NCBI GenBank assembly: GCA_951812645.1
Contig: CATOSM010000001.1
Coordinates: 1,095,560-1,159,559 of the forward strand
Source of the DNA: an uncultured Candidatus Nitrosopumilus sp.
GTDB lineage: Archaea; Thermoproteota; Nitrososphaeria; Nitrososphaerales; Nitrosopumilaceae
DNA length: 64,000 nucleotides
Reading direction: 5' to 3'
A model generated the notes under the pieces. The model was not told the origin of the DNA, made no database searches, and saw nothing but the letters and a program-made list of their open reading frames with translations. Below, piece after piece: positions 1 through 64,000 of the stretch. Position 1 is the stretch's first letter; each line of letters starts with the position of its first letter. A program made the translations under genes and the position numbers.

Positions 1-86
1 ATAATTTTGTAAATGAAGAATGTAATTCTGTATCTATGGCTAAAAATTTTCTAAAAACATATGAAACAATTTTAGAAAAAAATTAA
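1..86 (+). CDS. C-terminal end of an upstream gene, possibly a glycosyltransferase
   Basis: An open frame enters from the left edge and stops with TAA at 84-86, giving about 27 residues. They end in an amphipathic helix-like tail (MAKNFLKTYETILEKN). Such a tail is common at the end of family 4 glycosyltransferases, and the following gene is also a sugar gene. This is too little sequence for a firm family call. The next gene starts 29 bases downstream on the same strand, so they may share a transcript. Confidence 0.4.
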   Translation, partial: NFVNEECNSVSMAKNFLKTYETILEKN

Positions 87-115
87 AATAAATACAAGAA
101 AAATAGCCTGAAAGA

Positions 116-1279
116 GTGAAAAAAGATTATTTCAATGATCCAGATATAAAATTTCCGGCTTATGTCCCATGGGTGTCAGATGATGATAAAAAATATGTGA
201 AAAATGCATTAGAGCAAAACATGCTTACTTTAGGCCCTCAATTAGAAAAATTTGAATCAGACTTTTGTAAATATACAAAAGCAAAATATGCAATTGCAGT
301 ATCAAATTGTACAGCTGCATTACATTTATCATTAATGACATTAGGTTTTAAAAAAAATGACGAAGTAATAATACCAGATCTCACTTTTGTTGCAGATGCA
401 AATGCAATTTTAGCTTGTAATGCAAAACCGGTGGTTGTAGATATTAACAAAAACGATTACTTCATATCAACATCTAATTTAAAAAAAAATATTACAAAAA
501 AAACTAAAGCAATTATTCCAGTTCATACTTATGGTCAAGTTTGTAATTTAGATGAAATATTAAAAATTGCTAAAGAAAATAATTTAAAAGTCATAGAAGA
601 TTGTGCTCATGCAATCGGGACATTTCATAAATCTAAACATGTTGGAACATTTGGTGATTCAGGATGTTTTTCATTTTATCCAACAAAAAACATTACAACA
701 GCAGAAGGAGGAATGGTAATTACCAATTCAAAAAAAATGGCTGAAAAAATAAGACAGTTACGTAGCCATGGAATGTCTAGATCTCTAAAAAGTCGTTATT
801 CTAGTGGATATCCTTGGATTTTTGAGATTAACGAGCCTGGATATAATTATAGATTAGACGAAATTCGAGCAGCTTTAGGAATATCACAACTTAAAAGAAT
901 TTCAAAAATAAATGAATTACGTAAAAAAGCAGCACGATATTATCATATAAATTTACAAAATATTCCAGGCATAGTATTGCCCGACATGGTTAACACAAAG
1001 AGTCACTCTTATCATTTATACACAATTAAAATCAGAAAACCATTTAAGTTATCTAGAAATCAATTATACAAAAAACTCAAAGAAGAAGGTATAAGAACAA
1101 CAGTTTATTGGATGCCAATTCATTTGTACAAAGCTTACAAAGAATTTTGTAAATTGTCAAATGTAAAAAATAGTTCTACAACATATGATGAAATATTAGC
1201 ATTGCCCTTATTTCCAAATATAGAAAAAAAACATCAAGACAAAGTTATTAGATGTATAAAGAATATCGATGAACAATGA
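116..1279 (+). CDS. DegT/DnrJ/EryC1/StrS family sugar aminotransferase
   Basis: PLP-dependent aminotransferase that probably converts a keto group of a nucleotide-linked sugar into an amino group, using an amino acid donor, in the cytoplasm. The 387-residue length is normal for the family. The fold's landmarks are visible: the SNCTAALH turn near residue 63, the EDCAHAIG stretch near 161 that holds the PLP-pairing Asp, and the Schiff-base lysine, probably K191 in FYPTKNITTAEGG. The start is GTG at 116. It opens an island of deoxysugar genes, and its stop overlaps the start of a ruined methyltransferase gene (1276), so the two once formed an operon. The sugar substrate cannot be read from sequence. 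A second, more distant paralogue lies at 13714-14802. Confidence 0.9.
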   Translation: MKKDYFNDPDIKFPAYVPWVSDDDKKYVKNALEQNMLTLGPQLEKFESDFCKYTKAKYAIAVSNCTAALHLSLMTLGFKKNDEVIIPDLTFVADANAILACNAKPVVVDINKNDYFISTSNLKKNITKKTKAIIPVHTYGQVCNLDEILKIAKENNLKVIEDCAHAIGTFHKSKHVGTFGDSGCFSFYPTKNITTAEGGMVITNSKKMAEKIRQLRSHGMSRSLKSRYSSGYPWIFEINEPGYNYRLDEIRAALGISQLKRISKINELRKKAARYYHINLQNIPGIVLPDMVNTKSHSYHLYTIKIRKPFKLSRNQLYKKLKEEGIRTTVYWMPIHLYKAYKEFCKLSNVKNSSTTYDEILALPLFPNIEKKHQDKVIRCIKNIDEQ

Positions 1280-1877
1280 CAGAAAGTAGTTTAGTAAAAT
1301 ATGGTCAAGAAATTTATTCAAAACATCCAGCATTAAGACCATTTCTAAGTTTTATTAGAAAAACTTTTTGAGAAATCAAAGTTTTCTGGATGTGTAATGA
1401 CAACTATTCATGAACCTCCTTGACTTGAGAATGAAGAAGGTGAAAAATTTGTTGAGATAAATGAATTTATTAAAGAAAATTTTATGTTTGATAAAAAAAA
1501 TTCAAGGCGTCACTCTTGAAATAACGAATGGTTTACTTTGGAGACATTGGAATGTAGCATATGCAATTAAACATGCAAAAAAATTTGCTAAAACTGAAAA
1601 TTATACATTAGTAGAATGTGGTGTAGAATGTGGTGTAGAATGTGGTGTAGAATGTGGTGTAGAATGTGGTGTAGAATGTGGATATACTGGATTTTTTTCC
1701 TCTAAGAACAATTTCAGAAAATGCTGAAAAATCAAACTTTTCTATGCATCTTTATTATGCATGGGAAAATATGCAAGAAGAGGGTCTTAGAAAGCGAATC
1801 TTGGCATGTAAATCTATATGAAAAATTAGATATGGATTTGACCAAAAAAATCTGAATGAATTTTCTGATAACATAGT
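1276..1877 (+). pseudogene. TylF-like sugar O-methyltransferase, 5' part of disrupted gene
   Basis: The remains begin with ATG at 1276, overlapping the previous stop (ATGA). The first frame ends after 31 codons at a TGA near 1369. Further pieces in other frames read as a class I SAM-dependent methyltransferase of the TylF/macrocin O-methyltransferase type: LEITNGLLWRHWNVAYA near 1515, the SAM-binding LVECG motif at 1608, then SMHLYYAWENMQEEGL and NLNEFSDNIV. At least three frame changes are needed, and the motif-I region has expanded into six copies of VECG. An insertion element then cuts the gene at about 1878. The remainder resumes at 2746. The normal role would be methylating a hydroxyl of a surface sugar; this copy cannot do so. 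Confidence 0.85.
1611..1681 (+). repeat. 12-bp tandem repeat expansion (about 5.9 copies)
   Basis: The unit GTAGAATGTGGT is repeated head to tail from 1611, with five perfect copies and a nearly complete sixth. It encodes repeated VECG and preserves frame. It lies exactly on the SAM-binding motif I of the broken methyltransferase gene, where one copy would be expected. Replication slippage is the simplest origin. Confidence 0.95.
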
Positions 1878-1881
1878 CAAC

Positions 1882-2454
1882 TCATCTTAAAACCCTGCAA
1901 TGCATCAAAAATGACGCAATGTTAACCAGCCCGGGATAATTTCCCGCGTTTATTTCATATCTTGTCCTGTGATATCCATTTTTTAGCCTGGCAAAGAACC
2001 TCCCCACTACAAACCTTGTCCTGTTGTAACTGTCCTTGCCTGCATCACTTGCCGTCCTGCTGTTTTTTCTAAGAGGAATGCACGGAATGATGTCTCTTGA
2101 TCTTACATAACTGCGGATTGGCTTTGAATCGCATCCCCTGTCTGCATAAGCTGAAACTATCTGTTCCATCATGGAATCATCTGCGAAATCCGAAGTTGAT
2201 TCCATCACGTCTGCAAATTTTGTACTGTCGTGAATGTCTGCAGGGCTCATTACGATTGATACTGGCAGGCCGGTACCGTCCACTGCAACATGTAATTTCG
2301 TGCCTGTGACTCTCGTGAATCCGTCATTCCTATAGAATTGCCCCTTTTTTAGAGGGAACTGATGATGAATCAATTGATGTTTTTTGCAGGTCAATCCTGC
2401 CCGATTTGTGTGCGGATTTGATTGCACGTCCCAAAATCTTTTTCCATGTGCCAA
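1882..2454 (-). pseudogene. IS5-like transposase, C-terminal catalytic frame, probably dead
   Basis: Second transposase frame, 190 residues as drawn, of which roughly residue 35 onward is homologous. It carries GTKLHVAVD, the second catalytic Asp in SAYADRG (D105), and RFVVGRFFARLKNGYHRTRYE. In this family the last stretch normally reads VERFFAWLK, and the Glu completes the DDE triad. Here that residue is Gly (G151), while the decayed sister copy still has VERFFAWLK. With the frame offset noted for the N-terminal part, this points to an inactive enzyme. The stop codon falls inside the left inverted repeat. Confidence 0.8.
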
Positions 2455-2665
2455 ACTCCTGCCATCTTCTTAACCTTGGATTGGCAGTTGAACCATCACC
2501 GCATGTTTTTGGCATCTCACTCCATCCGTATCCGGAAGCCAGCACGCAGATGATTCCATCTAGTATCATCCTGTCATTACTATGCGGACGTCCCGTACCG
2601 GCGGGTTTTGGAATGTGCGGTTTTATGGCATCCCGTTGCTTGTCTGTCAATTCTTGAAATTGCAT
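2330..2665 (-). CDS. IS5-like transposase, N-terminal frame
   Basis: First reading frame of the element's transposase, 111 residues from ATG at 2665. It has the helix-turn-helix-like N-terminal region of IS5-type transposases (LTDKQRDAIKPHIPKP, then GRPHSNDRMILDGIICVLASG) and reaches the first catalytic Asp in the SIDSSSVPSKKG stretch near residue 98. It runs into a stop just after an A6G4 run. The rest of the protein is in another frame (1882-2454). Many IS5-group elements join two frames by ribosomal frameshifting at such a run. Here the downstream frame is offset by +1 (or -2), whereas the sister copy needs -1, which suggests an added one-base deletion in this copy. Confidence 0.8.
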   Translation of the reverse strand: MQFQELTDKQRDAIKPHIPKPAGTGRPHSNDRMILDGIICVLASGYGWSEMPKTCGDGSTANPRLRRWQEFGTWKKILGRAIKSAHKSGRIDLQKTSIDSSSVPSKKGAIL

Positions 2666-2745
2666 GGGATTACCTTAAACTGCGTTATTCATAGATCCAG
2701 TTGATCCCCAAATATTGTCCAAATGGTTAGTTTTAAGACGAGTTG

Positions 2746-3017
2746 AGTATATCATAAAGGCCAGATTCCTTAAATAAAGAGCCTGAGGCTCCAGATTCAA
2801 TTTTTTGTCTGCACATAGATCTTAATTCTTCAAAACCAACATTAGATGCCTTAGAATTTTTTTATCCAAGACTAGTTTCTGGAGGAGTAATTCTATTTGA
2901 TGGTTATGGATGGGATCAGTATGAAGATATAAAAAATACTATCGAATTATTTTTCGAGAAAAAACAGGAATTCTCATGAAGCTGCCTACATGACAAGCAA
3001 TTTATTTTCATAAATAA
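2746..3017 (+). pseudogene. TylF-like sugar O-methyltransferase, 3' part of disrupted gene
   Basis: Continuation of the methyltransferase after the insertion element. One frame reads KEPEAPDSIFCLHIDLNS, then PTLDALEFFYPRLVSGGVI and LFDGYGWDQYEDIK, which is the conserved C-terminal half of TylF-type methyltransferases, with the metal and sugar-binding region HIDLNSSKPTLD. A frame change near 2977 leads to KLPT-stop-QAIYFHK and the natural stop at 3015-3017. The family ending is typically LPTGQ.IYF, so the in-frame TGA here probably replaced a GGA glycine codon. Decay therefore continued on both sides of the insertion. Confidence 0.85.
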
Positions 3018-3026
3018 TAATATTTT

Positions 3027-4049
3027 TTAAATTATTTCATCTAAAGTGACAAGGCGCTTTTCATTATTTGAAATTCTATGTGCTTCCATTACTTTAGCTT
3101 GATTTTTCAATTCATTTTCAAAATTAATTTTAGATTTTTGTTTTCCAGATATATCTAAACAAAATTCATTAATCATTTCAAGAAAGTGATCTACGGGAGC
3201 AATTTTATAATTTTCATCTTTTTTTGAATTCCAATCAGGGTTATAGCTATATTGCAGTCTAACATTAGTTTCAAAATCTTTCGGGACAGAATATGCTCTT
3301 TCTAATGAAATTGTACCTTTTGAACCCCATATACCATATTGCGCTTGATAATAATTACCATTCCCATAAGTTATTGAAGCAGAATTACCATTTTGAAAAA
3401 TCATATAAGATGTTCCTTTTACATCTACACCAATTTTTGAATCCATAATTAAATTACATGAAACACTCACAGGTTCGTTTTCAAAGATCATTCTACTTGC
3501 AGCGATTGGATAACATCCAGAATCATTCAAAAAACCTCCACCAAGATCTTTATTATAACGAATATCTCCTTCTGGAAATGCAGGAAAGCCGAATTTCCCA
3601 TCAAATGAAAGTAAGTCTCCTATCATTTTGTTATTAATTAATTCTTTAACTTTTTTATGTTGAGGATGGAATTTAAACATAAAGCCTTCCATAAGTCTAA
3701 CATTATTTTGTTTTGAAGATTCAATCATTTTTTTTGCAGATTCAAATGAAACAGTAGAAGATTTCTCACAATAGATATGTTTTCCTTCTAAAGATGCTTT
3801 AATTGACCATTCTTCATGAGTTCCAATTGGAGTTGAAATGTATACAGCATCAACGTCATTATCTGAAAGTACATCTTGAAAAGTACCAAATTTTTTGCAA
3901 GCGAATTGTTTTGCAAATTCTTCTGCTTTTTCAATAGATCTACTACCAATAAATTCTAATTCTGTAAAGTCTGATCTAATTATTCCAGGAATTACTGAAC
4001 GTTTTGCTATTCTTGAACAACCAATAATTCCAAATCTAATAGGAGTCAA
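3027..4049 (-). CDS. Gfo/Idh/MocA family oxidoreductase, likely NDP-keto-sugar reductase
   Basis: NAD(P)-dependent sugar oxidoreductase of 340 residues, normal for the family. The N-terminal Rossmann motif is GIIGCSRIA at residues 7-15. The usual EKP loop reads EKS at 95-97. The C-terminal domain has GGGFLNDSGCYPI near 170-182, where family members keep catalytic Asp and His/Tyr residues. It lies five bases downstream of an NDP-hexose 2,3-dehydratase on the same strand. In antibiotic deoxysugar pathways (TylX3/TylC1, KijB/KijD10-like) exactly these two activities act in turn: dehydration at C2-C3, then reduction of the C3 ketone. A 3-ketoreductase role is therefore inferred from context. Other family members oxidise UDP-GlcNAc-type sugars, so the direction is not certain. 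Confidence 0.85.
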   Translation of the reverse strand: MTPIRFGIIGCSRIAKRSVIPGIIRSDFTELEFIGSRSIEKAEEFAKQFACKKFGTFQDVLSDNDVDAVYISTPIGTHEEWSIKASLEGKHIYCEKSSTVSFESAKKMIESSKQNNVRLMEGFMFKFHPQHKKVKELINNKMIGDLLSFDGKFGFPAFPEGDIRYNKDLGGGFLNDSGCYPIAASRMIFENEPVSVSCNLIMDSKIGVDVKGTSYMIFQNGNSASITYGNGNYYQAQYGIWGSKGTISLERAYSVPKDFETNVRLQYSYNPDWNSKKDENYKIAPVDHFLEMINEFCLDISGKQKSKINFENELKNQAKVMEAHRISNNEKRLVTLDEII

Positions 4050-4054
4050 TTTTT

Positions 4055-4804
4055 CTACAAATAGGATATAATACCTCTTACGTGTGGACCTACAAAGTTT
4101 TCAATTTTTAGTAATTGTTTGATTTGATATAGGGTTACCCAAATGAAATAGTCAGGTATTTCAAATTTTTCATCCTTATCCACTTCTACAATCATATTGA
4201 AATTAGATTTTAAATAAAATCTTCCACCGTCCTCGGATTGCCATTTTGCATAAATTATCTTTGCATTTTTTGGATTATCAAAGTACTCTGCAAAAAGAGG
4301 CCTCGCTCCACCATGTGCTTTTAGCAGATTACTTGTAGTAGCTTGAAGAGTTGGAGATAATTGTAGTTTTCCAATATTTCCGGGTTCAGCTTTTGCTTGG
4401 AGTAAGTAATGTGGGATTCCATTAAATTTTTTCATTAATAATCCAAGGATGCCACCAGGATTTTTTGCAATTATAGGCTGAGTCCATCCTTTTTTTCCAA
4501 CTTCACGATCAAATGTGTTAGAAGCCTTAATTCCAATAATTTCAAAAAAACCATCTGAATCATGATGTATATTTCCAGACTTTTCATTCACATTCCATTT
4601 TTCTAAATCATTTATACCAATCTCTTCTACAATCATATCTGATTGTTTTCTTTTTTCGTTAAACCAATCAATAATGTAATCAAGTTTATGGTATTGATTA
4701 TCATCTCTAATTGATTCTAACATTGTTTCAATTCTAGAATCAATTTCAGAACTTTGATCATAATCATGTTCTTTTAAAATTTCTTTTATTTCCTCTACAA
4801 TCAT
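4055..4804 (-). CDS. NDP-hexose 2,3-dehydratase family protein, single-repeat form
   Basis: Probable NDP-4-keto-6-deoxyhexose 2,3-dehydratase, which removes water across C2-C3 to start 2-deoxysugar synthesis. The family signatures are clear: HHDSDGFFEIIG near 80, GWTQPII at 106-112, LLQAKAEPGN at 134-143 and LQLSPTLQATTSN at 147-159, then LFAEYF. Known enzymes (EvaA, TylX3) are about 450-480 residues and contain this unit twice; this protein of 249 residues has it once, so it would have to act as a dimer of single units or do something different. It is followed immediately by the putative 3-ketoreductase. It starts at ATG 4804, and a divergent glycosyltransferase begins 93 bases away. Confidence 0.85.
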   Translation of the reverse strand: MIVEEIKEILKEHDYDQSSEIDSRIETMLESIRDDNQYHKLDYIIDWFNEKRKQSDMIVEEIGINDLEKWNVNEKSGNIHHDSDGFFEIIGIKASNTFDREVGKKGWTQPIIAKNPGGILGLLMKKFNGIPHYLLQAKAEPGNIGKLQLSPTLQATTSNLLKAHGGARPLFAEYFDNPKNAKIIYAKWQSEDGGRFYLKSNFNMIVEVDKDEKFEIPDYFIWVTLYQIKQLLKIENFVGPHVRGIISYL

Positions 4805-4897
4805 GTTAATTCTTAAAATGCTGTCTAATTATATCTTCTATTAGAATGAAATTAATAAACCTTATAGAATACAATGGATGATATTTCATAAGTATTA

Positions 4898-5800
4898 GTG
4901 ATTAAATTGGAGATAGCTATTGGTATTCCTGCATATAATGAAGAAAAAAATATCGCTTCAATTATTTTAAAATTAAAAAAAATTGCAAATAAAATTATTG
5001 TGTGTGACGATGGATCAAATGATCTAACTGGCAAAATAGCAGAAGAATTAGGAGCAATAGTGATTAAACATGATAGAAATTTAGGATATGGAGCTGGAAT
5101 AGGAAGTATTTTTCTTAAAGCTAAGGAAATTAATGTAGATGCTTTAGTTACATTTGATGCAGATGGGCAACATCAGATTAAAGATATCGAAATGGTTTTA
5201 GAACCAATCAAAGACAACAATGCAGATATTGTAATTGGTTCAAGGTTTCTTAATGAGGGTGACACTAAAGAAGTTCCAGAATATAGAAAAATAGGAATTA
5301 AAGCAATCACTAAATTAACTAATGCTTCATTAAATGAAAAATTAACTGACTCACAAAGTGGATTTAGAGCATATAATCAAAAAGTTCTAAATGAAATTAC
5401 TCCTTCAGATCAAGGAATGGGGGTGTCAACAGAAATTTTAATCAAAGCAAATTCAAAAAAATTTAAGATTGTTGAAGTGCCAATCAAAGTTTTGTATGAT
5501 GGTGATACATCTACACATAATCCAGTATCTCACGGATCATCAGTTATTCTAAGTACAATGAAATTCATTTCAATAGAACATCCTCTAAAATTTTATGGAA
5601 TTCCAGGATTGGGATTTTTAATTTCAGGATTATTTTTTATTCTTTGGACACTACAAATATTTGGTGAATCTAGACAAATTATTACCAATATTTCATTAAT
5701 AGGTATAGGGACTACAATATTGGGAACTATACTCATGGTAACTGCAATTTCGTTGTTCTCATTAGTAACAGTTGTAAAAGAACGTAATAGCAATCAATGA
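4898..5800 (+). CDS. Family 2 glycosyltransferase, dolichol-phosphate mannosyltransferase-like, with C-terminal membrane helices
   Basis: GT-A fold transferase that probably moves a sugar from a nucleotide donor to a polyprenyl/dolichol phosphate at the inner membrane face. The 300-residue protein starts at GTG 4898. Residues 5-16 (EIAIGIPAYNEE), CDDGSND at 36-42 and the metal-binding DADGQH at 87-92 are the family's nucleotide and Mn/Mg sites; DSQSGFRAYN near 155 is typical of DPM1-like proteins. Two hydrophobic helices follow, about 233-253 and 265-290, as in archaeal DPM1 relatives with membrane tails. The product could feed the GT39-like enzyme at 9805-11394, which would use a lipid-linked sugar donor. 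That link is inferred from family roles. Confidence 0.88.
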   Translation: MIKLEIAIGIPAYNEEKNIASIILKLKKIANKIIVCDDGSNDLTGKIAEELGAIVIKHDRNLGYGAGIGSIFLKAKEINVDALVTFDADGQHQIKDIEMVLEPIKDNNADIVIGSRFLNEGDTKEVPEYRKIGIKAITKLTNASLNEKLTDSQSGFRAYNQKVLNEITPSDQGMGVSTEILIKANSKKFKIVEVPIKVLYDGDTSTHNPVSHGSSVILSTMKFISIEHPLKFYGIPGLGFLISGLFFILWTLQIFGESRQIITNISLIGIGTTILGTILMVTAISLFSLVTVVKERNSNQ

Positions 5801-5829
5801 AAAATAATAATTTTTTATTTAAATAAATA

Positions 5830-7329
5830 CTACTTTAATTTAGTTTTAATTTCATTAATAATTGAATTAAACAATTGTTTTGTTTTCATATCTAAAATAT
5901 ATGTAAATAATAGATAACCTCCTATTGCTAATCCACTAAATAAGAAAAGATTAGGCAGGAATTCAATAATTTTTTCATTATATTCTAAATATTGTTCTGT
6001 TAAAAGATAGACAGGTCCAAAAGTAAATATGCAGATAATTAGATATTTTATGACTCGTTTAGAATCAATTGTGATTTCGAAATTACGTCGAACTAAAATA
6101 TACAAGTATAGGGTTGTTGGGATAGAAATAAGGAATCCCAATAATACCCAATAAACCAATAATTCAAATTCAAAATCAGTTGAACTTAAAAAGATCAATC
6201 CGCCAATTAACAAAGTTACATATGCACTATTTTGGATTAAACAAATTGTAGGAATAATAAACAATTTACTTTTTGCATAATTTTTAAAAGTTGATTTTGA
6301 ATCGAGATCAACTTTTTCAGCACCTGTAATGAATTGTGCAAATGCTTTATTGAAAGTGTCTAAAATTACTCTCATAGTCATGATTAATACTAACGGAGCG
6401 GCAATTTCATAAATTGGATTTAATGCAAATAATCCAGGTTTTGCAAATGTTATAGAAAGCGCAGCTAAAGGAATTGCAAAATAAAAAATTTGTGTGATGT
6501 TATCTTGTAAATAATCTGCTTTTCCACCACCTAATAGTTTAGAGTATACCGCAGCAGAGATAGAACCTGAATGTACAGCCAATGTAGAAACACTCAAAGC
6601 CGCACCATAATACGCAAGACCAATTACACTTCCAGTAATTACGGAAAAAATTAAGATGTCTAGTGATCTAAATAATGAACCAATTGCAGGGTAAAGTGAA
6701 ATCCATGAAAGTTTTATCCATTTCTGTAGAAATTCTTTTTTTATTTTACCCATAATCTTTTCTTTGGCAGAAAAACTAAGGAATGCAATACTTGGAATAT
6801 GAGCTAAAAATACTGCGAGGATTACTCCAGAAACACCAAAATCTAAAAAATAAATAAAAATCATTGCTAAAGGAATTTTTGAAGCTTCAAGAGAAAATTG
6901 ACCTATGCTTGTAGCATGTGGCTTAAATCCCATATTTATTGAACCAAGAAGTCCATTCAAAAATGAAATAGGAACAAGTAAAACGCCAAAGAATAGAATC
7001 TGTTGATCGGCGTCAGTTTGATGACTAGTGAAAAACGCTACTAAAAGATAAATCGAAATTCCTATGGATGAAAATAAACCATTAGCAAAAATGGCTGTCT
7101 TACCTGATTTCTCCCCTCTTGCAATTTCTCGAGTTACCCAATAGGATGTCATAGGTTGAATTATAGCTGTATACATGATTAATCCATTAATTAAATTCCA
7201 AGTACCATATTCTTGAGAAGTTAAGCTCCTAGTTACTATCAACATGAATGCTAATCCAGTAAAAATTGTAATAATTCCAATAATGAAGAAAAACAATCCA
7301 GAATATGTTACACGGATATTAGACATCAT
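5830..7329 (-). CDS. Polysaccharide/oligosaccharide flippase (Wzx/MATE-like)
   Basis: Integral membrane protein of 499 residues with about 12-14 hydrophobic helices spread along its length, the layout of polysaccharide transporters of the MOP superfamily. The N-terminus (FFFIIGIITIFTGLAFMLIV, then LTSQEYGTWNLINGL) matches the usual opening of Wzx/RfbX proteins. Its likely role is moving lipid-linked oligosaccharide across the membrane so that it can be attached to S-layer or other surface proteins. No soluble domain is attached. It lies between a glycosyltransferase and a sulfatase-fold enzyme in the glycan island. The transported glycan is unknown. Confidence 0.88.
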   Translation of the reverse strand: MMSNIRVTYSGLFFFIIGIITIFTGLAFMLIVTRSLTSQEYGTWNLINGLIMYTAIIQPMTSYWVTREIARGEKSGKTAIFANGLFSSIGISIYLLVAFFTSHQTDADQQILFFGVLLVPISFLNGLLGSINMGFKPHATSIGQFSLEASKIPLAMIFIYFLDFGVSGVILAVFLAHIPSIAFLSFSAKEKIMGKIKKEFLQKWIKLSWISLYPAIGSLFRSLDILIFSVITGSVIGLAYYGAALSVSTLAVHSGSISAAVYSKLLGGGKADYLQDNITQIFYFAIPLAALSITFAKPGLFALNPIYEIAAPLVLIMTMRVILDTFNKAFAQFITGAEKVDLDSKSTFKNYAKSKLFIIPTICLIQNSAYVTLLIGGLIFLSSTDFEFELLVYWVLLGFLISIPTTLYLYILVRRNFEITIDSKRVIKYLIICIFTFGPVYLLTEQYLEYNEKIIEFLPNLFLFSGLAIGGYLLFTYILDMKTKQLFNSIINEIKTKLK

Positions 7330-7443
7330 TTACGTAGATAGTATGGTTATTCATAATGTTTTATCATCTTTTAGTATCAAAGCCATCATGAATGATTATG
7401 AGATAAAAAATTTGCTTATAAGTAAATTCTTTTGAAATTATTT

Positions 7444-8784
7444 TTACATATATCCTAGTTTATCTAATTCGTCCTCAATTTTTTTTAATTCTTGATCTGA
7501 AAATTCTTGTGATTCCATTTTAGAAAAATCATGATAGACATTATTTAATAAAATCTCCATCTCATTAACAATTTCTTTTTTGGTTTCTGCCAGATTAATG
7601 GTTTCTTGAGGATCAATTTGTAGATCAAATAAATGAATATTTTTTGATTGATCTTCCCTATTTCGAAAGTATTTAAAATTAGAAGTACGTATTCCAACTG
7701 TTTCATTAAGTTTTGTAGGATAAATTGGACTTTGTAAGTAAATTGGTGATTCATTAGTTTGAGATCCTTGGATTAAAGGCAATAAGCTTTTACCATTAAT
7801 CAGATTAGGATTTTTTAATCCAATTAAATCGATGATAGTAGGAAAAATATCTATACTTCTGACCATATTTGGAATTATTTTTGATGAATTAATTCCACAT
7901 CCTGTTAAAATCAAAGGAGTGTTTAAAATTTCATCATAAAGATTAGAATTAATTTCATTAGTAAATGATCTCATTTCATAATCAGAATAAACAGATTTGA
8001 GTTTTCTTTCTCGTTTTTTTTTTGCAAATTGTTGAAAAGCATGAAAACATTTTGTTCCTAATGGTGTCAAAAATGGTAAAGTTTTCTTACCCTTACTCAT
8101 TATTTTCTGAATCATAGGGATATCAGTAGTATCTTTTCCAGTTACAGGAATATACTTACCGTGATCAGCAGATATTATTACCAAAGTATTAGAAAAATCA
8201 ATTTTTTCAATAATTTTTTCTAGCCAAGTATCAATTATAGATAAATTTCTCTCATAAGACTGTTGTCCATATTTTAGGTCATCAAAAGCATCAGAACCCA
8301 CCTTAGGATCTTTTAGATCCATTAAATGAATATAAAAAATCCAAGGAATTGAAGATTCAAAGCTATTTAGTTTATCCAAAATATTCTTACCAAGATCGTC
8401 AGATACATGAATGTGAGATGTTGTATCTACATAAGGATAAACAATTTGATCATCAAAATTGGCAGATAGTTCTTTCAGAAAGTAAAGATCAGGTACACAA
8501 CAACACGTATGATAATTATTATTTTTAAGAAAATCAAAATAAGTTGTAGAAATTTTATTAAAATTTGATTTTGTGTTCACAGATTTAATAGGATATACAC
8601 TAGTGAAAATACTAGATAGACTTGTCATTGTTTGTGCAGCAGAAACAAAATTTTGTGAAAAATATACTCCTCTATCAATAAGAGAATCAATGCATGATAA
8701 AATAGAGGATTTATTTTTACCATGACATCTATCAGACCTTAAAGAATCAATGGTAATAAATAAGATATTTGACCTCATGTACAA
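7444..8784 (-). CDS. Sulfatase/alkaline-phosphatase superfamily enzyme lacking the formylglycine cysteine
   Basis: A 446-residue protein of the sulfatase fold. The N-terminal metal site TIDSLRSD (D13) and the second metal site ISADHGK near residue 237 are present. The nucleophile region reads AAQTMTSLSSIFTSVYP (about 49-65). True sulfatases have C/S-x-P-x-R here, and the Cys or Ser becomes formylglycine; here Thr52 stands at that place and Pro and Arg are gone. Thr is the nucleophile in LtaS-type phosphotransferases of the same superfamily, so a phospho- or alcohol-phosphate-transferring role on a glycan is as likely as sulfate removal. There is no obvious signal peptide or membrane helix. 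It starts at ATG 8784. Confidence 0.8.
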   Translation of the reverse strand: MYMRSNILFITIDSLRSDRCHGKNKSSILSCIDSLIDRGVYFSQNFVSAAQTMTSLSSIFTSVYPIKSVNTKSNFNKISTTYFDFLKNNNYHTCCCVPDLYFLKELSANFDDQIVYPYVDTTSHIHVSDDLGKNILDKLNSFESSIPWIFYIHLMDLKDPKVGSDAFDDLKYGQQSYERNLSIIDTWLEKIIEKIDFSNTLVIISADHGKYIPVTGKDTTDIPMIQKIMSKGKKTLPFLTPLGTKCFHAFQQFAKKKRERKLKSVYSDYEMRSFTNEINSNLYDEILNTPLILTGCGINSSKIIPNMVRSIDIFPTIIDLIGLKNPNLINGKSLLPLIQGSQTNESPIYLQSPIYPTKLNETVGIRTSNFKYFRNREDQSKNIHLFDLQIDPQETINLAETKKEIVNEMEILLNNVYHDFSKMESQEFSDQELKKIEDELDKLGYM

Positions 8785-8909
8785 GATTACATTAATTATT
8801 AATTAAATGTTAATAGTTAAATTTTAGGTAATAATTTCAAATAAAGAATATGTATAAATCAATCAAAAAATAAAATCTGAGATTAGAATTGAATTTTTCT
8901 TCAAAGTAT
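8785..8909. other. AT-rich spacer between sulfatase-fold gene and IS copy 2
   Basis: A 125-base stretch very rich in A and T, upstream of the minus-strand gene at 7444-8784. It contains TTAATTATTAATTAAATG-like runs that could include an archaeal TATA element, but no gene or RNA could be recognised. Confidence 0.5.
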
Positions 8910-9784
8910 CAACTCATCCTAAAACCGATCATTTTGTAAATAATTCGTGATAACCGGGATCTAAGAATGACTCTGCTGATGCATACTTCATAATTCACAA
9001 AGAAATGCCAGAGATTCAATGGAACACAGTTGCGTCACATCTGCCAAAACCTGCAAAAACTAGAAGACCCGGATGTAATGACAAAAATGCAATCAACTGA
9101 ATATTGTTTGTTTTAGCAACCGGTTGCAGGTGGGCAGACATGCCAGACAGATACGGTTCAAAACCCACTGCGCATCTGAGATTCTCAGAGCTGCAGCAAA
9201 AGGGAATGGAAAAGGATTCTATCAGGACTGATCAAATCCGCACACAGGCAGGGAAAAATCAGCCTGGAAAAAATATCGATTGATTCATCGTCAATTGCCG
9301 CCAAAAAAGGGGGGACAAAATAGGATATGATGGGTTCAAGAGGATCCTGGGCACAAAAATACACGTTGCAGTAGACAGGACAGGACTGCCAATCCCAATT
9401 AGGGCCAGCCCTGCAAGTGTCCATGACAGTACGAAATTCATCGATGTGCCAGAAGACATCTCAGAACCTGCAGATGATGGTTTGATACGGCAGATCATCT
9501 CAGTGTATGCCGACAGGGGATACAATGCGGCATACATCGGAAGCTATCTGGGATGCCATGGGATTGACTGTTGCATTCCATACGGGAACAATTCAAAGGG
9601 CATTGCACAAAACAAGAATCAAGAACATCATGGCAAAAAAAGGTTTGTCGTAGAACGGTTCTTTGCATGGCTCAAATGCGGACTTTACGGGACGACAGTC
9701 AGATACGAAAGGAATTGTGATACTGTCTTGGATTTGTGTATCTGGCATGCATCATGATGTATTGGAAGGTTTTAGGATAAGTTC
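8910..9784 (+). mobile_element. IS5-like insertion sequence, copy 2, decayed (about 875 bp)
   Basis: A second element related to the one at 1878-2745. The ends match: AACTCATCCTAAAACC at 8911-8926 and, in complement, AACTTATCCTAAAACC at 9768-9783, two inverted repeats differing at one base. A TA dinucleotide lies close outside each end, which would fit a TA target duplication. It is G+C-rich relative to its surroundings. Its transposase has internal stops. It lies between two complete genes and interrupts nothing that I can identify. Confidence 0.85.
9005..9757 (+). pseudogene. IS5-like transposase remnant
   Basis: From ATG 9005 the frame reads like the N-terminus of copy 1 (WNTVASHLPKPAKTRRPG), with TGA in frame about 30 codons in, then CRWADMP and SIDSSSIAAKKGG, which holds the first catalytic Asp. 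The downstream part, in the -1 frame at an A6G6 run, reads DKIGYDGFKRILGTKIHVAVD, shortened here to its core GTKIHVAVDRTGLP. It continues through ISVYADRG (second Asp) to RFVVERFFAWLK, which keeps the catalytic Glu lost in copy 1. The C-terminus is frayed after this point and ends at 9757. It is related to, but clearly diverged from, copy 1. Confidence 0.82.
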
Positions 9785-9804
9785 TATATAATCAGTTAAA
9801 ACAT

Positions 9805-11394
9805 ATGCATTGTGAATATATGATCAGTGAAAATAATTTAACAGAAAAATTGTTTGATAAAAAATCAATATGTATTTTATCTATAATTGGAATATTTGCA
9901 TTATCTATTAGATTAGTTTATGCTCCATTTAATTTACCAATAACATTAGATGGATTACTATATTTTTTCTATGCAAGTGATTTAAGCATACTTGGTCACT
10001 TTCCTCATGGTTATAATTTTCCTAATAATGCTTGGCCAACATTCTTATCAATTTTTTTCTACATTATTCCATCAGATAATGTTCTTGATTATATGGCAAC
10101 TCAAAGAATGCTATCAATAATTATATCTACAATAACAATTTTTCCAGTTTATTTATTATGTAGAAGGTTTATTGGAAAATTCTATTCTATCATAGGTGCA
10201 TCTCTATTTGTTTTAGATCCAAGATTAATCATAAATTCGATCTTAGGAATTACAGAAGCAAGTTATCTATTACTTGGAATTATTTCATTATTTTTCTTTC
10301 TTAGTAAAAATATGAAAATTATTTACTTAAGCTTTGGTACTGTAGCATTATTTGCTTTAGTTAGATATGAAGGAATACTAATTATAATTCCATTTTCAAT
10401 TATGTTTTTTATTAGATTTAAGGGCAAAAAAAATATCCCAAAGTATTTTCTTGCATTAGGGGTTTTTGTTTTGGTACTTTTACCGATGACAGCAATAAGG
10501 ATTGATACAACAGGCAGTGATGGTTTTCTGAGTCATGTATCTGCAGGAGCAGTAGCTCATTCTAATATTTCTCAATATCCAACAAACGGAAATAATGATT
10601 TGTATTATCTTGATGTAACAATAACCACAATTACCAATTTAATCAAATTTGGTGGGTGGGTAACAATCCCCACATTCATAGTATTCGTGATTATTGCATT
10701 TGTTGTAATAATCAGTCAAAGAAAATATCAAAATATTGATCATAAAAAACTCACAATAATCCTATATACATTATTCATGCTAATTCCTGCATTATATGCA
10801 TTTTCAAGAGAATTTCATGAAACACGTTATTTGTACATATTATTTCCAGTATTTACTTTACTAACATTTTATGCAATATTATTTTTTGAAAAGAAAATTC
10901 AAAAAAGAGCTTTGTTATTTGTCATAATAATAATTGGAATTATAATTTCCTCAATAGGTTATTTAGAAATTAAAGGATTAGATGTTAACGAATCTCAAGA
11001 ACAATATCAATTAGCAAAGATAATAGCAGAAAAAAGTAATGGCATTAATCAATATAGTGGAATTGAGTATATCAAAATCACTCATATAACAAATAATGAT
11101 TTTCCAATTTTGAAAGAGAACATAATAGAAAGTCCAAATATAATGTATGATAATAAATCAAAATCTTTAGAAGAATTTATTGAAACAGGTAGGAAAAAAC
11201 AATTAACACATATAGTTATTGAAAAAGAATCGTCAAATCAACCAGAATTTATTTCAAAATTATTTATTAAATATAAAGAAATTCCATATCTTACAGTTGA
11301 ATTAGATTCAAAAGAATTAGGATTTAGTAAAGAATTGAAATTATTAAAAATAAACTATGAAGTATTTGATTCTAATCAAAAGGCATTCCAATAA
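9805..11394 (+). CDS. GT39-like polytopic membrane glycosyltransferase
   Basis: A 529-residue protein with about ten hydrophobic helices in the first 380 residues and a soluble C-terminal region. The first extracytoplasmic loop contains an acidic site (ITLDGLLYFFYASDLS near residue 50), as in the GT-C families that use polyprenyl-phosphate-linked sugars (PMT/ArnT/GT39). YEGILIIIP and REFHETRYLYILFPV also fit this class. The likely role is transferring a sugar to a protein or glycan on the outside of the membrane. The start is ATG 9805 or ATG 9820. Its 3' end overlaps the convergent dehydrogenase pseudogene by 23 bases. The acceptor is unknown. Confidence 0.78.
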   Translation: MHCEYMISENNLTEKLFDKKSICILSIIGIFALSIRLVYAPFNLPITLDGLLYFFYASDLSILGHFPHGYNFPNNAWPTFLSIFFYIIPSDNVLDYMATQRMLSIIISTITIFPVYLLCRRFIGKFYSIIGASLFVLDPRLIINSILGITEASYLLLGIISLFFFLSKNMKIIYLSFGTVALFALVRYEGILIIIPFSIMFFIRFKGKKNIPKYFLALGVFVLVLLPMTAIRIDTTGSDGFLSHVSAGAVAHSNISQYPTNGNNDLYYLDVTITTITNLIKFGGWVTIPTFIVFVIIAFVVIISQRKYQNIDHKKLTIILYTLFMLIPALYAFSREFHETRYLYILFPVFTLLTFYAILFFEKKIQKRALLFVIIIIGIIISSIGYLEIKGLDVNESQEQYQLAKIIAEKSNGINQYSGIEYIKITHITNNDFPILKENIIESPNIMYDNKSKSLEEFIETGRKKQLTHIVIEKESSNQPEFISKLFIKYKEIPYLTVELDSKELGFSKELKLLKINYEVFDSNQKAFQ

Positions 11395-12718
11395 TTTGAA
11401 TATGCGCATTTTTTATTTTTGTTCTATCTAAAATATTTCGCCCATAAAAGAGCAAAGTAGGTTTTTTAGTTTTAGAAAAGGAAGAAGTTTTAAGTTTTTG
11501 ATACATTTTATGTTCAGTGGAAATAAAAACTAGATCAGCATTTTTTAAAGATTCAGTTAATGAGGAAGTTAATACTGTATTTTTTGGTAAGTTTGGATCT
11601 TCAAAAATAAATGGATCATGAATGACGACTTTTCCATAACGTAAAAATTCTTCAGCAACAGCATACGTAGGCGATAATCTAGAATCAGTTACATCTCCTC
11701 TGAAACCTAAACCTAAAACTGCAATTTTCAAATTCTTTTTAGATTTTTTATTTTTAGGAAGCATTGAAATGGCATCTTTGACACATTTTTTAGGCATGAA
11801 ATCGTTTATGTCTCGTGAATGTCTCAACAATTCTAAAGATTTACCAATTTTTCACCAGATTCAATTACAAATCTAGGATAAACAGGAATGCAAAATCCTC
11901 CCACGCCAGTTCTAGGATAATGTAAATGGCAAAAAGGTTGAGAGTTAGCAGCTTGTCTCGCTTCCCAATAATCAAACCCAAGTTTAGATGATAAATCAGC
12001 TAGTTGATTTGCAAGTGCAATATTTACATCTCTATACACGCCTTCAAATATTTTTTCAGCCTCTGCTGCCGCGATAGAAGATAATTCTAATACGCCTTTT
12101 TTAGAAATAATTGAAAGTAATTCTCTTCCAAACTTTAAACTGGATTGATCTAATCCTGCTACTATTGCAGGATAATTTTCTTCAATATCTTGAATTGCTC
12201 TACCTTCATAGATTCTTTCGGGATTATAAACTAAAAAGAAATCTTTTCCACCTTTTAATTTACTAGTTTTTTCTAAAATGGGTAAAAGAATTTTTTCAGT
12301 TGTTCCTGGTGGTACTGATGGACATAAAACAACAGCATCGTTTTTTTTAACCCTAAACCAATATTTTTCCTACTGTTTTAACAATATTAAGATCAACTTT
12401 CTTTCCAATTAATCCTACAGGAACAGAAATTATTTTAACATGTGAATTTTTTGAAGCTTCAATTCCATCGTCAGATAAAGTGAAATTTCCAGAAGAGAAA
12501 TTTTTTGTAAAAGTTTCAGATACAAAAGGTTCTTTCTTATGAGATTTTCCGATTTTAATATTGTGAAGTAATTTTTTGGATACATCAACACCGATGACTT
12601 TTGCACCTGAACGTAACCAAACTGCAGCAATGGATCCACCAACATTACCTAATCCATAAATAGATACAATTTTTTTATGGGTTTGAATATCATTTTTTAG
12701 TAAGTTATTTTTCAACAA
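11372..12718 (-). pseudogene. UDP-N-acetyl-D-mannosamine dehydrogenase-like gene, two frameshifts
   Basis: Three frames together make a complete nucleotide-sugar dehydrogenase of about 448 codons. The first (from 12718) has the NAD-binding IYGLGNVGGSIAA and stops at 12353. The middle frame runs from about 12365 to 11833 and holds CPSVPPGTTEKIL and the catalytic-Cys motif GVGGFCIPVYPRFV. The last (to 11372) holds the UDP-binding domain (AVLGLGFRGDVTDSRLSP). Adding one A to the A5 run at about 12365 and one base near 11850 would restore a single frame, so both lesions are single-base losses. It would oxidise a UDP-HexNAc to the uronic acid. An intact paralogue lies at 22079-23458. Sequencing error cannot be excluded. 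Confidence 0.85.
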
Positions 12719-12752
12719 AGTTCACATTTACCATAATTACACATGTCATCAA

Positions 12753-13637
12753 TTAAGAATGTTGTTCTAGCCAAGATATAGTATTCTTCAGTCCTGTTGT
12801 AACATCTGTTGAAGGAATTGAATCAAAAGTTTTTGCTAATAATGATGTATCAGATACAAAATTACCAATTTCGCCAGGTCTTGGATCTTTAATATCAATT
12901 TTAGGCTCAATACCGGTTAATTTAGCCATGATATCGACAATTTCTTTGATTGATGTGCCTTTACCTGTGCCTAAATTAAAAATTGAATTATGTGCTTTTG
13001 AAGAAGATATAGCCGAGATGAAAAATGGGATCACATCTTCGATGAAAACATAATCACGAATTTGATTACCTTCTCCAAAAATGGTAATTGGATCATTGCT
13101 TTTTATTCGATTATAAAATGCAGGAATAACTCCATTTTTTTGAAATGGCCCATAGATATTAAAAAATCTAAATATTACATAATCAATTTGATGTAATTCT
13201 TGATATAGTCTAATGTAATGTTCTGATGCTAATTTAGTAATTCCATATGCAGTTTGTGGTTTTGCAGAATGTATTTCTGATACTTTCTCCATTGAAGGAA
13301 TTCCGACAAGGGAAGAAGCAGAAGTGAAAACAATTTTTTTAATTTGATTTTTTCTGCAAGCTTCTAAGACATTTAATAATCCAAGAATATTGATTTCTGC
13401 ATTTGGAATAATTCCATCTAAAGAAGATATCAAAGAATGTGCAGCAAGATTAATCACTACATCAACATTTTTTACAACAGATTCAACTGCTGATTTATCA
13501 ATAATATCTAACTGAGTATATCTAGAATAAGAACCATTTTTAGGCATATCAGCAGTAAAAATTTCAAATTGATCTTTTAACCCATTAACCAAATTCTGAC
13601 CCACAAATCCTTCTGAGCCAATAATTAGAACTTTCAT
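12753..13637 (-). CDS. NAD-dependent nucleotide-sugar epimerase/dehydratase (extended SDR)
   Basis: A 294-residue extended short-chain dehydrogenase. GSEGFVG at residues 8-14 is the NAD-binding glycine motif, VINLAAHS near 62 and TSASSLVG near 107 form the active-site strand, and YGITK near 130 is the catalytic YxxxK. FRFFNIYGPFQ and RDYVFIEDV are typical of UDP-glucose 4-epimerase-like enzymes and dTDP-glucose dehydratases. It probably epimerises a UDP-sugar or makes a keto-deoxy intermediate for the neighbouring aminotransferase (13714), from which it is divergently transcribed. The exact reaction cannot be decided from the sequence. Confidence 0.85.
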   Translation of the reverse strand: MKVLIIGSEGFVGQNLVNGLKDQFEIFTADMPKNGSYSRYTQLDIIDKSAVESVVKNVDVVINLAAHSLISSLDGIIPNAEINILGLLNVLEACRKNQIKKIVFTSASSLVGIPSMEKVSEIHSAKPQTAYGITKLASEHYIRLYQELHQIDYVIFRFFNIYGPFQKNGVIPAFYNRIKSNDPITIFGEGNQIRDYVFIEDVIPFFISAISSSKAHNSIFNLGTGKGTSIKEIVDIMAKLTGIEPKIDIKDPRPGEIGNFVSDTSLLAKTFDSIPSTDVTTGLKNTISWLEQHS

Positions 13638-13713
13638 ATTAAAAAGGAAAATTCATGTACTAAATAACTTTCTCTACTTAAGATTTATTATAACAGGAAA
13701 ATTATCAAGTTTA

Positions 13714-14802
13714 TTGACAGAAAAAGGCATACCTTTAGCAGTTCCAGATGTAGGTGAAGAAGAAATTGATGAGATTAGAAAGGTCATGTCTACAGGATTT
13801 CTCACTGAAGGGGCCACCACGAAAGAATTTGAGCAATCAGTAGCAGATTATTTGGGAGTTAAACACGCAATTGCAGTAACATCGTGTACTACTGGCTTAC
13901 ATACGATTTTTGAAGGATTGGATATTAAAGATCAAGAAGTCATCATTCCAGATTATACATATCCTGCAACTGCTGAAGCAGTAATTTTAGCAGGTGGAAA
14001 ACCAGTTTTGGTTGATGTAGATATAGATAGCATGAACATGTCTGAAAGTATCTTAGAATCTGCATATGATGAAAACATGAAAGTGTTTTCGCCTGTTTCT
14101 TGGGCAGGAGTACCATTAGAAGGAGGATTATATGAAAAAGCAAAAAAATTAGGATTGGTATGTGTAGAAGATGCTGCTTGTAGCTTGGGCGCAAAATTAA
14201 ACAATGAATCTGTCGGAAAAATTGCAGACTATTCTTGTTTTAGTTTTCATCCAAGAAAAGTAATCACAACAGGTGAAGGAGGGATGATCACAACAGATAA
14301 TGGTGAAATGGCCAAAAAATTTTATGAATTCAAACATTTTGGTGCAAGAGGTGCATCATTTGAAACCGTAGGAACGAATTACAAATTATCAAATGTTTTA
14401 GCAGCTATTGGAGTAATTCAAATGAAAAAAATTGAAAATATAATTTCAGATAGAATTTCAAAAGCAAAAATATACGATGAATTATTAGAGAAAATTGATA
14501 ATGTTAAACCAGCATATAAAATGGATAATGCAAGACAAACTTATCAAACATACGCATGCTATGTTGAAAAAGAAGGATTAAGAGATAAAATTAGAGAAAA
14601 ATTAGCTGAGAGAAAAATTCAAAGTCAAATTGGTACATATTCTTTACATTTAGAACCAGGTTATGAAAATCTAAAAAGAGTTGGCGATTTACAAAATTCT
14701 GAAAAACTTTTTAGAAATGCACTTTCACTACCTCTTCATAAGAATTTAACTTTAGAAGATCAAGAACAAGTGTGTAATATTATCAAAGAAACAGTTCAAT
14801 AA
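13714..14802 (+). CDS. DegT/DnrJ/EryC1/StrS family sugar aminotransferase (second copy)
   Basis: PLP-dependent sugar aminotransferase of 362 residues. VTSCTTGLHT near 55, VEDAACSLGA at 151-160 and the probable Schiff-base lysine K182 in SFHPRKVITTGEGG are the family's PLP contacts. The start is TTG 13714, preceded by an AT-rich leader. It is distinct from the aminotransferase at 116-1279, so the island can probably make at least two amino sugars or one diamino sugar. It faces the divergent epimerase/dehydratase upstream, a natural supplier of its keto-sugar substrate. It ends directly against the convergent amidase-like gene (stops adjoin at 14802/14803). Confidence 0.9.
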   Translation: MTEKGIPLAVPDVGEEEIDEIRKVMSTGFLTEGATTKEFEQSVADYLGVKHAIAVTSCTTGLHTIFEGLDIKDQEVIIPDYTYPATAEAVILAGGKPVLVDVDIDSMNMSESILESAYDENMKVFSPVSWAGVPLEGGLYEKAKKLGLVCVEDAACSLGAKLNNESVGKIADYSCFSFHPRKVITTGEGGMITTDNGEMAKKFYEFKHFGARGASFETVGTNYKLSNVLAAIGVIQMKKIENIISDRISKAKIYDELLEKIDNVKPAYKMDNARQTYQTYACYVEKEGLRDKIREKLAERKIQSQIGTYSLHLEPGYENLKRVGDLQNSEKLFRNALSLPLHKNLTLEDQEQVCNIIKETVQ

Positions 14803-16014
14803 TTATTTTAATTTTGTAGTTGTTTTGATGTTTTTCGAAATAAACAGTCTAAACCAGATTTCTAAAGATAGAATGGAAATTAGTCTATTCAAGTATCTTA
14901 TGTCACTATCATCTTTTACTATTTCAAAAGCACGATAAACCCAATTTGGATTGATTAATTTTTTCTTAAAAATAGATGGCTCTGTATCAATAATATGTTT
15001 TTTAAAAATTTTTTTCCCATTTTTCTCCCAATCAAAGAATAAACTAGGAGAGAAACCTCGCTTTTCATCTAAATGTGGAACGTCTAATTTTTTTGCAATT
15101 TTACGCAGAACCAATTTGCCTTTGTTAGATTTAAAATCATATTTTTGACTGATTGGTAGATGTAAGGCAGAAGAAACAACATCATCATCTAAAAATAATT
15201 GTCCTGGTTTAAGATCATAATGTGAAAAAATTTGTTTGCTAGTAGGAATGAAATCATATAATAATTTTCCATTAAAATCAGCTAACATTACTTGTTGTAA
15301 AGGATCTAAGGGATTTTGAAAATAAGGTTTGAAATATTCATGAATTTTCTTCCAAGAAAATTTGATTGAAGTACCAAACATTGATTCTTGATCTGGTACC
15401 CAATCACGGTTATGCCCCTCTAAATAATTTAAAATTTTAATTTTCCAATTATCGTGCTTTCTAGATAAAGTTAGGAATTTTTTATATCGAAAAACATATC
15501 CGCCAAATAATTCATCAGCTCCATCACCAGTAACTAAGGTATTAGAATATTTTTTTGCCTCTTTAGCAATAATATGATTATATGTATTCCATCTTGGTTT
15601 TCCAGTTATTGAAACTATTTCAGGCATATTTGAAAAAATAGAATTCATTTTGACAGTTATAAGAGATGCATTAAATTTTTTGGCCGCCATTTGAGCAATA
15701 TTTGATTCATCGAATCTTTCTTCAAATACACCACAAATTGCAAATATTTTTCTTTTAGGGAAAGCTTTTCTTAAAAATGCAAGACATAAAGTGGAATCTA
15801 TTCCACCACTTAAAGAAATTGCAAGAGGCTCATTGGCATTTGAAATGTTTTTTTTTGTAGATAACAATAATTTAGAATAAATCTCATTTGTGGATATGTT
15901 ATTACTTGGAGAAAAATTTTTCCACATAGCTTTGGAAATAGGTGGTTTCTTGGTAGGATCATATCTAATAGAAAGTATATTTTGAATTCCATTTTTATCT
16001 AATGATTGCAACAC
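14803..16014 (-). CDS. Asparagine-synthase-like amidotransferase lacking the glutaminase domain
   Basis: A 403-residue protein made only of the ATP-pyrophosphatase (synthetase) half of AsnB. The PP-loop SLSGGIDST at 68-75 and the VTGDGADELFGGY motif near 165-177 bind ATP and the carboxylate being activated. Classical AsnB begins with a cysteine-nucleophile glutaminase domain of about 200 residues; that is absent, so ammonia must come from a partner or from free ammonium. WbpS-type proteins of bacterial O-antigen clusters, also AsnB-like, amidate uronic acids. Since nucleotide-sugar dehydrogenases that make uronic acids lie in the same island, sugar uronamide formation is a reasonable inference. 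The paralogue at 20869-22089 has the same architecture. The start is at 16014. Confidence 0.85.
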   Translation of the reverse strand: MLQSLDKNGIQNILSIRYDPTKKPPISKAMWKNFSPSNNISTNEIYSKLLLSTKKNISNANEPLAISLSGGIDSTLCLAFLRKAFPKRKIFAICGVFEERFDESNIAQMAAKKFNASLITVKMNSIFSNMPEIVSITGKPRWNTYNHIIAKEAKKYSNTLVTGDGADELFGGYVFRYKKFLTLSRKHDNWKIKILNYLEGHNRDWVPDQESMFGTSIKFSWKKIHEYFKPYFQNPLDPLQQVMLADFNGKLLYDFIPTSKQIFSHYDLKPGQLFLDDDVVSSALHLPISQKYDFKSNKGKLVLRKIAKKLDVPHLDEKRGFSPSLFFDWEKNGKKIFKKHIIDTEPSIFKKKLINPNWVYRAFEIVKDDSDIRYLNRLISILSLEIWFRLFISKNIKTTTKLK

Positions 16015-16054
16015 AAAGACATGAATCTGTGATCATTTAAACACTAAGATTGAA

Positions 16055-16639
16055 TTATTTCGTTTTATTGTAATAATCAAAAGAAATTTTGTCATTTTTG
16101 ATTATGATTTTACCTATTACTTTTGCAGGAGAACCTGCCGCAATTGATTTTGAAGGTATTGAAGTATTCACAAAACTTTGTGCTCCAATTACTGAACATT
16201 TTCCAATTTTTACTCCTTTACTAATAATAGAATTAGGACCAATGTAACAATTATTTCCAATGGATGTTTTTCCTTTTTCATATTGACGATTCCCACCACT
16301 TAGTGCCCATTTGACAGAATCATGAGTGTAGATCTGAACCCCAGAGCTTATACTACAAAAATCTCCGATTTGTAATCTTCCACCAGACCCATCTAAAATA
16401 GTATTTGGTCCAATCCAAGAATTTTTGCCTATAGAGACATCACCAAAAACATAACTATTATCATAAATATTTGCACCTTTTTTAGATTTCAAAAAATCAG
16501 CTTTTTCCCAACGATCGAACAATAATTCATTGAATGGAAGTACACGATTCCATTTTTGTTTAGTGTCTTTTCTTAATAATTTGTATAATTGTTGCAGTTC
16601 AGAATGCAAATCATCAGTATCTTTATTTTTTTTATTCAT
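16055..16639 (-). CDS. Left-handed beta-helix acyltransferase (hexapeptide repeat)
   Basis: A 194-residue protein with a helical, charged N-terminus (about 1-45) and a string of hexapeptide repeats: SYVFGDVSIGKNSWIGPNTI near 63, then GDFCSISSGVQIYTHDSV with the catalytic-type His, and TSIGNNCYIGPNSIISKGV. This is the trimeric acetyl/acyl-transferase fold. It probably O- or N-acylates a sugar, consistent with nearby aminotransferases that would supply an amino sugar. It sits four bases downstream of the membrane-protein gene at 16643-17137 on the same strand. The acyl donor and acceptor cannot be inferred. Confidence 0.85.
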   Translation of the reverse strand: MNKKNKDTDDLHSELQQLYKLLRKDTKQKWNRVLPFNELLFDRWEKADFLKSKKGANIYDNSYVFGDVSIGKNSWIGPNTILDGSGGRLQIGDFCSISSGVQIYTHDSVKWALSGGNRQYEKGKTSIGNNCYIGPNSIISKGVKIGKCSVIGAQSFVNTSIPSKSIAAGSPAKVIGKIIIKNDKISFDYYNKTK

Positions 16640-16642
16640 AAT

Positions 16643-17137
16643 TTATTTTAGTCCAGAAAATTTCTTAAATAATTCTACATCAGTTTTTCTATCATTTTTT
16701 CTCTGGGTGAAATAAGTTTCAATTTCATGTTTTAGTTCTAGTAATTCAGATTTTTCTTTAGAATCATTATTTTTCTCCATATCTTGTAACATAAGATTTA
16801 CTAGCTTCAAATTAAGCTGTAAAAGAAGCTCTACATCATTATAGGTTCTTAATGCATGAGGATTAGACTCATAGTAAATATCGGCCTCAGCTTTGTATGA
16901 GGGAGTTCGTTTTTGATGAGCATATCCTACTAAAATGAGAATTGGGATTCCTATAGAAGCCATAATTCCCAAATAAACATAAAATGTTGGAAATACAGTT
17001 TTTAAAACTGGTATATTTTCAATTGCCAAATAGTATGTTACAACCATTGTATTAATTGCAGCAAAAACAAAGGCAAAATAAGTACTCCATCCTTGTCTAA
17101 AATAAAACCAACCTCTAAATCCAATATTTTGCTTCAT
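16643..17137 (-). CDS. Small membrane protein with coiled C-terminus, unknown function
   Basis: I do not recognise this 164-residue protein. Two hydrophobic segments are visible, about 20-42 (FAFVFAAINTMVVTYYLAI) and 52-72 (YVYLGIMASIGIPILILVGY), followed by a charged, probably cytoplasmic helix-rich tail (about 95-164; LLLQLNLKLVNLMLQDM and many Lys/Glu). It precedes the acyltransferase with four bases between them, so they are likely co-transcribed, and a role at the membrane in glycan assembly is possible. The start is ATG 17137. Confidence 0.65.
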   Translation of the reverse strand: MKQNIGFRGWFYFRQGWSTYFAFVFAAINTMVVTYYLAIENIPVLKTVFPTFYVYLGIMASIGIPILILVGYAHQKRTPSYKAEADIYYESNPHALRTYNDVELLLQLNLKLVNLMLQDMEKNNDSKEKSELLELKHEIETYFTQRKNDRKTDVELFKKFSGLK

Positions 17138-17395
17138 AGTGATTTTCTCAAATAATGTTGTATATCAATTGCTCTGATACCATATTTGCCTAAAAGCGTT
17201 CTATTATTAACTAATCATGCCTAAATTTCTTTGTTACAGATAGAATTTTAACATGATTTGGGCAAATACAATTATTTAATGAAAATAATAAAAAGACAAT
17301 CATTTTTGAATATTTAAAATAATTATTTAGTCAAATGGATATTATATGAAAGGAATTATGGATACACATTTCTATTGTAATTAGTAGTTAAAATC
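17138..17395. promoter_or_regulatory. Divergent intergenic region
   Basis: This 258-base AT-rich region separates two divergently transcribed glycan genes (16643-17137 minus, 17396-18634 plus) and must hold both promoters. TTATTTAATG-like and ATATTTAAAATA-like runs around 17270-17320 could serve as TATA elements. I see no ORF of note, no RNA-like stem and no repeat. Confidence 0.4.
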
Positions 17396-18634
17396 ATGAA
17401 AATTTTGGCCATTGGTGATACTGCAGACAATATTAAAACATTACAAAAATTTGCAAAAAAATCCAGTATTCGCTTGATAAATTTTCCGAGAAAACAAGAT
17501 GCCTTAAAAACATTATCTGATGATGTGGAATTTTTTAATTCTCTTTTGATCTCAAAACAAGTTAAAAAAATTAAAGAAATTAAAAATGAATACGATCTTT
17601 GTATTGTGATGGGATGGGCGGCTGCTAGAGTTGCATATCTTGCAGGATTAAATTACATGATGTATTTTGTTGGTGGTGATATTGTTACGCCACCATTTGT
17701 AAAAAATTCAAAATTACCTTATCTTAAAACCCCCATTACTAATCTTAATTTATTTGAACGTCGATTTTACAAAAAAGTTTTTGATAACGCAATAGCATGT
17801 ATTGCTCCTACTACTGAATACTATTATCCATTAAAAAAATACAGAAAAGATGCAATTAGAATGGATATGATTTTTGTAGATACAGAATTATTTAATGAAA
17901 ATATAAAAGCAAAAAATATAAAAAAAGAAAAATTTACGTTTTTGTCAGCCCAACGTATAGGACTTGAGAAAGGATTTGACATAATTTGGAAGGCTTTAAA
18001 ATTATGCAGAAGTGATTTTGAAGTTCTTCAGGTAGAATGGTTCATTCAAAATAATGAAGAAGAGAGAGAAATTAATGAAAAACTTATGAGAGAGAAACCA
18101 AATCAAGTTAAATTAATTCCATTAATTAAAAGAAACGAGGTTGCTCGATATTTTATGGCCGTGGATGCTATTTTAGGACAAATGCGAGTAGGAATTCAAG
18201 GCGGAATAGAACGGGATGCAGCGTTTTGTAAAAAGCCTGTAATATGCTATACAAATCCTAAAAGTCCATCCATAATAGAGGAAAAAGAAATTCTTCCACC
18301 ATTTTTGCCTAATTCAAGAGAGCCTGAAAAATTAGCAGAATTAATTGACAAAATTGTAGAATCAGCAGAATTTAGGAATAAATTAGCACAAGAAGAATAT
18401 GATTATGTCAATAAACTATCATGTCCAAAAAAAGTAGCAGAAGAATGGGAAAAAATATTTGAAATGCTATATAAAAAATATAACAGTATTGATAGAAAAT
18501 CTTCAAAAATTTCAATTAATATAGAAAATTTTGTTGCAAGATGGATAGAAAAATTATACTATGTAAAAAAAATGAAACAGAAAAATATAAAATCATGGGG
18601 AGAAAAAGAATATAAAAAATTAACAAGAGAATAA
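17396..18634 (+). CDS. Glycosyltransferase, GT-B fold (family 4-like)
   Basis: A 412-residue putative GT-B glycosyltransferase. The N-terminal half has CIVMGWAAARVAYLAGLNYM near 72-91 and MYFVGGDIV; the C-terminal half has LSAQRIGLEKGFDIIWKAL near 184 (the nucleotide-sugar-binding start of family 4 enzymes) and GQMRVGIQGGIERDAAFC near 262 in place of the classical EPFG-type motif. There is no membrane helix, so it acts on the cytoplasmic side. The 3' end carries a Lys-rich tail. It is transcribed alone, with a decayed methyltransferase gene on the opposite strand downstream. Confidence 0.8.
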   Translation: MKILAIGDTADNIKTLQKFAKKSSIRLINFPRKQDALKTLSDDVEFFNSLLISKQVKKIKEIKNEYDLCIVMGWAAARVAYLAGLNYMMYFVGGDIVTPPFVKNSKLPYLKTPITNLNLFERRFYKKVFDNAIACIAPTTEYYYPLKKYRKDAIRMDMIFVDTELFNENIKAKNIKKEKFTFLSAQRIGLEKGFDIIWKALKLCRSDFEVLQVEWFIQNNEEEREINEKLMREKPNQVKLIPLIKRNEVARYFMAVDAILGQMRVGIQGGIERDAAFCKKPVICYTNPKSPSIIEEKEILPPFLPNSREPEKLAELIDKIVESAEFRNKLAQEEYDYVNKLSCPKKVAEEWEKIFEMLYKKYNSIDRKSSKISINIENFVARWIEKLYYVKKMKQKNIKSWGEKEYKKLTRE

Positions 18635-18639
18635 AAAAA

Positions 18640-19681
18640 TTATTTTATTCCGGTTACATTAATTCCACTATCTATTTCATTGAAATGAGAAATTTTGAGC
18701 TTTGTATCTTTAAACCATTTTTTTACTTCTTTAGGAGAATGTCTATATGCATATTTTGGGAAATACCAATCAAAATTTGTTGCAATACTTTGTTCAAATG
18801 GCACATCTTTAGAATACCAACATTTTAAGAAATTCCAATAAAAAAACGTTGTACGTCATAAATGCCTGCTTTAATTCCTAAAACAGAAATATCTGATTTA
18901 ATTTTAATCTTCTTATTTATTTCGGACAAAGACTTTCCTAACAATGCTAATTCTCTTGATAATGTCATACATTCTTTTTCAGTCATATCAATTGCAGTTT
19001 TGCGTATGTGATCATCAGAAAATTCACGCACAGGCCCCTTCTTTTTGTATACATAAATTGAAATGGTTCCTGCTTTTTGGAGAAACCTAGTCAAATATTT
19101 GAATGAACTTTGAGTATCTTTTGTATGATGTAAAACTTGATCTGAACAAATAAAATCAAAGAAATTTTTTTTAAAAGGTAATTTTCTTATATCTGTTTGA
19201 ATAAAATGTACATTTTTTAACTTTCCATATTTTTTATAAGCAAAAACAACACTTTCACTTGCATCAATTGCAAAAACTTGTGATGACAAATGATATGAAA
19301 AGAGATGTGTACTATTTCCAACTCCAGTTCCTGCATCCAGAATAAATTTTTTGGATTTTAAAAATTTATTAAAATTACTAATAGTATTCCAACCAAATCT
19401 TTCTAAGAACCATTTTTTTTGACCATCATACCATTTTTTATTATGATATGTTTTGTTGAATTTTTTCCATTTTGAAGAAAAAGCGGATTCTGTTTTAACA
19501 AAATCACTTTCAGAATCTACAAGAAGTCTAGGAATTCCAAGTTTTATTTCAAATTTATGATTTTTTCTACATTTTAAAATACCAGAAATAATTTCATTTT
19601 TCAGTTTTTTTTTTTTGAAGATAGAGAAAATTCAGAAGAGCGTTTTGGGCATATTAAATACTGAGGTAATTCAGGTTTCAT
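18640..19681 (-). pseudogene. SAM-dependent methyltransferase, broken at two homopolymer runs
   Basis: Read from ATG 19681, the protein starts MKPELPQYLICPKRSSEFSL and hits a stop after an A12 run (19605-19616). In the next frame it continues uninterrupted through the SAM-binding motif ILDAGTGVGNSTHLF, DASESVVFAYK and FDFICSDQVLHHT (Methyltransf_11 type) to about 18825. There a T7 run shifts the frame again, and the natural C-terminus (SKDVPFEQSIATNFDW and on) follows to the stop at 18640-18642. Only single-base changes at A/T runs separate it from an intact gene of about 345 codons. It could be a true pseudogene, a phase-variable gene or a sequencing artefact. Confidence 0.82.
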
Positions 19682-19806
19682 GTAATTATAACATATTAAG
19701 AATAATAAAAACTACAAGTAATATTTGAGAATAAAAAAATTCACCTTCAAAGGAAAATATCATTGCTATATCAATATAGATAGCAGAGTATAGTTTTGAT
19801 CGATAT

Positions 19807-20877
19807 ATGAAAATGCTGATTGGGGCAGCCCCATCAAAACTATTCCATTTAGAAGAATTATCAAAATCATTATCAAAATTTGAGATAGAATGTAAGATAG
19901 TCAATGATACAGAATACGCCGATGGATACCCTAGTAGAAATTTTAAATCTTGGGTATTTCAAAATAAAAAGTTTGAAAAATTAATTTTAGAATATAAACC
20001 AGATGTTATTTTTTTTGACAGACCAAGGCATTTTGGATTAAAGGCAGTTAATTCAAAAATCCCAGCAATTTTTTATTTACGCGGAGATTATTGGTCAGAA
20101 ATGAAATGGGCAAGAGAAACAATTTACAAATCATTCGGTAGAAAAAAAGCTTTAGATAAATGGGAAACAATTGGTGAAGAGTGTTTTTCAAAAGCTTCTA
20201 TGATATTGCCAATTTGTAAATATCTTGAAAAAATTGTAAACAAAAAATTTCCTGAAAAACCAACATATGTTTTACAAGGCGGTATTGATTCAGCAAAATG
20301 GTTTAAAACAAACCCAATGCAATTAAAACATCCATGTGTTGGATTATTACAGGGTGCAACCATATGGGGTAAAACCAAAGAATTGTTGCTTTTGAAAAAA
20401 ATAATTCCAGCGTTACCTGAAATTACATTTTATTGGGTGGGTGATGGCCCATACACAAGTCAAATACTATCCGAATTAGAAAATTTTGAAAATTTTAAGT
20501 GGCTTGGATCATTAGAATATCCTAAAAAAGTTAGAGAGTATTTGTCAGGTTTAGATATTTACGCATTGGTGAGTGGAATCGACATGTCTCCATTAACTGT
20601 TCAAGAAGCACAATTAATGAAAAAACCAGTTCTAGTTTCTGATGTTGGCGGGGTTGCAGAATTGATTAAAAATAATGAAACTGGCTATTTGATTGAGCTT
20701 GGAAATAGTGACATGTGGATAGAAAAAATTTCTTTTATAATTAATGAATTAGAATTACAAAAAAAGATGGGAATTGAAGGGAGAAAATTCATTGAAAAGA
20801 ATTTTAGTTGGGATACATTAGCAAAAGATTTTTCAAAAATATTAAATGAAATCGTTAGTAAAAACAAATCACAATAA
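19807..20877 (+). CDS. Glycosyltransferase family 4
   Basis: A 356-residue GT-B glycosyltransferase. The C-terminal domain has PCVGLLQGATIWGKTKELLLL near residue 178 and LGSLEYPKKVREYLSGLDIY near 236. The sugar-nucleotide-binding stretch VSGIDMSPLTVQEAQLMKKP, with its Glu, is near 258 and is followed by VLVSDVGGVAELI, all hallmarks of family 4. It is cytoplasmic and would transfer an NDP-sugar onto a growing lipid-linked glycan. It overlaps by nine bases at the 3' end with the convergent amidase-like gene at 20869. Sugar specificity is unknown. Confidence 0.88.
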   Translation: MKMLIGAAPSKLFHLEELSKSLSKFEIECKIVNDTEYADGYPSRNFKSWVFQNKKFEKLILEYKPDVIFFDRPRHFGLKAVNSKIPAIFYLRGDYWSEMKWARETIYKSFGRKKALDKWETIGEECFSKASMILPICKYLEKIVNKKFPEKPTYVLQGGIDSAKWFKTNPMQLKHPCVGLLQGATIWGKTKELLLLKKIIPALPEITFYWVGDGPYTSQILSELENFENFKWLGSLEYPKKVREYLSGLDIYALVSGIDMSPLTVQEAQLMKKPVLVSDVGGVAELIKNNETGYLIELGNSDMWIEKISFIINELELQKKMGIEGRKFIEKNFSWDTLAKDFSKILNEIVSKNKSQ

Positions 20878-22089
20878 AGAATTTGATTTCAATGTTTTTG
20901 TAACAAATAACCTATACCAAATTTCTAATGCCAGTAACCCTAAGAATTTATTAGCATATTTAATATCGGTTAATTCTTTTCTTAAATGTAAATCTATCCA
21001 ATCAGGATTAATCCATCCTTCTTTAGAAATTTCTGCGTCTAAAAGAAAATCCTTACATAAATTATAACCATATGAATTCCACAAATTTATTGTGTTTATA
21101 GAAAAACCAAGCTTTTGGTTTGAAACTAATGAAGATGAATTTAGTTTATTAAGCAAATCACGTAAAGGCAATTTTCCAATATTTGAATTTAAATCATATT
21201 TGTAAGAATATGGCATATGTGAAGCATATGAAATTAATTCTGTATCTAAAATTGGGGTTAACGGTTCCATGTTAAAATGATCTGTAATTTTTTTGTTATT
21301 TGGCGAAAAATTATGGAGTAACTTTCCATTATAGTCAGCCAGAAAAACTTGATCTAAAGAGGAAAGAGAATTTTCAAAATAAGGCAATAATAAAGAATGT
21401 ATTTTATTCCATGTGAAATTAAGTTTTTTACCAAATAATTTATCTTGATCTGGAACAAAGTCTCTATTATGACACATTAGATAATTTTTTACTTTGTCTA
21501 CGGGTGAAGTGTTGGAAGTGATCTGACGAAGGTATTTTTCATATCTAAAAGTATATCCTCCAAAAAGTTCATCTCCACCATCACCTGAAGCTATCCATGA
21601 TGAAGCTTTTTGGGCTTTTTTAGAAACATAATACCAATGTAAATCCCAGAAAGGTGATTTTACTATGCTTATAGCCTTAGGTAATTCATGTAAATAATTT
21701 TCTAAGAAAATTTTATTGAAATCTACATCAAAATGATCAGCGATTTTTTGGGCTTTTTCTGTTTCATCTACACTATTTGGGAATTGTACCAAAAATGCAT
21801 TTATCTGAATTTCAGGAAAATATTTTTTTAGGATAGATAAAACAAGTGTTGAATCTACTCCTCCACTTAATGCAATACTAATTTTTTTCGTATTAGGTGG
21901 CAATATTTTATCAACTGATTTTTTTAACAAAGATTCAATTAATTCTAATGAAGGTTGTTTTACAACGGGGAGAAAGTCAGACCATTGTAATTTTGGTGCA
22001 CTGGATGATTGAGATGCATCATAACGTAAAGTCAGAATGTTAAAAATCTGAGAAGAGGTTAATGCGTTTATAGAAGAATTATTGTCCAA
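20869..22089 (-). CDS. Asparagine-synthase-like amidotransferase lacking the glutaminase domain (second copy)
   Basis: A 406-residue AsnB synthetase-domain protein with the PP-loop IALSGGVDSTLV at about 72-83 and ASGDGGDELFGGY near 170-182, without the N-terminal glutaminase domain. It aligns along its whole length with the protein at 14803-16014, including an N-terminal motif ILTLRYDAS (ILSIRYDPT there), so the two are paralogues of a specific short subfamily. It overlaps by 11 bases with the upstream nucleotide-sugar dehydrogenase gene (22079-23458), strong evidence of coupled translation and related function: the dehydrogenase makes a uronic acid and this enzyme may amidate it. Confidence 0.87.
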   Translation of the reverse strand: MDNNSSINALTSSQIFNILTLRYDASQSSSAPKLQWSDFLPVVKQPSLELIESLLKKSVDKILPPNTKKISIALSGGVDSTLVLSILKKYFPEIQINAFLVQFPNSVDETEKAQKIADHFDVDFNKIFLENYLHELPKAISIVKSPFWDLHWYYVSKKAQKASSWIASGDGGDELFGGYTFRYEKYLRQITSNTSPVDKVKNYLMCHNRDFVPDQDKLFGKKLNFTWNKIHSLLLPYFENSLSSLDQVFLADYNGKLLHNFSPNNKKITDHFNMEPLTPILDTELISYASHMPYSYKYDLNSNIGKLPLRDLLNKLNSSSLVSNQKLGFSINTINLWNSYGYNLCKDFLLDAEISKEGWINPDWIDLHLRKELTDIKYANKFLGLLALEIWYRLFVTKTLKSNSLL

Positions 22090-23458
22090 GACCTCTAAAA
22101 ATTAAACCAGCTTTTTGAGCACTTTCTTTTTCAATTAAACCTCTAGAATCAATGAGAATTGGGAATTTCATTGTGGAAGACAATAGATTAAGATTTAATG
22201 AAGAAAATTCATCATGGTTTGTAATAATTATCAAACCATCACATTCTGATAAATTATCATATAATTCATTTTCAATAACAATATCAAAAATTTTTTCATT
22301 TTTGTAATAAGGATCAAAAATTTTTATTTTGACTCCTAAATCCTTTAATTTTTCAATTATAGGTTCAGCTGGTGTTAATTGGATATCTTTTACATTGGGT
22401 TTGTAAGAAATTCCTAAAATCATGATTGTCGCATTAGTAAGTTCTTTATTAGATTTAAGGAAAACGTTTTGAAGTAAATTAATCACATGATCAGGCATAC
22501 TTTCATTTACTTTTCTGGATGCCTTGATTATGTTTAACATATTTTCATTTCCTAATGATTTTGCAGAATTCAATAATTGGTAGGAATTTACAGGTAAACA
22601 AGGACCTCCTACACCGGCTCCAGGATAATGTACTTGAAAGTTATATTTTGATTGTGCAGCCTTTAAAACAGTCATTGTGTCAATACCTAATTGTTCAAAT
22701 AAAAGCGCAAGTTCATTTACAAATGCAATATTGATATCACGAAAAACATTTGTAGTTAATTTTACCGCATTTGCAGTTTTACAGTTAGGCATCCTAATTA
22801 ATTCAACAGGGAAAACAAAATTATAAATTTCATAAATTAATTCAGAAATTTTTTTATTGATACCAGCTACTAATCTTGGAAGTTTAGTAAAATCAATCAT
22901 GATTTCACCAGGATTTGCAGTTTCGGGACAAACTCCAATCCCAAAATCTTTTTCAGCAGTTAAACGACTTTTAGAACCTTGTATTAATGAAATTAATTCA
23001 TTTTCTACAAATCCAGGTTCTATAGTACTTTCAACAATTACTACTGAACCTTCTTGTAGATATTCGGATAATTGAGAACCTACTGATCTTAACGCTGAAT
23101 AATCAGGGACATTATTTTGATCCATTGGAGTAGGGAGAGAAAGCAAAACAATATCAGATTTTGAAACAGATTCTTCAATGTTTGTTGTGGCAAAAAATTT
23201 TTTTTCTTTTATAACTTTTTCAAAAATTACATCATATTCAGGTTCATCTTTTAATGGATAAATTCCAGAATTTATAGATTCTACTAATTTTGAATTAATA
23301 TCTAATCCTATTGTAGGTATTCCTAAATTGGCAAATGATAGGGCTGTAGGTAATCCAATTCTACCAATACCTATAACACATACAGTAATTGATCCTGATG
23401 ATAATGCAGTTTTTATTTCATCATTATTCATTTCTAAAAATTTTTTATTCATCATCAA
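22079..23458 (-). CDS. UDP-glucose/GDP-mannose dehydrogenase family, probably UDP-N-acetylhexosamine 6-dehydrogenase
   Basis: NAD-dependent enzyme that oxidises the C6 hydroxyl of a UDP-sugar to a carboxylate in two steps. The 459 residues are normal. VCVIGIGRIGLPTALSFA near 27 is the NAD-binding site, VVIVESTIEPGFVE near 134 and ICPETANPGE near 181 match the WecC/UDP-ManNAc and UDP-GlcNAc dehydrogenase branch, and GVGGPCLPVNSY near 283 contains the catalytic Cys. ILGISYKPNVKDIQLTPAEPI near 345 begins the UDP-binding domain. It is in one operon with the amidase-like protein. The broken paralogue at 11372-12718 is a different subtype (GGFCIPVYP). Confidence 0.88.
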   Translation of the reverse strand: MMMNKKFLEMNNDEIKTALSSGSITVCVIGIGRIGLPTALSFANLGIPTIGLDINSKLVESINSGIYPLKDEPEYDVIFEKVIKEKKFFATTNIEESVSKSDIVLLSLPTPMDQNNVPDYSALRSVGSQLSEYLQEGSVVIVESTIEPGFVENELISLIQGSKSRLTAEKDFGIGVCPETANPGEIMIDFTKLPRLVAGINKKISELIYEIYNFVFPVELIRMPNCKTANAVKLTTNVFRDINIAFVNELALLFEQLGIDTMTVLKAAQSKYNFQVHYPGAGVGGPCLPVNSYQLLNSAKSLGNENMLNIIKASRKVNESMPDHVINLLQNVFLKSNKELTNATIMILGISYKPNVKDIQLTPAEPIIEKLKDLGVKIKIFDPYYKNEKIFDIVIENELYDNLSECDGLIIITNHDEFSSLNLNLLSSTMKFPILIDSRGLIEKESAQKAGLIFRGLGQ

Positions 23459-23571
23459 TCTTCCTGAAGTTTTGCAATTAGGTTATTTAATAAAAATTTT
23501 ATACCTTAATTAGTTTTGTTTACAAAATAATTAATTTTAAAACTTAAAGATGCGATATTTGATAATATTAC

Positions 23572-24474
23572 ATGAAGTATCTTGTAACAGGTGGCGCAGG
23601 TTTTATTGGAAGTAATATTGTAAAATTATTACTACAAAAAGGACACGAAGTATCAATTGTTGATAATCTTCACACAGGACATCTCTCAAGATTAGAAAAT
23701 GTGAAAGAAAACATATCATTTGAAAATATAGACATCAGAAATTATGAGAAATTATTAGAAAAAGTTGCAAATATAGATGGAATATTTCATCAAGCAGCAT
23801 TAACAATAGTTCCAGAATCATTTGAAAAAACAGAAGAATATTTTGATGTCAATGTAAATGGAACAAATAATATTTTTAAAATAGCTGAGAAATTAAACAT
23901 TAAAGTTGTTTTTGCTAGTAGTTCAAGTGTATATGGAAATGTAAAAAAAGTACCTATAAAAGAAAATTTTGAAAAAAATCCAATAAATCCATATGGAAAA
24001 ACAAAAGTTGAAAAAGAGAAATTAGCTGAAAAATTTTGGAACAATAATGTGAACATAATAGGTTTGAGATATTTTAACGTCTATGGGAAAGGTCAAACTG
24101 GCACATATGCAGGAGTAATAACACAATTTATGAAAAGATTAGAAAAAAATCTACCACCAATTATACATGGAAAAGGAAATCAAGTAAGGGATTTTGTTGC
24201 AGTAGAAGATGTAGCTAAAGCAAATTTAATGTCTATGGAATCTAGTCATCCTCAAGATTTTTTAAATGTAGGAACAGGTAAAGCAATTTCAATTTTAGAA
24301 TTAGCAAAAATAATGATCAAAATTTCTGGAAAAGATTTTTCCCCAATATTTGATGATGGTCTACCAGGAGATGTAGAAGAGAGTCAAGCAGATGTAACAC
24401 GATCTAAGGACAAAGTAGATTGGAATTATGATATGGAATTAGGTGTTGGTTTAGAAAAATTAATGAGAAATTAA
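23572..24474 (+). CDS. NAD-dependent epimerase/dehydratase, UDP-glucose 4-epimerase-like
   Basis: A 300-residue extended SDR with GGAGFIGSN at residues 7-15, FHQAALTIVP near 77, FASSSSVYG near 116 with the active-site Ser, and YGKTKVEKEK near 142 with the catalytic Tyr and Lys. LRYFNVYGKGQTG and VRDFVAVEDVA fit UDP-galactose/UDP-GalNAc 4-epimerases. It would supply an epimerised UDP-sugar to the local pathway. Divergent from the dehydrogenase operon upstream; its last bases overlap (by four) the convergent glycosyltransferase gene. Confidence 0.88.
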   Translation: MKYLVTGGAGFIGSNIVKLLLQKGHEVSIVDNLHTGHLSRLENVKENISFENIDIRNYEKLLEKVANIDGIFHQAALTIVPESFEKTEEYFDVNVNGTNNIFKIAEKLNIKVVFASSSSVYGNVKKVPIKENFEKNPINPYGKTKVEKEKLAEKFWNNNVNIIGLRYFNVYGKGQTGTYAGVITQFMKRLEKNLPPIIHGKGNQVRDFVAVEDVAKANLMSMESSHPQDFLNVGTGKAISILELAKIMIKISGKDFSPIFDDGLPGDVEESQADVTRSKDKVDWNYDMELGVGLEKLMRN

Positions 24475-25424
24475 TTAATTTTTAATATATTTTCATAAAA
24501 TTGAATATACTTTGGTAATATTTTTTCCCAAGTAAAATCACGAGTAACAAAATCAAATGCATTTAGAGAAAGTTTTTGTTGGAGAGACTTGTCATCTAGT
24601 AACTCGTTAATTTTTTTTAATAACAATTCAGAATTTTCAGGTTCTGTTAGTAATCCAGTTTCATTATTTTTTACTAATTCTGGAATACCTCCTACAGATG
24701 TTGCAATTACAGGTATTTTTAGATAAAATGCTTCTTTTATGACAGATGGAAGACTTTCCATTCTAGAGGGTACTGCCAATAGTATTGAAGATTTAAGAAT
24801 TTTCATTGTTTCATGCCAAGGTTTATCCACACAATAAACTACAGTCCCATTAATTTTTGATTCAATATTTTTTAAAATATCAATACCTTTTTCAAAACTA
24901 TCTCGTCCCACGTATGCAATTTGATTAGAAGATTTATCCACATCTGGAATTTTTTTGAACATTTCAGTGTCTATTGGAGATGGAAGGTATTCAAAATTAA
25001 GATTTAATTTTTTGTTATATTCTTCTTTGGTGATTTTTGAATCAGTAGTAAGCCTATCAGCCCAAGAAAAAACTTTTAATTCCGCATTTGTTGCAATTTT
25101 ACTAGTTGCTGATGAATGTAATATTTTTACTTGATCACTATAAACCCCATGTGCAGATAAAATTTTTTTCTTTCCATTTGCATAATGCATTGCAAATCCA
25201 GATGGAATGTTGAAAGCATGAACAATATCATAATTTTTACGATGAATTATTCCTTTCAGTGTTCCTAAAATCGCAAAACTAGGATTTTTTAAATTTTTTA
25301 TTGGAATATGAGAGATTTTCATTTTTGTAACCTCATGTCCAGAGTTTTGTAATTGATTTGCCAACATACTTGCATGTCCTCCAATGCCACCAGAATATCT
25401 AGGAGAAATAAAAAGAAATTTCAC
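24471..25424 (-). CDS. Glycosyltransferase family 4
   Basis: A 317-residue GT-B enzyme. PRYSGGIGGHASMLANQL at residues 8-25 is the N-terminal glycine loop, IVHAFNIPSGFAMHYA lies near 68, IAYVGRDSFEKGIDIL near 168, and VPSRMESLPSVIKEAFYLKI near 217 has the family-4 Glu motif, followed by VIATSVGGIPELVKNNETGLL. It is soluble, acts on the cytoplasmic side and is somewhat short for the family. It closes the glycan island: the next gene on the same strand belongs to lipid metabolism. Confidence 0.9.
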   Translation of the reverse strand: MKFLFISPRYSGGIGGHASMLANQLQNSGHEVTKMKISHIPIKNLKNPSFAILGTLKGIIHRKNYDIVHAFNIPSGFAMHYANGKKKILSAHGVYSDQVKILHSSATSKIATNAELKVFSWADRLTTDSKITKEEYNKKLNLNFEYLPSPIDTEMFKKIPDVDKSSNQIAYVGRDSFEKGIDILKNIESKINGTVVYCVDKPWHETMKILKSSILLAVPSRMESLPSVIKEAFYLKIPVIATSVGGIPELVKNNETGLLTEPENSELLLKKINELLDDKSLQQKLSLNAFDFVTRDFTWEKILPKYIQFYENILKIN

Positions 25425-25476
25425 AAATCAGAATAATTTTCAGACCTTTTAAGGTCTTGTATCAAAAAATATGATT

Positions 25477-27141
25477 CTACATTGTTGCTTGAGAAGCATC
25501 ATGGAACATCTGGCTCTTTGCACAGCCAGCAGCAAGTTCATCGCCTGCTCCACGTCTCATAAGACCTCTGTATAGGCCATCTTCGAGTTTGACGCTTTCT
25601 CTTTCTTCCCACTCCTCTACAGTGATTGAATATTTCTTTTGGATTCTGTCTCTATACCATTCTGGAATTACGTTAAATGCACAGAATGGGACTATTCTAA
25701 GGTCTGGAGTTACATAGTGAATATCACATCTTTGTAGTCTTTCCAGGTCTTCATTGTATTTGTCTTGAAAGTGCATCATGCCAAGGAACAATCCTTTGAC
25801 ATGCCATGAACCAACTGAATCAAATGATCTCTTCATCAGGATGTTACCAAACATCTTTGCCAAATCTAATCCTGCTGGTTGTTTCTTTGTATCAACAAAG
25901 CCTTTGAGTTTTCTAACAACTTCAAGCATTGTGAAATACTTGTTTTTACCAGAACGAATCTCTTCTGCTTTATCTTCAAATAATTCCAACATTCCTTGAA
26001 TGTCACAGAATTTAGTCAATGGGACAAATTTCTTTGTATCTGCATCTTCAAAGATGTATGTTCCTGCACCACAAGCAAAGTGAATTGACAACTCATACTT
26101 TGGTTTGCTTGAAAATGCTTCAATTACATTTGTTAGCGGCATACAGCTTGGGACTGGGAACCAATCATCAACAGTTACCTCACCGTTTGTCTGTTCTTCG
26201 ATTCTTTGAACGCAATCAGGTACGGTAATTCTGTATTTTTCACGTTCAGATTTACCCATTCTGCCGGTCAATGATACTGGTTGAAAGTTTACGGCATGAA
26301 CTACATCCATATTCTTTTGTGCATATCGAATGATTCCGCCTAACTCATGATCGTTAATTGATTTGATTACTGTTGGGACAAACACTACTGTGGTACCTGT
26401 TTTTCTACAACTGTCAAGTGCGTATGGGATTTCCCAGTGATTCTTTGGGTTTGTTCTTGCAGTTACGCCATCAAATGAAAGATACAAGTTGTTACATCCA
26501 GCAAGTCTTACTTCTCTTGCAGCCTCTGGATCCATTGCATGTCTAATGCCATTGGTATTCATCTGAATGTGATCAACACCTTCCTCCTTCATAATTTGAA
26601 TAACGTCAGAAATATCCTCCCTAAGCATTGGTTCGCCACCAGTAATTTGCATTGAATTTCCTGGGATTGGTCTTTCCGCTCTTAGAGTCTTCATCATACC
26701 TCTAACTTGGGTATGATCTGGTTCATACATGTAAGCACCTTCAAGTCCCTTCTTTACATAAAAGAAACAATACCAACAGGTTAGATCACATCTGTTAGTT
26801 ACAATCATGTTTGCTAGTCCACTGTGAGACAAGTGGTTTGAACATAATCCGCAGTTGTTTGGACATGAACACTTGTCAATCATTACATTTGGAGAATGTG
26901 CACCCTTGCCATCCATCCAGTAAGTACTGAATTTCTTGTACATTTCATATGAACCAAAGTATAACTCCTCACATTCACCGTGAGTTGGACAAATTTTTGA
27001 CATGAATACCTGGTTATCCCGCTCAAAGACTTCAGCGTCCAAAATCATGTTACAGTCTGGACAAATACTTTGAGTGAATCTAATTGTGGATTTTTTTCCC
27101 AAGTTTTTAGTTGTTTGATTAGATATCTGAATTAATGCCAT
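25477..27141 (-). CDS. Radical SAM protein resembling tetraether lipid synthase (Tes)
   Basis: A 554-residue radical SAM enzyme. The [4Fe-4S] motif CDLTCWYC (C118, C122, C125) is followed by QITGGEPML at 165-173. The N-terminus carries extra cysteines: CPDC at 27-30, CPTHGE at 51-56, and CSCPNNCGLC at 91-100; FHFACGAG-like and C-terminal cysteines also occur. This order (rubredoxin-like N-terminus, second Cys cluster, then radical SAM domain) matches Tes/MJ0619-type enzymes, which join two archaeol chains into a tetraether. Ammonia-oxidising archaea make crenarchaeol, so a Tes is expected. No B12 domain is present, which argues against the ring synthases GrsA/GrsB. The assignment is by motif order and is moderately secure. 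Confidence 0.7.
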   Translation of the reverse strand: MALIQISNQTTKNLGKKSTIRFTQSICPDCNMILDAEVFERDNQVFMSKICPTHGECEELYFGSYEMYKKFSTYWMDGKGAHSPNVMIDKCSCPNNCGLCSNHLSHSGLANMIVTNRCDLTCWYCFFYVKKGLEGAYMYEPDHTQVRGMMKTLRAERPIPGNSMQITGGEPMLREDISDVIQIMKEEGVDHIQMNTNGIRHAMDPEAAREVRLAGCNNLYLSFDGVTARTNPKNHWEIPYALDSCRKTGTTVVFVPTVIKSINDHELGGIIRYAQKNMDVVHAVNFQPVSLTGRMGKSEREKYRITVPDCVQRIEEQTNGEVTVDDWFPVPSCMPLTNVIEAFSSKPKYELSIHFACGAGTYIFEDADTKKFVPLTKFCDIQGMLELFEDKAEEIRSGKNKYFTMLEVVRKLKGFVDTKKQPAGLDLAKMFGNILMKRSFDSVGSWHVKGLFLGMMHFQDKYNEDLERLQRCDIHYVTPDLRIVPFCAFNVIPEWYRDRIQKKYSITVEEWEERESVKLEDGLYRGLMRRGAGDELAAGCAKSQMFHDASQATM

Positions 27142-27259
27142 GCCTACATTTGGAATTTTTCAGAGATAGTATATAATCCATTTCATACTTGGCCCCAGGG
27201 GGAATTTAGGAACTAGGCATACCTGATTTAAATAGCAAAACTGATCGACTAGATCGCAT
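27142..27259. promoter_or_regulatory. Divergent promoter region, TATA box TTTAAATA for the TrmB-like gene
   Basis: This 118-base region separates two divergently transcribed genes. TTTAAATA at 27227-27234 lies about 26-33 bases before the ATG at 27260, the spacing expected for an archaeal TATA box and a leaderless or nearly leaderless mRNA. GGCCCCAGGGGG at about 27191-27202 is a GC-rich island of unknown role. Confidence 0.5.
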
Positions 27260-28027
27260 ATGAGCATATCTGATAAAACAAGAAAAGCACTAGAAAAAAT
27301 CGGTCTTACTAGTTATGAAATTAGGACATTTTCAGCGTTACTCAAATCAGGAGAATTGACAGCGTCGGATCTTAGTCAAAAATCAGGGGTTCCATATTCA
27401 AAGATTTATGAAGTATTAGGGACTTTGGAAGAAAAGGGATGGATTGGTTCGGATGATTCAAGACCAACAAAATACTTTGCAAAGTCTCCATCTACAGGTT
27501 TAGAAACTACAAAACAAAAAATGGAGACAGATTTTTCACAGAATCAAAATGTGATTCTAAATGAGCTAGTTCCATTATACGAAAAGAGTGGCACCAGCGA
27601 AAGGCCAGATATTTGGGTATTATCAGGTGCAGCGAATATATCTGCTAAAATTTTGGAAATGGTAGAAACCTGTAGAAATGAGGTAATGGTTGCATTGCCT
27701 GAAGCTGGAGTAGAACTAGTAAAACAGGCATTACCAAAATTAAGATCACTTCATGACAAAGGAGTAGACATTACAATTCTGACATCAGACAAGATGGATA
27801 AGGAATCAATTAAAGCAATCAAGAGAGTAGCTACTGTGACAATCAAGAAAGGATTGTTTGGAGGAGGTATAATTTCTGATAAAAGATATGTAGTGATTCT
27901 GTTAGGCCCAGAAATTGGAGGGGTAAATTCCTCAGAAGTGGTAGCGATATGGGCAGATCATGCAGGATTGGCAGGATTTGCACGTCAGTATTTCGAATAT
28001 TTATTAAAAGATTCAAAGAAGGTATAA
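27260..28027 (+). CDS. TrmB-family transcriptional regulator
   Basis: A 255-residue DNA-binding protein. Residues about 8-80 form a winged helix (LTSYEIRTFSALLKSGELTA, then SGVPYSKIYEVLGTLEEKGWI), the signature of TrmB N-terminal domains. A linker and a phospholipase-D-like effector domain follow (from about 110; VMVALPEAGVELV, ITILTSDKMDKESI). Ligands of such proteins in other archaea are sugars, but Nitrosopumilaceae have several TrmB paralogues of unknown ligand. The gene is divergent from the radical SAM gene, which it could regulate, and is followed after one base by a DtxR-type regulator. Confidence 0.88.
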   Translation: MSISDKTRKALEKIGLTSYEIRTFSALLKSGELTASDLSQKSGVPYSKIYEVLGTLEEKGWIGSDDSRPTKYFAKSPSTGLETTKQKMETDFSQNQNVILNELVPLYEKSGTSERPDIWVLSGAANISAKILEMVETCRNEVMVALPEAGVELVKQALPKLRSLHDKGVDITILTSDKMDKESIKAIKRVATVTIKKGLFGGGIISDKRYVVILLGPEIGGVNSSEVVAIWADHAGLAGFARQYFEYLLKDSKKV

Positions 28028-28028
28028 C

Positions 28029-28478
28029 ATGGATGCGTTAGATGAAGAAACTCTCTTTGTAGGCACTGCTGAGGCAGAACATGTAGAGATGTATCTCAAA
28101 GCAATATGGCATATCAAAGAAAGAGGAGAAGATGTAAAAATCAGTACAATTGCAAAAATGCTCAATGTTAGACAGCCAAGTGTTGTACAAATGCTCAAAA
28201 AATTAAATTTGAAGAATCTTGTAAATTACAATAAGGCAGGTGTAAAATTGACAGAAGAGGGTGAAAGAATAGGTGCAAGTATGATGCGAAATAGCAGATT
28301 ACTTGAAGTACTTATGGACAGTGCACTCAAAGTAGAAATTGATGAAGAAATGGTTTGTGGAATTGAACATCATATGAATAAGCAATTTACAGATGCCCTT
28401 TGTGTAATGTTAAATCATCCAAGAAAATGTCCACATGATCATGAAATTCCAATGGGCGAATGTTGTAAATCAGCATAA
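28029..28478 (+). CDS. DtxR/MntR-family metal-dependent regulator
   Basis: A 149-residue metalloregulator. Residues about 10-75 form the winged helix (YLKAIWHIKERGEDVKISTI, then VRQPSVVQMLKKLNLKNLV), and the dimerisation/metal region follows with EVLMDSALKVEIDEE, GIEHHMNK and HPRKCPHDHEIP, which hold the His, Cys and Glu ligands typical of DtxR proteins. It would repress uptake genes when Fe(II) or Mn(II) is plentiful. It starts one base after the TrmB stop, so the pair is co-transcribed. No SirA/FeoA-like third domain is present. Confidence 0.9.
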   Translation: MDALDEETLFVGTAEAEHVEMYLKAIWHIKERGEDVKISTIAKMLNVRQPSVVQMLKKLNLKNLVNYNKAGVKLTEEGERIGASMMRNSRLLEVLMDSALKVEIDEEMVCGIEHHMNKQFTDALCVMLNHPRKCPHDHEIPMGECCKSA

Positions 28479-28527
28479 GAGTAACACCGACCCAAAAGAT
28501 ATATCATCTTAGAAATTATATTGACTC

Positions 28528-28692
28528 ATGGCATGTTTTTGTGGCTGCAAAACATATGAAAAAAATGAAAGTGGGTTCAAAATTGCATGTGTAAAATGTG
28601 GACATGGTCCTCAAAATCATAATGATGAATTCAGAGATGCCGCAAGAAAGAACGAATCACAAAGTCAAAAGCGTGATGCAGATTTCGGATAA
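28528..28692 (+). CDS. Small zinc-ribbon-like protein, 54 residues
   Basis: A short ORF from ATG 28528 to TAA 28692. It opens MACFCGCKTYEKN and contains ACVKCGHGPQNHNDEF, so four or five cysteines plus His could bind one zinc. The C-terminus is hydrophilic and charged. It has a possible TATA element (GATATATC at about 28498-28505) just upstream, and it ends exactly where the minus-strand YjbQ-family gene ends (28693). The function is unknown; small zinc ribbons like this in archaea often bind nucleic acid or act as adaptors. Confidence 0.7.
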   Translation: MACFCGCKTYEKNESGFKIACVKCGHGPQNHNDEFRDAARKNESQSQKRDADFG

Positions 28693-29112
28693 TTATTCCC
28701 CAATAATTTTAACCAAAACTCTTTTTGGTCTTTTTCCATCAAACTCACCATAAAAAATTTCTTCCCAAGGTCCAAAATCCAGTCTACCGTTTGTAATTGC
28801 GACCACGACTTCTCTTCCCATAACTTGTCGTTTTAGATGAGCGTCTGCATTATCCTCACCTGTTTTGTTATGATCGTATTGTGTAGTAGGAGCATGTGGA
28901 GCTAGTTCTTCTAACCATTTTTCATAATCATGAAGTAATCCACTTTCATTATCGTTGATGAAAACACTTGCAGTGATATGCATTGCATTTACTAAACAAA
29001 GACCTTCCTGGACTTTGCTTTTAGTTACTAGCTTACTTACATCAGAAGTGATGTTAACAAAAGATCTTCGGGTTTTAACTTCAAATGTCATATATTCGGT
29101 GAGAGATTTCAT
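28693..29112 (-). CDS. YjbQ/UPF0047 family protein
   Basis: A 139-residue single-domain protein. The family's conserved segments are present: [18 protein letters not shown] near 43 (His ligands), [15 protein letters not shown] near 86 and [19 protein letters not shown] near 108. Members of UPF0047 show a weak thiamine-phosphate-synthase side activity in some bacteria, but the physiological role is unsettled. It is convergent with the zinc-ribbon gene. The length is exactly that of the family. Confidence 0.88.
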
Positions 29113-29265
29113 GGTTTATCAATAACACGGATGAATTAAAATCCTAAGCCAGGCTCAGAACTCAAGATCCTCATCATCAATCAAAGGGATAGGTTCATCA
29201 CTGCCGGCAAGGCATGTTTCAAGCAGATTCCTATTGAGTCTTTCAAGAAGCTTGATAAATGGCCA
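29113..29265. other. Spacer open on both strands
   Basis: Bases between the YjbQ-family start and the next gene. The plus frame of the downstream gene is open back to about 29133 but without a start codon. The minus frame ending at TGA 29155-29157 reads a protein-like tail (LAGSDEPIPLIDDEDLEF) also without a clear in-frame start. A short regulatory or coding element may be hidden here; I could not decide. Confidence 0.3.
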
Positions 29266-29685
29266 ATGGTTTATTCATTCAAAATGGTTACGATAGACAC
29301 TCCTGCCTCATTGGAAAGTTTTAGACGATTTGTCATTTCAAGTACATGCAAGTCTTATGCCCCAAGAGCATATTTGGAGGATTTTGAGGTTTTTGCAGAA
29401 AGAGAAGACAGTCTTGGAGCAATTTATGTAGAGGCAGCAGATAAAGTAACTTTGAAGAAAATTAGAGATATCACATTTGTAAATGGAAAAGACGTTTTGG
29501 GAATTATTTATAATTCAAAAAGCGGAAACACGTCTCTAAAATGGAGACAGGTAAGGAGAAACAATGGCAAAGTTACAGGAGAAGCTTCTGCCAATTCTTT
29601 AACAAATCTATCCGAATCAGGCGTTCTTACTTTAGAGTGGGTTGAAAATTATCTAAAAAAGAAAGCAGAGGAAACTACAAGTTAA
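29266..29685 (+). CDS. Conserved hypothetical protein, 139 residues
   Basis: I do not recognise the family. The protein is soluble with mixed alpha/beta character (ESFRRFVISSTCKSYAPRAY, VLGIIYNSKSGNTSLKWRQV) and an acidic/helical C-terminus. No metal or nucleotide motif is visible. The start is ATG 29266; a second ATG at 29284 (MVTIDTPASL) is also possible. It is 32 bases upstream of pelota on the same strand, so an operon with translation quality control is possible. Confidence 0.65.
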   Translation: MVYSFKMVTIDTPASLESFRRFVISSTCKSYAPRAYLEDFEVFAEREDSLGAIYVEAADKVTLKKIRDITFVNGKDVLGIIYNSKSGNTSLKWRQVRRNNGKVTGEASANSLTNLSESGVLTLEWVENYLKKKAEETTS

Positions 29686-29717
29686 GCCCTTTTCTTTTTG
29701 TAAATTAGAATAACATC

Positions 29718-30770
29718 ATGATTACAAAAACAATAGATGAGAATTCAATTTCTGTCATACCAGAAGATTCCGAAGATTTGTTGAATTTACGCCGAATTAT
29801 CAAAGAAAATGATAAGGTGGTTGGCGATACAACACGGGTTTTAAAGCAAGAAAAAGATTATTCAAGACCAGACAAAGGTGAAAGAATCAAAGTCAGAATA
29901 GCGCTAGTTGTAGAAAAAATTTCATTAGATGATGTTTTGGATAGACTAAGGATAGGAGGTACAATTTCCGAATCAAGTAACGAATCAGTACCACATGGAT
30001 CACATCATTCATTTATTTTAAAATTAAATGATGGAATTACGATATCAAAGAAGAAATGGTTGCCAATTGAGAAAAAAATATTAGAATCAAGTAACAATCA
30101 GATTAGTTTTGTATTAGTTGCAATCGATACTAGCGATAGCGGTATTGCAAGATTAAGAGGCACACATTTAGAATTTATGCCAAATATGTATTCAGGTTCT
30201 GGCGGAAAAAGATACAAAACTAATTTTAATATTGAAAAGTTTTTTGAACAGATACATCAAGCACTATCAACTATTTTTAAAGAAGGGGATACAATAGTAA
30301 TATTTGGCCCCGGAGAAACAAAAAAAAGATTTGCAAATTTTATAGAAAAATCACAAAAACTGAAAAAATTTAAGATTCAAGTGGTTGACGGAATTGATTC
30401 TGGGGGAGAAGATGGAATTTACACATTCACAAAATCACAATCAATGCAGGAAATAATGTCCGATAGTAAGTTATCTAAAGCATCATCAATTATTGACGAA
30501 GTTATGATACTAGCAAATAAAACAAGCAGAAAATTTACCATGGGATATAAAGAAACCAATAATGCAAATCAAATGGGTACAGTTGAATCACTAGTATTTT
30601 CAGAAAAAATAATTCAAGACAATGACGAACAAGAAATAATGGATTTTCTAAACGATGCTGAAAATAAGGGAGTCAAAATTTATGGTGTAGATTCTTCTAC
30701 AGATATCGGTTTACGAGTTACAGGTTTGGGTGGAATAGTTTCTTTGTTAAGATATGCAATAGAATCCTAA
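29718..30770 (+). CDS. pelA: mRNA surveillance protein Pelota
   Basis: Archaeal Pelota/Dom34, an eRF1-like factor that enters the empty A site of stalled ribosomes and, with aEF1A and ABCE1, splits them. The 350-residue length and three-domain plan fit: an Sm-like N-terminal domain (about 1-130, with GERIKVRIALVVEKISLDD), a central domain lacking the GGQ loop of eRF1, and a C-terminal domain (about 260-350) ending GIVSLLRYAI. DTSDSGIARLRG near 136 and DGIDSGGEDGIYTF near 226 are conserved in the family. Its 3' end overlaps the convergent cutA stop by four bases. Confidence 0.93.
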   Translation: MITKTIDENSISVIPEDSEDLLNLRRIIKENDKVVGDTTRVLKQEKDYSRPDKGERIKVRIALVVEKISLDDVLDRLRIGGTISESSNESVPHGSHHSFILKLNDGITISKKKWLPIEKKILESSNNQISFVLVAIDTSDSGIARLRGTHLEFMPNMYSGSGGKRYKTNFNIEKFFEQIHQALSTIFKEGDTIVIFGPGETKKRFANFIEKSQKLKKFKIQVVDGIDSGGEDGIYTFTKSQSMQEIMSDSKLSKASSIIDEVMILANKTSRKFTMGYKETNNANQMGTVESLVFSEKIIQDNDEQEIMDFLNDAENKGVKIYGVDSSTDIGLRVTGLGGIVSLLRYAIES

Positions 30771-31078
30771 GAAGTGGATTCAATCAACCATTTTAGATAG
30801 GAATCATTAATTGATGTAACATCAATTTCTACAATTTCTGGAACATCATAGGGATGAGTTTCTTTAATTTTTCTTTTCAACGAAATTTTATTTTTTGTGA
30901 TTGTTTTGAATACAGCAATGTATTCTGATGAGTTTTCTACTTTTCCTTTCCAAGAGTAAATAGATGATATTTCTGAAATGTTCACGCATGCAACTATCTT
31001 GCTTTCTACCAATTGATTTGCAATTTTAGAAATGGATTTTTTGTTAGGATATGTGGAGATTATAATCACTGGTTTCAT
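30767..31078 (-). CDS. cutA: CutA1 divalent-ion tolerance family protein
   Basis: A 103-residue trimeric ferredoxin-like protein, the usual size for CutA1. The family pattern is clear: the first strand and helix (IISTYPNKKSISKIANQLVE), VACVNISEISSIYSWKGK near 31, and the C-terminal THPYDVPEIVEIDV near 80. CutA was linked to copper tolerance in E. coli, but its general role is unsettled. It starts at ATG 31078, facing the site-2 protease gene with a shared short spacer. Confidence 0.92.
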   Translation of the reverse strand: MKPVIIISTYPNKKSISKIANQLVESKIVACVNISEISSIYSWKGKVENSSEYIAVFKTITKNKISLKRKIKETHPYDVPEIVEIDVTSINDSYLKWLIESTS

Positions 31079-31121
31079 AGTAAACGATAAATGTCCGTAC
31101 TTTAAAAAATTAACAATTAGT

Positions 31122-32342
31122 TTGGAACTTGATTTTATTACTCAGAATGCGATAATCTATGTCTTAATGGCTTGGGTGGTCATTATAGTAATTGCAAAAG
31201 CCCTCAAATTAGAAAAATATGGTTTTGAACTAAAGGCATATAGTCTTGTATACAAAAATAAAAGTGTCAATGATGTATTAATCAAATTACTAGGACGAAC
31301 AAAAAGGAGTGTCAGAATTTTTGCAGACGTGAGTGTGATTGCAGGTTTTATTATGATGGGATTTGCATTTTACTTTTTGTTAAATAATGTTTCAAACTAT
31401 TTTGTTGCACCATCAAGTTTTTCAGAATTAACAGTACTTATTCCAGGTGTTACACTAACTTCAGCGCCGGCAATTACATATTTTCTACTTTCAATTCCAA
31501 TTGTACTAGTTATGCATGAAGGAGCACATGGCATAGTAGCTGCGTTAGAAAAAATAAAAATTAAGACCGGAGGATTTGCAGTATTCGTTGCATTGTTTGC
31601 AGGGTTTGTAGAACCAGATGAAGAAGAGTTTGATAAAGCTAAAAAGATTTCAAAGCTAAGAGTAATCGGTGCAGGGGCTACATCAAATGTGTTGTTTGCA
31701 ATTGTTTTAGGTGCCATCATGTTAACGAATCCAGTTTTTGGGATGGTTTTAGAGAGCATTCCATTATTTGGCGAATCCATCTTAAACACATTTTACGAAT
31801 TATCAAAAGGAGTTTTGATACTGTCAATTATAGAAAACTCCGGAGCTGAACAAGCGGGACTACTTGCAAATGACATCATTACTACGATTAATGACGTAGA
31901 GATTCGAGGTCCGGCGGATTTCCCTGTCTTAAACCCAGGAGAAATGGCTAGTGTTTATGTAATTAGGGATGGTCAAGAATTAGAATTTGGGTTAGAAGTA
32001 ATGGCTGATCCAAATGATCCTGATAGAGGATTAATAGGAATTATGAGAGATAGTTCAATGCCATACAAACCTGTAATGAATTTTATTGATTGGACAAATG
32101 TGGATTTTAACATTTCAATGTTCTTGTTGTGGCTTTGGATGATTTCATTTTTTATTGGAATCATCAACATGCTTCCATTGCCAATTTTAGACGGAGGAAA
32201 ATTCATTCACACAATTATCGATAAGAGAATTTCAGATAAATCAGTAAATATTGTAATGTGGGGAATATACGGATTCACCTTTGCATTATTTGGGCTTAAC
32301 ATTGCCCTGTCATATTTGAAATCCGGATGGATTACAATCTAA
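31122..32342 (+). CDS. Site-2 protease family membrane metalloprotease (M50) with PDZ domain
   Basis: A polytopic zinc protease that cuts substrates inside or near the membrane. The zinc motif HEGAHG (HExxH type) and the second motif NMLPLPILDGGKF are present, and a PDZ-like segment lies between them (LSIIENSGAEQAGLLANDII). Six or so hydrophobic segments are visible. The open frame extends back to 31032, but that region is antisense to the start of cutA; TTG 31122, followed by ELDFITQNAIIYVLMAW and a membrane helix, is the more likely start. Such proteases release membrane-bound regulators in other organisms; its target is unknown. Confidence 0.85.
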   Translation: MELDFITQNAIIYVLMAWVVIIVIAKALKLEKYGFELKAYSLVYKNKSVNDVLIKLLGRTKRSVRIFADVSVIAGFIMMGFAFYFLLNNVSNYFVAPSSFSELTVLIPGVTLTSAPAITYFLLSIPIVLVMHEGAHGIVAALEKIKIKTGGFAVFVALFAGFVEPDEEEFDKAKKISKLRVIGAGATSNVLFAIVLGAIMLTNPVFGMVLESIPLFGESILNTFYELSKGVLILSIIENSGAEQAGLLANDIITTINDVEIRGPADFPVLNPGEMASVYVIRDGQELEFGLEVMADPNDPDRGLIGIMRDSSMPYKPVMNFIDWTNVDFNISMFLLWLWMISFFIGIINMLPLPILDGGKFIHTIIDKRISDKSVNIVMWGIYGFTFALFGLNIALSYLKSGWITI

Positions 32343-32364
32343 AAATCGTATAGGATACACTTAT

Positions 32365-32727
32365 TCAATTTTTGCGGTCTGAATCAAATTCTATCAAAAA
32401 AACTGCTACAGTTACACTATCTTCATGACTGATAGACGATGTTGAAAAATATGCAGAATGATTTTTTAAGTTAACGTATGGAACATCGTTCTTATGTAAT
32501 GTTTCAATATCTAAGAGATCAATTTTTTTATTTAATGCCTTGATCACTGCTTCTTTTAAAGCAAATTTTCCTGCAAAATGAGTATATGGATTTTTAAATT
32601 TTGTGCAATAATCGATTTCGTTCTGAGTAAAAATTTTCTTGTAAAAATTTTTGTTGTCAGATATTTTCATTGATGAAAATTTTTTAATCTCTACAACATC
32701 AATGCCAATACTGAATCTCTCTATCAC
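32365..32727 (-). CDS. acpS: Holo-[acyl-carrier-protein] synthase (AcpS-type phosphopantetheinyl transferase)
   Basis: Transfers 4'-phosphopantetheine from CoA to a serine of acyl carrier protein. The 120 residues are the usual size of AcpS. IGIDVVEIKKF at 7-17 holds the metal-binding Asp, and FAGKFALKEAVIKALNK near 50-66 is the family's KEAxxKAL motif with the second metal ligand; the C-terminus has the SISHEDSVTVAVFL strand. Most archaea lack both ACP and AcpS. An acyl carrier protein gene lies 3.3 kb away (36070-36306) and is the obvious substrate. A glycan gene block separates the two. Confidence 0.88.
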   Translation of the reverse strand: MIERFSIGIDVVEIKKFSSMKISDNKNFYKKIFTQNEIDYCTKFKNPYTHFAGKFALKEAVIKALNKKIDLLDIETLHKNDVPYVNLKNHSAYFSTSSISHEDSVTVAVFLIEFDSDRKN

Positions 32728-32772
32728 AACTAAAATGTGATAGTGAATTATTTATACTATTTAGTAATTTTA

Positions 32773-33555
32773 CTAAATGTGTTTATTTTTTAAAAATTTT
32801 GCTAGATCAATACCATTGAATAGTGTTACATCTTCTTGTGAAGAAAGAAATTCAAGTATTTTTTCATACATTCTTCCTCCTTTCATTTTTAAAACATTGT
32901 CATGCCATAAAATAGTCATAATATTAAATTCTAGATTTAGTTTACGACAAGAATTTAACGTTTTTTCTACTATCTCAATAATTTTATCTTCAGGAATTTT
33001 CATGTATGTAAAAAGATATGCGTCCATTAAGGTAACTGGAAATTCAAAAATTTTGTTAATTCGTTGATAGCCCATATCTTCAGGCATGATATCATCCTTA
33101 GTTTTTCTAAATGATGAATCATATGTAAAATCCAATTCAGTTAATTTTTCAGGTAATTTTTCATCATTTGACAAATAATGTACTCTATTACCATAAATTT
33201 TTGAGCCTAAGATTTCTTCAAGATCTTCTTTTTCTTTTTTTATTTTAAGAATATCATTAACAGAAGAAGGATCCGTATGTAATCCTATTTCCCAGCCTTC
33301 TTTGTATAATTTTTTTATATCATCCTGATAATCTCTGTAATCTCCATTTTCATATTTGGTTCTAAAGAAAAATGTTGATTTGGCATCATATTTTTCTTCA
33401 ATCTCCATATATTCTGAAAAATTACGATATAGTTTGTTAGTTGGTGTTGTCTGAAATAATTTTTCGTCAAATCTATTTTTTATTTTTAAGATATGATCCT
33501 TTGGAGGACCATAAAAATTCCAATCTACGTCATGACTTAAAAAAACAAATGGCAT
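32773..33555 (-). CDS. Polysaccharide-deacetylase-like protein (WbmS-like)
   Basis: A 260-residue protein of the NodB/polysaccharide-deacetylase-like fold. It opens FVFLSHDVDWNFYG (residues 4-17), where SHDVD supplies metal ligands, then has STFFFRTKYENGDYR near 59, WEIGLHTDPSSVND near 88 and YGNRVHYLSNDE near 118, the series of His/Asp motifs seen in WbmS-type proteins of bacterial O-antigen clusters. A deacetylation or other hydrolytic role on sugar substrates is the natural guess; the exact catalytic set is not certain. It lies 15 bases downstream of the acyltransferase gene on the same strand. Confidence 0.75.
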   Translation of the reverse strand: MPFVFLSHDVDWNFYGPPKDHILKIKNRFDEKLFQTTPTNKLYRNFSEYMEIEEKYDAKSTFFFRTKYENGDYRDYQDDIKKLYKEGWEIGLHTDPSSVNDILKIKKEKEDLEEILGSKIYGNRVHYLSNDEKLPEKLTELDFTYDSSFRKTKDDIMPEDMGYQRINKIFEFPVTLMDAYLFTYMKIPEDKIIEIVEKTLNSCRKLNLEFNIMTILWHDNVLKMKGGRMYEKILEFLSSQEDVTLFNGIDLAKFLKNKHI

Positions 33556-33570
33556 AACAAAAATAATAAT

Positions 33571-34236
33571 TTAAGATGTTATATCTTTTAATCTATCACT
33601 TGTAATTGATAATCTCTGTGAAGAATCTATTGCATATACTCCTTTTTCAACTGTATTTTTCATAATTAAAGTGCCCATTCCAATAATACATTCTCTAGCA
33701 ATAGTTATTCTATTTCTTATTGTAGAATTTGCAGCAATAATACAATATGATTCAATTGTAACATATCCTGAAATCACCACTTGATGAATAATAAAACAAT
33801 GATCTTTTATGATTACATTATGACTAATTACATTATTACTCCAAATTATTACATCATCCCCAATGCTAACAAATGGTTGGATGACGTTATTTTCTAGAAC
33901 AAGACAATTTTCTCCTATTTTTACATCTTCGCCGATTGTAGATGTTGGATGAACATAACTCAATAATTCATAACCTAATTTTTTAGCTTTATTGAAAATT
34001 TTTGCTCTATTTTTATTCATATCAGTGTGACCCATTGCAATAAATAAACAAAAATCATTTGGTGAAAATATTTTATCAATGTTTTCGAAAGGTGTAACAG
34101 GTAAATTCAAAAAAGTTGGTTCCTTTAACATATGACTATTTACAGTGAATCCGACTACTTCATGTGGACTATCTTTTAAATACGAATGAACTAATTTAGC
34201 AAAATTTCCTACACCAAAAATTATCACTTTTTTCAA
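33571..34236 (-). CDS. NeuD/PglD-like sugar O/N-acetyltransferase
   Basis: A 221-residue acyltransferase. The N-terminus is a Rossmann-like sugar-binding part (KKVIIFGVGNFAKLVHSYL), and from about residue 90 a left-handed beta helix follows (VHPTSTIGEDVKIGENCLVL, VSIGDDVIIWSNNVISHNV). This two-part plan is that of PglD/NeuD, which acetylates a UDP-amino sugar or sialic acid. The usual catalytic His after NVISHN is present. It precedes the deacetylase-like gene and is divergent from the FkbH-like gene (34316), so all may share a regulatory region of about 80 bases. Confidence 0.88.
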   Translation of the reverse strand: MKKVIIFGVGNFAKLVHSYLKDSPHEVVGFTVNSHMLKEPTFLNLPVTPFENIDKIFSPNDFCLFIAMGHTDMNKNRAKIFNKAKKLGYELLSYVHPTSTIGEDVKIGENCLVLENNVIQPFVSIGDDVIIWSNNVISHNVIIKDHCFIIHQVVISGYVTIESYCIIAANSTIRNRITIARECIIGMGTLIMKNTVEKGVYAIDSSQRLSITSDRLKDITS

Positions 34237-34315
34237 TACTACTAATAAATTCCAAGTGCTGTTATATGTTATTATTTACAATTAATTAATTAAGATGAAA
34301 AATATTGAAACATAA

Positions 34316-36067
34316 ATGAATTATGAAAAAACGCTCTCAGATTTTATTAACGAATCATCTAAAATAATTGATAAGAATTTAAAGAAAAAAATCAAAATTG
34401 CAATATTATCAAGCTATACTGTAAATGGCTTAAAGGAAGTAATACGTGTAAAATGCTCGGAATATGGAATTTCGTCTTCAATTTATGAAGGTCAATACAA
34501 TCAATATTCTCAAGAAATTCTTGATACAGACAGTAATTTTTACAAATTCCAACCAGATATAGTATTTTTACTAATAGATACAAGAAATATTTTTGATCAA
34601 ATATATTATTTCTCAGATTCAAAATCAATCGAACAAAAAAAATCTTTTGTTAGTGAAAAAATCTCTGAAATTAATCATTTAATTAATTTTTTCACAGATC
34701 AATCTAATGCAACGATAATTATAACCAATCTAAATATTCCGACTAATTCACCTTATGGTATTTCTGAATTAAAATTAGATTATGGACTATTAGAAATGAT
34801 AAATGAATTTAATTTAAGCTTGAATTCAAATTATAAAAAATCTGAACAAATTGCAATTTTAGATTTTAATTCTTTTGTATCAAAATACGGTGAAGATAAC
34901 ATTTTTGATCCTAGGCAATATTTTTTTGGCAATATTCAAATTAGTATAAAATTTCTACCTAATTTTGGAAATGAAATTGTAAAATATATAATTCCGTATT
35001 TGGGTTTAACAAAAAAATGTTTAGTGTTAGATCTTGATAATACACTATGGGGAGGCATAGTTGGAGAGGATGGATTCAACGGGATTAAACTAGGACCAGA
35101 ACCACCGGGTAATGTGTTTGTTGAATTTCAAAAAATCATACTATCATTACATCAACGCGGAATTATTTTAGCCATTAACAGTAAAAACAATTTTGATGAT
35201 GCCATGCAAATTATAAAAGAACACCCATACATGGTTTTAAAAGAAGAGCATTTTTCTTCAATTAAAATTAATTGGAATGATAAAGTTTCAAACATTAAAC
35301 AGATTGTAGAAGAATTGAATATCGGATTAGATAGTATTGTATTTTTAGATGACGACAAAGTCAATCAAGAATTAGTCAAATCCATGTTGCCAGAGGTATT
35401 TGTGCCTAAATTACCTGAAGATCCATCATTATATTCAAAATATTTACAAAATATTATTGAATTTAGTAATTTACGGATTACTAAAGAAGATAAACAGAGA
35501 GGAAAAATGTATGCTCAACAAAAAATGAGAAATGAATTGGCAACAACTACTCCTGATCTTACAACATTTTTAAAAAAACTTGATTTGAAAATAACTATTA
35601 AAAAAGTAGATGCTTTTTCACTACCTCGTGTATCACAATTAATTTTGAAAACTAATCAGTTTAATTTAACTACAAAAAGATACCAAGAATCTGAAATAGA
35701 ATTAATGGTAAATGATCCGAATTTTTTCATTGGTTATGTCAATGTCAAAGATAAATTTGGAGATAATGGAATTACTGGAGTTTTTATAATTAAAAAAGAA
35801 TCTAAAAAAATTTGGAATATAGATACTTTCTTGTTAAGCTGTAGAGTGATGGGAAGAGATGTAGAAAAAGGTATGTTTGTGTATATAGTTAACGAAGCAA
35901 AAAAACAAAATGTAGAACAAATTAAGTCAAAGTTTATTCCTACACAAAAAAACAAACCTGTAGAAAATTTTTTGCCAAACTGTAATTTTAAAAAAGATGG
36001 TGATTATTGGGTGTATATGGTTAAATCTAAATTATCATTTCCAGAATTTTTGGAAATAGAGGCATAA
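34316..36067 (+). CDS. FkbH-like HAD-family protein (probable glyceryl-ACP synthase type)
   Basis: A 583-residue protein in three parts: an N-terminal SGNH-like region (about 20-225), a HAD phosphatase-like domain with motif I DLDNTLWGG at 239-247 and IVFLDDDKVNQ near 340, and a C-terminal GNAT-like domain (about 400-575; KFGDNGITGVFII, CRVMGRDVEKG). In polyketide pathways FkbH proteins take D-1,3-bisphosphoglycerate, remove the phosphate and load the glyceryl group onto an ACP. The next gene, two bases on, is an ACP. The reaction here is inferred from this pairing. FkbH-like proteins also occur in bacterial surface-polysaccharide clusters, where products are less well known. Confidence 0.87.
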   Translation: MNYEKTLSDFINESSKIIDKNLKKKIKIAILSSYTVNGLKEVIRVKCSEYGISSSIYEGQYNQYSQEILDTDSNFYKFQPDIVFLLIDTRNIFDQIYYFSDSKSIEQKKSFVSEKISEINHLINFFTDQSNATIIITNLNIPTNSPYGISELKLDYGLLEMINEFNLSLNSNYKKSEQIAILDFNSFVSKYGEDNIFDPRQYFFGNIQISIKFLPNFGNEIVKYIIPYLGLTKKCLVLDLDNTLWGGIVGEDGFNGIKLGPEPPGNVFVEFQKIILSLHQRGIILAINSKNNFDDAMQIIKEHPYMVLKEEHFSSIKINWNDKVSNIKQIVEELNIGLDSIVFLDDDKVNQELVKSMLPEVFVPKLPEDPSLYSKYLQNIIEFSNLRITKEDKQRGKMYAQQKMRNELATTTPDLTTFLKKLDLKITIKKVDAFSLPRVSQLILKTNQFNLTTKRYQESEIELMVNDPNFFIGYVNVKDKFGDNGITGVFIIKKESKKIWNIDTFLLSCRVMGRDVEKGMFVYIVNEAKKQNVEQIKSKFIPTQKNKPVENFLPNCNFKKDGDYWVYMVKSKLSFPEFLEIEA

Positions 36068-36069
36068 CA

Positions 36070-36306
36070 ATGTCCGATAAACTATATGAAATAATTTCTA
36101 AAGTGATGAATGTTCCTGCATCATCTTTAGTGGATACTATGGGTCCTGAAAATATAGAGAGTTGGACATCATTTAATGGATATGTTTTACTACATGAATT
36201 AGAAACAGGCTTTGATGTAAAATTTTCTATTGATGAGGTTATGGATGTAAAAACAATCACAGATATCAAAAGACATTTGAAAAATAAAGGAATAACTTTT
36301 GACTAA
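36070..36306 (+). CDS. Acyl carrier protein
   Basis: A 78-residue four-helix carrier protein, the normal ACP size. The pantetheine-attachment site is ESWTSFNGYVLLHELE, with S34 at the place of the DSL serine; the flanking TMGPENIESW resembles ACPs paired with FkbH proteins. DVKFSIDEVMDVKTITDIK follows, the usual helix II-III region. It would carry an acyl group as a thioester after modification by the AcpS at 32365-32727. It starts two bases after the FkbH-like stop and overlaps the following hydratase gene by eight bases, so the three are one translational unit. Confidence 0.9.
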   Translation: MSDKLYEIISKVMNVPASSLVDTMGPENIESWTSFNGYVLLHELETGFDVKFSIDEVMDVKTITDIKRHLKNKGITFD

Positions 36307-36730
36307 TTCTCCATTAGAATATACTTTTGATTCTATCAATGTTGGAACAAATCATGAATTTGGAATAACAGTTACAGAAAAACTTGTATCTAATTTTTCA
36401 GAAATTTCAGGTGATTTTAATCCATTACATATGGATGAAAACTATGCGACCAAAACCAAATTCAAGAAAAGAGTTTGTCATGGAATGTTACTTGCATCAT
36501 TTTTGTCCAGACTTGTTGGAATGTATATGCCTGGAAAAAATGCATTATATTTTTCACAAACTCTTAATTTTACTTCTCCATGTTTTATCAACGATACAAT
36601 CATTGTAAAAGGAGAAGTAATTGAAAAAAATGATGCGACCAAAATCATTACGGTAAAGACTACAATAACCAATCAAAAAAATGAATTAATTCTTAATGGG
36701 GATGCTAAAATTATGATAATGAATAATTAA
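36299..36730 (+). CDS. MaoC-family (R)-specific enoyl hydratase-like protein
   Basis: A 143-residue hotdog-fold protein. FSEISGDFNPLHMDENYA near residue 32-49 carries the catalytic Asp and His of the MaoC/PhaJ hydratase motif, and KRVCHGMLLASFLSRLVGMY near 61 is the usual core helix. Such enzymes hydrate trans-2-enoyl thioesters or dehydrate (R)-3-hydroxyacyl thioesters on CoA or ACP. The start is TTG 36299, inside the ACP gene, which points to coupled translation and an ACP-bound substrate. A role in CoA metabolism is an alternative. Confidence 0.87.
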   Translation: MTNSPLEYTFDSINVGTNHEFGITVTEKLVSNFSEISGDFNPLHMDENYATKTKFKKRVCHGMLLASFLSRLVGMYMPGKNALYFSQTLNFTSPCFINDTIIVKGEVIEKNDATKIITVKTTITNQKNELILNGDAKIMIMNN

Positions 36731-36791
36731 AAAGATAGAAAAATAAATTTTATTTTAGATTGATCTACTCTTAGATTATCAAATCTAATAC

Positions 36792-36860
36792 ATGCGTAAT
36801 AATCAACAACGTATGGGTAAATGTCCTAAAGAATCATTAATGAAAAAGTTTGATCAATAG
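36792..36860 (+). CDS. Possible 22-residue peptide upstream of ncsA
   Basis: A short ORF from ATG 36792 to TAG 36860, basic and hydrophilic (starts MRNNQQRMGKCPKESLM). It overlaps the alternative TTG start of ncsA and lies one base before its likely ATG (36862). It could be a leader peptide, a tiny protein or chance. A TATA-like TTTTATTTTAG at about 36750 lies upstream. Confidence 0.3.
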   Translation: MRNNQQRMGKCPKESLMKKFDQ

Positions 36861-36861
36861 T

Positions 36862-37776
36862 ATGAATTGTGACAGATGTCAAAATCCTGCAGCATATACA
36901 AGGAAATATTCAGGGGAAAAACTATGTTCACAATGCTTCTCAAAATCCATTGTAAGAAAAACTGCTAAAACTATTTCAAAATACAATATGATTAAACATG
37001 ATGATCTAGTAGCAGTTGCTGTATCTGGCGGGAAAGATTCTCTGGCATTATTAAAAATCATTAATGAAATGGCATTAACACATAGTTTTAAGATTAAAGC
37101 AATTACTATTGATGAAGGAATTCCAGGATATAGGAATGAAGCATTAGATATTGTTAGAAAATTTTGTAATGAGTTAAATGTAGAATACAAAGTTTACGCA
37201 TACAAGGATCTTTTTGAATTAGCATTGGATGAAGCACTTGATTTACGAGAAAATGAAAAAACTTCATCATGTTCAATTTGTGGAACGTTAAGAAGAAGAG
37301 CAATAGACTATGCTGCCAGAGACATAGGAGCAGATGTAATTGCAACAGGCCACAATCTTGATGACACACTACAGACATTTGTCATTAACATGCTTTCTGG
37401 AGATACAACTAAAATTGGATGGATGGATCCAGATACATCTGCAAATGATCTGAGAAAAATAAAACCATTTTGTGAGATTTATGAATCGGAAATAGTGTTT
37501 TATGCATTTACAAATGATATGCCATTTCAAGCAGAACCATGTCCGCACATGAATGAAGGAATAAGAACAGAAATTCGTGAATTTCTAAATTCATTAGAAA
37601 ACCAACACAGCGGAATTAAAAATAATTTGTATCAATCAATTCTTAAAGTTTCTACATCAGTAAAAAATTCCAACTCTAAAGAAAAAACAAAATGTGAAAA
37701 ATGTGGAAACGGTTGTACAGGTAACGTATGCGCAGTGTGCAGTGTGGTTTTAAAACTAAAAGAAAACCAAACCTAA
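36862..37776 (+). CDS. ncsA: tRNA 2-thiolation ATPase NcsA/Ncs6 (TtuA/CTU1 family)
   Basis: Adenylates and helps thiolate tRNA uridine 34, using ATP and a sulfur carrier protein. From ATG 36862 the protein has 304 residues. A zinc finger (MNCDRCQNPAAY, LCSQCF) opens it, the PP-loop VAVSGGKDSLAL is near 53-64, the CSICGTLRRR cysteines near 137 may bind an Fe-S cluster, and a second zinc finger closes it (KCEKCGNGCTG, CAVCSVV). ATGHNLDDTLQTF is the conserved ATP-site loop. TTG 36850 is an alternative start but would interrupt the leader region. Confidence 0.9.
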   Translation: MNCDRCQNPAAYTRKYSGEKLCSQCFSKSIVRKTAKTISKYNMIKHDDLVAVAVSGGKDSLALLKIINEMALTHSFKIKAITIDEGIPGYRNEALDIVRKFCNELNVEYKVYAYKDLFELALDEALDLRENEKTSSCSICGTLRRRAIDYAARDIGADVIATGHNLDDTLQTFVINMLSGDTTKIGWMDPDTSANDLRKIKPFCEIYESEIVFYAFTNDMPFQAEPCPHMNEGIRTEIREFLNSLENQHSGIKNNLYQSILKVSTSVKNSNSKEKTKCEKCGNGCTGNVCAVCSVVLKLKENQT

Positions 37777-37779
37777 TGC

Positions 37780-37788
37780 AAATATAAC
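37780..37788 (+). promoter_or_regulatory. Putative TATA element of the SRP RNA gene
   Basis: AAATATAAC lies about 20-28 bases before the first paired base of the SRP RNA, close to the spacing of an archaeal TATA box. The exact transcription start is not known. Confidence 0.4.
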
Positions 37789-37805
37789 ATACTTTCTTAG
37801 CAAAA

Positions 37806-38126
37806 TCGGTAGTAGGTAGGATCAGGGTGCCAGCCGTGCCCTATTCTGAAACCGGCTATATGCAGAGATCAGCAACTGCTGGGTAAATCTCTAGAAGGAT
37901 AATTCCCGCTTGGTGTGCGGAAATGAAATCACGCCGAGGCGGGTGGGTGCAGGACTAGAAATATCCGAAGGGATAACTTCTAAGACCGAACTATCGAAAG
38001 GGATGAGGTCCGGGAGGGAGCAATCCTAAGGTAGAGCATCCACGCTTCCTCGTCAACGTGGCGGATCTTGTACGCCTTGAAATGGGACTATTCGTCTAGA
38101 CTGGAGCCAGCAGAACTACTACCTTT
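37806..38126 (+). ncRNA. Signal recognition particle RNA (archaeal 7S RNA)
   Basis: A gene-free segment of about 320 bases with strong RNA structure. The ends pair exactly: GGTAGTAG at 37808-37815 with CTACTACC at 38116-38123, forming helix 1. The Alu-domain-like part reads GGTGCCAGCCGTGCCC then TGAAACCGGCTA near 37848. The SRP54-binding helix 8 contains AGGTCCGGGAGGGAGCA near 38005, the most conserved SRP RNA motif. The length and paired ends match archaeal SRP RNA. It would scaffold SRP19 and SRP54 for protein targeting to the membrane. A TATA-like AAATATAAC is at about 37780-37788. Confidence 0.85.
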
Positions 38127-38152
38127 ATAATTAAAACAAAAATTCCAGTTTT

Positions 38153-38485
38153 ATGGAAGGAATAATCTCATTTGGAAATAAAAGAAGCTATGATGAGTTT
38201 AAAAAACAAATTCCTGCTTCAGTGTTACCATTATTTGATTCAATTAGAGAATTTTGCTTCTCTCTAGGAGATAAAGTGCTTGAAGATGTAAGAATGCACA
38301 GAGTGGTTTTTTGCAAATCAATGACTTTTAGGTGGTTTGCAGATGTAGAGCCAGAAAGAGAAGGAGTCATTATAAAAATTCAAAAAAGTCGAAAAGAGCC
38401 AGTACAAATTATACATATACAGACAGGACAGGAAATTTCAGAAATAAAGCAAATCATCAAGAATGCTTTTGAAGGAATTCACTAG
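38153..38485 (+). CDS. Small conserved protein, possibly DUF5655-like
   Basis: A 110-residue soluble protein (FGNKRSYDEFKKQIPASVLP, CFSLGDKVLEDVRMHRVVFC, FADVEPEREGVIIKIQKSRK, IHIQTGQEISEIKQIIKNAF). The pattern of a short helix followed by strands resembles the DUF5655 domain, seen in some nuclease-associated proteins, but I am not certain. No catalytic motif is visible. It is convergent with acylphosphatase, whose stop overlaps by four bases. The start is ATG 38153. Confidence 0.65.
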   Translation: MEGIISFGNKRSYDEFKKQIPASVLPLFDSIREFCFSLGDKVLEDVRMHRVVFCKSMTFRWFADVEPEREGVIIKIQKSRKEPVQIIHIQTGQEISEIKQIIKNAFEGIH

Positions 38486-38760
38486 TATAATACATCAAAT
38501 TTTGTAAATTCTTCTTTAAATTCTTCATTACGTATTTCCACATCTTCAACTCTTGCATTGGCAGGACCACCGTGAGCCCATTCAATCAATCTACTAATGT
38601 TATCAACTTCGCCTTCTAAAACAGCTTCAACTCTACCATCTTTGAGGTTTTTTACCCAACCAAAAACATCGTTTTTCTTTGCTGTTACCTTTAATGTCTG
38701 TCTGAAAAATACACCTTGTACCTTACCGGTTACAAAAATTCTAACACGCTGTTTTGACAC
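38482..38760 (-). CDS. acyP: Acylphosphatase
   Basis: Hydrolyses acyl phosphates such as carbamoyl phosphate and 1,3-bisphosphoglycerate. The 92 residues are the typical size. VTGKVQGVFFRQTLK at 10-24 holds the substrate-binding Arg (R21), GWVKNLKDGRVEAVLEG near 34-50 holds the catalytic Asn (N39), and the helix FxRxxxxA plan follows. It is not clear which acyl phosphate it removes in this organism. Confidence 0.93.
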   Translation of the reverse strand: MSKQRVRIFVTGKVQGVFFRQTLKVTAKKNDVFGWVKNLKDGRVEAVLEGEVDNISRLIEWAHGGPANARVEDVEIRNEEFKEEFTKFDVLY

Positions 38761-38807
38761 AAAGAATATTCTAGTAAGTTACTAATCAATTTTAGGTTAA
38801 GAAAAAA

Positions 38808-39560
38808 CTATTTTCTTTCTTTGATTCTTGCTCTACCAGTCTTTCTTGCAGCAATGCTGCCCACCTTTGCACCAGGAGGAGCATCTCTTGAAACTGTAGA
38901 ACTTTGTCCAACATGCTGATGACGGCCACCACCGTGTGGGTGTACATATGCTGCTTGAGCAACACCCCTTACAATTGGATATTTCTTTCCTTTAGCTTTA
39001 AAACTACGCCATTTGTTACCTGCGCTCATAAAGTGTCTCTCACTTGCACCACCACCGGCTAAAGTACCAATCATAGCTCGGTTTTTAGGATTAAGAGTAG
39101 CAAACTTACCAGATGGAAGTTTAACAGTCACACCATCATCACCATGTGAAAAGATTGTTGCGTCAGTTCCTGCTGATTTGACAATAGCACCTCCATCTCC
39201 AAAATGTTTCTCAATATTACATACGATTGTTCCATCAGGGATATTTTGAACACTGATGACATTTCCTTTTTTGATTTCTGATTTTAATCCAAATTGTAAA
39301 GTTGAACCTACTGTGGTTCCAAGAACCGCAGGTACAAACGAGACAGAACCATCTTCAAATCTTACTTTTGCCAGGGGTGCTTCTCTGCCACGCTCGTGAA
39401 CAAGATCGATAATTTCACCCTCATGCTGTTCTGCTAGTGGGAAACGAGGATAATTTGCTTTTGCGCCTACTTTTCCAGTAGATGTAGATCTAAACTGATT
39501 GCCTCCACGGCCTCGTCTTCGAACTAATGGCCTCTTACCCAAGTTGATCGTTTCCGACAC
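38808..39560 (-). CDS. rpl2: Large-subunit ribosomal protein L2
   Basis: Archaeal uL2, part of the peptidyl transferase region. The 250 residues fit. GKRPLVRRRGRGGNQFRS opens the protein, SGKFATLNPKNRAMIGTLAG lies near 150, and the conserved VRGVAQAAYVHPHGGGRHQH near 200 includes the His near the catalytic centre. The C-terminus is KVGSIAARKTGRARIKERK, as in other archaea. It stands alone here rather than in an L2-S19-L22 operon, a common split in Thaumarchaeota. It is divergent from cdc48, with 85 bases between them. Confidence 0.95.
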   Translation of the reverse strand: MSETINLGKRPLVRRRGRGGNQFRSTSTGKVGAKANYPRFPLAEQHEGEIIDLVHERGREAPLAKVRFEDGSVSFVPAVLGTTVGSTLQFGLKSEIKKGNVISVQNIPDGTIVCNIEKHFGDGGAIVKSAGTDATIFSHGDDGVTVKLPSGKFATLNPKNRAMIGTLAGGGASERHFMSAGNKWRSFKAKGKKYPIVRGVAQAAYVHPHGGGRHQHVGQSSTVSRDAPPGAKVGSIAARKTGRARIKERK

Positions 39561-39616
39561 AAAGAGAATTTTAAGCTTGTGGTGTTACCTGTTACTTTCG
39601 ATAATTACCACAAAGG

Positions 39617-39624
39617 TATAAAAA
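39617..39624 (+). promoter_or_regulatory. TATA box of the cdc48 gene
   Basis: TATAAAAA lies 22-29 bases before the ATG at 39646, the normal archaeal TATA distance for a leaderless or short-leader mRNA. A/T-rich sequence surrounds it. Confidence 0.55.
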
Positions 39625-39645
39625 TTAGAATTCAGGCCATTATGT

Positions 39646-41832
39646 ATGAGTCAAAATGCTCTTTCTTTGAAAGTTCTCGAGGCATATACACGAGATGTCG
39701 GAAGAGGAGTGGCAAGAATTGATTATGACTCTATGGACACATTAAATGCCTCAACAGGGGATGTTATTGAGATTAAAGGTAAACGAAGAACAGTGGCAAA
39801 ATGTCTTCCACTTTATCCTTCAGATGAGGGTAAAGGAATTATCAGAATTGATGGACTTGGAAGAAATAATTCAGGAATAGCAATTGGGGATACAATATCG
39901 GTTAGAAAAATAAAAGCAGTGGCTGCAGAAAAAGTAGTAGTTGCACCACTAGAAGCAATTCCTCCAATAGATGAAAGGTATCTTGCAGATGCACTAGAGA
40001 GCGTTCCTTTGATAAAAGGAGATAATGTCATGGTCCCATACTTTGGTGGACGTTTGACTTTTCAAGTAATCGGAGTAAATCCATCAGCTGATGCTGTTTT
40101 AGTTACTCAGAAAACTGTTTTCCACATTGCAGAAAAAGGTGAGACATTACGCGGAGTTCCACAAGTAACCTATGAAGACATTGGTGGGATTCATAATGAG
40201 ATTAAAAAAGTTAGAGAGATGATTGAACTTCCATTAAGACATCCTGAAATTTTTGAAAAGTTGGGTATTGAAGCTCCAAAAGGAGTGTTGCTGTATGGTC
40301 CGCCTGGTACAGGTAAGACATTACTTGCAAAAGCGGTAGCAAATGAAAGCAATGCACATTTTATCAGTATTTCAGGTCCAGAAATTATGAGCAAGTTTTA
40401 TGGTGAAAGTGAAGCAAGGTTAAGAGAAATTTTCAAAGAAGCAAGGGAAAAAGCACCATCAATTATCTTTGTTGATGAAATAGATTCAATTGCTCCAAAA
40501 AGAGAGGAAGTCACAGGAGAGGTGGAACGAAGAGTTGTTTCTCAAATGTTATCATTGATGGATGGATTGGAGGCAAGGGGTAAAGTAATTGTAATTTCTG
40601 CAACCAACAGACCAAACGCAATTGATCCAGCACTCAGAAGACCAGGTAGGTTTGACAGAGAAATCGAGATCAAAGTACCTGATAAGAAAGGAAGAAAGGA
40701 CATTCTTGCGATTCACAGTAGAAACATGCCTTTGGGTGAAGATGTCAATCTAGACAAAATCTCATCAGTTAGTCACGGATATGTCGGTGCAGACTTGGAA
40801 TATCTTTGCAAGGAAGCTGCAATGAAATGCCTGAGAAGACTATTACCAGTATTGAATTTAGAGGAAGAAAAACTTCCGCCAGAGACTTTGGATAAATTAA
40901 TTGTAAATCATGAAGATTTCCAAAAAGCACTGATCGAGGTAACCCCATCAGGAATGAGAGAGGTTTTCATTGAAAACCCAGATGTAAAATGGGATGATGT
41001 GGGAGGATTAGAAGATGTTAAGCGGGAATTACAAGAGGCTGTAGAATGGCCAATGAAATATCCAGGCCTTTATGACAAATTGGGTCACAGCATGCCAAGA
41101 GGAATATTATTACACGGTCCAAGTGGTACTGGTAAAACATTACTTGCAAAAGCGGTAGCTACTCAAAGTGAAGCAAATTTTGTTTCAGTCAGAGGTCCCG
41201 AACTCTTATCAAAATGGGTAGGAGAATCAGAAAGAGGCATTAGAGAAATTTTCAAACGTGCACGCCAATCCTCACCATGTGTTGTATTCTTTGACGAAAT
41301 AGATTCAATTGCCCCAATTAGGGGTGCAGGTGGAGAAACCGCAGTTACTGAAAGAGTCGTAAGTCAATTACTGACAGAATTAGACGGAATGGAAAACATG
41401 CACGGAGTAATAGTATTAGCAGCAACAAATAGAGCAGATATGATTGATCCTGCATTGTTAAGACCAGGTAGGTTCGATAAGATTATCCAGATCCCACTTC
41501 CAGACAAAGAAAGCAGAAAGAGTATTTTGAAAATTAATGCAGATAAGATTCCAACAATTAGTGAAGAAAGTGATCCTAAACATGTTGATTTCGACAAACT
41601 TGCAGAATTAACTGATGGACTAAGTGGTGCAGATACTGCATCCATTGCAAACACAGCAGTATCTCTAGTAATTCACGAATTCTTGGACTCACATCCGGAT
41701 GTTAAAGATATTGAAAAAACTACAATTGATGCCAAAGTTTCTATGAAACACTTTGAGGAGGCAGTAAAGAAAGTAAGGGAACAAAAGGATCTCAAGATGG
41801 GCGAGAAACTAGTAGCTTCCTATTACAGGTAG
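39646..41832 (+). CDS. Cdc48/VAT-type AAA+ ATPase
   Basis: Hexameric unfoldase of 728 residues, in archaea a partner of the 20S proteasome or of stress control. The N-terminal double-psi barrel region (about 1-175) is followed by two AAA domains: the first has GPPGTGKT at 218-225 and [12 protein letters not shown] near 280, the second has GPSGTGKT near 491 (Ser in place of the usual Pro) and [13 protein letters not shown] near 545. The protein ends VASYYR, a possible Hb-Tyr-X-like tail for docking on the proteasome. TATA box at 39617. The start is ATG 39646; ATG 39642 is out of frame. Confidence 0.93.
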
Positions 41833-41864
41833 TTTTAATAAAATCGTAAATCTAATTCTCATAA

Positions 41865-43154
41865 ATGTCAGAGTATACTGGATATGATGGGAATTCTTTA
41901 GAATTTCTAAAAACAAACAAAATTTCAATTGGAGATTCTGTAAAGATTTTGGCAGATATTACATATTCAGGAATAATTATGCCCAGATACGAACATAATG
42001 ATGATAAACATATTGTTTTGAAATTAAAAAGTGGATACAATGTTGGTTTAGAAATTTCCAAAATTACAGAGATTAAAAAAGAATCATCTTCAGAAAAAAT
42101 CATTGAGCAAAATAAAGAAATTTTAAAAAATGAAAAATTGCCAAATATTTTATTATTGTCAACTGGAGGTACAATTGCCAGTAAAATTGATTATAGAACA
42201 GGCGCAGTTACGCCGGTATTAACTGCTGAAGAGTTGAATTCTTCTGTTCCAGAACTTGCTAAAATTGCAAATATGGACACCAAAGTTTTGTTTTCAGAAT
42301 ATTCTGAAAATATTATGCCAGAACATTGGTTAAAAATTGCTGAAACTGTAAAAGAGTATTCTAATTCAGATTACTCTGGAATCGTCATTGCGCATGGAAC
42401 GGATACAATGCACTATACATCATCGTATCTTTCTTTTTCACTAGCAGGTTTCCCAATTCCAATAGCTCTAGTAGGCTCACAAAGATCATCGGATCGTGCA
42501 TCATCAGATGCTGCGCTGAATCTCATCGGAGCTACAAAATTTCTTACAGAATGTAAAGTCAATGGTGTTTACATTTCAATGCATCAAGATGAAAATGATG
42601 AGACGATATCATGTCACATTGGAACTCGAGTAAGAAAGAACCATACAAGTAAGAGAGGTGCATTTCAAACAGTAGGAGATGATCCTGCGTTTCTAATCGT
42701 AAATGATCAAATTCATAATAATTTGAAAACAGAATTTTTTACGACAGATCAATTTGAACCTAAAATAGAGATAAACGAAAAAGTTGCTTTGGTAAAATAC
42801 TATCCAGGGTATGATCCAGACATGTTAAAAAACATCATAGATGCAGGACACAAGGCCATTATTTTTGAAGGTACAGGACTAGGACATATTGGCAAAAACA
42901 TGTATCCAATAGTAAAAATGGCAAATGAAAAAGGCATTTTCATGGGAATGACCTCACAGTGTGTAGATGGCAGGGTTAGAATGACAGTTTATGAAAGTGG
43001 GAGAGATCTTCTTGATTTAGGCATAGTGCCACTAGAAAACATGATTCCAGAAGTTGCCGTGGTAAAAGCAATGTGGGCTACAGGAAACACTGAAAATTGT
43101 GAAGAAATTAAAGAAATTATGCTAAATAAAATCGCATCAGAATTTTCAACATAG
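41865..43154 (+). CDS. gatD: Glutamyl-tRNA(Gln) amidotransferase subunit D
   Basis: Asparaginase-like subunit that releases ammonia from glutamine for GatE. The 429 residues begin with the GatD-specific N-terminal barrel (about 1-75), followed by the asparaginase domain: LLLSTGGTIASKIDYRTGAV near 95 (first catalytic Thr), IAHGTDTMHYTSS near 173 (second Thr and Asp) and GSQRSSDRASSDA near 202 (Lys is displaced by S in some members). Archaea that lack GlnRS use GatDE to make Gln-tRNA(Gln). gatE follows after 14 bases. A tRNA-Gln lies about 7 kb downstream. Confidence 0.93.
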   Translation: MSEYTGYDGNSLEFLKTNKISIGDSVKILADITYSGIIMPRYEHNDDKHIVLKLKSGYNVGLEISKITEIKKESSSEKIIEQNKEILKNEKLPNILLLSTGGTIASKIDYRTGAVTPVLTAEELNSSVPELAKIANMDTKVLFSEYSENIMPEHWLKIAETVKEYSNSDYSGIVIAHGTDTMHYTSSYLSFSLAGFPIPIALVGSQRSSDRASSDAALNLIGATKFLTECKVNGVYISMHQDENDETISCHIGTRVRKNHTSKRGAFQTVGDDPAFLIVNDQIHNNLKTEFFTTDQFEPKIEINEKVALVKYYPGYDPDMLKNIIDAGHKAIIFEGTGLGHIGKNMYPIVKMANEKGIFMGMTSQCVDGRVRMTVYESGRDLLDLGIVPLENMIPEVAVVKAMWATGNTENCEEIKEIMLNKIASEFST

Positions 43155-43168
43155 TCAGGATTATCAAT

Positions 43169-45076
43169 ATGGAAAAATTTTCAATTAATAATGTAGGCGT
43201 TAAAGTAGGATTAGAAATTCATCAACAGCTTGCAACAAACAAGAAATTGTTTTGCAATTGTAATCCTGTGGAATCAGATGAATATTCAGTAAAATTTCAA
43301 AGAAAATTACGAGCATCTAAAAGTGAATTGGGAGAATTTGATCCTGCAGCATTATTTGAAAGTACAAAATCAAAAACAATAATGTATTATGCAGATAATC
43401 AAAGTAGTTGCCTAGTAGAACAAGATGAGGAACCACCACATGAATTAGATGAAGATGCAAGAAAAATTACACTTGTAATTGCATCTTCTTTAAAGTCAAA
43501 CATTTTTAGTGAAATTTATCCAATGAGAAAGACTGTGATTGACGGTTCTAATACAACAGGATTTCAGCGTACCATGTTAGTTTCACAAGGGGGATTTTAT
43601 AACGCAGGAGAAACAAAAATAGGAATTCAATCTATTTGTTTGGAAGAAGATGCTGCAAAAAATTTAGGAGATGAAGGATCAACAAGAAAGTTTGGCTTGG
43701 GGCGTCTAGGCGTACCTTTAGTTGAAATTGCAACAGAACCGTTTGAACTAGAATTAACTGAGATTAGAGAAATTGCATTATCTTTGGGAAGAATTTTGCG
43801 AAGTACAAAAAAAGTCAAAAGAGGTTTAGGATCAATCCGTCAGGACGTTAATGTATCCATCAAGGATGGTAAAGGAGTCGTAATTGAAGTAAAAGGGGTA
43901 CAGCAATTAGATCAGTTAGAAAAAGTTGTAGAATATGAAGCAAAAAGACAACACGGTCTACTTCAAATCTCAAAAAAGATACAGGAGAAAAATTGGATAT
44001 ACAAAAATGAAGACAAAAAAGATATCACAGAGCTGTTTTCAAAATGTAAATCAAAAATAATTCAAAGCGCAATAAGGAAAAACCAGAAAATTATGGCAAT
44101 CTCGTTTAATAACATGACTGGAATGTTTGGATTTTTGCCATATGAAGGAATCAGGTTAGGAAAAGAAGTAGCAGAATTGGTGAGATTTTTTGGAATAGGA
44201 GGAGTTTTTCATTCAGATGAACTACCCAATTATGGCATAGAGGAATCAGAGGTTGAGGAATTAAAGAAATTTTCAAAAATTAATGAAAACGGTGCATTTT
44301 TAATTTTAGCCGCACCAGAAGAAAAAATCCATACGGTGATAGATCAAATCATCTTAAGAATAGAACATATCAAGAATCACGGAATACCAATAGATACTAG
44401 ATTCGCTACTCCGACAGGTGAAACAAAATTTCTTAGACCAAGGCCAGGAGCTGCAAGAATGTATCCTGAAACAGATATTCCACCAATAATTATCACAGAA
44501 GAAGAACTAGAGGAAGCAAATCAAAATATTCCAAAGTCATGGGATGAGTCACTTAGAGAGATAGAAACAAAATACAAAATCAATCCACAGCTTGCTGAAC
44601 AGATTTTTGACTCACGATATATTGGATTATTTGAAAATATAGTTGGGAAAATTGAAACAAACCCGACGTTTGTTGCATCAGTTCTTTGTTCTTCAATTAC
44701 AAATTTGGAACGAATTGGTTTGGATTCCAATTTATTAAAGAATGAAGAAATCTTTAAAATATTTGAATTGTTAGAAAAGGGAAAAATTGCCAAAGAATCC
44801 ATTGATATAATATTTGAGAATATAATGTCAGGAAAATCAAAAAACATTGAAGAAGCTATGAAAAATGCATCTATAGAGTCTGTCAACGAAGAAGATTTGG
44901 AAAAAATAATTGAAAATATAGTAGATAAAAATGAAGGAATAATTAAAAACCAAAAAGAAAGAGCAATCGGTCCATTAATGGGAATTGTGATGAAGGAATT
45001 GAGAGGAAAGGCTTCCGGCGAGATGATAAACAACCTTCTTTCAAAAAATATCCAAAAGAAATTAGAAAATATCTAA
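43169..45076 (+). CDS. gatE: Glutamyl-tRNA(Gln) amidotransferase subunit E
   Basis: Amidates Glu bound to tRNA(Gln), using ammonia from GatD. The 635-residue protein has the GatB-type cradle domain first (VGLEIHQQLATNKKLFCNC near 12, GVPLVEIATEPFELELTE near 184, RQDVNVSI near 225), then the AspRS-like insertion that is unique to GatE (about 270-400), and a YqeY-like tail of helices (about 470-635; NEGIIKNQKERAIGPLMGIV). Both genes are in one operon. The C-terminal tail recognises tRNA(Gln). All domains look complete. Confidence 0.94.
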   Translation: MEKFSINNVGVKVGLEIHQQLATNKKLFCNCNPVESDEYSVKFQRKLRASKSELGEFDPAALFESTKSKTIMYYADNQSSCLVEQDEEPPHELDEDARKITLVIASSLKSNIFSEIYPMRKTVIDGSNTTGFQRTMLVSQGGFYNAGETKIGIQSICLEEDAAKNLGDEGSTRKFGLGRLGVPLVEIATEPFELELTEIREIALSLGRILRSTKKVKRGLGSIRQDVNVSIKDGKGVVIEVKGVQQLDQLEKVVEYEAKRQHGLLQISKKIQEKNWIYKNEDKKDITELFSKCKSKIIQSAIRKNQKIMAISFNNMTGMFGFLPYEGIRLGKEVAELVRFFGIGGVFHSDELPNYGIEESEVEELKKFSKINENGAFLILAAPEEKIHTVIDQIILRIEHIKNHGIPIDTRFATPTGETKFLRPRPGAARMYPETDIPPIIITEEELEEANQNIPKSWDESLREIETKYKINPQLAEQIFDSRYIGLFENIVGKIETNPTFVASVLCSSITNLERIGLDSNLLKNEEIFKIFELLEKGKIAKESIDIIFENIMSGKSKNIEEAMKNASIESVNEEDLEKIIENIVDKNEGIIKNQKERAIGPLMGIVMKELRGKASGEMINNLLSKNIQKKLENI

Positions 45077-45082
45077 TTGTAG

Positions 45083-45167
45083 TGCGGGAAGTGGGATTTG
45101 AACCCACGAACTCCTAGAAGATAAGGATCTGAACCTTACACCGTTGACCAGGCTGGGTGACTCCCGC
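45083..45167 (-). tRNA. tRNA-Leu (anticodon CAG)
   Basis: Read on the minus strand, 85 bases with a class II long variable arm. The acceptor stem GCGGGAG pairs with TTCCCGC, followed by a discriminator A. The anticodon stem TAAGG/CCTTA frames the loop TTCAGAT, with anticodon CAG for leucine CUG codons. The T arm is GTGGG-TTCAAAT-CCCAC. CCA is not encoded. No intron is seen. Confidence 0.95.
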
Positions 45168-45231
45168 ATAGTAAAAATCCAAAATCAACAATAAGTTTCT
45201 TTATTATACCAAATCAGCTACAAAATAGTAA

Positions 45232-45396
45232 ATGGAATTCAAGGAAGTGTATTGTTCAAATTGTAAAAAGGTTCTTGGTAAATATAATACAAAATTTTAC
45301 AGTGAAGATAAAATTGGAGAGTTGGTAAACACCACACATTCAGCACACACCAGAAATGGTCATCAAGTACATATCAGAATACTAGAAAAAAACTAA
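45232..45396 (+). CDS. Small conserved protein with CxxC, 54 residues
   Basis: ATG 45232 to TAA 45396. YCSNCKKVLGKYNTKFYSED opens with a CxxC and THSAHTRNGHQVHI contains three to four histidines, so a single zinc could be bound by Cys and His. The stop overlaps the convergent nucleotidase-like gene by four bases, as real genes in this region do. A possible TATA (TTATTATACC at about 45201) lies upstream. Unknown function. Confidence 0.65.
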   Translation: MEFKEVYCSNCKKVLGKYNTKFYSEDKIGELVNTTHSAHTRNGHQVHIRILEKN

Positions 45397-45932
45397 TCAG
45401 ATTTTATTTTTGCAATTGTTTCAGACAGATCAGATATACGCTGAATTCTATTGTCAGATACATGCTGATTCCAAGGTTGTGAATACAAAATCACATTTTT
45501 GTTATTATTGAGAAATTTTTCTGCATTAAGTGGAGAGTCATCAATGAACACATCATAATCTAAATCAGCTTTCATGGGACCATCAATTACTGACACATAC
45601 TTGTCATATGATACATTATGATGTTCTAACCAAGACTTTACAAAAGAATCAGTTGATTTTTCTCGTGCTGTAACTATATCAACTTGACCAAGATTACAAA
45701 GAGACTTTGTTGTTAATGACAGGTTTTCTTCAGTAGGCGGAATATCATCCCAATTTTTCCAGCAATTACTTAGTTCAGCATAAAAATCGTATGGATTTAT
45801 GTCGAATTTTTTCCAAAACTCCCAATCAGTTATTTCATGTTTAGATATTTCAGGTCTGATAGAATTACTATAATTTATCCAAGATGCAATGACATCAGCA
45901 AGTACACCATCTACATCTAATGCAATTTTCAT
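45393..45932 (-). CDS. HAD-family 5'-nucleotidase, NT5C-like
   Basis: A 179-residue HAD hydrolase. The N-terminus MKIALDVDGVLADV holds the nucleophile Asp (D6) and the acid Asp (D8); DIVTAREKS near 85 is motif II and DYDVFIDDSPLNAEKFL near 130 carries the motif-IV acidic pair. The small helical cap between DVDGVLAD and motif II resembles 5'(3')-deoxyribonucleotidases. It would dephosphorylate a nucleotide, but other small phosphates are possible. It follows dnaJ on the same strand, with 12 bases between. Confidence 0.82.
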   Translation of the reverse strand: MKIALDVDGVLADVIASWINYSNSIRPEISKHEITDWEFWKKFDINPYDFYAELSNCWKNWDDIPPTEENLSLTTKSLCNLGQVDIVTAREKSTDSFVKSWLEHHNVSYDKYVSVIDGPMKADLDYDVFIDDSPLNAEKFLNNNKNVILYSQPWNQHVSDNRIQRISDLSETIAKIKSD

Positions 45933-45944
45933 ATTGCTAATCAG

Positions 45945-47003
45945 TTATCCAGCTTTTTTGAATTCATCCAAAAGATTTTTCTGATGTTTACTGAGTTTTT
46001 TAGGAACGTTAACTACAATTCTAACGAATTGATCTCCCTTACCCCTAGAATTGATGTGTGTAACTCCTTTTCCCTTTAGTTTGATTATTGTATTCGGTTG
46101 ACTGCCTGAATCAACTTTAATTTTTTCTGTTCCCTCTAAAGTAGGAACAACAATTTCGCAACCAAGTGCTGCATCAACCATAGAAACGTCTTGATCATAG
46201 AAAATATCCTTACCGTCTCTGTTGAATTTTAAATGAGGTTGCACTCTAACTCTTACAATCAAATCACCGTTAACACCATCAGGAATTTCATTTCCTTCAT
46301 TAGGAACAGTATAATCACCTGAATCAATGCCGGGAGGAATATCAAAGGTTACAGTTTTGTTTCCTTTTTTCTTTCCTTCTCCTCTACATTCACCACAGGG
46401 AGTCTCAATAATAGAGCCTTGACCTCCACAAGTAGGACATGTGGCAGCAGTTACAAATGATGCAAATCCCATTTTTCGAGTCTGTCTTACTTGTCCTTGT
46501 CCATTACATGAACCGCATGTTTTTTTATTGGTTCCAAGTTTGGCACCGGAGCCATTACAAGTATCACATTGAATTTGTTTTTGTAAATTAATTTCTACTT
46601 TCTTTCCGTGCAAGACATCTTCCAAAGTCACAGAAGTTTCATAGAGAAGGTCAGATCCACGCTGCTGTTGTTGGCCAAATCCGAATCCTCCACCTCCGCG
46701 ACCAAAGATAGATTCGAAAATAGAATCAAATCCCCCGCCTTGTCCACCTGAGAAAATATCTTCATTAGAATACCTACCATCTACACCAGCATGACCGTGC
46801 TGATCATAGACTTGTTTCTTTTCAGGATCAGAAATTACGGCATATGCTTCTGAAATTTCTTTGAAATGTTCAGCAGCTTCTGAAGATTTGTTACGGTCAG
46901 GATGAAACTTTAATGCTAATTTTCTATACTGTTGTTTAATTTCATCAGGAGATGATGATTTACTCACTCCCAATACTTCGTAATAATCACGTTTTGCAGC
47001 CAT
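45945..47003 (-). CDS. dnaJ: Chaperone DnaJ (type I Hsp40)
   Basis: Co-chaperone that delivers substrates to DnaK and stimulates its ATPase. The 352 residues contain all type I parts: a J domain with HPD ([20 protein letters not shown] near 7, KFHPDRNKS near 32), a Gly/Phe-rich linker (about 80-110), four zinc-finger repeats ([32 protein letters not shown] near 138-205), and the two C-terminal barrels. Its own TATA box lies just upstream. As with dnaK and grpE, this bacterial-type system is thought to have entered archaea by transfer. Confidence 0.95.
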
Positions 47004-47028
47004 GAATCATACCTTTATCATAATTACA

Positions 47029-47037
47029 GTATAAATG
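47029..47037 (-). promoter_or_regulatory. TATA box of dnaJ
   Basis: On the minus strand CATTTATACT, centred about 30 bases before the dnaJ ATG (47003), fits an archaeal promoter and a leaderless transcript. dnaJ can therefore be transcribed apart from dnaK, although the two are only 47 bases apart. Confidence 0.5.
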
Positions 47038-47050
47038 ATTGAATTTGGAA

Positions 47051-48961
47051 TTAGTTAGTTTTTGTTTCATCAGTTGATGATGATTCGTTTGCTTGTCCTT
47101 CAGCACCAGCTTGTCCTTCAGCACCAGCTTGTCCTTCAGCACCAGCTTGTCCTTCAGCACCAGCTTGTCCTTCAGCACCAGCTTGTCCTTCAGCACCAGG
47201 TGGAGGTGAAGCATTTTTGTAAAGTTCTGTAGTAACCTCGTTAACTAGAGTTTGTAATGCTTCAAGTTTTGGTTTTAGTTCATCTGCTTCTTTGTCTAAT
47301 ACTTCCCGAACTTCTTTTACAGCATCAGTAATTTTGATTCCTTGTTCTTGTGAAATTTTGTCCTTAAGATCATGATTGACTAGCTTTTCTGTAGTGTAAA
47401 TGTAGCTTTCAGCTTCATTTCTGAGATCGATTTTCTCTTTCTTCTTTTTGTCCTCGTCTGAGAATTTTTCTGCATCTTCTTTTAGTTTCTCAATTTCCTC
47501 TGGAGACAATTTAGAGTTTGATTCAATCGTAATCTTTGCTTCTTTTTGAGTTCCAAGATCTTTTGCTGTTACATTGATTATGCCATTGGCATCAATGTCA
47601 AATTTGACTTCAATTTGAGGAACGCCTCTTGGTGCTGGCGGTAAATCTGTAAGATTGAAACTTCCTAATGATACATTGTCAGTTGCCATTGGTCGTTCAC
47701 CTTGTACAACATGTATAGTAACTGCAGTTTGATTATCAGCTGCTGTTGTGAATACTTTGGCCTTTGAGGTCGGAATTGTAGTATTTCGCTCAATTAATGG
47801 CTCTCTAACACCACCTAAGGTTTCAATTCCCAAGGTAAGTGGAGTTACATCAAGTAATACAATATCACTACTCACATCACCAGCAATGATTCCTGCCTGA
47901 ATTGCTGCACCCATAGCTACTGCTTCCATTGGGTCTACACCAGATTCAGATTCTTGACCAATTAGTTCACTAACAAATTTTTTGACCAAAGGAATTCTGG
48001 TTGGTCCACCAACCATTACAATTTTGTTGATATCAGAATTGGAAAGTTTTCCATCCTCTAATGCTTTGAGTACTGAAGGTTTGCATCTATCAACAATTGG
48101 TCCGATTAACTCATCTAGTTTTGCTCTTGTAATTCTTAATTCCAAGTTTTTAGCACCAGATGAGGAATCATGCGCAATAAATGGTAAATTAACATCAGTT
48201 TCCATTACGGTCGATAATTCAATTTTTGCTTTCTCAGATGCCTCTCTAATTCTAGTCATTGCAGTAGAGTCTTGAGAAAGATCAACGCCTTCTTTTTTCT
48301 TAAACTCATCAACGATGTAATCAATCAGAACTTTATCCATATCGGTACCACCAAGTTGAGTGTCACCAGATGTACTAAGAACTTCAAAGACACCACCGCC
48401 CATTTCCATGATGGTAACATCCAATGTACCACCACCAAAATCAAATACAAGAATTTTCATGTCTTCTTTTGCTTTGTCTAGACCAAATGCCAAAGATGCA
48501 GCAGTTGGTTCATTAATTATTCTAACAACATCCAATCCAGCAATTGTTCCAGCATCTTTAGTTGCTTGACGTTGATTATCATCAAAATATGCAGGAACTG
48601 TAATTACAGCCTTCTCTACTGTTTCTCCAACAAAGGCTTCAGCATCTTTTTTGATTTTTTGAAGAATAAACGAAGAGATTTGTTGAGGCTTGTATTCTTT
48701 ATCTAAAATTTTAAAAACATGTTCAGAGCCCATTTTTCTTTTGGCCGCCATAATTGTATTATCAGGATTTGTTACAGCTTGTCGTCTTGCAGGTTCACCA
48801 ACTAGTAGATCACCTTCTTTAGAAAATGCCACAACGGACGGAAATGCTTTACCACCTACAGTTGCACCTTCAGCTGCTGGAATAATGGTTGGTTTACCAC
48901 CCATAACGACTGCAGCAGCAGAGTTGCTTGTTCCTAAATCAATCCCAATAACTTTAGTCAT
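47051..48961 (-). CDS. dnaK: Molecular chaperone DnaK (Hsp70)
   Basis: ATP-dependent Hsp70 of 636 residues. [15 protein letters not shown] at 5-19 and [19 protein letters not shown] near 170 are the phosphate-binding loops, [16 protein letters not shown] near 310 is the adenosine loop, and [14 protein letters not shown] lies near 65. The substrate-binding domain and lid follow. The C-terminal tail is unusual: six exact copies of GAEGQA before [12 protein letters not shown]. The start overlaps grpE's last codon. With grpE and dnaJ it forms the complete bacterial-like KJE set. Confidence 0.96.
47091..47198 (-). repeat. 18-bp tandem repeat, six copies, in dnaK tail
   Basis: The unit GCTTGTCCTTCAGCACCA (plus strand) is repeated six times without change over 108 bases. 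It encodes (GAEGQA)6 on the minus strand. All copies being identical in DNA suggests recent slippage. The repeat number is likely to vary between strains. Confidence 0.95.
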
Positions 48962-49530
48962 ATTTTATCATCATCTTTTTTTGAAATTTCTACTAGCGTA
49001 GGTCTTATAACAGCTTTATGAGAAATATATCCCTTCCTGATCTCTTTTGTGATTGTATCATCATCCAATTCAGGGTCATTGGTTACAGAGATAGCCTCAT
49101 GAAAATTAGGGTCAAAAATTTCTCCCAAGGCATCAATAGGCTCAATGTGGTATTTTTGTAGCAAAGAATCCATGTTTTTTAGAATAGAGTCTAAACCATC
49201 AGAATTGATTTTACTTTCAGAAAAAACTTCTTTTGCCCTAACAAAATCATCATAAATTTTTAAAAAATCCAGTGCAAACTCATTAATTTTTGTATTAACC
49301 CCATTTTCTATATCAGTTTGAGTTTTTCTACTAAGATTTTGAAAATCAGCTAATGCAAGTTTTAATTTTTCTTCGGATTGAATTGATTTTTGTTTTTCCA
49401 AATCTAATTCTTTAACGAGTTTTTCAATATCAGATTCTGGGGACTTTGATTCAGTTGTGGAATTATCCTCAGTTTCATTTTCAGATATTACATTAACTGG
49501 AATTTCATCAGAATTTGATTCGTTAGACAA
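48958..49530 (-). CDS. grpE: Nucleotide exchange factor GrpE
   Basis: Exchanges ADP for ATP on DnaK. The 190 residues have an acidic disordered start (about 1-30), a long coiled-coil helix (about 32-100, with many Glu and Lys) and a C-terminal beta domain ([20 protein letters not shown] near 132 and [20 protein letters not shown] near 163), which is the family's signature region. It overlaps the dnaK start by four bases and opens the operon, with a TATA box just upstream. Confidence 0.93.
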
Positions 49531-49552
49531 TTTAACGAAAATAGTAACTTAG

Positions 49553-50704
49553 CTAATTTATACTATTATCGATTGTTTCACATAAAGGATTGGCTTTAAC
49601 AATAATTAAATCAGAATCTTGTTTTGTTTTTTCGATACTGTCAAAATCAGATTTAGAACAGGCTACAACGATTGTGGTTTTATCACTATGAAATAAATCA
49701 AAGTTTGGATCTTCATAAGCTTCGACATCACCAATATAATCACGCAATCTGGATGTCAGATTTTGTAGCATCTCAATTTTATCTCCACGCATTGCATGTT
49801 GATCAAGTGTCCAAGATAATGCAATCTTTGTTCTACTTGCCTTTAGATCATTTTTCTTTAGGGTTGAACGAATTTCATCAATTAATCGTTTGATATATCC
49901 GTCAATTCCTTTAACACTTCCGTTAATCAGATACATAAGAGAATTTGTACCTTCAAAAGAGGAGCTTAAAGATTTTAAATCAAATAGGCCACTAGCCATG
50001 TTATCCAAGTATATTTCTTGAAAATCATCTGAAGAAAGATCATTTTTAGTAACATCATCTTGAGCGTATTTACAGACTTCTAATACACTGCACAAACTAG
50101 AAAATCTAGATAAAATATCGATTGCATGAAAATGTTCAGATGAAGAAATAGCCACAAACTTTTTCTCTTTTTTGTTTACAGTGAGGAGTTCTGCTAGAAT
50201 TGGATCTTCTTTTCCATTAAATGATCCTATAATTTTTGGCTGCTCATTAAGATCCTCTAAAGGATAATAAAAATATGAAATATGTTTGCCTGTTTGAAGG
50301 CCTGTTACATGTTCAAGTAAAGAAATATTTTCATTGTTTCCTCCAAATCCTGTTGGAAGTGTAAAAATTACTGAGCTATTCTTTTTCATTGCTCCGACAG
50401 CGTCTTTAAATTTTGAATGAATTTCGGTTTTGATATCTTGGCCAGTTTTTCTAATTCTTGGAGTAAAGAAAAGATACTGTGCTTTTGAAATTGCTACATC
50501 TATTGGCTCCATAGCTAAAAGAGGTTCATCTTCTTTCAGAGAAGATACATTTGGGTATGTTTTGGCAATTTCAGCTTTGAGGGAAATTGCTGAAGGTGTT
50601 GATTCATCTATGATGTAAACATCGGCACCTTTAATTGCCATCTGAGACGCAATTGCATAGCCTTCTGTACTAAGACCATAAACGACAACTTTTGCTCCCC
50701 CCAT
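49553..50704 (-). CDS. Conserved Rossmann-fold protein, unknown function (nucleotide-sugar-dehydrogenase-like)
   Basis: A 383-residue protein with an N-terminal dinucleotide-binding pattern: VVVYGLSTEGYAIASQMA near residue 6, then DVYIIDES near 30 and KAQYLFFTPRIRKTGQDIK near 74. The order resembles 6-phosphogluconate/UDP-sugar dehydrogenases, but the catalytic GGxCxP motif is not visible and the C-terminal half (about 200-383) has no known domain. I do not recognise a function. It stands just upstream of grpE with a shared spacer, and the neighbouring tRNA-Gln/dehydrogenase region has another short member of the same broad family. Confidence 0.6.
   Translation of the reverse strand: MGGAKVVVYGLSTEGYAIASQMAIKGADVYIIDESTPSAISLKAEIAKTYPNVSSLKEDEPLLAMEPIDVAISKAQYLFFTPRIRKTGQDIKTEIHSKFKDAVGAMKKNSSVIFTLPTGFGGNNENISLLEHVTGLQTGKHISYFYYPLEDLNEQPKIIGSFNGKEDPILAELLTVNKKEKKFVAISSSEHFHAIDILSRFSSLCSVLEVCKYAQDDVTKNDLSSDDFQEIYLDNMASGLFDLKSLSSSFEGTNSLMYLINGSVKGIDGYIKRLIDEIRSTLKKNDLKASRTKIALSWTLDQHAMRGDKIEMLQNLTSRLRDYIGDVEAYEDPNFDLFHSDKTTIVVACSKSDFDSIEKTKQDSDLIIVKANPLCETIDNSIN
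49554..49562 (-). promoter_or_regulatory. TATA box of the grpE-dnaK operon
   Basis: TATAAATTA on the minus strand, centred about 28 bases before the grpE ATG (49530). It overlaps the stop region of the upstream gene. The spacing suggests a leaderless heat-shock transcript. Confidence 0.55.
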
Positions 50705-50765
50705 AGATTAAAGCTAGTATTAGACTAAGAAAAACTTATTGAAGTTAGAATAATTAGAAAAATAC

Positions 50766-51794
50766 TTGAAAATATGGATAGATATTCTTACGCCAAAACA
50801 ATTATTGTTTTCTGAACCAATAATTGAAAAATTAGGCAAAAAACACGATCTTTTATGCACTTCAAGGGATTATGATGAAGTTTCAAAACTAGCAAAAATA
50901 CGTAATTTTGACCTTGTTTTTGTTGGAAAACATGGCGGAGGAGACAAAAAATCCAAACTTGATGCCAGTATCCAAAGAATGGAAAAACTATCTAAAAGAA
51001 TCAAGGTATTTTCACCAGATATGGTGATTAGTTTTTGTTCTCCCGAAGCTGCAAGGGTCGCATATGGATTAGGTATTAAACATATAGCATTTTGTGATTC
51101 GCCACACGCAGAAGCAGTAATGAGATTAACCCTACCATTAATCCAAAAGTTGTTAATTCCTTTTACAATACCTAAAAATGAATTTTCAAAATATGGAATT
51201 GATAAGAAAAACATTGTTCAATACAAAGCAATTGATGCGTTTGTTACAATACAACGAAAAATTAATCAAAAATCAAAATTACCATTTAGGAATAACAATA
51301 AGAAAAACATTTTGATACGAATAGAAGAAGAAGAGGCATCATACACATCAAAATCTAATAAAATCATTCCAATAATTAAAAAAATTGCTACAGATCACCA
51401 ACTTGAAAATATTGTAATATTAGGTAGATATGAAAAACAAATTCAAAATTTACAAAAAATAGTTGATCAGAAAATAAAAATTGTAAAAATGTCATTTGAT
51501 GGAAAATATTTGTTGAAGAACGCGGATATTTTTATTGGATCTGGCGGCACTATGACTGCAGAATCAGCATTGATGGGAATTCCAACAATATCATATAATG
51601 CAGTTCCAAATCTAATTGAAGACTTTTTGATAAAAAAACATTTAGTAAAAAGAGAAACAAATCCAAATAAAATATCAAATCACGTTAAAAAAATTTTTAA
51701 ATCTACCGACAACGAGAGTCAAAAAAGAGCAGAAAAAATTAGAAAGCAAATGGAAGATCCGATTCAAAAATTAATTAAAATGATTAAAGAATAG
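50766..51794 (+). CDS. DUF354 family protein (glycosyltransferase-like)
   Basis: A 342-residue protein of a family (DUF354) with a GT-B-like fold related to UDP-GlcNAc 2-epimerase/MurG-type enzymes. KIWIDILTPKQLLFSEPII at 2-20, FVGKHGGGDKKSKLDASI near 57 and FIGSGGTMTAESALMGIPTI near 258 are the family's conserved segments; the last holds the nucleotide-sugar-type GGTxxxE region. The substrate is unknown. The start is TTG 50766. It is divergent from the Rossmann protein at 49553. Confidence 0.85.
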   Translation: MKIWIDILTPKQLLFSEPIIEKLGKKHDLLCTSRDYDEVSKLAKIRNFDLVFVGKHGGGDKKSKLDASIQRMEKLSKRIKVFSPDMVISFCSPEAARVAYGLGIKHIAFCDSPHAEAVMRLTLPLIQKLLIPFTIPKNEFSKYGIDKKNIVQYKAIDAFVTIQRKINQKSKLPFRNNNKKNILIRIEEEEASYTSKSNKIIPIIKKIATDHQLENIVILGRYEKQIQNLQKIVDQKIKIVKMSFDGKYLLKNADIFIGSGGTMTAESALMGIPTISYNAVPNLIEDFLIKKHLVKRETNPNKISNHVKKIFKSTDNESQKRAEKIRKQMEDPIQKLIKMIKE

Positions 51795-51857
51795 ATAGGC
51801 ATGATTCCAAAAATCAAATAAAAAGTTCATTAAGGGAATCAGAGTGCTCGATTTAGC

Positions 51858-51930
51858 AGCCCGGTAGTGTAGCGGTCAAGCATAGAGGCCTTTGAAGCCT
51901 TTGACCCCAGTTCGAGTCTGGGCCGGGCTA
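51858..51930 (+). tRNA. tRNA-Gln (anticodon UUG)
   Basis: The acceptor stem AGCCCGG pairs with CCGGGCT with discriminator A. The anticodon stem GAGGC/GCCTT closes the loop CTTTGAA, so the anticodon is TTG (glutamine CAA/CAG). The T arm is CCCAG-TTCGAGT-CTGGG. No CCA is encoded. It lies about 7 kb from gatD-gatE, whose product would amidate Glu bound to this tRNA. Confidence 0.95.
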
Positions 51931-51997
51931 CTTTTATCAGAATAATGACTTTTTGTACACGAATATAACATAGATAGTTTTTCTTCAAATCAGGTAT

Positions 51998-52735
51998 ATG
52001 ACTGACATTATTTTGGGAATGGGTGAAGTTGGAGAGACAGTATTCAATCTTCTAGAAGAAAGGAACTTTCATTGTGTTGGAATTGATGCTGATAATTCAA
52101 AATGTAAAAACTATTCAGAAAACGAAAAAATTGAAAATCCTGAATACTTGCATGTTTGTCTACCAGGGGAATTGACAGATTTTACAAATATTGTAACAAA
52201 TTGGATAAATAAAATTAAGGGAATAAAAGTTGTTCTAATACATTCAACAGTGAAACCTGGAACAACAAAAAACATACAAAAGGATTCCACAATACCTGTT
52301 CTATTTTCCCCAGTTCGTGGCATACACAGAAGATTTCTGGACGATATTAAAAAATATACAAAGTTTATTTCTTCAGATGAAAAACAAATTGATCCAAAAA
52401 CGAAATTAGATTTAGAAAAAAGATTTGAGAAGATAGACTGGATGTCAACTACGAAAACTGCAGAGTTGGCAAAAATTTTAGTCGATACAACGTATTATGG
52501 ATGGCTAATCAATTATGCCCAAATTACAAAAATGATTTGTGAAAAAGAAGGAATCGATTTCGATGAGATGTGGAAATTTGCAGATGAGATTCATGAAAAT
52601 CTGGGTAACAGACCAAAGATGTATCCTGGAATAATTGGTGGACACTGTGTAATTCCAAACTTGAAATTAGTAGAGTATGATAATTTAGAAATAATCAAGC
52701 AAATTAATGAACTATATGAAAAATTTAAAAAATAG
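51998..52735 (+). CDS. Short nucleotide-sugar-dehydrogenase-like protein
   Basis: A 245-residue protein with an NAD-binding start (IILGMGEVGETVFNLLEERN at 4-23) and IHSTVKPGTTKNIQ near 84, then PGIIGGHCVIPNLKLVEYD near 212, which is the GGxCxP-type catalytic loop of UDP-glucose/GDP-mannose dehydrogenases. The third domain, which binds the UDP-sugar and would add about 120-150 residues, is absent. It may have lost the usual activity, or it may act on another substrate or with a partner. It is close to tRNA-Gln and not in the glycan island. Confidence 0.72.
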   Translation: MTDIILGMGEVGETVFNLLEERNFHCVGIDADNSKCKNYSENEKIENPEYLHVCLPGELTDFTNIVTNWINKIKGIKVVLIHSTVKPGTTKNIQKDSTIPVLFSPVRGIHRRFLDDIKKYTKFISSDEKQIDPKTKLDLEKRFEKIDWMSTTKTAELAKILVDTTYYGWLINYAQITKMICEKEGIDFDEMWKFADEIHENLGNRPKMYPGIIGGHCVIPNLKLVEYDNLEIIKQINELYEKFKK

Positions 52736-52744
52736 TTTTGGATT

Positions 52745-53506
52745 TTAAAAGTCTAATTTAGTAAGAAGACGTGAGGCAATAACAAATAAAGCTGAAGCAA
52801 TTGCTACTAGTACAATCATTTCAATAATTACAAATTCAGTTATGGTTCCAAATATTCCTGCTCGAATTACATCTACCAGGTATGTTAATGGGTTCAAATA
52901 GAATGCAGTTCGTAACGGTTCTGGCGCTCCACCAGCTGGATAAAATGCGGTACTGACAAAAGCAAAGAAAAGGAAAACAGTGTTAATGATTACGTTAAAT
53001 CCTTCATTTGAACGTAATCTAGTTGAGATAATTGATGCCAATGAGCCAAAAAGCACTGAGCCTGTAATGGCACCAAAAATGATTATGGGTATTGTAACTA
53101 GAGAAAATTCTACAGATTCAAAAAATACGGGATACCCAACTACCGCAATCAAAGTAGCACTAACCAATCCAATTATTCCAATGGTGCAAATATTACTTAG
53201 AATATAATGACTCCTGGTAAAGGGTCCAGACATAATTTGTTCAAACATTCCATGTTTTCTATCATTCCAAATAATGATACCAGAGATGAGTGTACTATTC
53301 ATGATGTTAAATCCAATCATGCCAGATGCTAGGAAAGCAGGATAATCAAGATCTTTAGATCCAAACGGAACAGCATTGATCAGTGGAGCATATGCAAAAC
53401 CAGCTACAAAGATATAGATTAATGGAAAAATTACTTGCCAAATTAAAAATCCAGGGTTAAGAGAAATCGTAAGATTTCGATTAACTAATCTAATTATTGG
53501 ATGCAT
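52745..53506 (-). CDS. ABC-2 type transporter permease
   Basis: A 253-residue membrane protein with six hydrophobic segments. LASGMIGFNIMNSTLISGII near 90-109 and the conserved loop FYPAGGAPEPLRTAFYLNPL, then TYLVDVIRAGI (about 190-220), are marks of the ABC-2/DrrB permeases. It follows the ATPase gene by one base and would be its partner. Such exporters carry drugs, lipids or polysaccharides; the cargo here is unknown. Confidence 0.9.
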   Translation of the reverse strand: MHPIIRLVNRNLTISLNPGFLIWQVIFPLIYIFVAGFAYAPLINAVPFGSKDLDYPAFLASGMIGFNIMNSTLISGIIIWNDRKHGMFEQIMSGPFTRSHYILSNICTIGIIGLVSATLIAVVGYPVFFESVEFSLVTIPIIIFGAITGSVLFGSLASIISTRLRSNEGFNVIINTVFLFFAFVSTAFYPAGGAPEPLRTAFYLNPLTYLVDVIRAGIFGTITEFVIIEMIVLVAIASALFVIASRLLTKLDF

Positions 53507-53507
53507 T

Positions 53508-54428
53508 CTATCTTACCATATTCAAAAATATCTCTTCAAGATTTGTGGGAACAGCCGAAAGATCTTCAATGTCAATTTGGTTGTCATTAAGTATTTTCAA
53601 AACTTTTAACAGTACTAATTCAGATTGTTCTGAACGAATAACGATATTTGTTCCAGTCTCAAAATCAATTTTACAATCATTAATACCAGATAAAAGAGAA
53701 ACAATTTCAGAGTGTTTTTCTAGTAAATGAATTTTAATTGTTTTTTCTTTTCCAAATCTATTTTTTAATGCATCTGGTGAATCTACGGTAACAATTTTTC
53801 CTTTATCAATAATAGCTATTTGATCACACAGATATTCTGCTTCAGATAAAATATGCGTCGTATAAAAAATTGTTAATCCTGTTTTAACTTTATTTTTTAA
53901 ATAATCTAATAATTTTCTTCTTGCACTTGGATCTAATCCTACAGTGGGTTCATCTAAAAATAGCAATTCCATATCATGCATAAACTCACGTGCAACTTGG
54001 ACCCGTCTTCTCTGACCAATAGACAAATCTTCATTGCGTTTCTTTCGAATTTCAACTAAATCAAAATCATTCAAAAGTTGCTCCATTCTTTTTTTACGCT
54101 CAATTTTTGGAACATTCCACATCATCCCATATTTTTCAAGAGATTTTTCTACGGATAATGTAGGCTCATAGCTTGGCTGTTGTAAAACTACACCAATTTT
54201 ATGACGAATTTTTAGAGGCTCAGCTGCAGCATCTACGCCCAAAATAGATAATGAACCACTTGAGGGAGGAATGAGAGTGGTCAGTAGCTTGATTGTAGTG
54301 GATTTGCCTGCTCCATTTGGACCTAAAAATCCAAAAACTTGTCCTGATTTTACAGACAAAATAAGATTATCCACTGCATCGACTGAACCATATGATTTGG
54401 ACAAATGGTTAACATCAATACAAGACAT
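53508..54428 (-). CDS. ABC transporter ATP-binding protein (DrrA-like)
   Basis: A 306-residue ATPase. The Walker A motif FLGPNGAGKSTT is near residue 33-44, the Q loop VVLQQPSYEP near 79, the signature LSIGQRRRVQVAREF near 129, and Walker B LLFLDEPTVGLDPSARRK near 150. The C-terminal extension (about 215-306) fits the DrrA subfamily, where it is a regulatory domain. The permease is the next gene. Divergent from the RPA-like gene, with 224 bases between. Confidence 0.92.
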   Translation of the reverse strand: MSCIDVNHLSKSYGSVDAVDNLILSVKSGQVFGFLGPNGAGKSTTIKLLTTLIPPSSGSLSILGVDAAAEPLKIRHKIGVVLQQPSYEPTLSVEKSLEKYGMMWNVPKIERKKRMEQLLNDFDLVEIRKKRNEDLSIGQRRRVQVAREFMHDMELLFLDEPTVGLDPSARRKLLDYLKNKVKTGLTIFYTTHILSEAEYLCDQIAIIDKGKIVTVDSPDALKNRFGKEKTIKIHLLEKHSEIVSLLSGINDCKIDFETGTNIVIRSEQSELVLLKVLKILNDNQIDIEDLSAVPTNLEEIFLNMVR

Positions 54429-54652
54429 ATCAAAACTGCGATCTTCCTATTAATTTAGTTAATGAGATAAACTGGGAGATTTTGTAGAGAATTTGAATAA
54501 ATTATGACAAATCATGCATAGATTATTGGAAAACATACGATCTGATTGATTTGAATATTGTAAAAAATATGTACAGGCGATCATTATTTAAGAAAAATAA
54601 GATTGTAAAAGAATGAAATTTTTATTAATAGAACAAGTTTAACGGATATGAA
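54429..54652. promoter_or_regulatory. Divergent promoter region
   Basis: The 224-base AT-rich spacer between the ABC exporter and the RPA-like gene. TTTATTAATA at about 54620-54629 is about 24-33 bases before TTG 54653 and could be the plus-strand TATA box. No other feature was recognised. Confidence 0.4.
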
Positions 54653-56050
54653 TTGTCTGAATTTGAAAATCTTATTGATAGATTACTAGCACAAAAACCA
54701 GAGTTAACAAAAGAGGATCTTGAGGAACAAATTAAACAAAAGAAAGAAAAAATTGGTGCAGGTTATCTAACAGATCAAGGTGCGATATTTCTGATTGCTT
54801 CAGATTATGGAATAACATTATCAGATCCAGAAAAAATTGAAATTAGTTTAAAAGATCTATATGCAGGAGCAAAAGAAATTTCATTGCAAACAAGAGTTTT
54901 GAGTCTTTCACCTGCAAAACAATTTTCTAGAAAAGATGGTTCACCATTCTATCTTAGAACAATGACCGTATATGATACAAATTCTACAGCTAGTGTAAAG
55001 CTATGGGATGAAAAAGCAAATCTTCCAAGTATTGAAAATCTAAAACCAGGTGATCTAATTAAAATAATCAAAGCATATGTAAAATCTGATCTAGATGGTT
55101 CTCCAACAATCAATATTGGTTCAGGTTCAAACATAGAAACTACAGATACTAAAAGTGAAATTCCAACCATAGACACCATTACCAAAGATGTTAGTGAAAC
55201 CAAAGAAGGTCAAAAGGATTTAGTGGTTTCTGGAATGATTGATGGTGTAATTAGTGGAATGGAATTTACAAATTCTCGAGGTATGCCTGGAAAAGCACTA
55301 AGAATGAGGCTAAAAGGAAAAGACGGTAGTGGAATGAGAGTAGTTCTGTGGGGAAAAGACGAATCAGCAATTCCAAATATGATTTCACAGTCAGCCAGAG
55401 TAAGATTACTTGGTGTTAAGGTGAAATCAGGAAATCAAGGTCTAGAAATCCATGGTAATGATTCAACAATAATTGAAATAGAAGGTGGTAAAGAGGCTGA
55501 GCCAGTAATTACAAGGATTCTTTCTATTACACCCACAGAAAGCGGTAAAAATATGATATTAGCTGTTGACAATCGAAAGAACCTATTCAACATTAGTGAT
55601 TTCTCAAATTCAACTAGTATTTGTGTGGAAGGGGATGTCATAGAATGTATGCCATCAAAAATTTATGGCAATTCAATTACGTTAGATGAAAATTCGTTTG
55701 TAAGAAAATTAGATAATGACGAATCTATTCCATCACTGTCTCAAGTTAGAACAAAGATTAATGAAATCAGAGTGGATGCAAATTATTGTATTGAAGCAAT
55801 AGTACTAAAAGTTCCTGAAAGGCGTGAAGTACAAACAAAATCAGGTGAATCCATAGCGTTATCAGAAATGTTTGTTGAAGATGATACGAGTCAAATTTGG
55901 GTAAAAGGTTGGAGAAATCAAGCAAGAATTATTGACAAATGTGAGTTAGGGGAGATTATTTCCATTACAGGGTTAAATGCAAAGGCTGGACTAGAAGGCA
56001 GAATAGAATTATTTGTTACGCCATTTTCCAAAATTACGAAAAAGAATTAA
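54653..56050 (+). CDS. RPA-like single-stranded DNA-binding protein with several OB folds
   Basis: A 465-residue protein with an N-terminal helical segment (LLAQKPELTKEDLEEQIKQK) and then at least three OB-fold segments: TRVLSLSPAKQFSRKDGSPF near 78 (the first, with the ssDNA-binding strands), SGMIDGVISGMEFTNSRGM near 193 and YCIEAIVLKVPERREVQT near 380. It resembles the archaeal replication protein A / OB-fold nucleic-acid-binding family. No zinc ribbon is visible. The start is TTG 54653. It is convergent with the helicase gene; the stops overlap by four bases. It probably protects ssDNA in replication or repair. Confidence 0.82.
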   Translation: MSEFENLIDRLLAQKPELTKEDLEEQIKQKKEKIGAGYLTDQGAIFLIASDYGITLSDPEKIEISLKDLYAGAKEISLQTRVLSLSPAKQFSRKDGSPFYLRTMTVYDTNSTASVKLWDEKANLPSIENLKPGDLIKIIKAYVKSDLDGSPTINIGSGSNIETTDTKSEIPTIDTITKDVSETKEGQKDLVVSGMIDGVISGMEFTNSRGMPGKALRMRLKGKDGSGMRVVLWGKDESAIPNMISQSARVRLLGVKVKSGNQGLEIHGNDSTIIEIEGGKEAEPVITRILSITPTESGKNMILAVDNRKNLFNISDFSNSTSICVEGDVIECMPSKIYGNSITLDENSFVRKLDNDESIPSLSQVRTKINEIRVDANYCIEAIVLKVPERREVQTKSGESIALSEMFVEDDTSQIWVKGWRNQARIIDKCELGEIISITGLNAKAGLEGRIELFVTPFSKITKKN

Positions 56051-58788
56051 GAATCCCAAAAACCTCTAGTAACAACATATTGTCTTTCTGCTTCATAGAT
56101 TTGTTTGAACAGATGTTCTTCATCAACCATATTTCTCAATATCCTTGCTGCAGTGTCAGCTCCAACACCATATCCAGAAATCACCGTGATGGCAGTTTTA
56201 CCAAAATTTTCAACCAAAGAAGCTACTTTCCAGGCACGATCAAACTTGTGTTTTTCTTCTGCAGCCAGTCTTTTTCCATCATGTTTTTTTCTGATTATTT
56301 TAGGTAGATCATGATCAGAATAGTATGTTGCAGTGATTTGTCTTGCTTTACAATAAGGGCATATCATCAAATTTTTCGTTTCAAATGTTTGCATTACACG
56401 TTCCCATTTTCCACAACGGGCACAAATTAAACGATGTTTGGTTTTTTCTAATCTAGCTTTGACTAGATCAATAATTCCTTTGTCAAGATTTGCAGGAGAA
56501 GAGTAGTATTTCGTGGTATGATCTAAAATAGGTTCGGCTAGCTTCGAAAATTTATCAACTTCTAACCATGTAAGATTAGTTTCGTTTTCTTTAATTTTTG
56601 TTAGAATTTTTTCGGTATTTTCTAAATCATATTTATCATGAAATAATTCTCGTAGTGCTTCACGCACTAGAGCTGTTTTAGAATATCGTTCATATAAAAA
56701 TCGAGCAGATTTCCTTTCATATATTGCACCACGGCCAACCACGCCAAATTTTTTTGCAACACACCAAGTTCTCCAATTCACATTGTGTGTTCCAGTTAAG
56801 GAAGTACTTACGACAGATTGTAAATCATAATCGTCTTTTATAATTTCCTTGAATAATTTTTCAGATATTCTCGATCTTGAAGATAAAACAATTCTATATC
56901 CGTCAGAACGAGAGTCCACAATTGAGCCTAACATTGTAGAAAGCATTGAAGAAAGCAATGTTGAAAGCGTGGAATTGATTTTGCTTCCTAAACAACAATG
57001 AATTACTATTGAGCCTTCAGAACGATTAGATTCAACTACAATGTTATTTTCGTCTGGAATCGGATCAAGGGTTAATTTCTCAATTATTTTGTTTGTTAAT
57101 GCAAAACTTCCAGTTTTAACTTTGGTACGAAAAGATCCAACTTTACGTGCAGTCTTGTAGTCAATTGGGATACTTTCTCCTTCCCAATACGGTACAGTTA
57201 TGCCGCCTCCTCGAAATGGTTCGACATTTACACCAAGTGATTTTTCATCTACGTTTAGAATTTTCCACTGAGAACCTTTGAGAACAAAGATATTTCCAGA
57301 ATCGCCATAATCCCCAACAAATCTTTGATCTAAAGAACCGATGATTTTTTTTCCTACACTATCAAAGACTTTGAATTTTAAAATGTCAGGAATGGTTGAT
57401 AGATTTTCAAAATAATATTTGAAAGAGCCGCCTTTCTTCCAATAAGTCATTTTAGTTCTGTCAAAAAATATCAAATAATTAGAATCAAGTAAATCCAATA
57501 CATCAAGCAAGTCTTTAATTTTCAAATTTCTAAAGGGATATGCTCTGGTAACTAATTCAAAAGCTTGATCTATTGAAACCTCACCAATCTGCATAGATAA
57601 ACCAACCAAATGGTGAGCCAAAACATCAAGTGAGCCATCATGAATTTTTTGTTCTTCAATTGAGCCTTCTTGAATTCGATCAAGTATAGCTCTTGTTTCA
57701 AATTCATCATCAGAATTATTTGTAATAATTAATCCTTGAGCTGATGCATCACGATTATGTTTACTTCTCCCAATTCTTTGAACAAATTTGGATACTTGTC
57801 TAGGAGAACCATGGTGAATTACTAATTCAACTGATCCAATATCTAAACCTAGTTCTAATGATGATGTACATACTACAATACCACGTTTTCCTTGACGTAA
57901 AGTAAGTTCAGTTTCTTCCCGTACTTGTTTGGATAGAGAGCCATGATGTAATTCAATTGGAAGTGTGGATTTTTCTTTTAAAATTGATGCTAGGAATTCC
58001 GATTCTCCTCTTGTGTTAGTAAAAAGAAGGATAGGTGAATCTAATTCTAATTCTAACACATATTCAATGATTTTTTCTGCTACGTCGGAAATTGTTCCAT
58101 CAACATATTTTATTTCAACATCATATTTTCTTACAGAAGTATCACGTATGATTTGACATTTTCGTTTAGTGCCTACAACAAACTTTCCTGCCTCATCAAA
58201 ATTACCAACTGTTGCAGATAATCCGATCCTTGTAAGAGGATATTTTGAGTTTAATTCTAATCTTTCAACACTTAGGGAAAGTTGAGAGCCTCTTTCGCTA
58301 GATAATAGTTCATGTACTTCATCAATAACAATCCATTCTAAATCAGTTAATGCAGTAAGCATTTTGACTTGTGTTAGAAGAATAATCAAAGTCTCAGGAG
58401 TCGTGATCAGGATGTCAGGTGGATTTTCAGTAATTTTTTTTCTATCTTTTTGACTGGTATCACCATGACGAATTTCTATTGTTAATTGATTTTCATGCGC
58501 ATATTTTGTAATTCTCCGAAACACGTCACGATTCAGTGCCCTTAATGGAGTAATGTAAAGAGTTTTAATTTTTCCAGTTTTTTTAGCATTTTTTACAAGT
58601 GAAAATATTGGAATTACAGAACACTCAGTTTTACCAGAACCAGTAGGTGCAATTACAAGACAATCTTTTTTTTGTAAAATTATCGGAGATGCTTTTTTCT
58701 GTATTTCGGTTAATTTAGAAAAACCAAACTTCCCAAATAATGTATTAAGAAGAGGATTTGCCTGTGTTATTTGATCGTGATCTTTCAT
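56047..58788 (-). CDS. Lhr-type DEAD/DEAH-box helicase
   Basis: A superfamily 2 helicase of about 913 residues. The N-terminal motor has VIAPTGSGKTECSV (motif I), DEVHELLSSERGSQL (II) and LSATVGNFDEAG (III), and the second motor has QRIGRSKHNRDAS (VI). A winged helix and the large Lhr-specific C-terminal core follow, with a zinc ribbon CARCGKWERVMQTF and CPYCKARQI near residue 800. It is thought to act in recombination or repair. Start: ATG 58788 is more typical than the upstream TTG 58794, and both lie inside the small gene at 58745-58864. It may be co-transcribed with RadB. Confidence 0.87.
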   Translation of the reverse strand: MKDHDQITQANPLLNTLFGKFGFSKLTEIQKKASPIILQKKDCLVIAPTGSGKTECSVIPIFSLVKNAKKTGKIKTLYITPLRALNRDVFRRITKYAHENQLTIEIRHGDTSQKDRKKITENPPDILITTPETLIILLTQVKMLTALTDLEWIVIDEVHELLSSERGSQLSLSVERLELNSKYPLTRIGLSATVGNFDEAGKFVVGTKRKCQIIRDTSVRKYDVEIKYVDGTISDVAEKIIEYVLELELDSPILLFTNTRGESEFLASILKEKSTLPIELHHGSLSKQVREETELTLRQGKRGIVVCTSSLELGLDIGSVELVIHHGSPRQVSKFVQRIGRSKHNRDASAQGLIITNNSDDEFETRAILDRIQEGSIEEQKIHDGSLDVLAHHLVGLSMQIGEVSIDQAFELVTRAYPFRNLKIKDLLDVLDLLDSNYLIFFDRTKMTYWKKGGSFKYYFENLSTIPDILKFKVFDSVGKKIIGSLDQRFVGDYGDSGNIFVLKGSQWKILNVDEKSLGVNVEPFRGGGITVPYWEGESIPIDYKTARKVGSFRTKVKTGSFALTNKIIEKLTLDPIPDENNIVVESNRSEGSIVIHCCLGSKINSTLSTLLSSMLSTMLGSIVDSRSDGYRIVLSSRSRISEKLFKEIIKDDYDLQSVVSTSLTGTHNVNWRTWCVAKKFGVVGRGAIYERKSARFLYERYSKTALVREALRELFHDKYDLENTEKILTKIKENETNLTWLEVDKFSKLAEPILDHTTKYYSSPANLDKGIIDLVKARLEKTKHRLICARCGKWERVMQTFETKNLMICPYCKARQITATYYSDHDLPKIIRKKHDGKRLAAEEKHKFDRAWKVASLVENFGKTAITVISGYGVGADTAARILRNMVDEEHLFKQIYEAERQYVVTRGFWDS

Positions 58789-58864
58789 AAACAATTACAC
58801 CAACTAATCCAAGTGCGAACAGAGCTACAGTAATAATTGGTATTGAATCAAAAATTTCTGCCAT
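58745..58864 (-). CDS. Small single-span membrane protein, 39 residues
   Basis: ATG 58864 to TAA 58745 on the minus strand gives a 39-residue protein. It opens MAEIFDSIPIITVALFALG, with one transmembrane helix (about residues 9-26) and a short basic tail (YERSRSNNTGKSSS). It overlaps the start of the helicase gene by about 44-50 bases in a different frame and precedes it in the same transcript. Size and layout suggest a real small membrane protein. Confidence 0.6.
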   Translation of the reverse strand: MAEIFDSIPIITVALFALGLVGVIVYERSRSNNTGKSSS

Positions 58865-58886
58865 TGATTAACCTAAGAGTAGAACG

Positions 58887-59546
58887 TTAAAAATCTTCAC
58901 TATTTTCAGATAGGCCAATTTTATTAATGGTATAAGAGAAATTTTCTTTTTTTAACGCCCAGGAGATTTGACCACTATGTTTTGAAGAATTTTTGAAAAG
59001 GTGGATTTTGATATGAGTATAAGGATTAATTGCATTTTGCATATTCTCTATTTCAACATCATTTGCAACTCTAATCATATTAGTAGTTATTATTGGAATT
59101 TTTTTTATAATAGCATGTTTTGATAATTCATGCATGTGTTTCATAAATAATGAATTTTTTTCAAAAACAGATTCGTCTTTTTGATATTCATATGAGAATA
59201 AATCAGTAATATTATCAACTACAATCAAAGAAAAATTACTGTGTTTGATAGTATCAATGGATTTAATTTGCTCTGAGGTATTTGTAATTCTAGAAACAGT
59301 TATTTTTTCTAATAAATTGATCTCGAGTTTTAATTCATTCTGAATTTCAATTATTCGTTCAGGTCTAAACCCACCAGTAGTATCCAAATACAAAACATGG
59401 CCACCATTTTTGATCGAGTTTATCGCTAGTTGTAATAGGAATAAAGTTTTTCCAGTTCCGTTTCCACCAAAAATATCTACAATTATGCTATCTGGAATTC
59501 CTCCTGACAAGAATTTGTCTAATTTTTGTAAACCTGTGGAGAGCAT
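58887..59546 (-). CDS. RadB/RecA-superfamily ATPase
   Basis: A 219-residue RecA-fold ATPase. IVDIFGGNGTGKTLFLLQLA at 22-41 is Walker A, VLYLDTTGGFRPERIIEIQN near 50 and FSLIVVDNITDLFSY near 104 is Walker B. IPIITTNMIRVAND near 152 is the loop region. It lacks the N-terminal HhH domain of RadA, as does RadB. It could be a RadB/RecA-like mediator in recombination, or a KaiC-like protein; the size and lack of a second domain favour RadB. Its own promoter region (59547-59654) is shared with the divergent LSm gene. Confidence 0.78.
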   Translation of the reverse strand: MLSTGLQKLDKFLSGGIPDSIIVDIFGGNGTGKTLFLLQLAINSIKNGGHVLYLDTTGGFRPERIIEIQNELKLEINLLEKITVSRITNTSEQIKSIDTIKHSNFSLIVVDNITDLFSYEYQKDESVFEKNSLFMKHMHELSKHAIIKKIPIITTNMIRVANDVEIENMQNAINPYTHIKIHLFKNSSKHSGQISWALKKENFSYTINKIGLSENSEDF

Positions 59547-59654
59547 TTAGGTAATTATTAGAGAAAGAAGAAAAAATTTAAGGAATTTCAATTGTCATAA
59601 AAGAGGCAAGGCTTTTATCCTAGAGAACAAACTTGCAAAGCAAGTGAACAATTA

Positions 59655-59900
59655 GTGTCCCAATCAAATAGCGCAAAAAGACCTCTGACAACCCTTCAAA
59701 AAAGTACCAAGAAGAAAGTTACTGTAAGGCTTAAAAACGAAGTAGAATACAAAGGAAAAATGGATAATGTTGATTCTTATATGAATTTGATTATGACTGA
59801 TGCTGAAGAGCTTCATGATGGTAAAACAATTGCAAATTACGGTCGAGTTATCGTAAGAGGCAATAATGTATTATTTATCAAACTAGAAAATGAACTCTAG
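59655..59900 (+). CDS. LSm/Sm-like RNA-binding protein
   Basis: An 81-residue Sm-fold protein that assembles as a heptamer and binds U-rich RNA. Sm1 is TLQKSTKKKVTVRLKNEVEY (about 13-32) with GKMDNVDSYMNLIMTDAEE, and Sm2 is GRVIVRGNNVLFIKL near 62-76, including the RG that closes the RNA pocket. The start is GTG 59655. metK follows after 16 bases, so they share a transcript. Confidence 0.93.
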   Translation: MSQSNSAKRPLTTLQKSTKKKVTVRLKNEVEYKGKMDNVDSYMNLIMTDAEELHDGKTIANYGRVIVRGNNVLFIKLENEL

Positions 59901-59916
59901 TTAGTGATGTGGTTTT

Positions 59917-61083
59917 ATGACCAACAGTTTTCTGTTTACGTCTGAATCAGTAACTGAAGGTCATCCAGACAAAGTTTGTGATAATATTTCTGATGCATTT
60001 TTAGATGAATATTTGAAACAAGATCCTAATTCCAGAGTTGCAGTTGAAACAATGGTTACTACAGATTATGTAGTCGTATCAGGAGAAGTTACATCAAAAG
60101 CTGAATTTGATCAAAAAGCTCAAGAAGAATTAGTTAGAAAAACAATCAGAGAAATTGGCTATGATAATAAAGATTTGATGTTTGATGGAGATAGTTGTAA
60201 AGTTGATTTGAAACTCCATTCACAAAGCCCAGATATCAGTCAGGGTGTTACACCAACTGAAGAAAAAGAACAAGGTGCAGGCGATCAAGGTTTAATGTTT
60301 GGTTATGCATCAAACGAAACAAAAGAATTGATGCCTATGCCAATTTTATTAGCACACAAACTTATTCAAAAATTATCACAAGTAAGACGAGATGAAACTT
60401 TACCATGGGTTAGGCCAGATGGTAAATCACAAGTATCTGTAAGATATGAAGATAACAAACCAATTAACATTGAAACAGTTGTAATATCTACACAACATGC
60501 TCCAGATATTTCTCAAGAAGAAATTTCAAGAGAGATTATTGATAAAGTAATCAAACCAGTTTTAGGTAATCTTTGGAATGATCAAATTAAAATCCACATA
60601 AATCCAACAGGAAAATTTGTTATTGGTGGACCGCATGGAGATGCAGGGTTAACCGGAAGAAAAATCATTGTAGACAGCTATGGAGGATTTGGAAGACATG
60701 GCGGAGGAGCTTTTTCTGGAAAAGATCCGTCAAAAGTAGATAGATCTGCATGTTACATGTGTAGATATATTGCAAAGAATTTGGTTGCAGCAGGATTATC
60801 TGATAGATGTGAAGTTCAACTTGCATACGCAATTGGAGTTGCAGAACCGGTATCACTATATGTTAATACATTTGGAACAAACAAAATTCCTGAAAACCAA
60901 ATTGAAGATCTAGTTAGAAAGAACTTTGACATAAAACCGTCTGGAATTATTTCGCAATTAGATTTGAAGAGACCAATTTACAAGAAAACAGCCGCTTACG
61001 GTCACTTTGGAAGAAACGAGCCAGAGTTTACTTGGGAAAAAACTGACAAATCTGAAACGCTAAAGCAATCTGCCGGACTGTAA
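59917..61083 (+). CDS. metK: S-adenosylmethionine synthetase, bacterial type
   Basis: Makes S-adenosylmethionine from methionine and ATP. The 388 residues match bacterial/eukaryotic Met[21 protein letters not shown] at 6-25 with the ATP-binding His and the metal Asp, [20 protein letters not shown] near 121, and the [20 protein letters not shown] segment near 234-253, then [20 protein letters not shown] near 258-277. Euryarchaea and most Crenarchaea use an unrelated archaeal-type enzyme, so this gene was probably acquired from bacteria. It follows the LSm gene closely. Its 3' end overlaps the convergent SDR gene by 24 bases. Confidence 0.93.
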
Positions 61084-61929
61084 TAGTTCTACTACAGATT
61101 GAAATTTAACGTTAGAGATTTTTGATAATTTTTTATGATTTCCTTTAAAATTACCGATCAGGATATTTAGATCATCGATTCCAAGATCAGATTTTGAATT
61201 TCTTATTGCATTATGATATGCTCGTTCTAAATTGATTCTTTTAATTTTGATATTTGTGCCTTTAGAAAATAATTTAACATACTTTTCAAAAGTTATGTAT
61301 TCTGATCCAACAAGATCAAAAATCTTCTTGTTAAATTCAAGCCGAGATATTGACTCTAGAATAATTTTTACAGCATCAGATACGTGTATTGGTTGTATTG
61401 AATATGTTCCAGAGCCCGGGATTATAATTTCTCCAGATTTGATTTGTTTTTTTAGATTTTTAGAAAGCAAATCGTCTTTTCCAATAATGTATGAGGGTCT
61501 GAAAATTGTAAAATCTAGATTAGAATTGATGATTTGTTTTTCTGCATTATATTTTGAGATAAAGTATCCTAACGAAGTATTCGATGAAACGCCCAATCCA
61601 CTTAGAAAAATAATTTTTTTAGTGTTAGATTTCTTACATAAATTTACAACATGTTTTGTTAAATCAGTATTTATCATATCATAATCTGCACTTACAGTTT
61701 GTTTTCCTATTCCGACAAGATGGATTAATGCATCAGAATTTTTAATTTTAGTAAGAATTTTTTTTTCATCATAGGTTTTTGAAACAATTTTCGTTTCAAA
61801 GTTAAAACTCTTAAAATCATTTCTAGATATTGAGACTGATTCAATATTTTTTTCTGATAAATATTTTCGTAGGTTTTTTGCAATAAAGCCACTAGCTCCA
61901 GTAACAACAATTTTTAGAGATTTAACCAC
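61060..61929 (-). CDS. NAD(P)-binding atypical SDR, NDUFA9/epimerase-like
   Basis: A 289-residue Rossmann protein with [10 protein letters not shown] near 11-20, [10 protein letters not shown] near 69 and [20 protein letters not shown] near 106, typical of NDUFA9/YtfG-type atypical SDRs. [10 protein letters not shown] keeps a YxxxK-like Tyr and Lys. The [11 protein letters not shown] segment follows. Substrate unknown; relatives act in lipid/quinone or sugar metabolism. It is convergent with metK. Confidence 0.8.
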
Positions 61930-62008
61930 AATAGAACAAAATTTGTTTTAATTTTAAATCTATTTGAAGAGTTTGCAAAAATTATGAAATAAGAGTTAAT
62001 ACCACAAA

Positions 62009-63112
62009 ATGAATACGCCTGATGTGGAAAAAGAAAAGACAAAAATGAAGACAGGTTATACTACAGGAAGTTCTGCGACAGCAGCAGCAAAAGCTGCATT
62101 ATTGTCAATAATTAATCAAAAAGAAATTGAAAGTGTTTATATTTTATTGCCTAAGAAATCATATCTTCAAATTCCAATACACTCATGCAAATTTGAATTA
62201 GATAAAGCGAAATGCTCAGTGATTAAAAATGGTGGAGATGATCCCGATGTCACCCATGGGGCAGAGATTATTGTTGACTTGTCATTTACTGAAAAAGTAA
62301 ATGAAATTGAGATTGATGGTGGAGAGGGTGTAGGTACAGTAACAAAGCCAGGATTAGGATTGGAAATTAACAAGGCTGCAATAAATCCAGTTCCTAAAAG
62401 AATGATTACAGAAAACCTAAGAGAGGCGGGAGAAGAAATTCTTTTAGAAAAAGGAATCAAGGTAATTATTTCAGTACCTAAAGGAAAAGAATTGGGGCCT
62501 AAAACAGATAATCCAAGATTAGGTGTTACAAATGGAATTTCAATTTTAGGAACCAGTGGGATTGTTATTCCATTTTCTACAGCATCATATGCAGCGTCAA
62601 TAAGACAAAATTTGGATGTTGTAATTGCAGCAGGTGACGATACAGTGGTATTAGCAACAGGTGGAAGAAGTGAGGATTTTGCAAAAAAAATAGTGGATTT
62701 ACCAGTTCATTGCTTTGTACAAATGGGGGATTTTTCAGGATATACAATTCAACAGTGTGGTAGAAAAGATATCAAAAGAGCATACGTCGTTGGTTTCATC
62801 GGAAAACTAGCAAAAATGGCAGCAGGTGTTAAACAAACTCATGTGAAAGGTTCTAAAGTTGATATGGGTTTTCTAGCAGAGTTAGCAAGAAAATGTAATG
62901 TTGATGAAAATATAATTCAAGAAATTAAAAAAGCAAATACAGCAAGACATGTTTCAGAAATTATTCAAGAAAACAAGATTGAGGGGTTTTTCGACCTGAT
63001 TTGTGAGGAGACGTACAAACATATGAGAAAGCATTCTGAAGAAAAAGTTCCAATTGATGTAGTGTTGTTTGATTTTGGAGGGAATATTTTGGCTAGAAAA
63101 TCTGAAGAGTAA
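62009..63112 (+). CDS. cbiD: Cobalt-precorrin-5B (C1)-methyltransferase
   Basis: Methylates C1 in the anaerobic cobalamin pathway, using SAM. The 367-residue protein has the CbiD N-terminal TGYTTGSSATAAAKAAL near 13-29, the GGDDPDVTHGAEIIV motif near 74 and the VATGGRSEDFAKK stretch near 213. Size is normal. The next gene is cbiG, which acts just before it. Ammonia-oxidising archaea are known producers of B12, so this fits the lineage. The start is ATG 62009. Confidence 0.93.
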   Translation: MNTPDVEKEKTKMKTGYTTGSSATAAAKAALLSIINQKEIESVYILLPKKSYLQIPIHSCKFELDKAKCSVIKNGGDDPDVTHGAEIIVDLSFTEKVNEIEIDGGEGVGTVTKPGLGLEINKAAINPVPKRMITENLREAGEEILLEKGIKVIISVPKGKELGPKTDNPRLGVTNGISILGTSGIVIPFSTASYAASIRQNLDVVIAAGDDTVVLATGGRSEDFAKKIVDLPVHCFVQMGDFSGYTIQQCGRKDIKRAYVVGFIGKLAKMAAGVKQTHVKGSKVDMGFLAELARKCNVDENIIQEIKKANTARHVSEIIQENKIEGFFDLICEETYKHMRKHSEEKVPIDVVLFDFGGNILARKSEE

Positions 63113-63143
63113 GGTATTTTATTAAAGTTGAAAGATTTTGATT

Positions 63144-64000
63144 GTGGAAAAAACTTCGGTTCTTGCTATTACTAAAAACGGGATAAAAATTGGAGAAAAT
63201 CTAAAAAAAATATTTCCAGATTGGAATGTATTTGCTCCATCAAAATTAACAACTGAAACGGCAGGAATTGCTTGGTATTCTGAGCCTACAACAGAGAAAA
63301 TCGTTGAACTTTTTAAAAATAATAATGCGTTAATCTGTATTTTTTCATTAGGAGCAGTAATTAGATTAATTGCTCCATATTTGAAAGATAAAAAAACAGA
63401 TCCAGCGGTAATTGTTATTGATGATAAAACGAAATTTGTAATCAGTGTTTTATCCGGACACATAGGAGGAGCCAATGGACTTACAGAAAAGATCGCAGAA
63501 AAATTAGGAGCTTTATCTGTAATTACCACAGCAGCTGATGTGAACAAAACAATTGCAGTTGATCTAGTGGGAAGAGAATTTGAATGGAAAATAGACGATG
63601 ATTCTACTGTAACAAAAATTAGTGCACATATGGTAAATGAAGAGCCAATAGGATTATTTCAAGAAGCAGGAAACAAAAATTGGTATAAAAAATTACCAAA
63701 AAATGTTGCAAGTTATGAAAATATGGACGAATTGAAAAAATCAAATTCTAAAGCTCATCTTATAATTTCAGATAAAATCATTGATGATGAAATAATTAAG
63801 GAATCAGTAATTTATCGTCCTCCAAGTTTAGTGATTGGGATTGGATTACATCGGGATACTGCAAAAGAAACAATTAGAGAAGGTGTTGATTTTTGTTTAG
63901 AAAAATTCAAACTCAGTCCAAAATCAATTGCAAAACTGGTGTCTATAAAAAAGCCTGAAGATGTACAAGGATTGATAGATCTTGGTAAAGAGATGGGAAT
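63144..64000 (+). CDS. cbiG: Cobalamin biosynthesis protein CbiG, cut by the window edge
   Basis: Opens the delta-lactone of cobalt-precorrin-5A, releasing the two-carbon fragment. About 285 residues are visible before the edge. VISVLSGHIGGANGLTEKIA near 93 is the family's conserved central loop and VIGIGLHRDTAKETI near 230 begins the C-terminal domain. The frame is open from TTG 63138 or GTG 63144 and has no stop before 64000. cbiD ends 31 bases earlier on the same strand, so these are part of one cobalamin operon. Confidence 0.9.
   Translation, partial: MEKTSVLAITKNGIKIGENLKKIFPDWNVFAPSKLTTETAGIAWYSEPTTEKIVELFKNNNALICIFSLGAVIRLIAPYLKDKKTDPAVIVIDDKTKFVISVLSGHIGGANGLTEKIAEKLGALSVITTAADVNKTIAVDLVGREFEWKIDDDSTVTKISAHMVNEEPIGLFQEAGNKNWYKKLPKNVASYENMDELKKSNSKAHLIISDKIIDDEIIKESVIYRPPSLVIGIGLHRDTAKETIREGVDFCLEKFKLSPKSIAKLVSIKKPEDVQGLIDLGKEMG

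Follow-up and report, generated by a model that had tools for sequence, protein, structure and literature searches.

An acyl carrier protein island of an uncultured Nitrosopumilus with a probable role in the decoration of a surface glycan

Most archaea are held to be without chemistry that depends on an acyl carrier protein (ACP). This raises the question of what the genes for an ACP, an AcpS and an FkbH-like protein are doing side by side in the window, the whole stretch of 64,000 nucleotides from an uncultured Candidatus Nitrosopumilus sp. that was analysed here. They probably form a self-contained ACP pathway by which a surface glycan is decorated with a C3 acyl group. That a C3 unit is loaded and then transferred to the glycan is quite likely; its dehydration to pyruvyl or lactyl specifically is proposed tentatively, and our judgement on the whole pathway is a compromise between those on its parts.

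The island comprises six genes in the order AcpS-deacetylase-NeuD on the reverse strand, followed by FkbH-ACP-MaoC on the forward strand. The left half encodes an AcpS-type holo-ACP synthase (32365..32727), a polysaccharide/sugar deacetylase (32773..33555) and a left-handed beta-helix sugar N-acyltransferase of the NeuD/PglD/VioB type (33571..34236), the right half an FkbH-like glyceryl-ACP synthase (34316..36067), the ACP (36070..36306) and MaoC, a hot-dog dehydratase/hydratase of the PhaJ type with a TTG start (36299..36730). Between the two halves lies a divergent intergenic region of 79 A+T-rich bases (34237..34315), presumed to contain the promoters of both. The entire insertion of approximately 4.5 kb (32343..36824) is located between an M50 protease gene (31032-32342) and a TtuA-like gene (36850-37776), which lie next to each other in 12 of the 14 other genomes compared. 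Next to the island, the conserved intergenic sequence CCTAAAGAATCATTAATG is retained at 36825-36842. The GC content is 0.263 in the island gene block versus 0.34-0.36 on both flanks. The six genes are one unit and lie in one insertion; a sugar-building pathway was not found inside it. FkbH, ACP (with Ser34 as attachment site), MaoC and AcpS proved real and intact. The initial annotation had given a gap of 2 bases between FkbH and ACP, an overlap of 8 bases between ACP and MaoC and a distance of 3.3 kb from AcpS to ACP, and all of this, including every coordinate, was correct. The 8-base overlap is also present in three other loci (L011, L012 and L016).

The ACP matched PF00550 with 22.6 bits (cut-off 20.8). 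Its attachment residue Ser34 lies within IESWTSFNG and was recovered in 7/7 aligned archaeal ACPs, in the motif W-x-S-F/L-N. Judged by its matches to PF01648 (58 bits, cut-off 25; E 1e-15) and TIGR00556 (above cut-off), AcpS is an AcpS-type PPTase, yet one outside the TIGR00516 equivalog (51.3 bits versus a cut-off of 59.8). It contains the motifs GIDVVEI and KFALKEAVIK and aligns with the AcpS of PDB entry 5xuk (E 1e-19). A profile search of the source genome (G000) detected a single PF00550 protein and a single PF01648 protein, both encoded by the island. Service of the ACP from elsewhere, which had been considered beforehand as a point against the pathway, is not apparent, since the genome has no second ACP or AcpS-type PPTase. 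The location of all six genes in one insertion and the presence of one ACP and one AcpS in the source genome argue for the dedicated ACP system suggested at the outset. AcpS was detected in 8/8 genomes tested that possess FkbH versus 1/8 without it, and in this lone genome it adjoins an ACP and an adenylate ligase.

FkbH clearly exceeded the cut-offs of TIGR01686 (302 bits, cut-off 147) and TIGR01681 (HAD-IIIC; 69 bits, cut-off 36) and matched PF21211 (FkbH_N). It is composed of an N-terminal SGNH-like domain, a HAD-IIIC domain and a C-terminal GNAT fold. The HAD residues D239, D241, S289, K323 and D345 are kept in 93/93 homologues and the conserved cysteines C235 and C509 in 90/93 and 92/93, respectively; a loss of catalytic residues, named earlier as a possible objection, was not seen in the alignment. 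With an AF2 model of the protein (pLDDT 89.6), Foldseek retrieved PDB entry 3slr (TM(target) 0.91) as well as GNAT structures. This entry, BF1531 of Bacteroides fragilis, is the sole solved sequence relative of FkbH (E 1e-77) and spans the SGNH-like and HAD parts, i.e. an N-terminal portion without the GNAT part that the window protein possesses. Family membership and catalytic residues support the original proposal that FkbH would load a glyceryl group from 1,3-bisphosphoglycerate onto the ACP. A gene for PGK, the enzyme that makes 1,3-bisphosphoglycerate, is present in the source genome.

The single-copy MaoC of the source genome matched PF01575 (83 bits) and PhaJ (PDB 1iq6, E 2e-32), and its catalytic-type residues D39 and H44 were found in 46/46 and 47/47 aligned operon MaoCs. 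Seven of the eight FkbH-containing genomes tested have MaoC, compared to none of the eight without FkbH, and the exception carries a VOC protein (glyoxalase/epimerase fold). Since MaoC and VOC occurred together in 0/93 FkbH loci, VOC (encoded, for example, in L025 and L036) replaces MaoC and never accompanies it; where this "glyoxalase" family occurs at FkbH loci, its members might act as glyceryl-ACP epimerases. An SDR (FabG-like reductase) was encoded in 17/47 MaoC operons versus 1/46 other loci, so that 17 of the 18 SDR operons contain MaoC. These are L016 and L128 plus 15 FkbH loci from bacteria or DPANN. The SDR count left out NDP-sugar epimerases (e.g. L026, L123) by length and score limits, and the MaoC count took in L058, in which MaoC is fused to AAC(3). 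The naive Fisher values of 2.6e-6 (MaoC/SDR) and 1.8e-5 (MaoC/VOC) overstate the evidence because the loci are not phylogenetically independent; none of the phylogenetically matched pairs for either pattern pointed in the wrong direction, but they were too few for significance.

Neither the window operon nor, as far as our search of G000 revealed, the remainder of this genome contains a dedicated SDR, and hence the product in G000 would be pyruvyl, barring an unlinked reductase. The best SDR of G000 was rejected as a dedicated ketoreductase, since most of the 16 genomes have a member of its family irrespective of FkbH. Most Nitrosopumilaceae likewise have no operon SDR. The absence of a dehydrogenase, noted at the outset, holds for the window but not for the family, as the operons of L016 and L128, and that of L017, which is decayed, include an SDR. 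A full-length ketosynthase was not detected by profile search in any of the 16 genomes, which gave only weak partial PF00109 matches that are thiolase-like in our reading; the expected restriction to short acyl products is supported by this result.

What is the destination of the acyl group? The deacetylase matched PF01522 (Polysacc_deac_1; 29.2 bits, cut-off 23.1) and, weakly, the UDP-diacetamido-sugar deacetylase VimE. NeuD, with its PglD_N and LbH domains, was recognized by TIGR03570 (174.5 bits, cut-off 160.8) and PF17836 (PglD_N; 26.1 bits, cut-off 23.4); its best PDB match was VioB (7txp, E 3e-19), in which SHGVI aligns with the histidine of the SHNVI motif of NeuD. Neither protein is an orthologue of its counterpart in the relatives, whose deacetylase, DUF3473, is of the same class. 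An orthologue of the relatives' hexapeptide acyltransferase (hexAT) is located 37 kb from the island; such orthologues are present in 9/9 genomes with an ACP system and 0/7 without one. Together with the location of relatives in glycan clusters and an AAC(3)-type N-acyltransferase fused to MaoC in the Clostridium locus L058, these genomic associations lend weight to the suggestion that a linked acyltransferase places the acyl group on a glycan. NeuD-type enzymes of known function, however, use acetyl-CoA, and the use of acyl-ACP predicted for the window NeuD is for this reason assumed.

In the proposed pathway, AcpS would attach phosphopantetheine to Ser34 of the ACP, and FkbH would dephosphorylate 1,3-bisphosphoglycerate and load the glyceryl group. 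MaoC would then strip the 3-hydroxyl from glyceryl-ACP, yielding pyruvyl-ACP via an enol-pyruvyl intermediate, which relatives with an SDR could reduce to lactyl-ACP; where relatives have VOC in its place, glyceryl-ACP might be epimerised at C2 without passing through MaoC. Finally, the deacetylase would unmask a sugar amino group, and NeuD and/or the hexAT orthologue would move the acyl group from the ACP to this sugar. We infer each of these chemical steps, as well as acyl-ACP rather than acyl-CoA as the donor and a sugar as the acceptor.

The initial annotation had expected a 3-hydroxyacyl substituent instead. Accordingly, the cassette might make an ACP-bound (R)-3-hydroxyacyl group, e.g. 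3-hydroxybutyryl from the crotonyl units of carbon fixation, with MaoC as a hydratase, and put it on a sugar. Amino sugars of bacteria can bear groups of this kind, and the PhaJ-like MaoC has its Asp and His intact. However, no ketosynthase to build the chain was found in the genome search, the island has no ACP transacylase to load one, and the loader adjoining MaoC is FkbH, which points to glyceryl, pyruvyl or lactyl. Moreover, MaoC is absent from G059, a relative whose loader is an adenylate ligase, and hydration needs no downstream SDR, yet SDR tracks MaoC. The 3-hydroxyacyl substituent is thus unsupported and, being quite improbable, less likely than the C3 route. It is also rather unlikely that MaoC is a bystander and plain glyceryl-ACP the product, as in the MaoC-free FkbH-ACP-AcpS-hexAT loci of Nitrososphaerales and Bathyarchaeota. 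Those MaoC-free loci look complete (L041, L043, L050, L060, L062, L064), and glyceroyl sugars are known: in both C. jejuni and T. forsythia, pseudaminic acid bears N-glyceroyl-type groups (PMC3068675, PMC9912281). Against this stand the single copy of MaoC, its overlap with the ACP gene in several genomes, its invariant catalytic-type residues and its distribution among genomes with and without FkbH.

Since FkbH plus a free ACP is the hallmark of tetronate and methoxymalonate pathways (PMC7489565), a small molecule was considered as the product, but this is very unlikely: the island has no ketosynthase or FabH, no extender-unit dehydrogenases and no methyltransferase, its linked genes code for a deacetylase plus an acyltransferase of sugars, and the relatives reside in glycan clusters. 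With the FkbH/OzmB-type glyceryl-ACP synthases of polyketide extender, tetronate and starter-unit pathways, the window shares an FkbH domain above cut-off, an adjoining free ACP, the HAD-IIIC residues and a GNAT-like C-terminus; by contrast, it is without a PKS, and its FkbH comes from an archaeon and is linked to AcpS, deacetylase and sugar acyltransferases. That the island is foreign, of recent acquisition and inactive would agree with the low GC content, with the clean insertion at a site that holds other cargo in G012 and G021, and with the broken FkbH of the relative G044. Six open frames, kept catalytic residues and conserved gene overlaps make this highly improbable, and so does the position of FkbH within the Nitrosopumilaceae clade (SH-aLRT 99), though on a long branch. 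The island may derive from the block that is absent from the ancestral GT2-hexAT site, or it may be a new acquisition.

The FkbH-ACP-MaoC-AcpS module recurs in Nitrosopumilaceae, beside hexapeptide acyltransferase and deacetylase genes, as well as in bacteria and DPANN; Nitrosotenuis chungbukensis MY2 (L019), for example, carries the block. The layout had been presented as a novel archaeal system, which is overstated because the module is found in many bacteria and archaea and is not peculiar to the source genome. Our literature search gave nothing relevant on archaeal or Nitrosopumilus FkbH/ACP systems or on FkbH in O-antigen or capsule loci, and no biochemistry for any archaeal member. The module is apparently undescribed though widespread, and the window cassette is its archaeal branch. 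In some relatives, ACP, AcpS and acyltransferase are kept while FkbH is swapped for an adenylate ligase. It is quite possible that ammonia-oxidising archaea (AOA) carry exchangeable, glycan-only ACP "decoration cassettes" without fatty-acid synthesis, in which a fixed core of ACP, AcpS and acyltransferase is combined with one of two loaders (FkbH, drawing on glycolytic 1,3-bisphosphoglycerate, or an adenylate ligase) and a single gene slot for MaoC, MaoC plus reductase, or VOC, which would invert C2 of glyceryl-ACP. If so, a swap in this slot would give one and the same surface C3 group another oxidation state or stereochemistry. The cassette would connect an enzyme of polyketide loading with the variation of surface glycans, and major marine ammonia oxidisers may use it to vary their surfaces; any relevance to phage attachment is speculation. 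It is a compact single-copy ACP system, with predicted substrate, intermediates and destination, in an archaeal group with cultured members.

The closest parallels appear to be polyketide lactyl-ACP loading and the dimethylglyceroyl-pseudaminic acid of C. jejuni. In the FR901464 and lankacidin pathways, DH-KR proteins turn glyceryl-ACP into lactyl-ACP (PMC4765723). The same set of steps, dehydratase and ketoreductase after FkbH, would be provided by the MaoC-SDR-FkbH operons, among them L016 and L128. The window operon differs by a stand-alone PhaJ-type MaoC as the putative dehydratase, the absence of the ketoreductase partner and a glycan instead of a polyketide as the presumed destination. 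The flagellin glycan locus of C. jejuni (Cj1295, Cj1302 and neighbours) resembles the cassette in its fkbH-domain gene cj1302, the proposed de-N-acylation of a sugar and the glyceric-acid amide on its product, di-O-methylglyceroyl-pseudaminic acid (PMC3068675, PMC7099621). By contrast, the window has another deacetylase family, MaoC rather than methyltransferases, and an AcpS carried along. DUF4910, the family to which Cj1295 presumably belongs, is encoded beside FkbH-ACP in L040, L045, L049 and L058.

The M50 protease gene and the TtuA-like gene flanking the six-gene island are directly adjacent in 12 of the 14 other genomes compared. An 18-base intergenic stretch, conserved 5' of TtuA in relatives, still adjoins this gene in the window (36825-36842), and the foreign part thus extends from about 32343 to 36824. 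The junction is an insertion site whose cargo differs by genome (window 32343-36824; compared loci L205:2512-3750 and L207:2584-3792), other cargo being present in genomes G012 and G021. The GC content of the island gene block is 0.263, compared to 0.343 and 0.358 in the flanks. The location of AcpS, deacetylase, NeuD, FkbH, ACP and MaoC inside a single insert is the best evidence for their joint action.

Coordinates and identities of the six genes in the initial annotation were sound, as were the 2-base gap between FkbH and ACP and the 8-base overlap of ACP and MaoC, which also occurs in loci L011, L012 and L016. Ser34, the proposed ACP attachment site, is invariant among the archaeal homologues and lies within a W-x-S-F/L-N motif. 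AcpS contains the motifs GIDV and KEAVIK and scores below the TIGR00516 equivalog cut-off. Comparison of an FkbH structure model (pLDDT 89.6) with known structures confirmed the HAD and GNAT description of this protein: in its match to BF1531, which spans the SGNH-like and HAD parts, the TM was 0.91 (by target), and low E-values were obtained against GNAT structures, in agreement with the expected C-terminus. The catalytic residues of FkbH are kept in 93 of 93 homologues. The island is a real and well-formed unit that is probably active. It is the only ACP system of the cell, as the genome encodes one PF00550 and one PF01648 protein, both within the island, and one MaoC of the island type. A PF00109 profile search of 16 genomes detected no full-length ketosynthase; the matches in all but one of them were weak and partial, covering about 40-100 residues and lying mostly in proteins of 370-400 aa, and are read by us as thiolase-like. 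PGK, which supplies 1,3-bisphosphoglycerate, is present.

The initial annotation knew of no characterised archaeal system of this layout, but a search for the gene order in other Nitrosopumilaceae revealed that a related FkbH-ACP-(MaoC or VOC)-AcpS block recurs. FkbH of the island type is patchy: one search among relatives detected it in 8 of 120 genomes, and at the level of the phylum 18 of 398 carry it. The window FkbH falls inside a supported Nitrosopumilaceae clade. In most FkbH-positive Nitrosopumilaceae the block sits within a glycan cluster, with a hexapeptide acyltransferase (hexAT) and a DUF3473 deacetylase on one strand and FkbH-ACP-(MaoC or VOC)-AcpS on the other. A scan of genome contigs showed that this core also occurs in Nitrospirota, Omnitrophota, CPR bacteria, DPANN, Bathyarchaeota, Thorarchaeota and Clostridia, among other groups. 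Locus L035 (PBKP01000031.1), labelled Nitrospina, is placed with marine group I archaea by the FkbH tree and shares their gene order; it is probably a mis-binned archaeal contig.

The window genome is rearranged: hexAT and the DUF3473 deacetylase lie outside the window, some 2 kb upstream of it, in locus L201 (RmlB-RmlA-GT2-[transposase remnant]-hexAT-deacetylase). The DDE transposase remnant (L201:14897-16489, contig C1) occupies exactly the place held by AcpS-MaoC-ACP-FkbH in L011, L232 and other loci, and is likely to mark the ancestral site of the FkbH block. On the simplest reading, the block was lost from there, while the island, 37 kb away, carries its own deacetylase and NeuD. Deacetylase plus left-handed beta-helix acyltransferase is thus a functional pair that accompanies the core in two versions drawn from different families, in support of a scheme in which the sugar would first be deacetylated and then reacylated.

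AcpS was found in 13 of 95 genomes of the genus. Its neighbour is FkbH in nine of them and an ACP with an AMP-binding ligase in G051, G059 and G046, while in G016 the same kind of ACP lies beside AcpS at the contig end (cassettes L231, L159, L234 and L233, respectively). One of the nine, G044, harbors a decayed cassette (L017) with FkbH in three pieces, remnants of ACP, MaoC, a reductase (SDR) and AcpS, and an MBOAT-like gene thereafter. In G051 and G059, a hexAT-family gene follows the ligase, and hexAT orthologues (61-66% identity) occurred in 9 of 9 genomes tested that possess an AcpS-ACP system and in 0 of 7 that lack one. Since the loader varies and hexAT tracks the AcpS-ACP systems, ACP, AcpS and the acyltransferase are the partners that stay constant. 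This supports transfer of the ACP-bound acyl group by a hexAT-type acyltransferase. Locus L160 (G219) lacks AcpS but combines a ligase, a cyclase, an ACP-like and an AAC(3)-type gene; its ACP-like gene may be degenerate or false.

Among 93 dereplicated loci, MaoC occurred in 47 operons and VOC (glyoxalase/methylmalonyl-CoA-epimerase fold) in 16, but never together, and a FabG-like SDR in 17 of the 47 MaoC operons versus 1 of the 46 others; these counts are not independent, and tree-matched pairs all pointed in the same direction but were too few to test. The VOC gene (133-137 aa product) occupies the exact MaoC slot between ACP and AcpS in nine distinct loci of the Nitrosopumilaceae type (L025, L027, L031-L036, L132), and it also lies near FkbH in the bacterial loci L049, L056, L075, L077, L078, L086 and L094. 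The VOC protein was modelled confidently (pLDDT 92), is nearest to C. acetobutylicum glyoxalase I, a Bacillus homologue and methylmalonyl-CoA epimerases, and has the invariant residues H5, E53, H76 and E127. Both families work by proton removal from the carbon adjoining a thioester or hemithioacetal, which would fit alternative fates of glyceryl-ACP: dehydration (with reduction thereafter) in MaoC operons, epimerisation in those with VOC. The VOC protein is a candidate glyceryl-ACP epimerase.

According to a review, DH-KR proteins turn glyceryl-ACP into lactyl-ACP in the FR901464 and lankacidin pathways (PMC4765723). C5 of C. jejuni pseudaminic acid bears a 2,3-di-O-methylglyceroyl amide, and prior removal of an acetyl group by Cj1295 was proposed (PMC3068675); the C. 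jejuni locus contains cj1302, which has an fkbH domain, and cj1301, annotated as epimerase (PMC7099621). A pseudaminic acid derivative with a 7-N-glyceroyl group is known from T. forsythia (PMC9912281). A literature search of incomplete coverage yielded no description of such a system in archaea. The island is a new archaeal, modular variant of known chemistry, not a new kind of system.

L201 also contains a nonulosonic-acid (pseudaminic-like) locus (L201:12-8495) with PseB-, PseC-, NeuB/PseI- and CMP-transferase-like genes and a WbuX-type N-acetyl sugar amidotransferase scoring over the cut-off. Due to this proximity, pseudaminic-type or 4-amino-4,6-dideoxy sugars are possible acceptors, though only as a lead. 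Within the glycan cluster, two related proteins (window 14803-16014 and 20869-22089) comprise only the C-terminal (synthetase) half of asparagine synthase-type amidotransferases and are possibly sugar amidation enzymes. The tetraether lipid synthase Tes is encoded at the cluster edge (window 25477-27141; NF045702, 690 bits versus a cut-off of 450). An IS5-type transposase in two overlapping frames (window 1882-2665) is perhaps a frameshifted or decayed copy.
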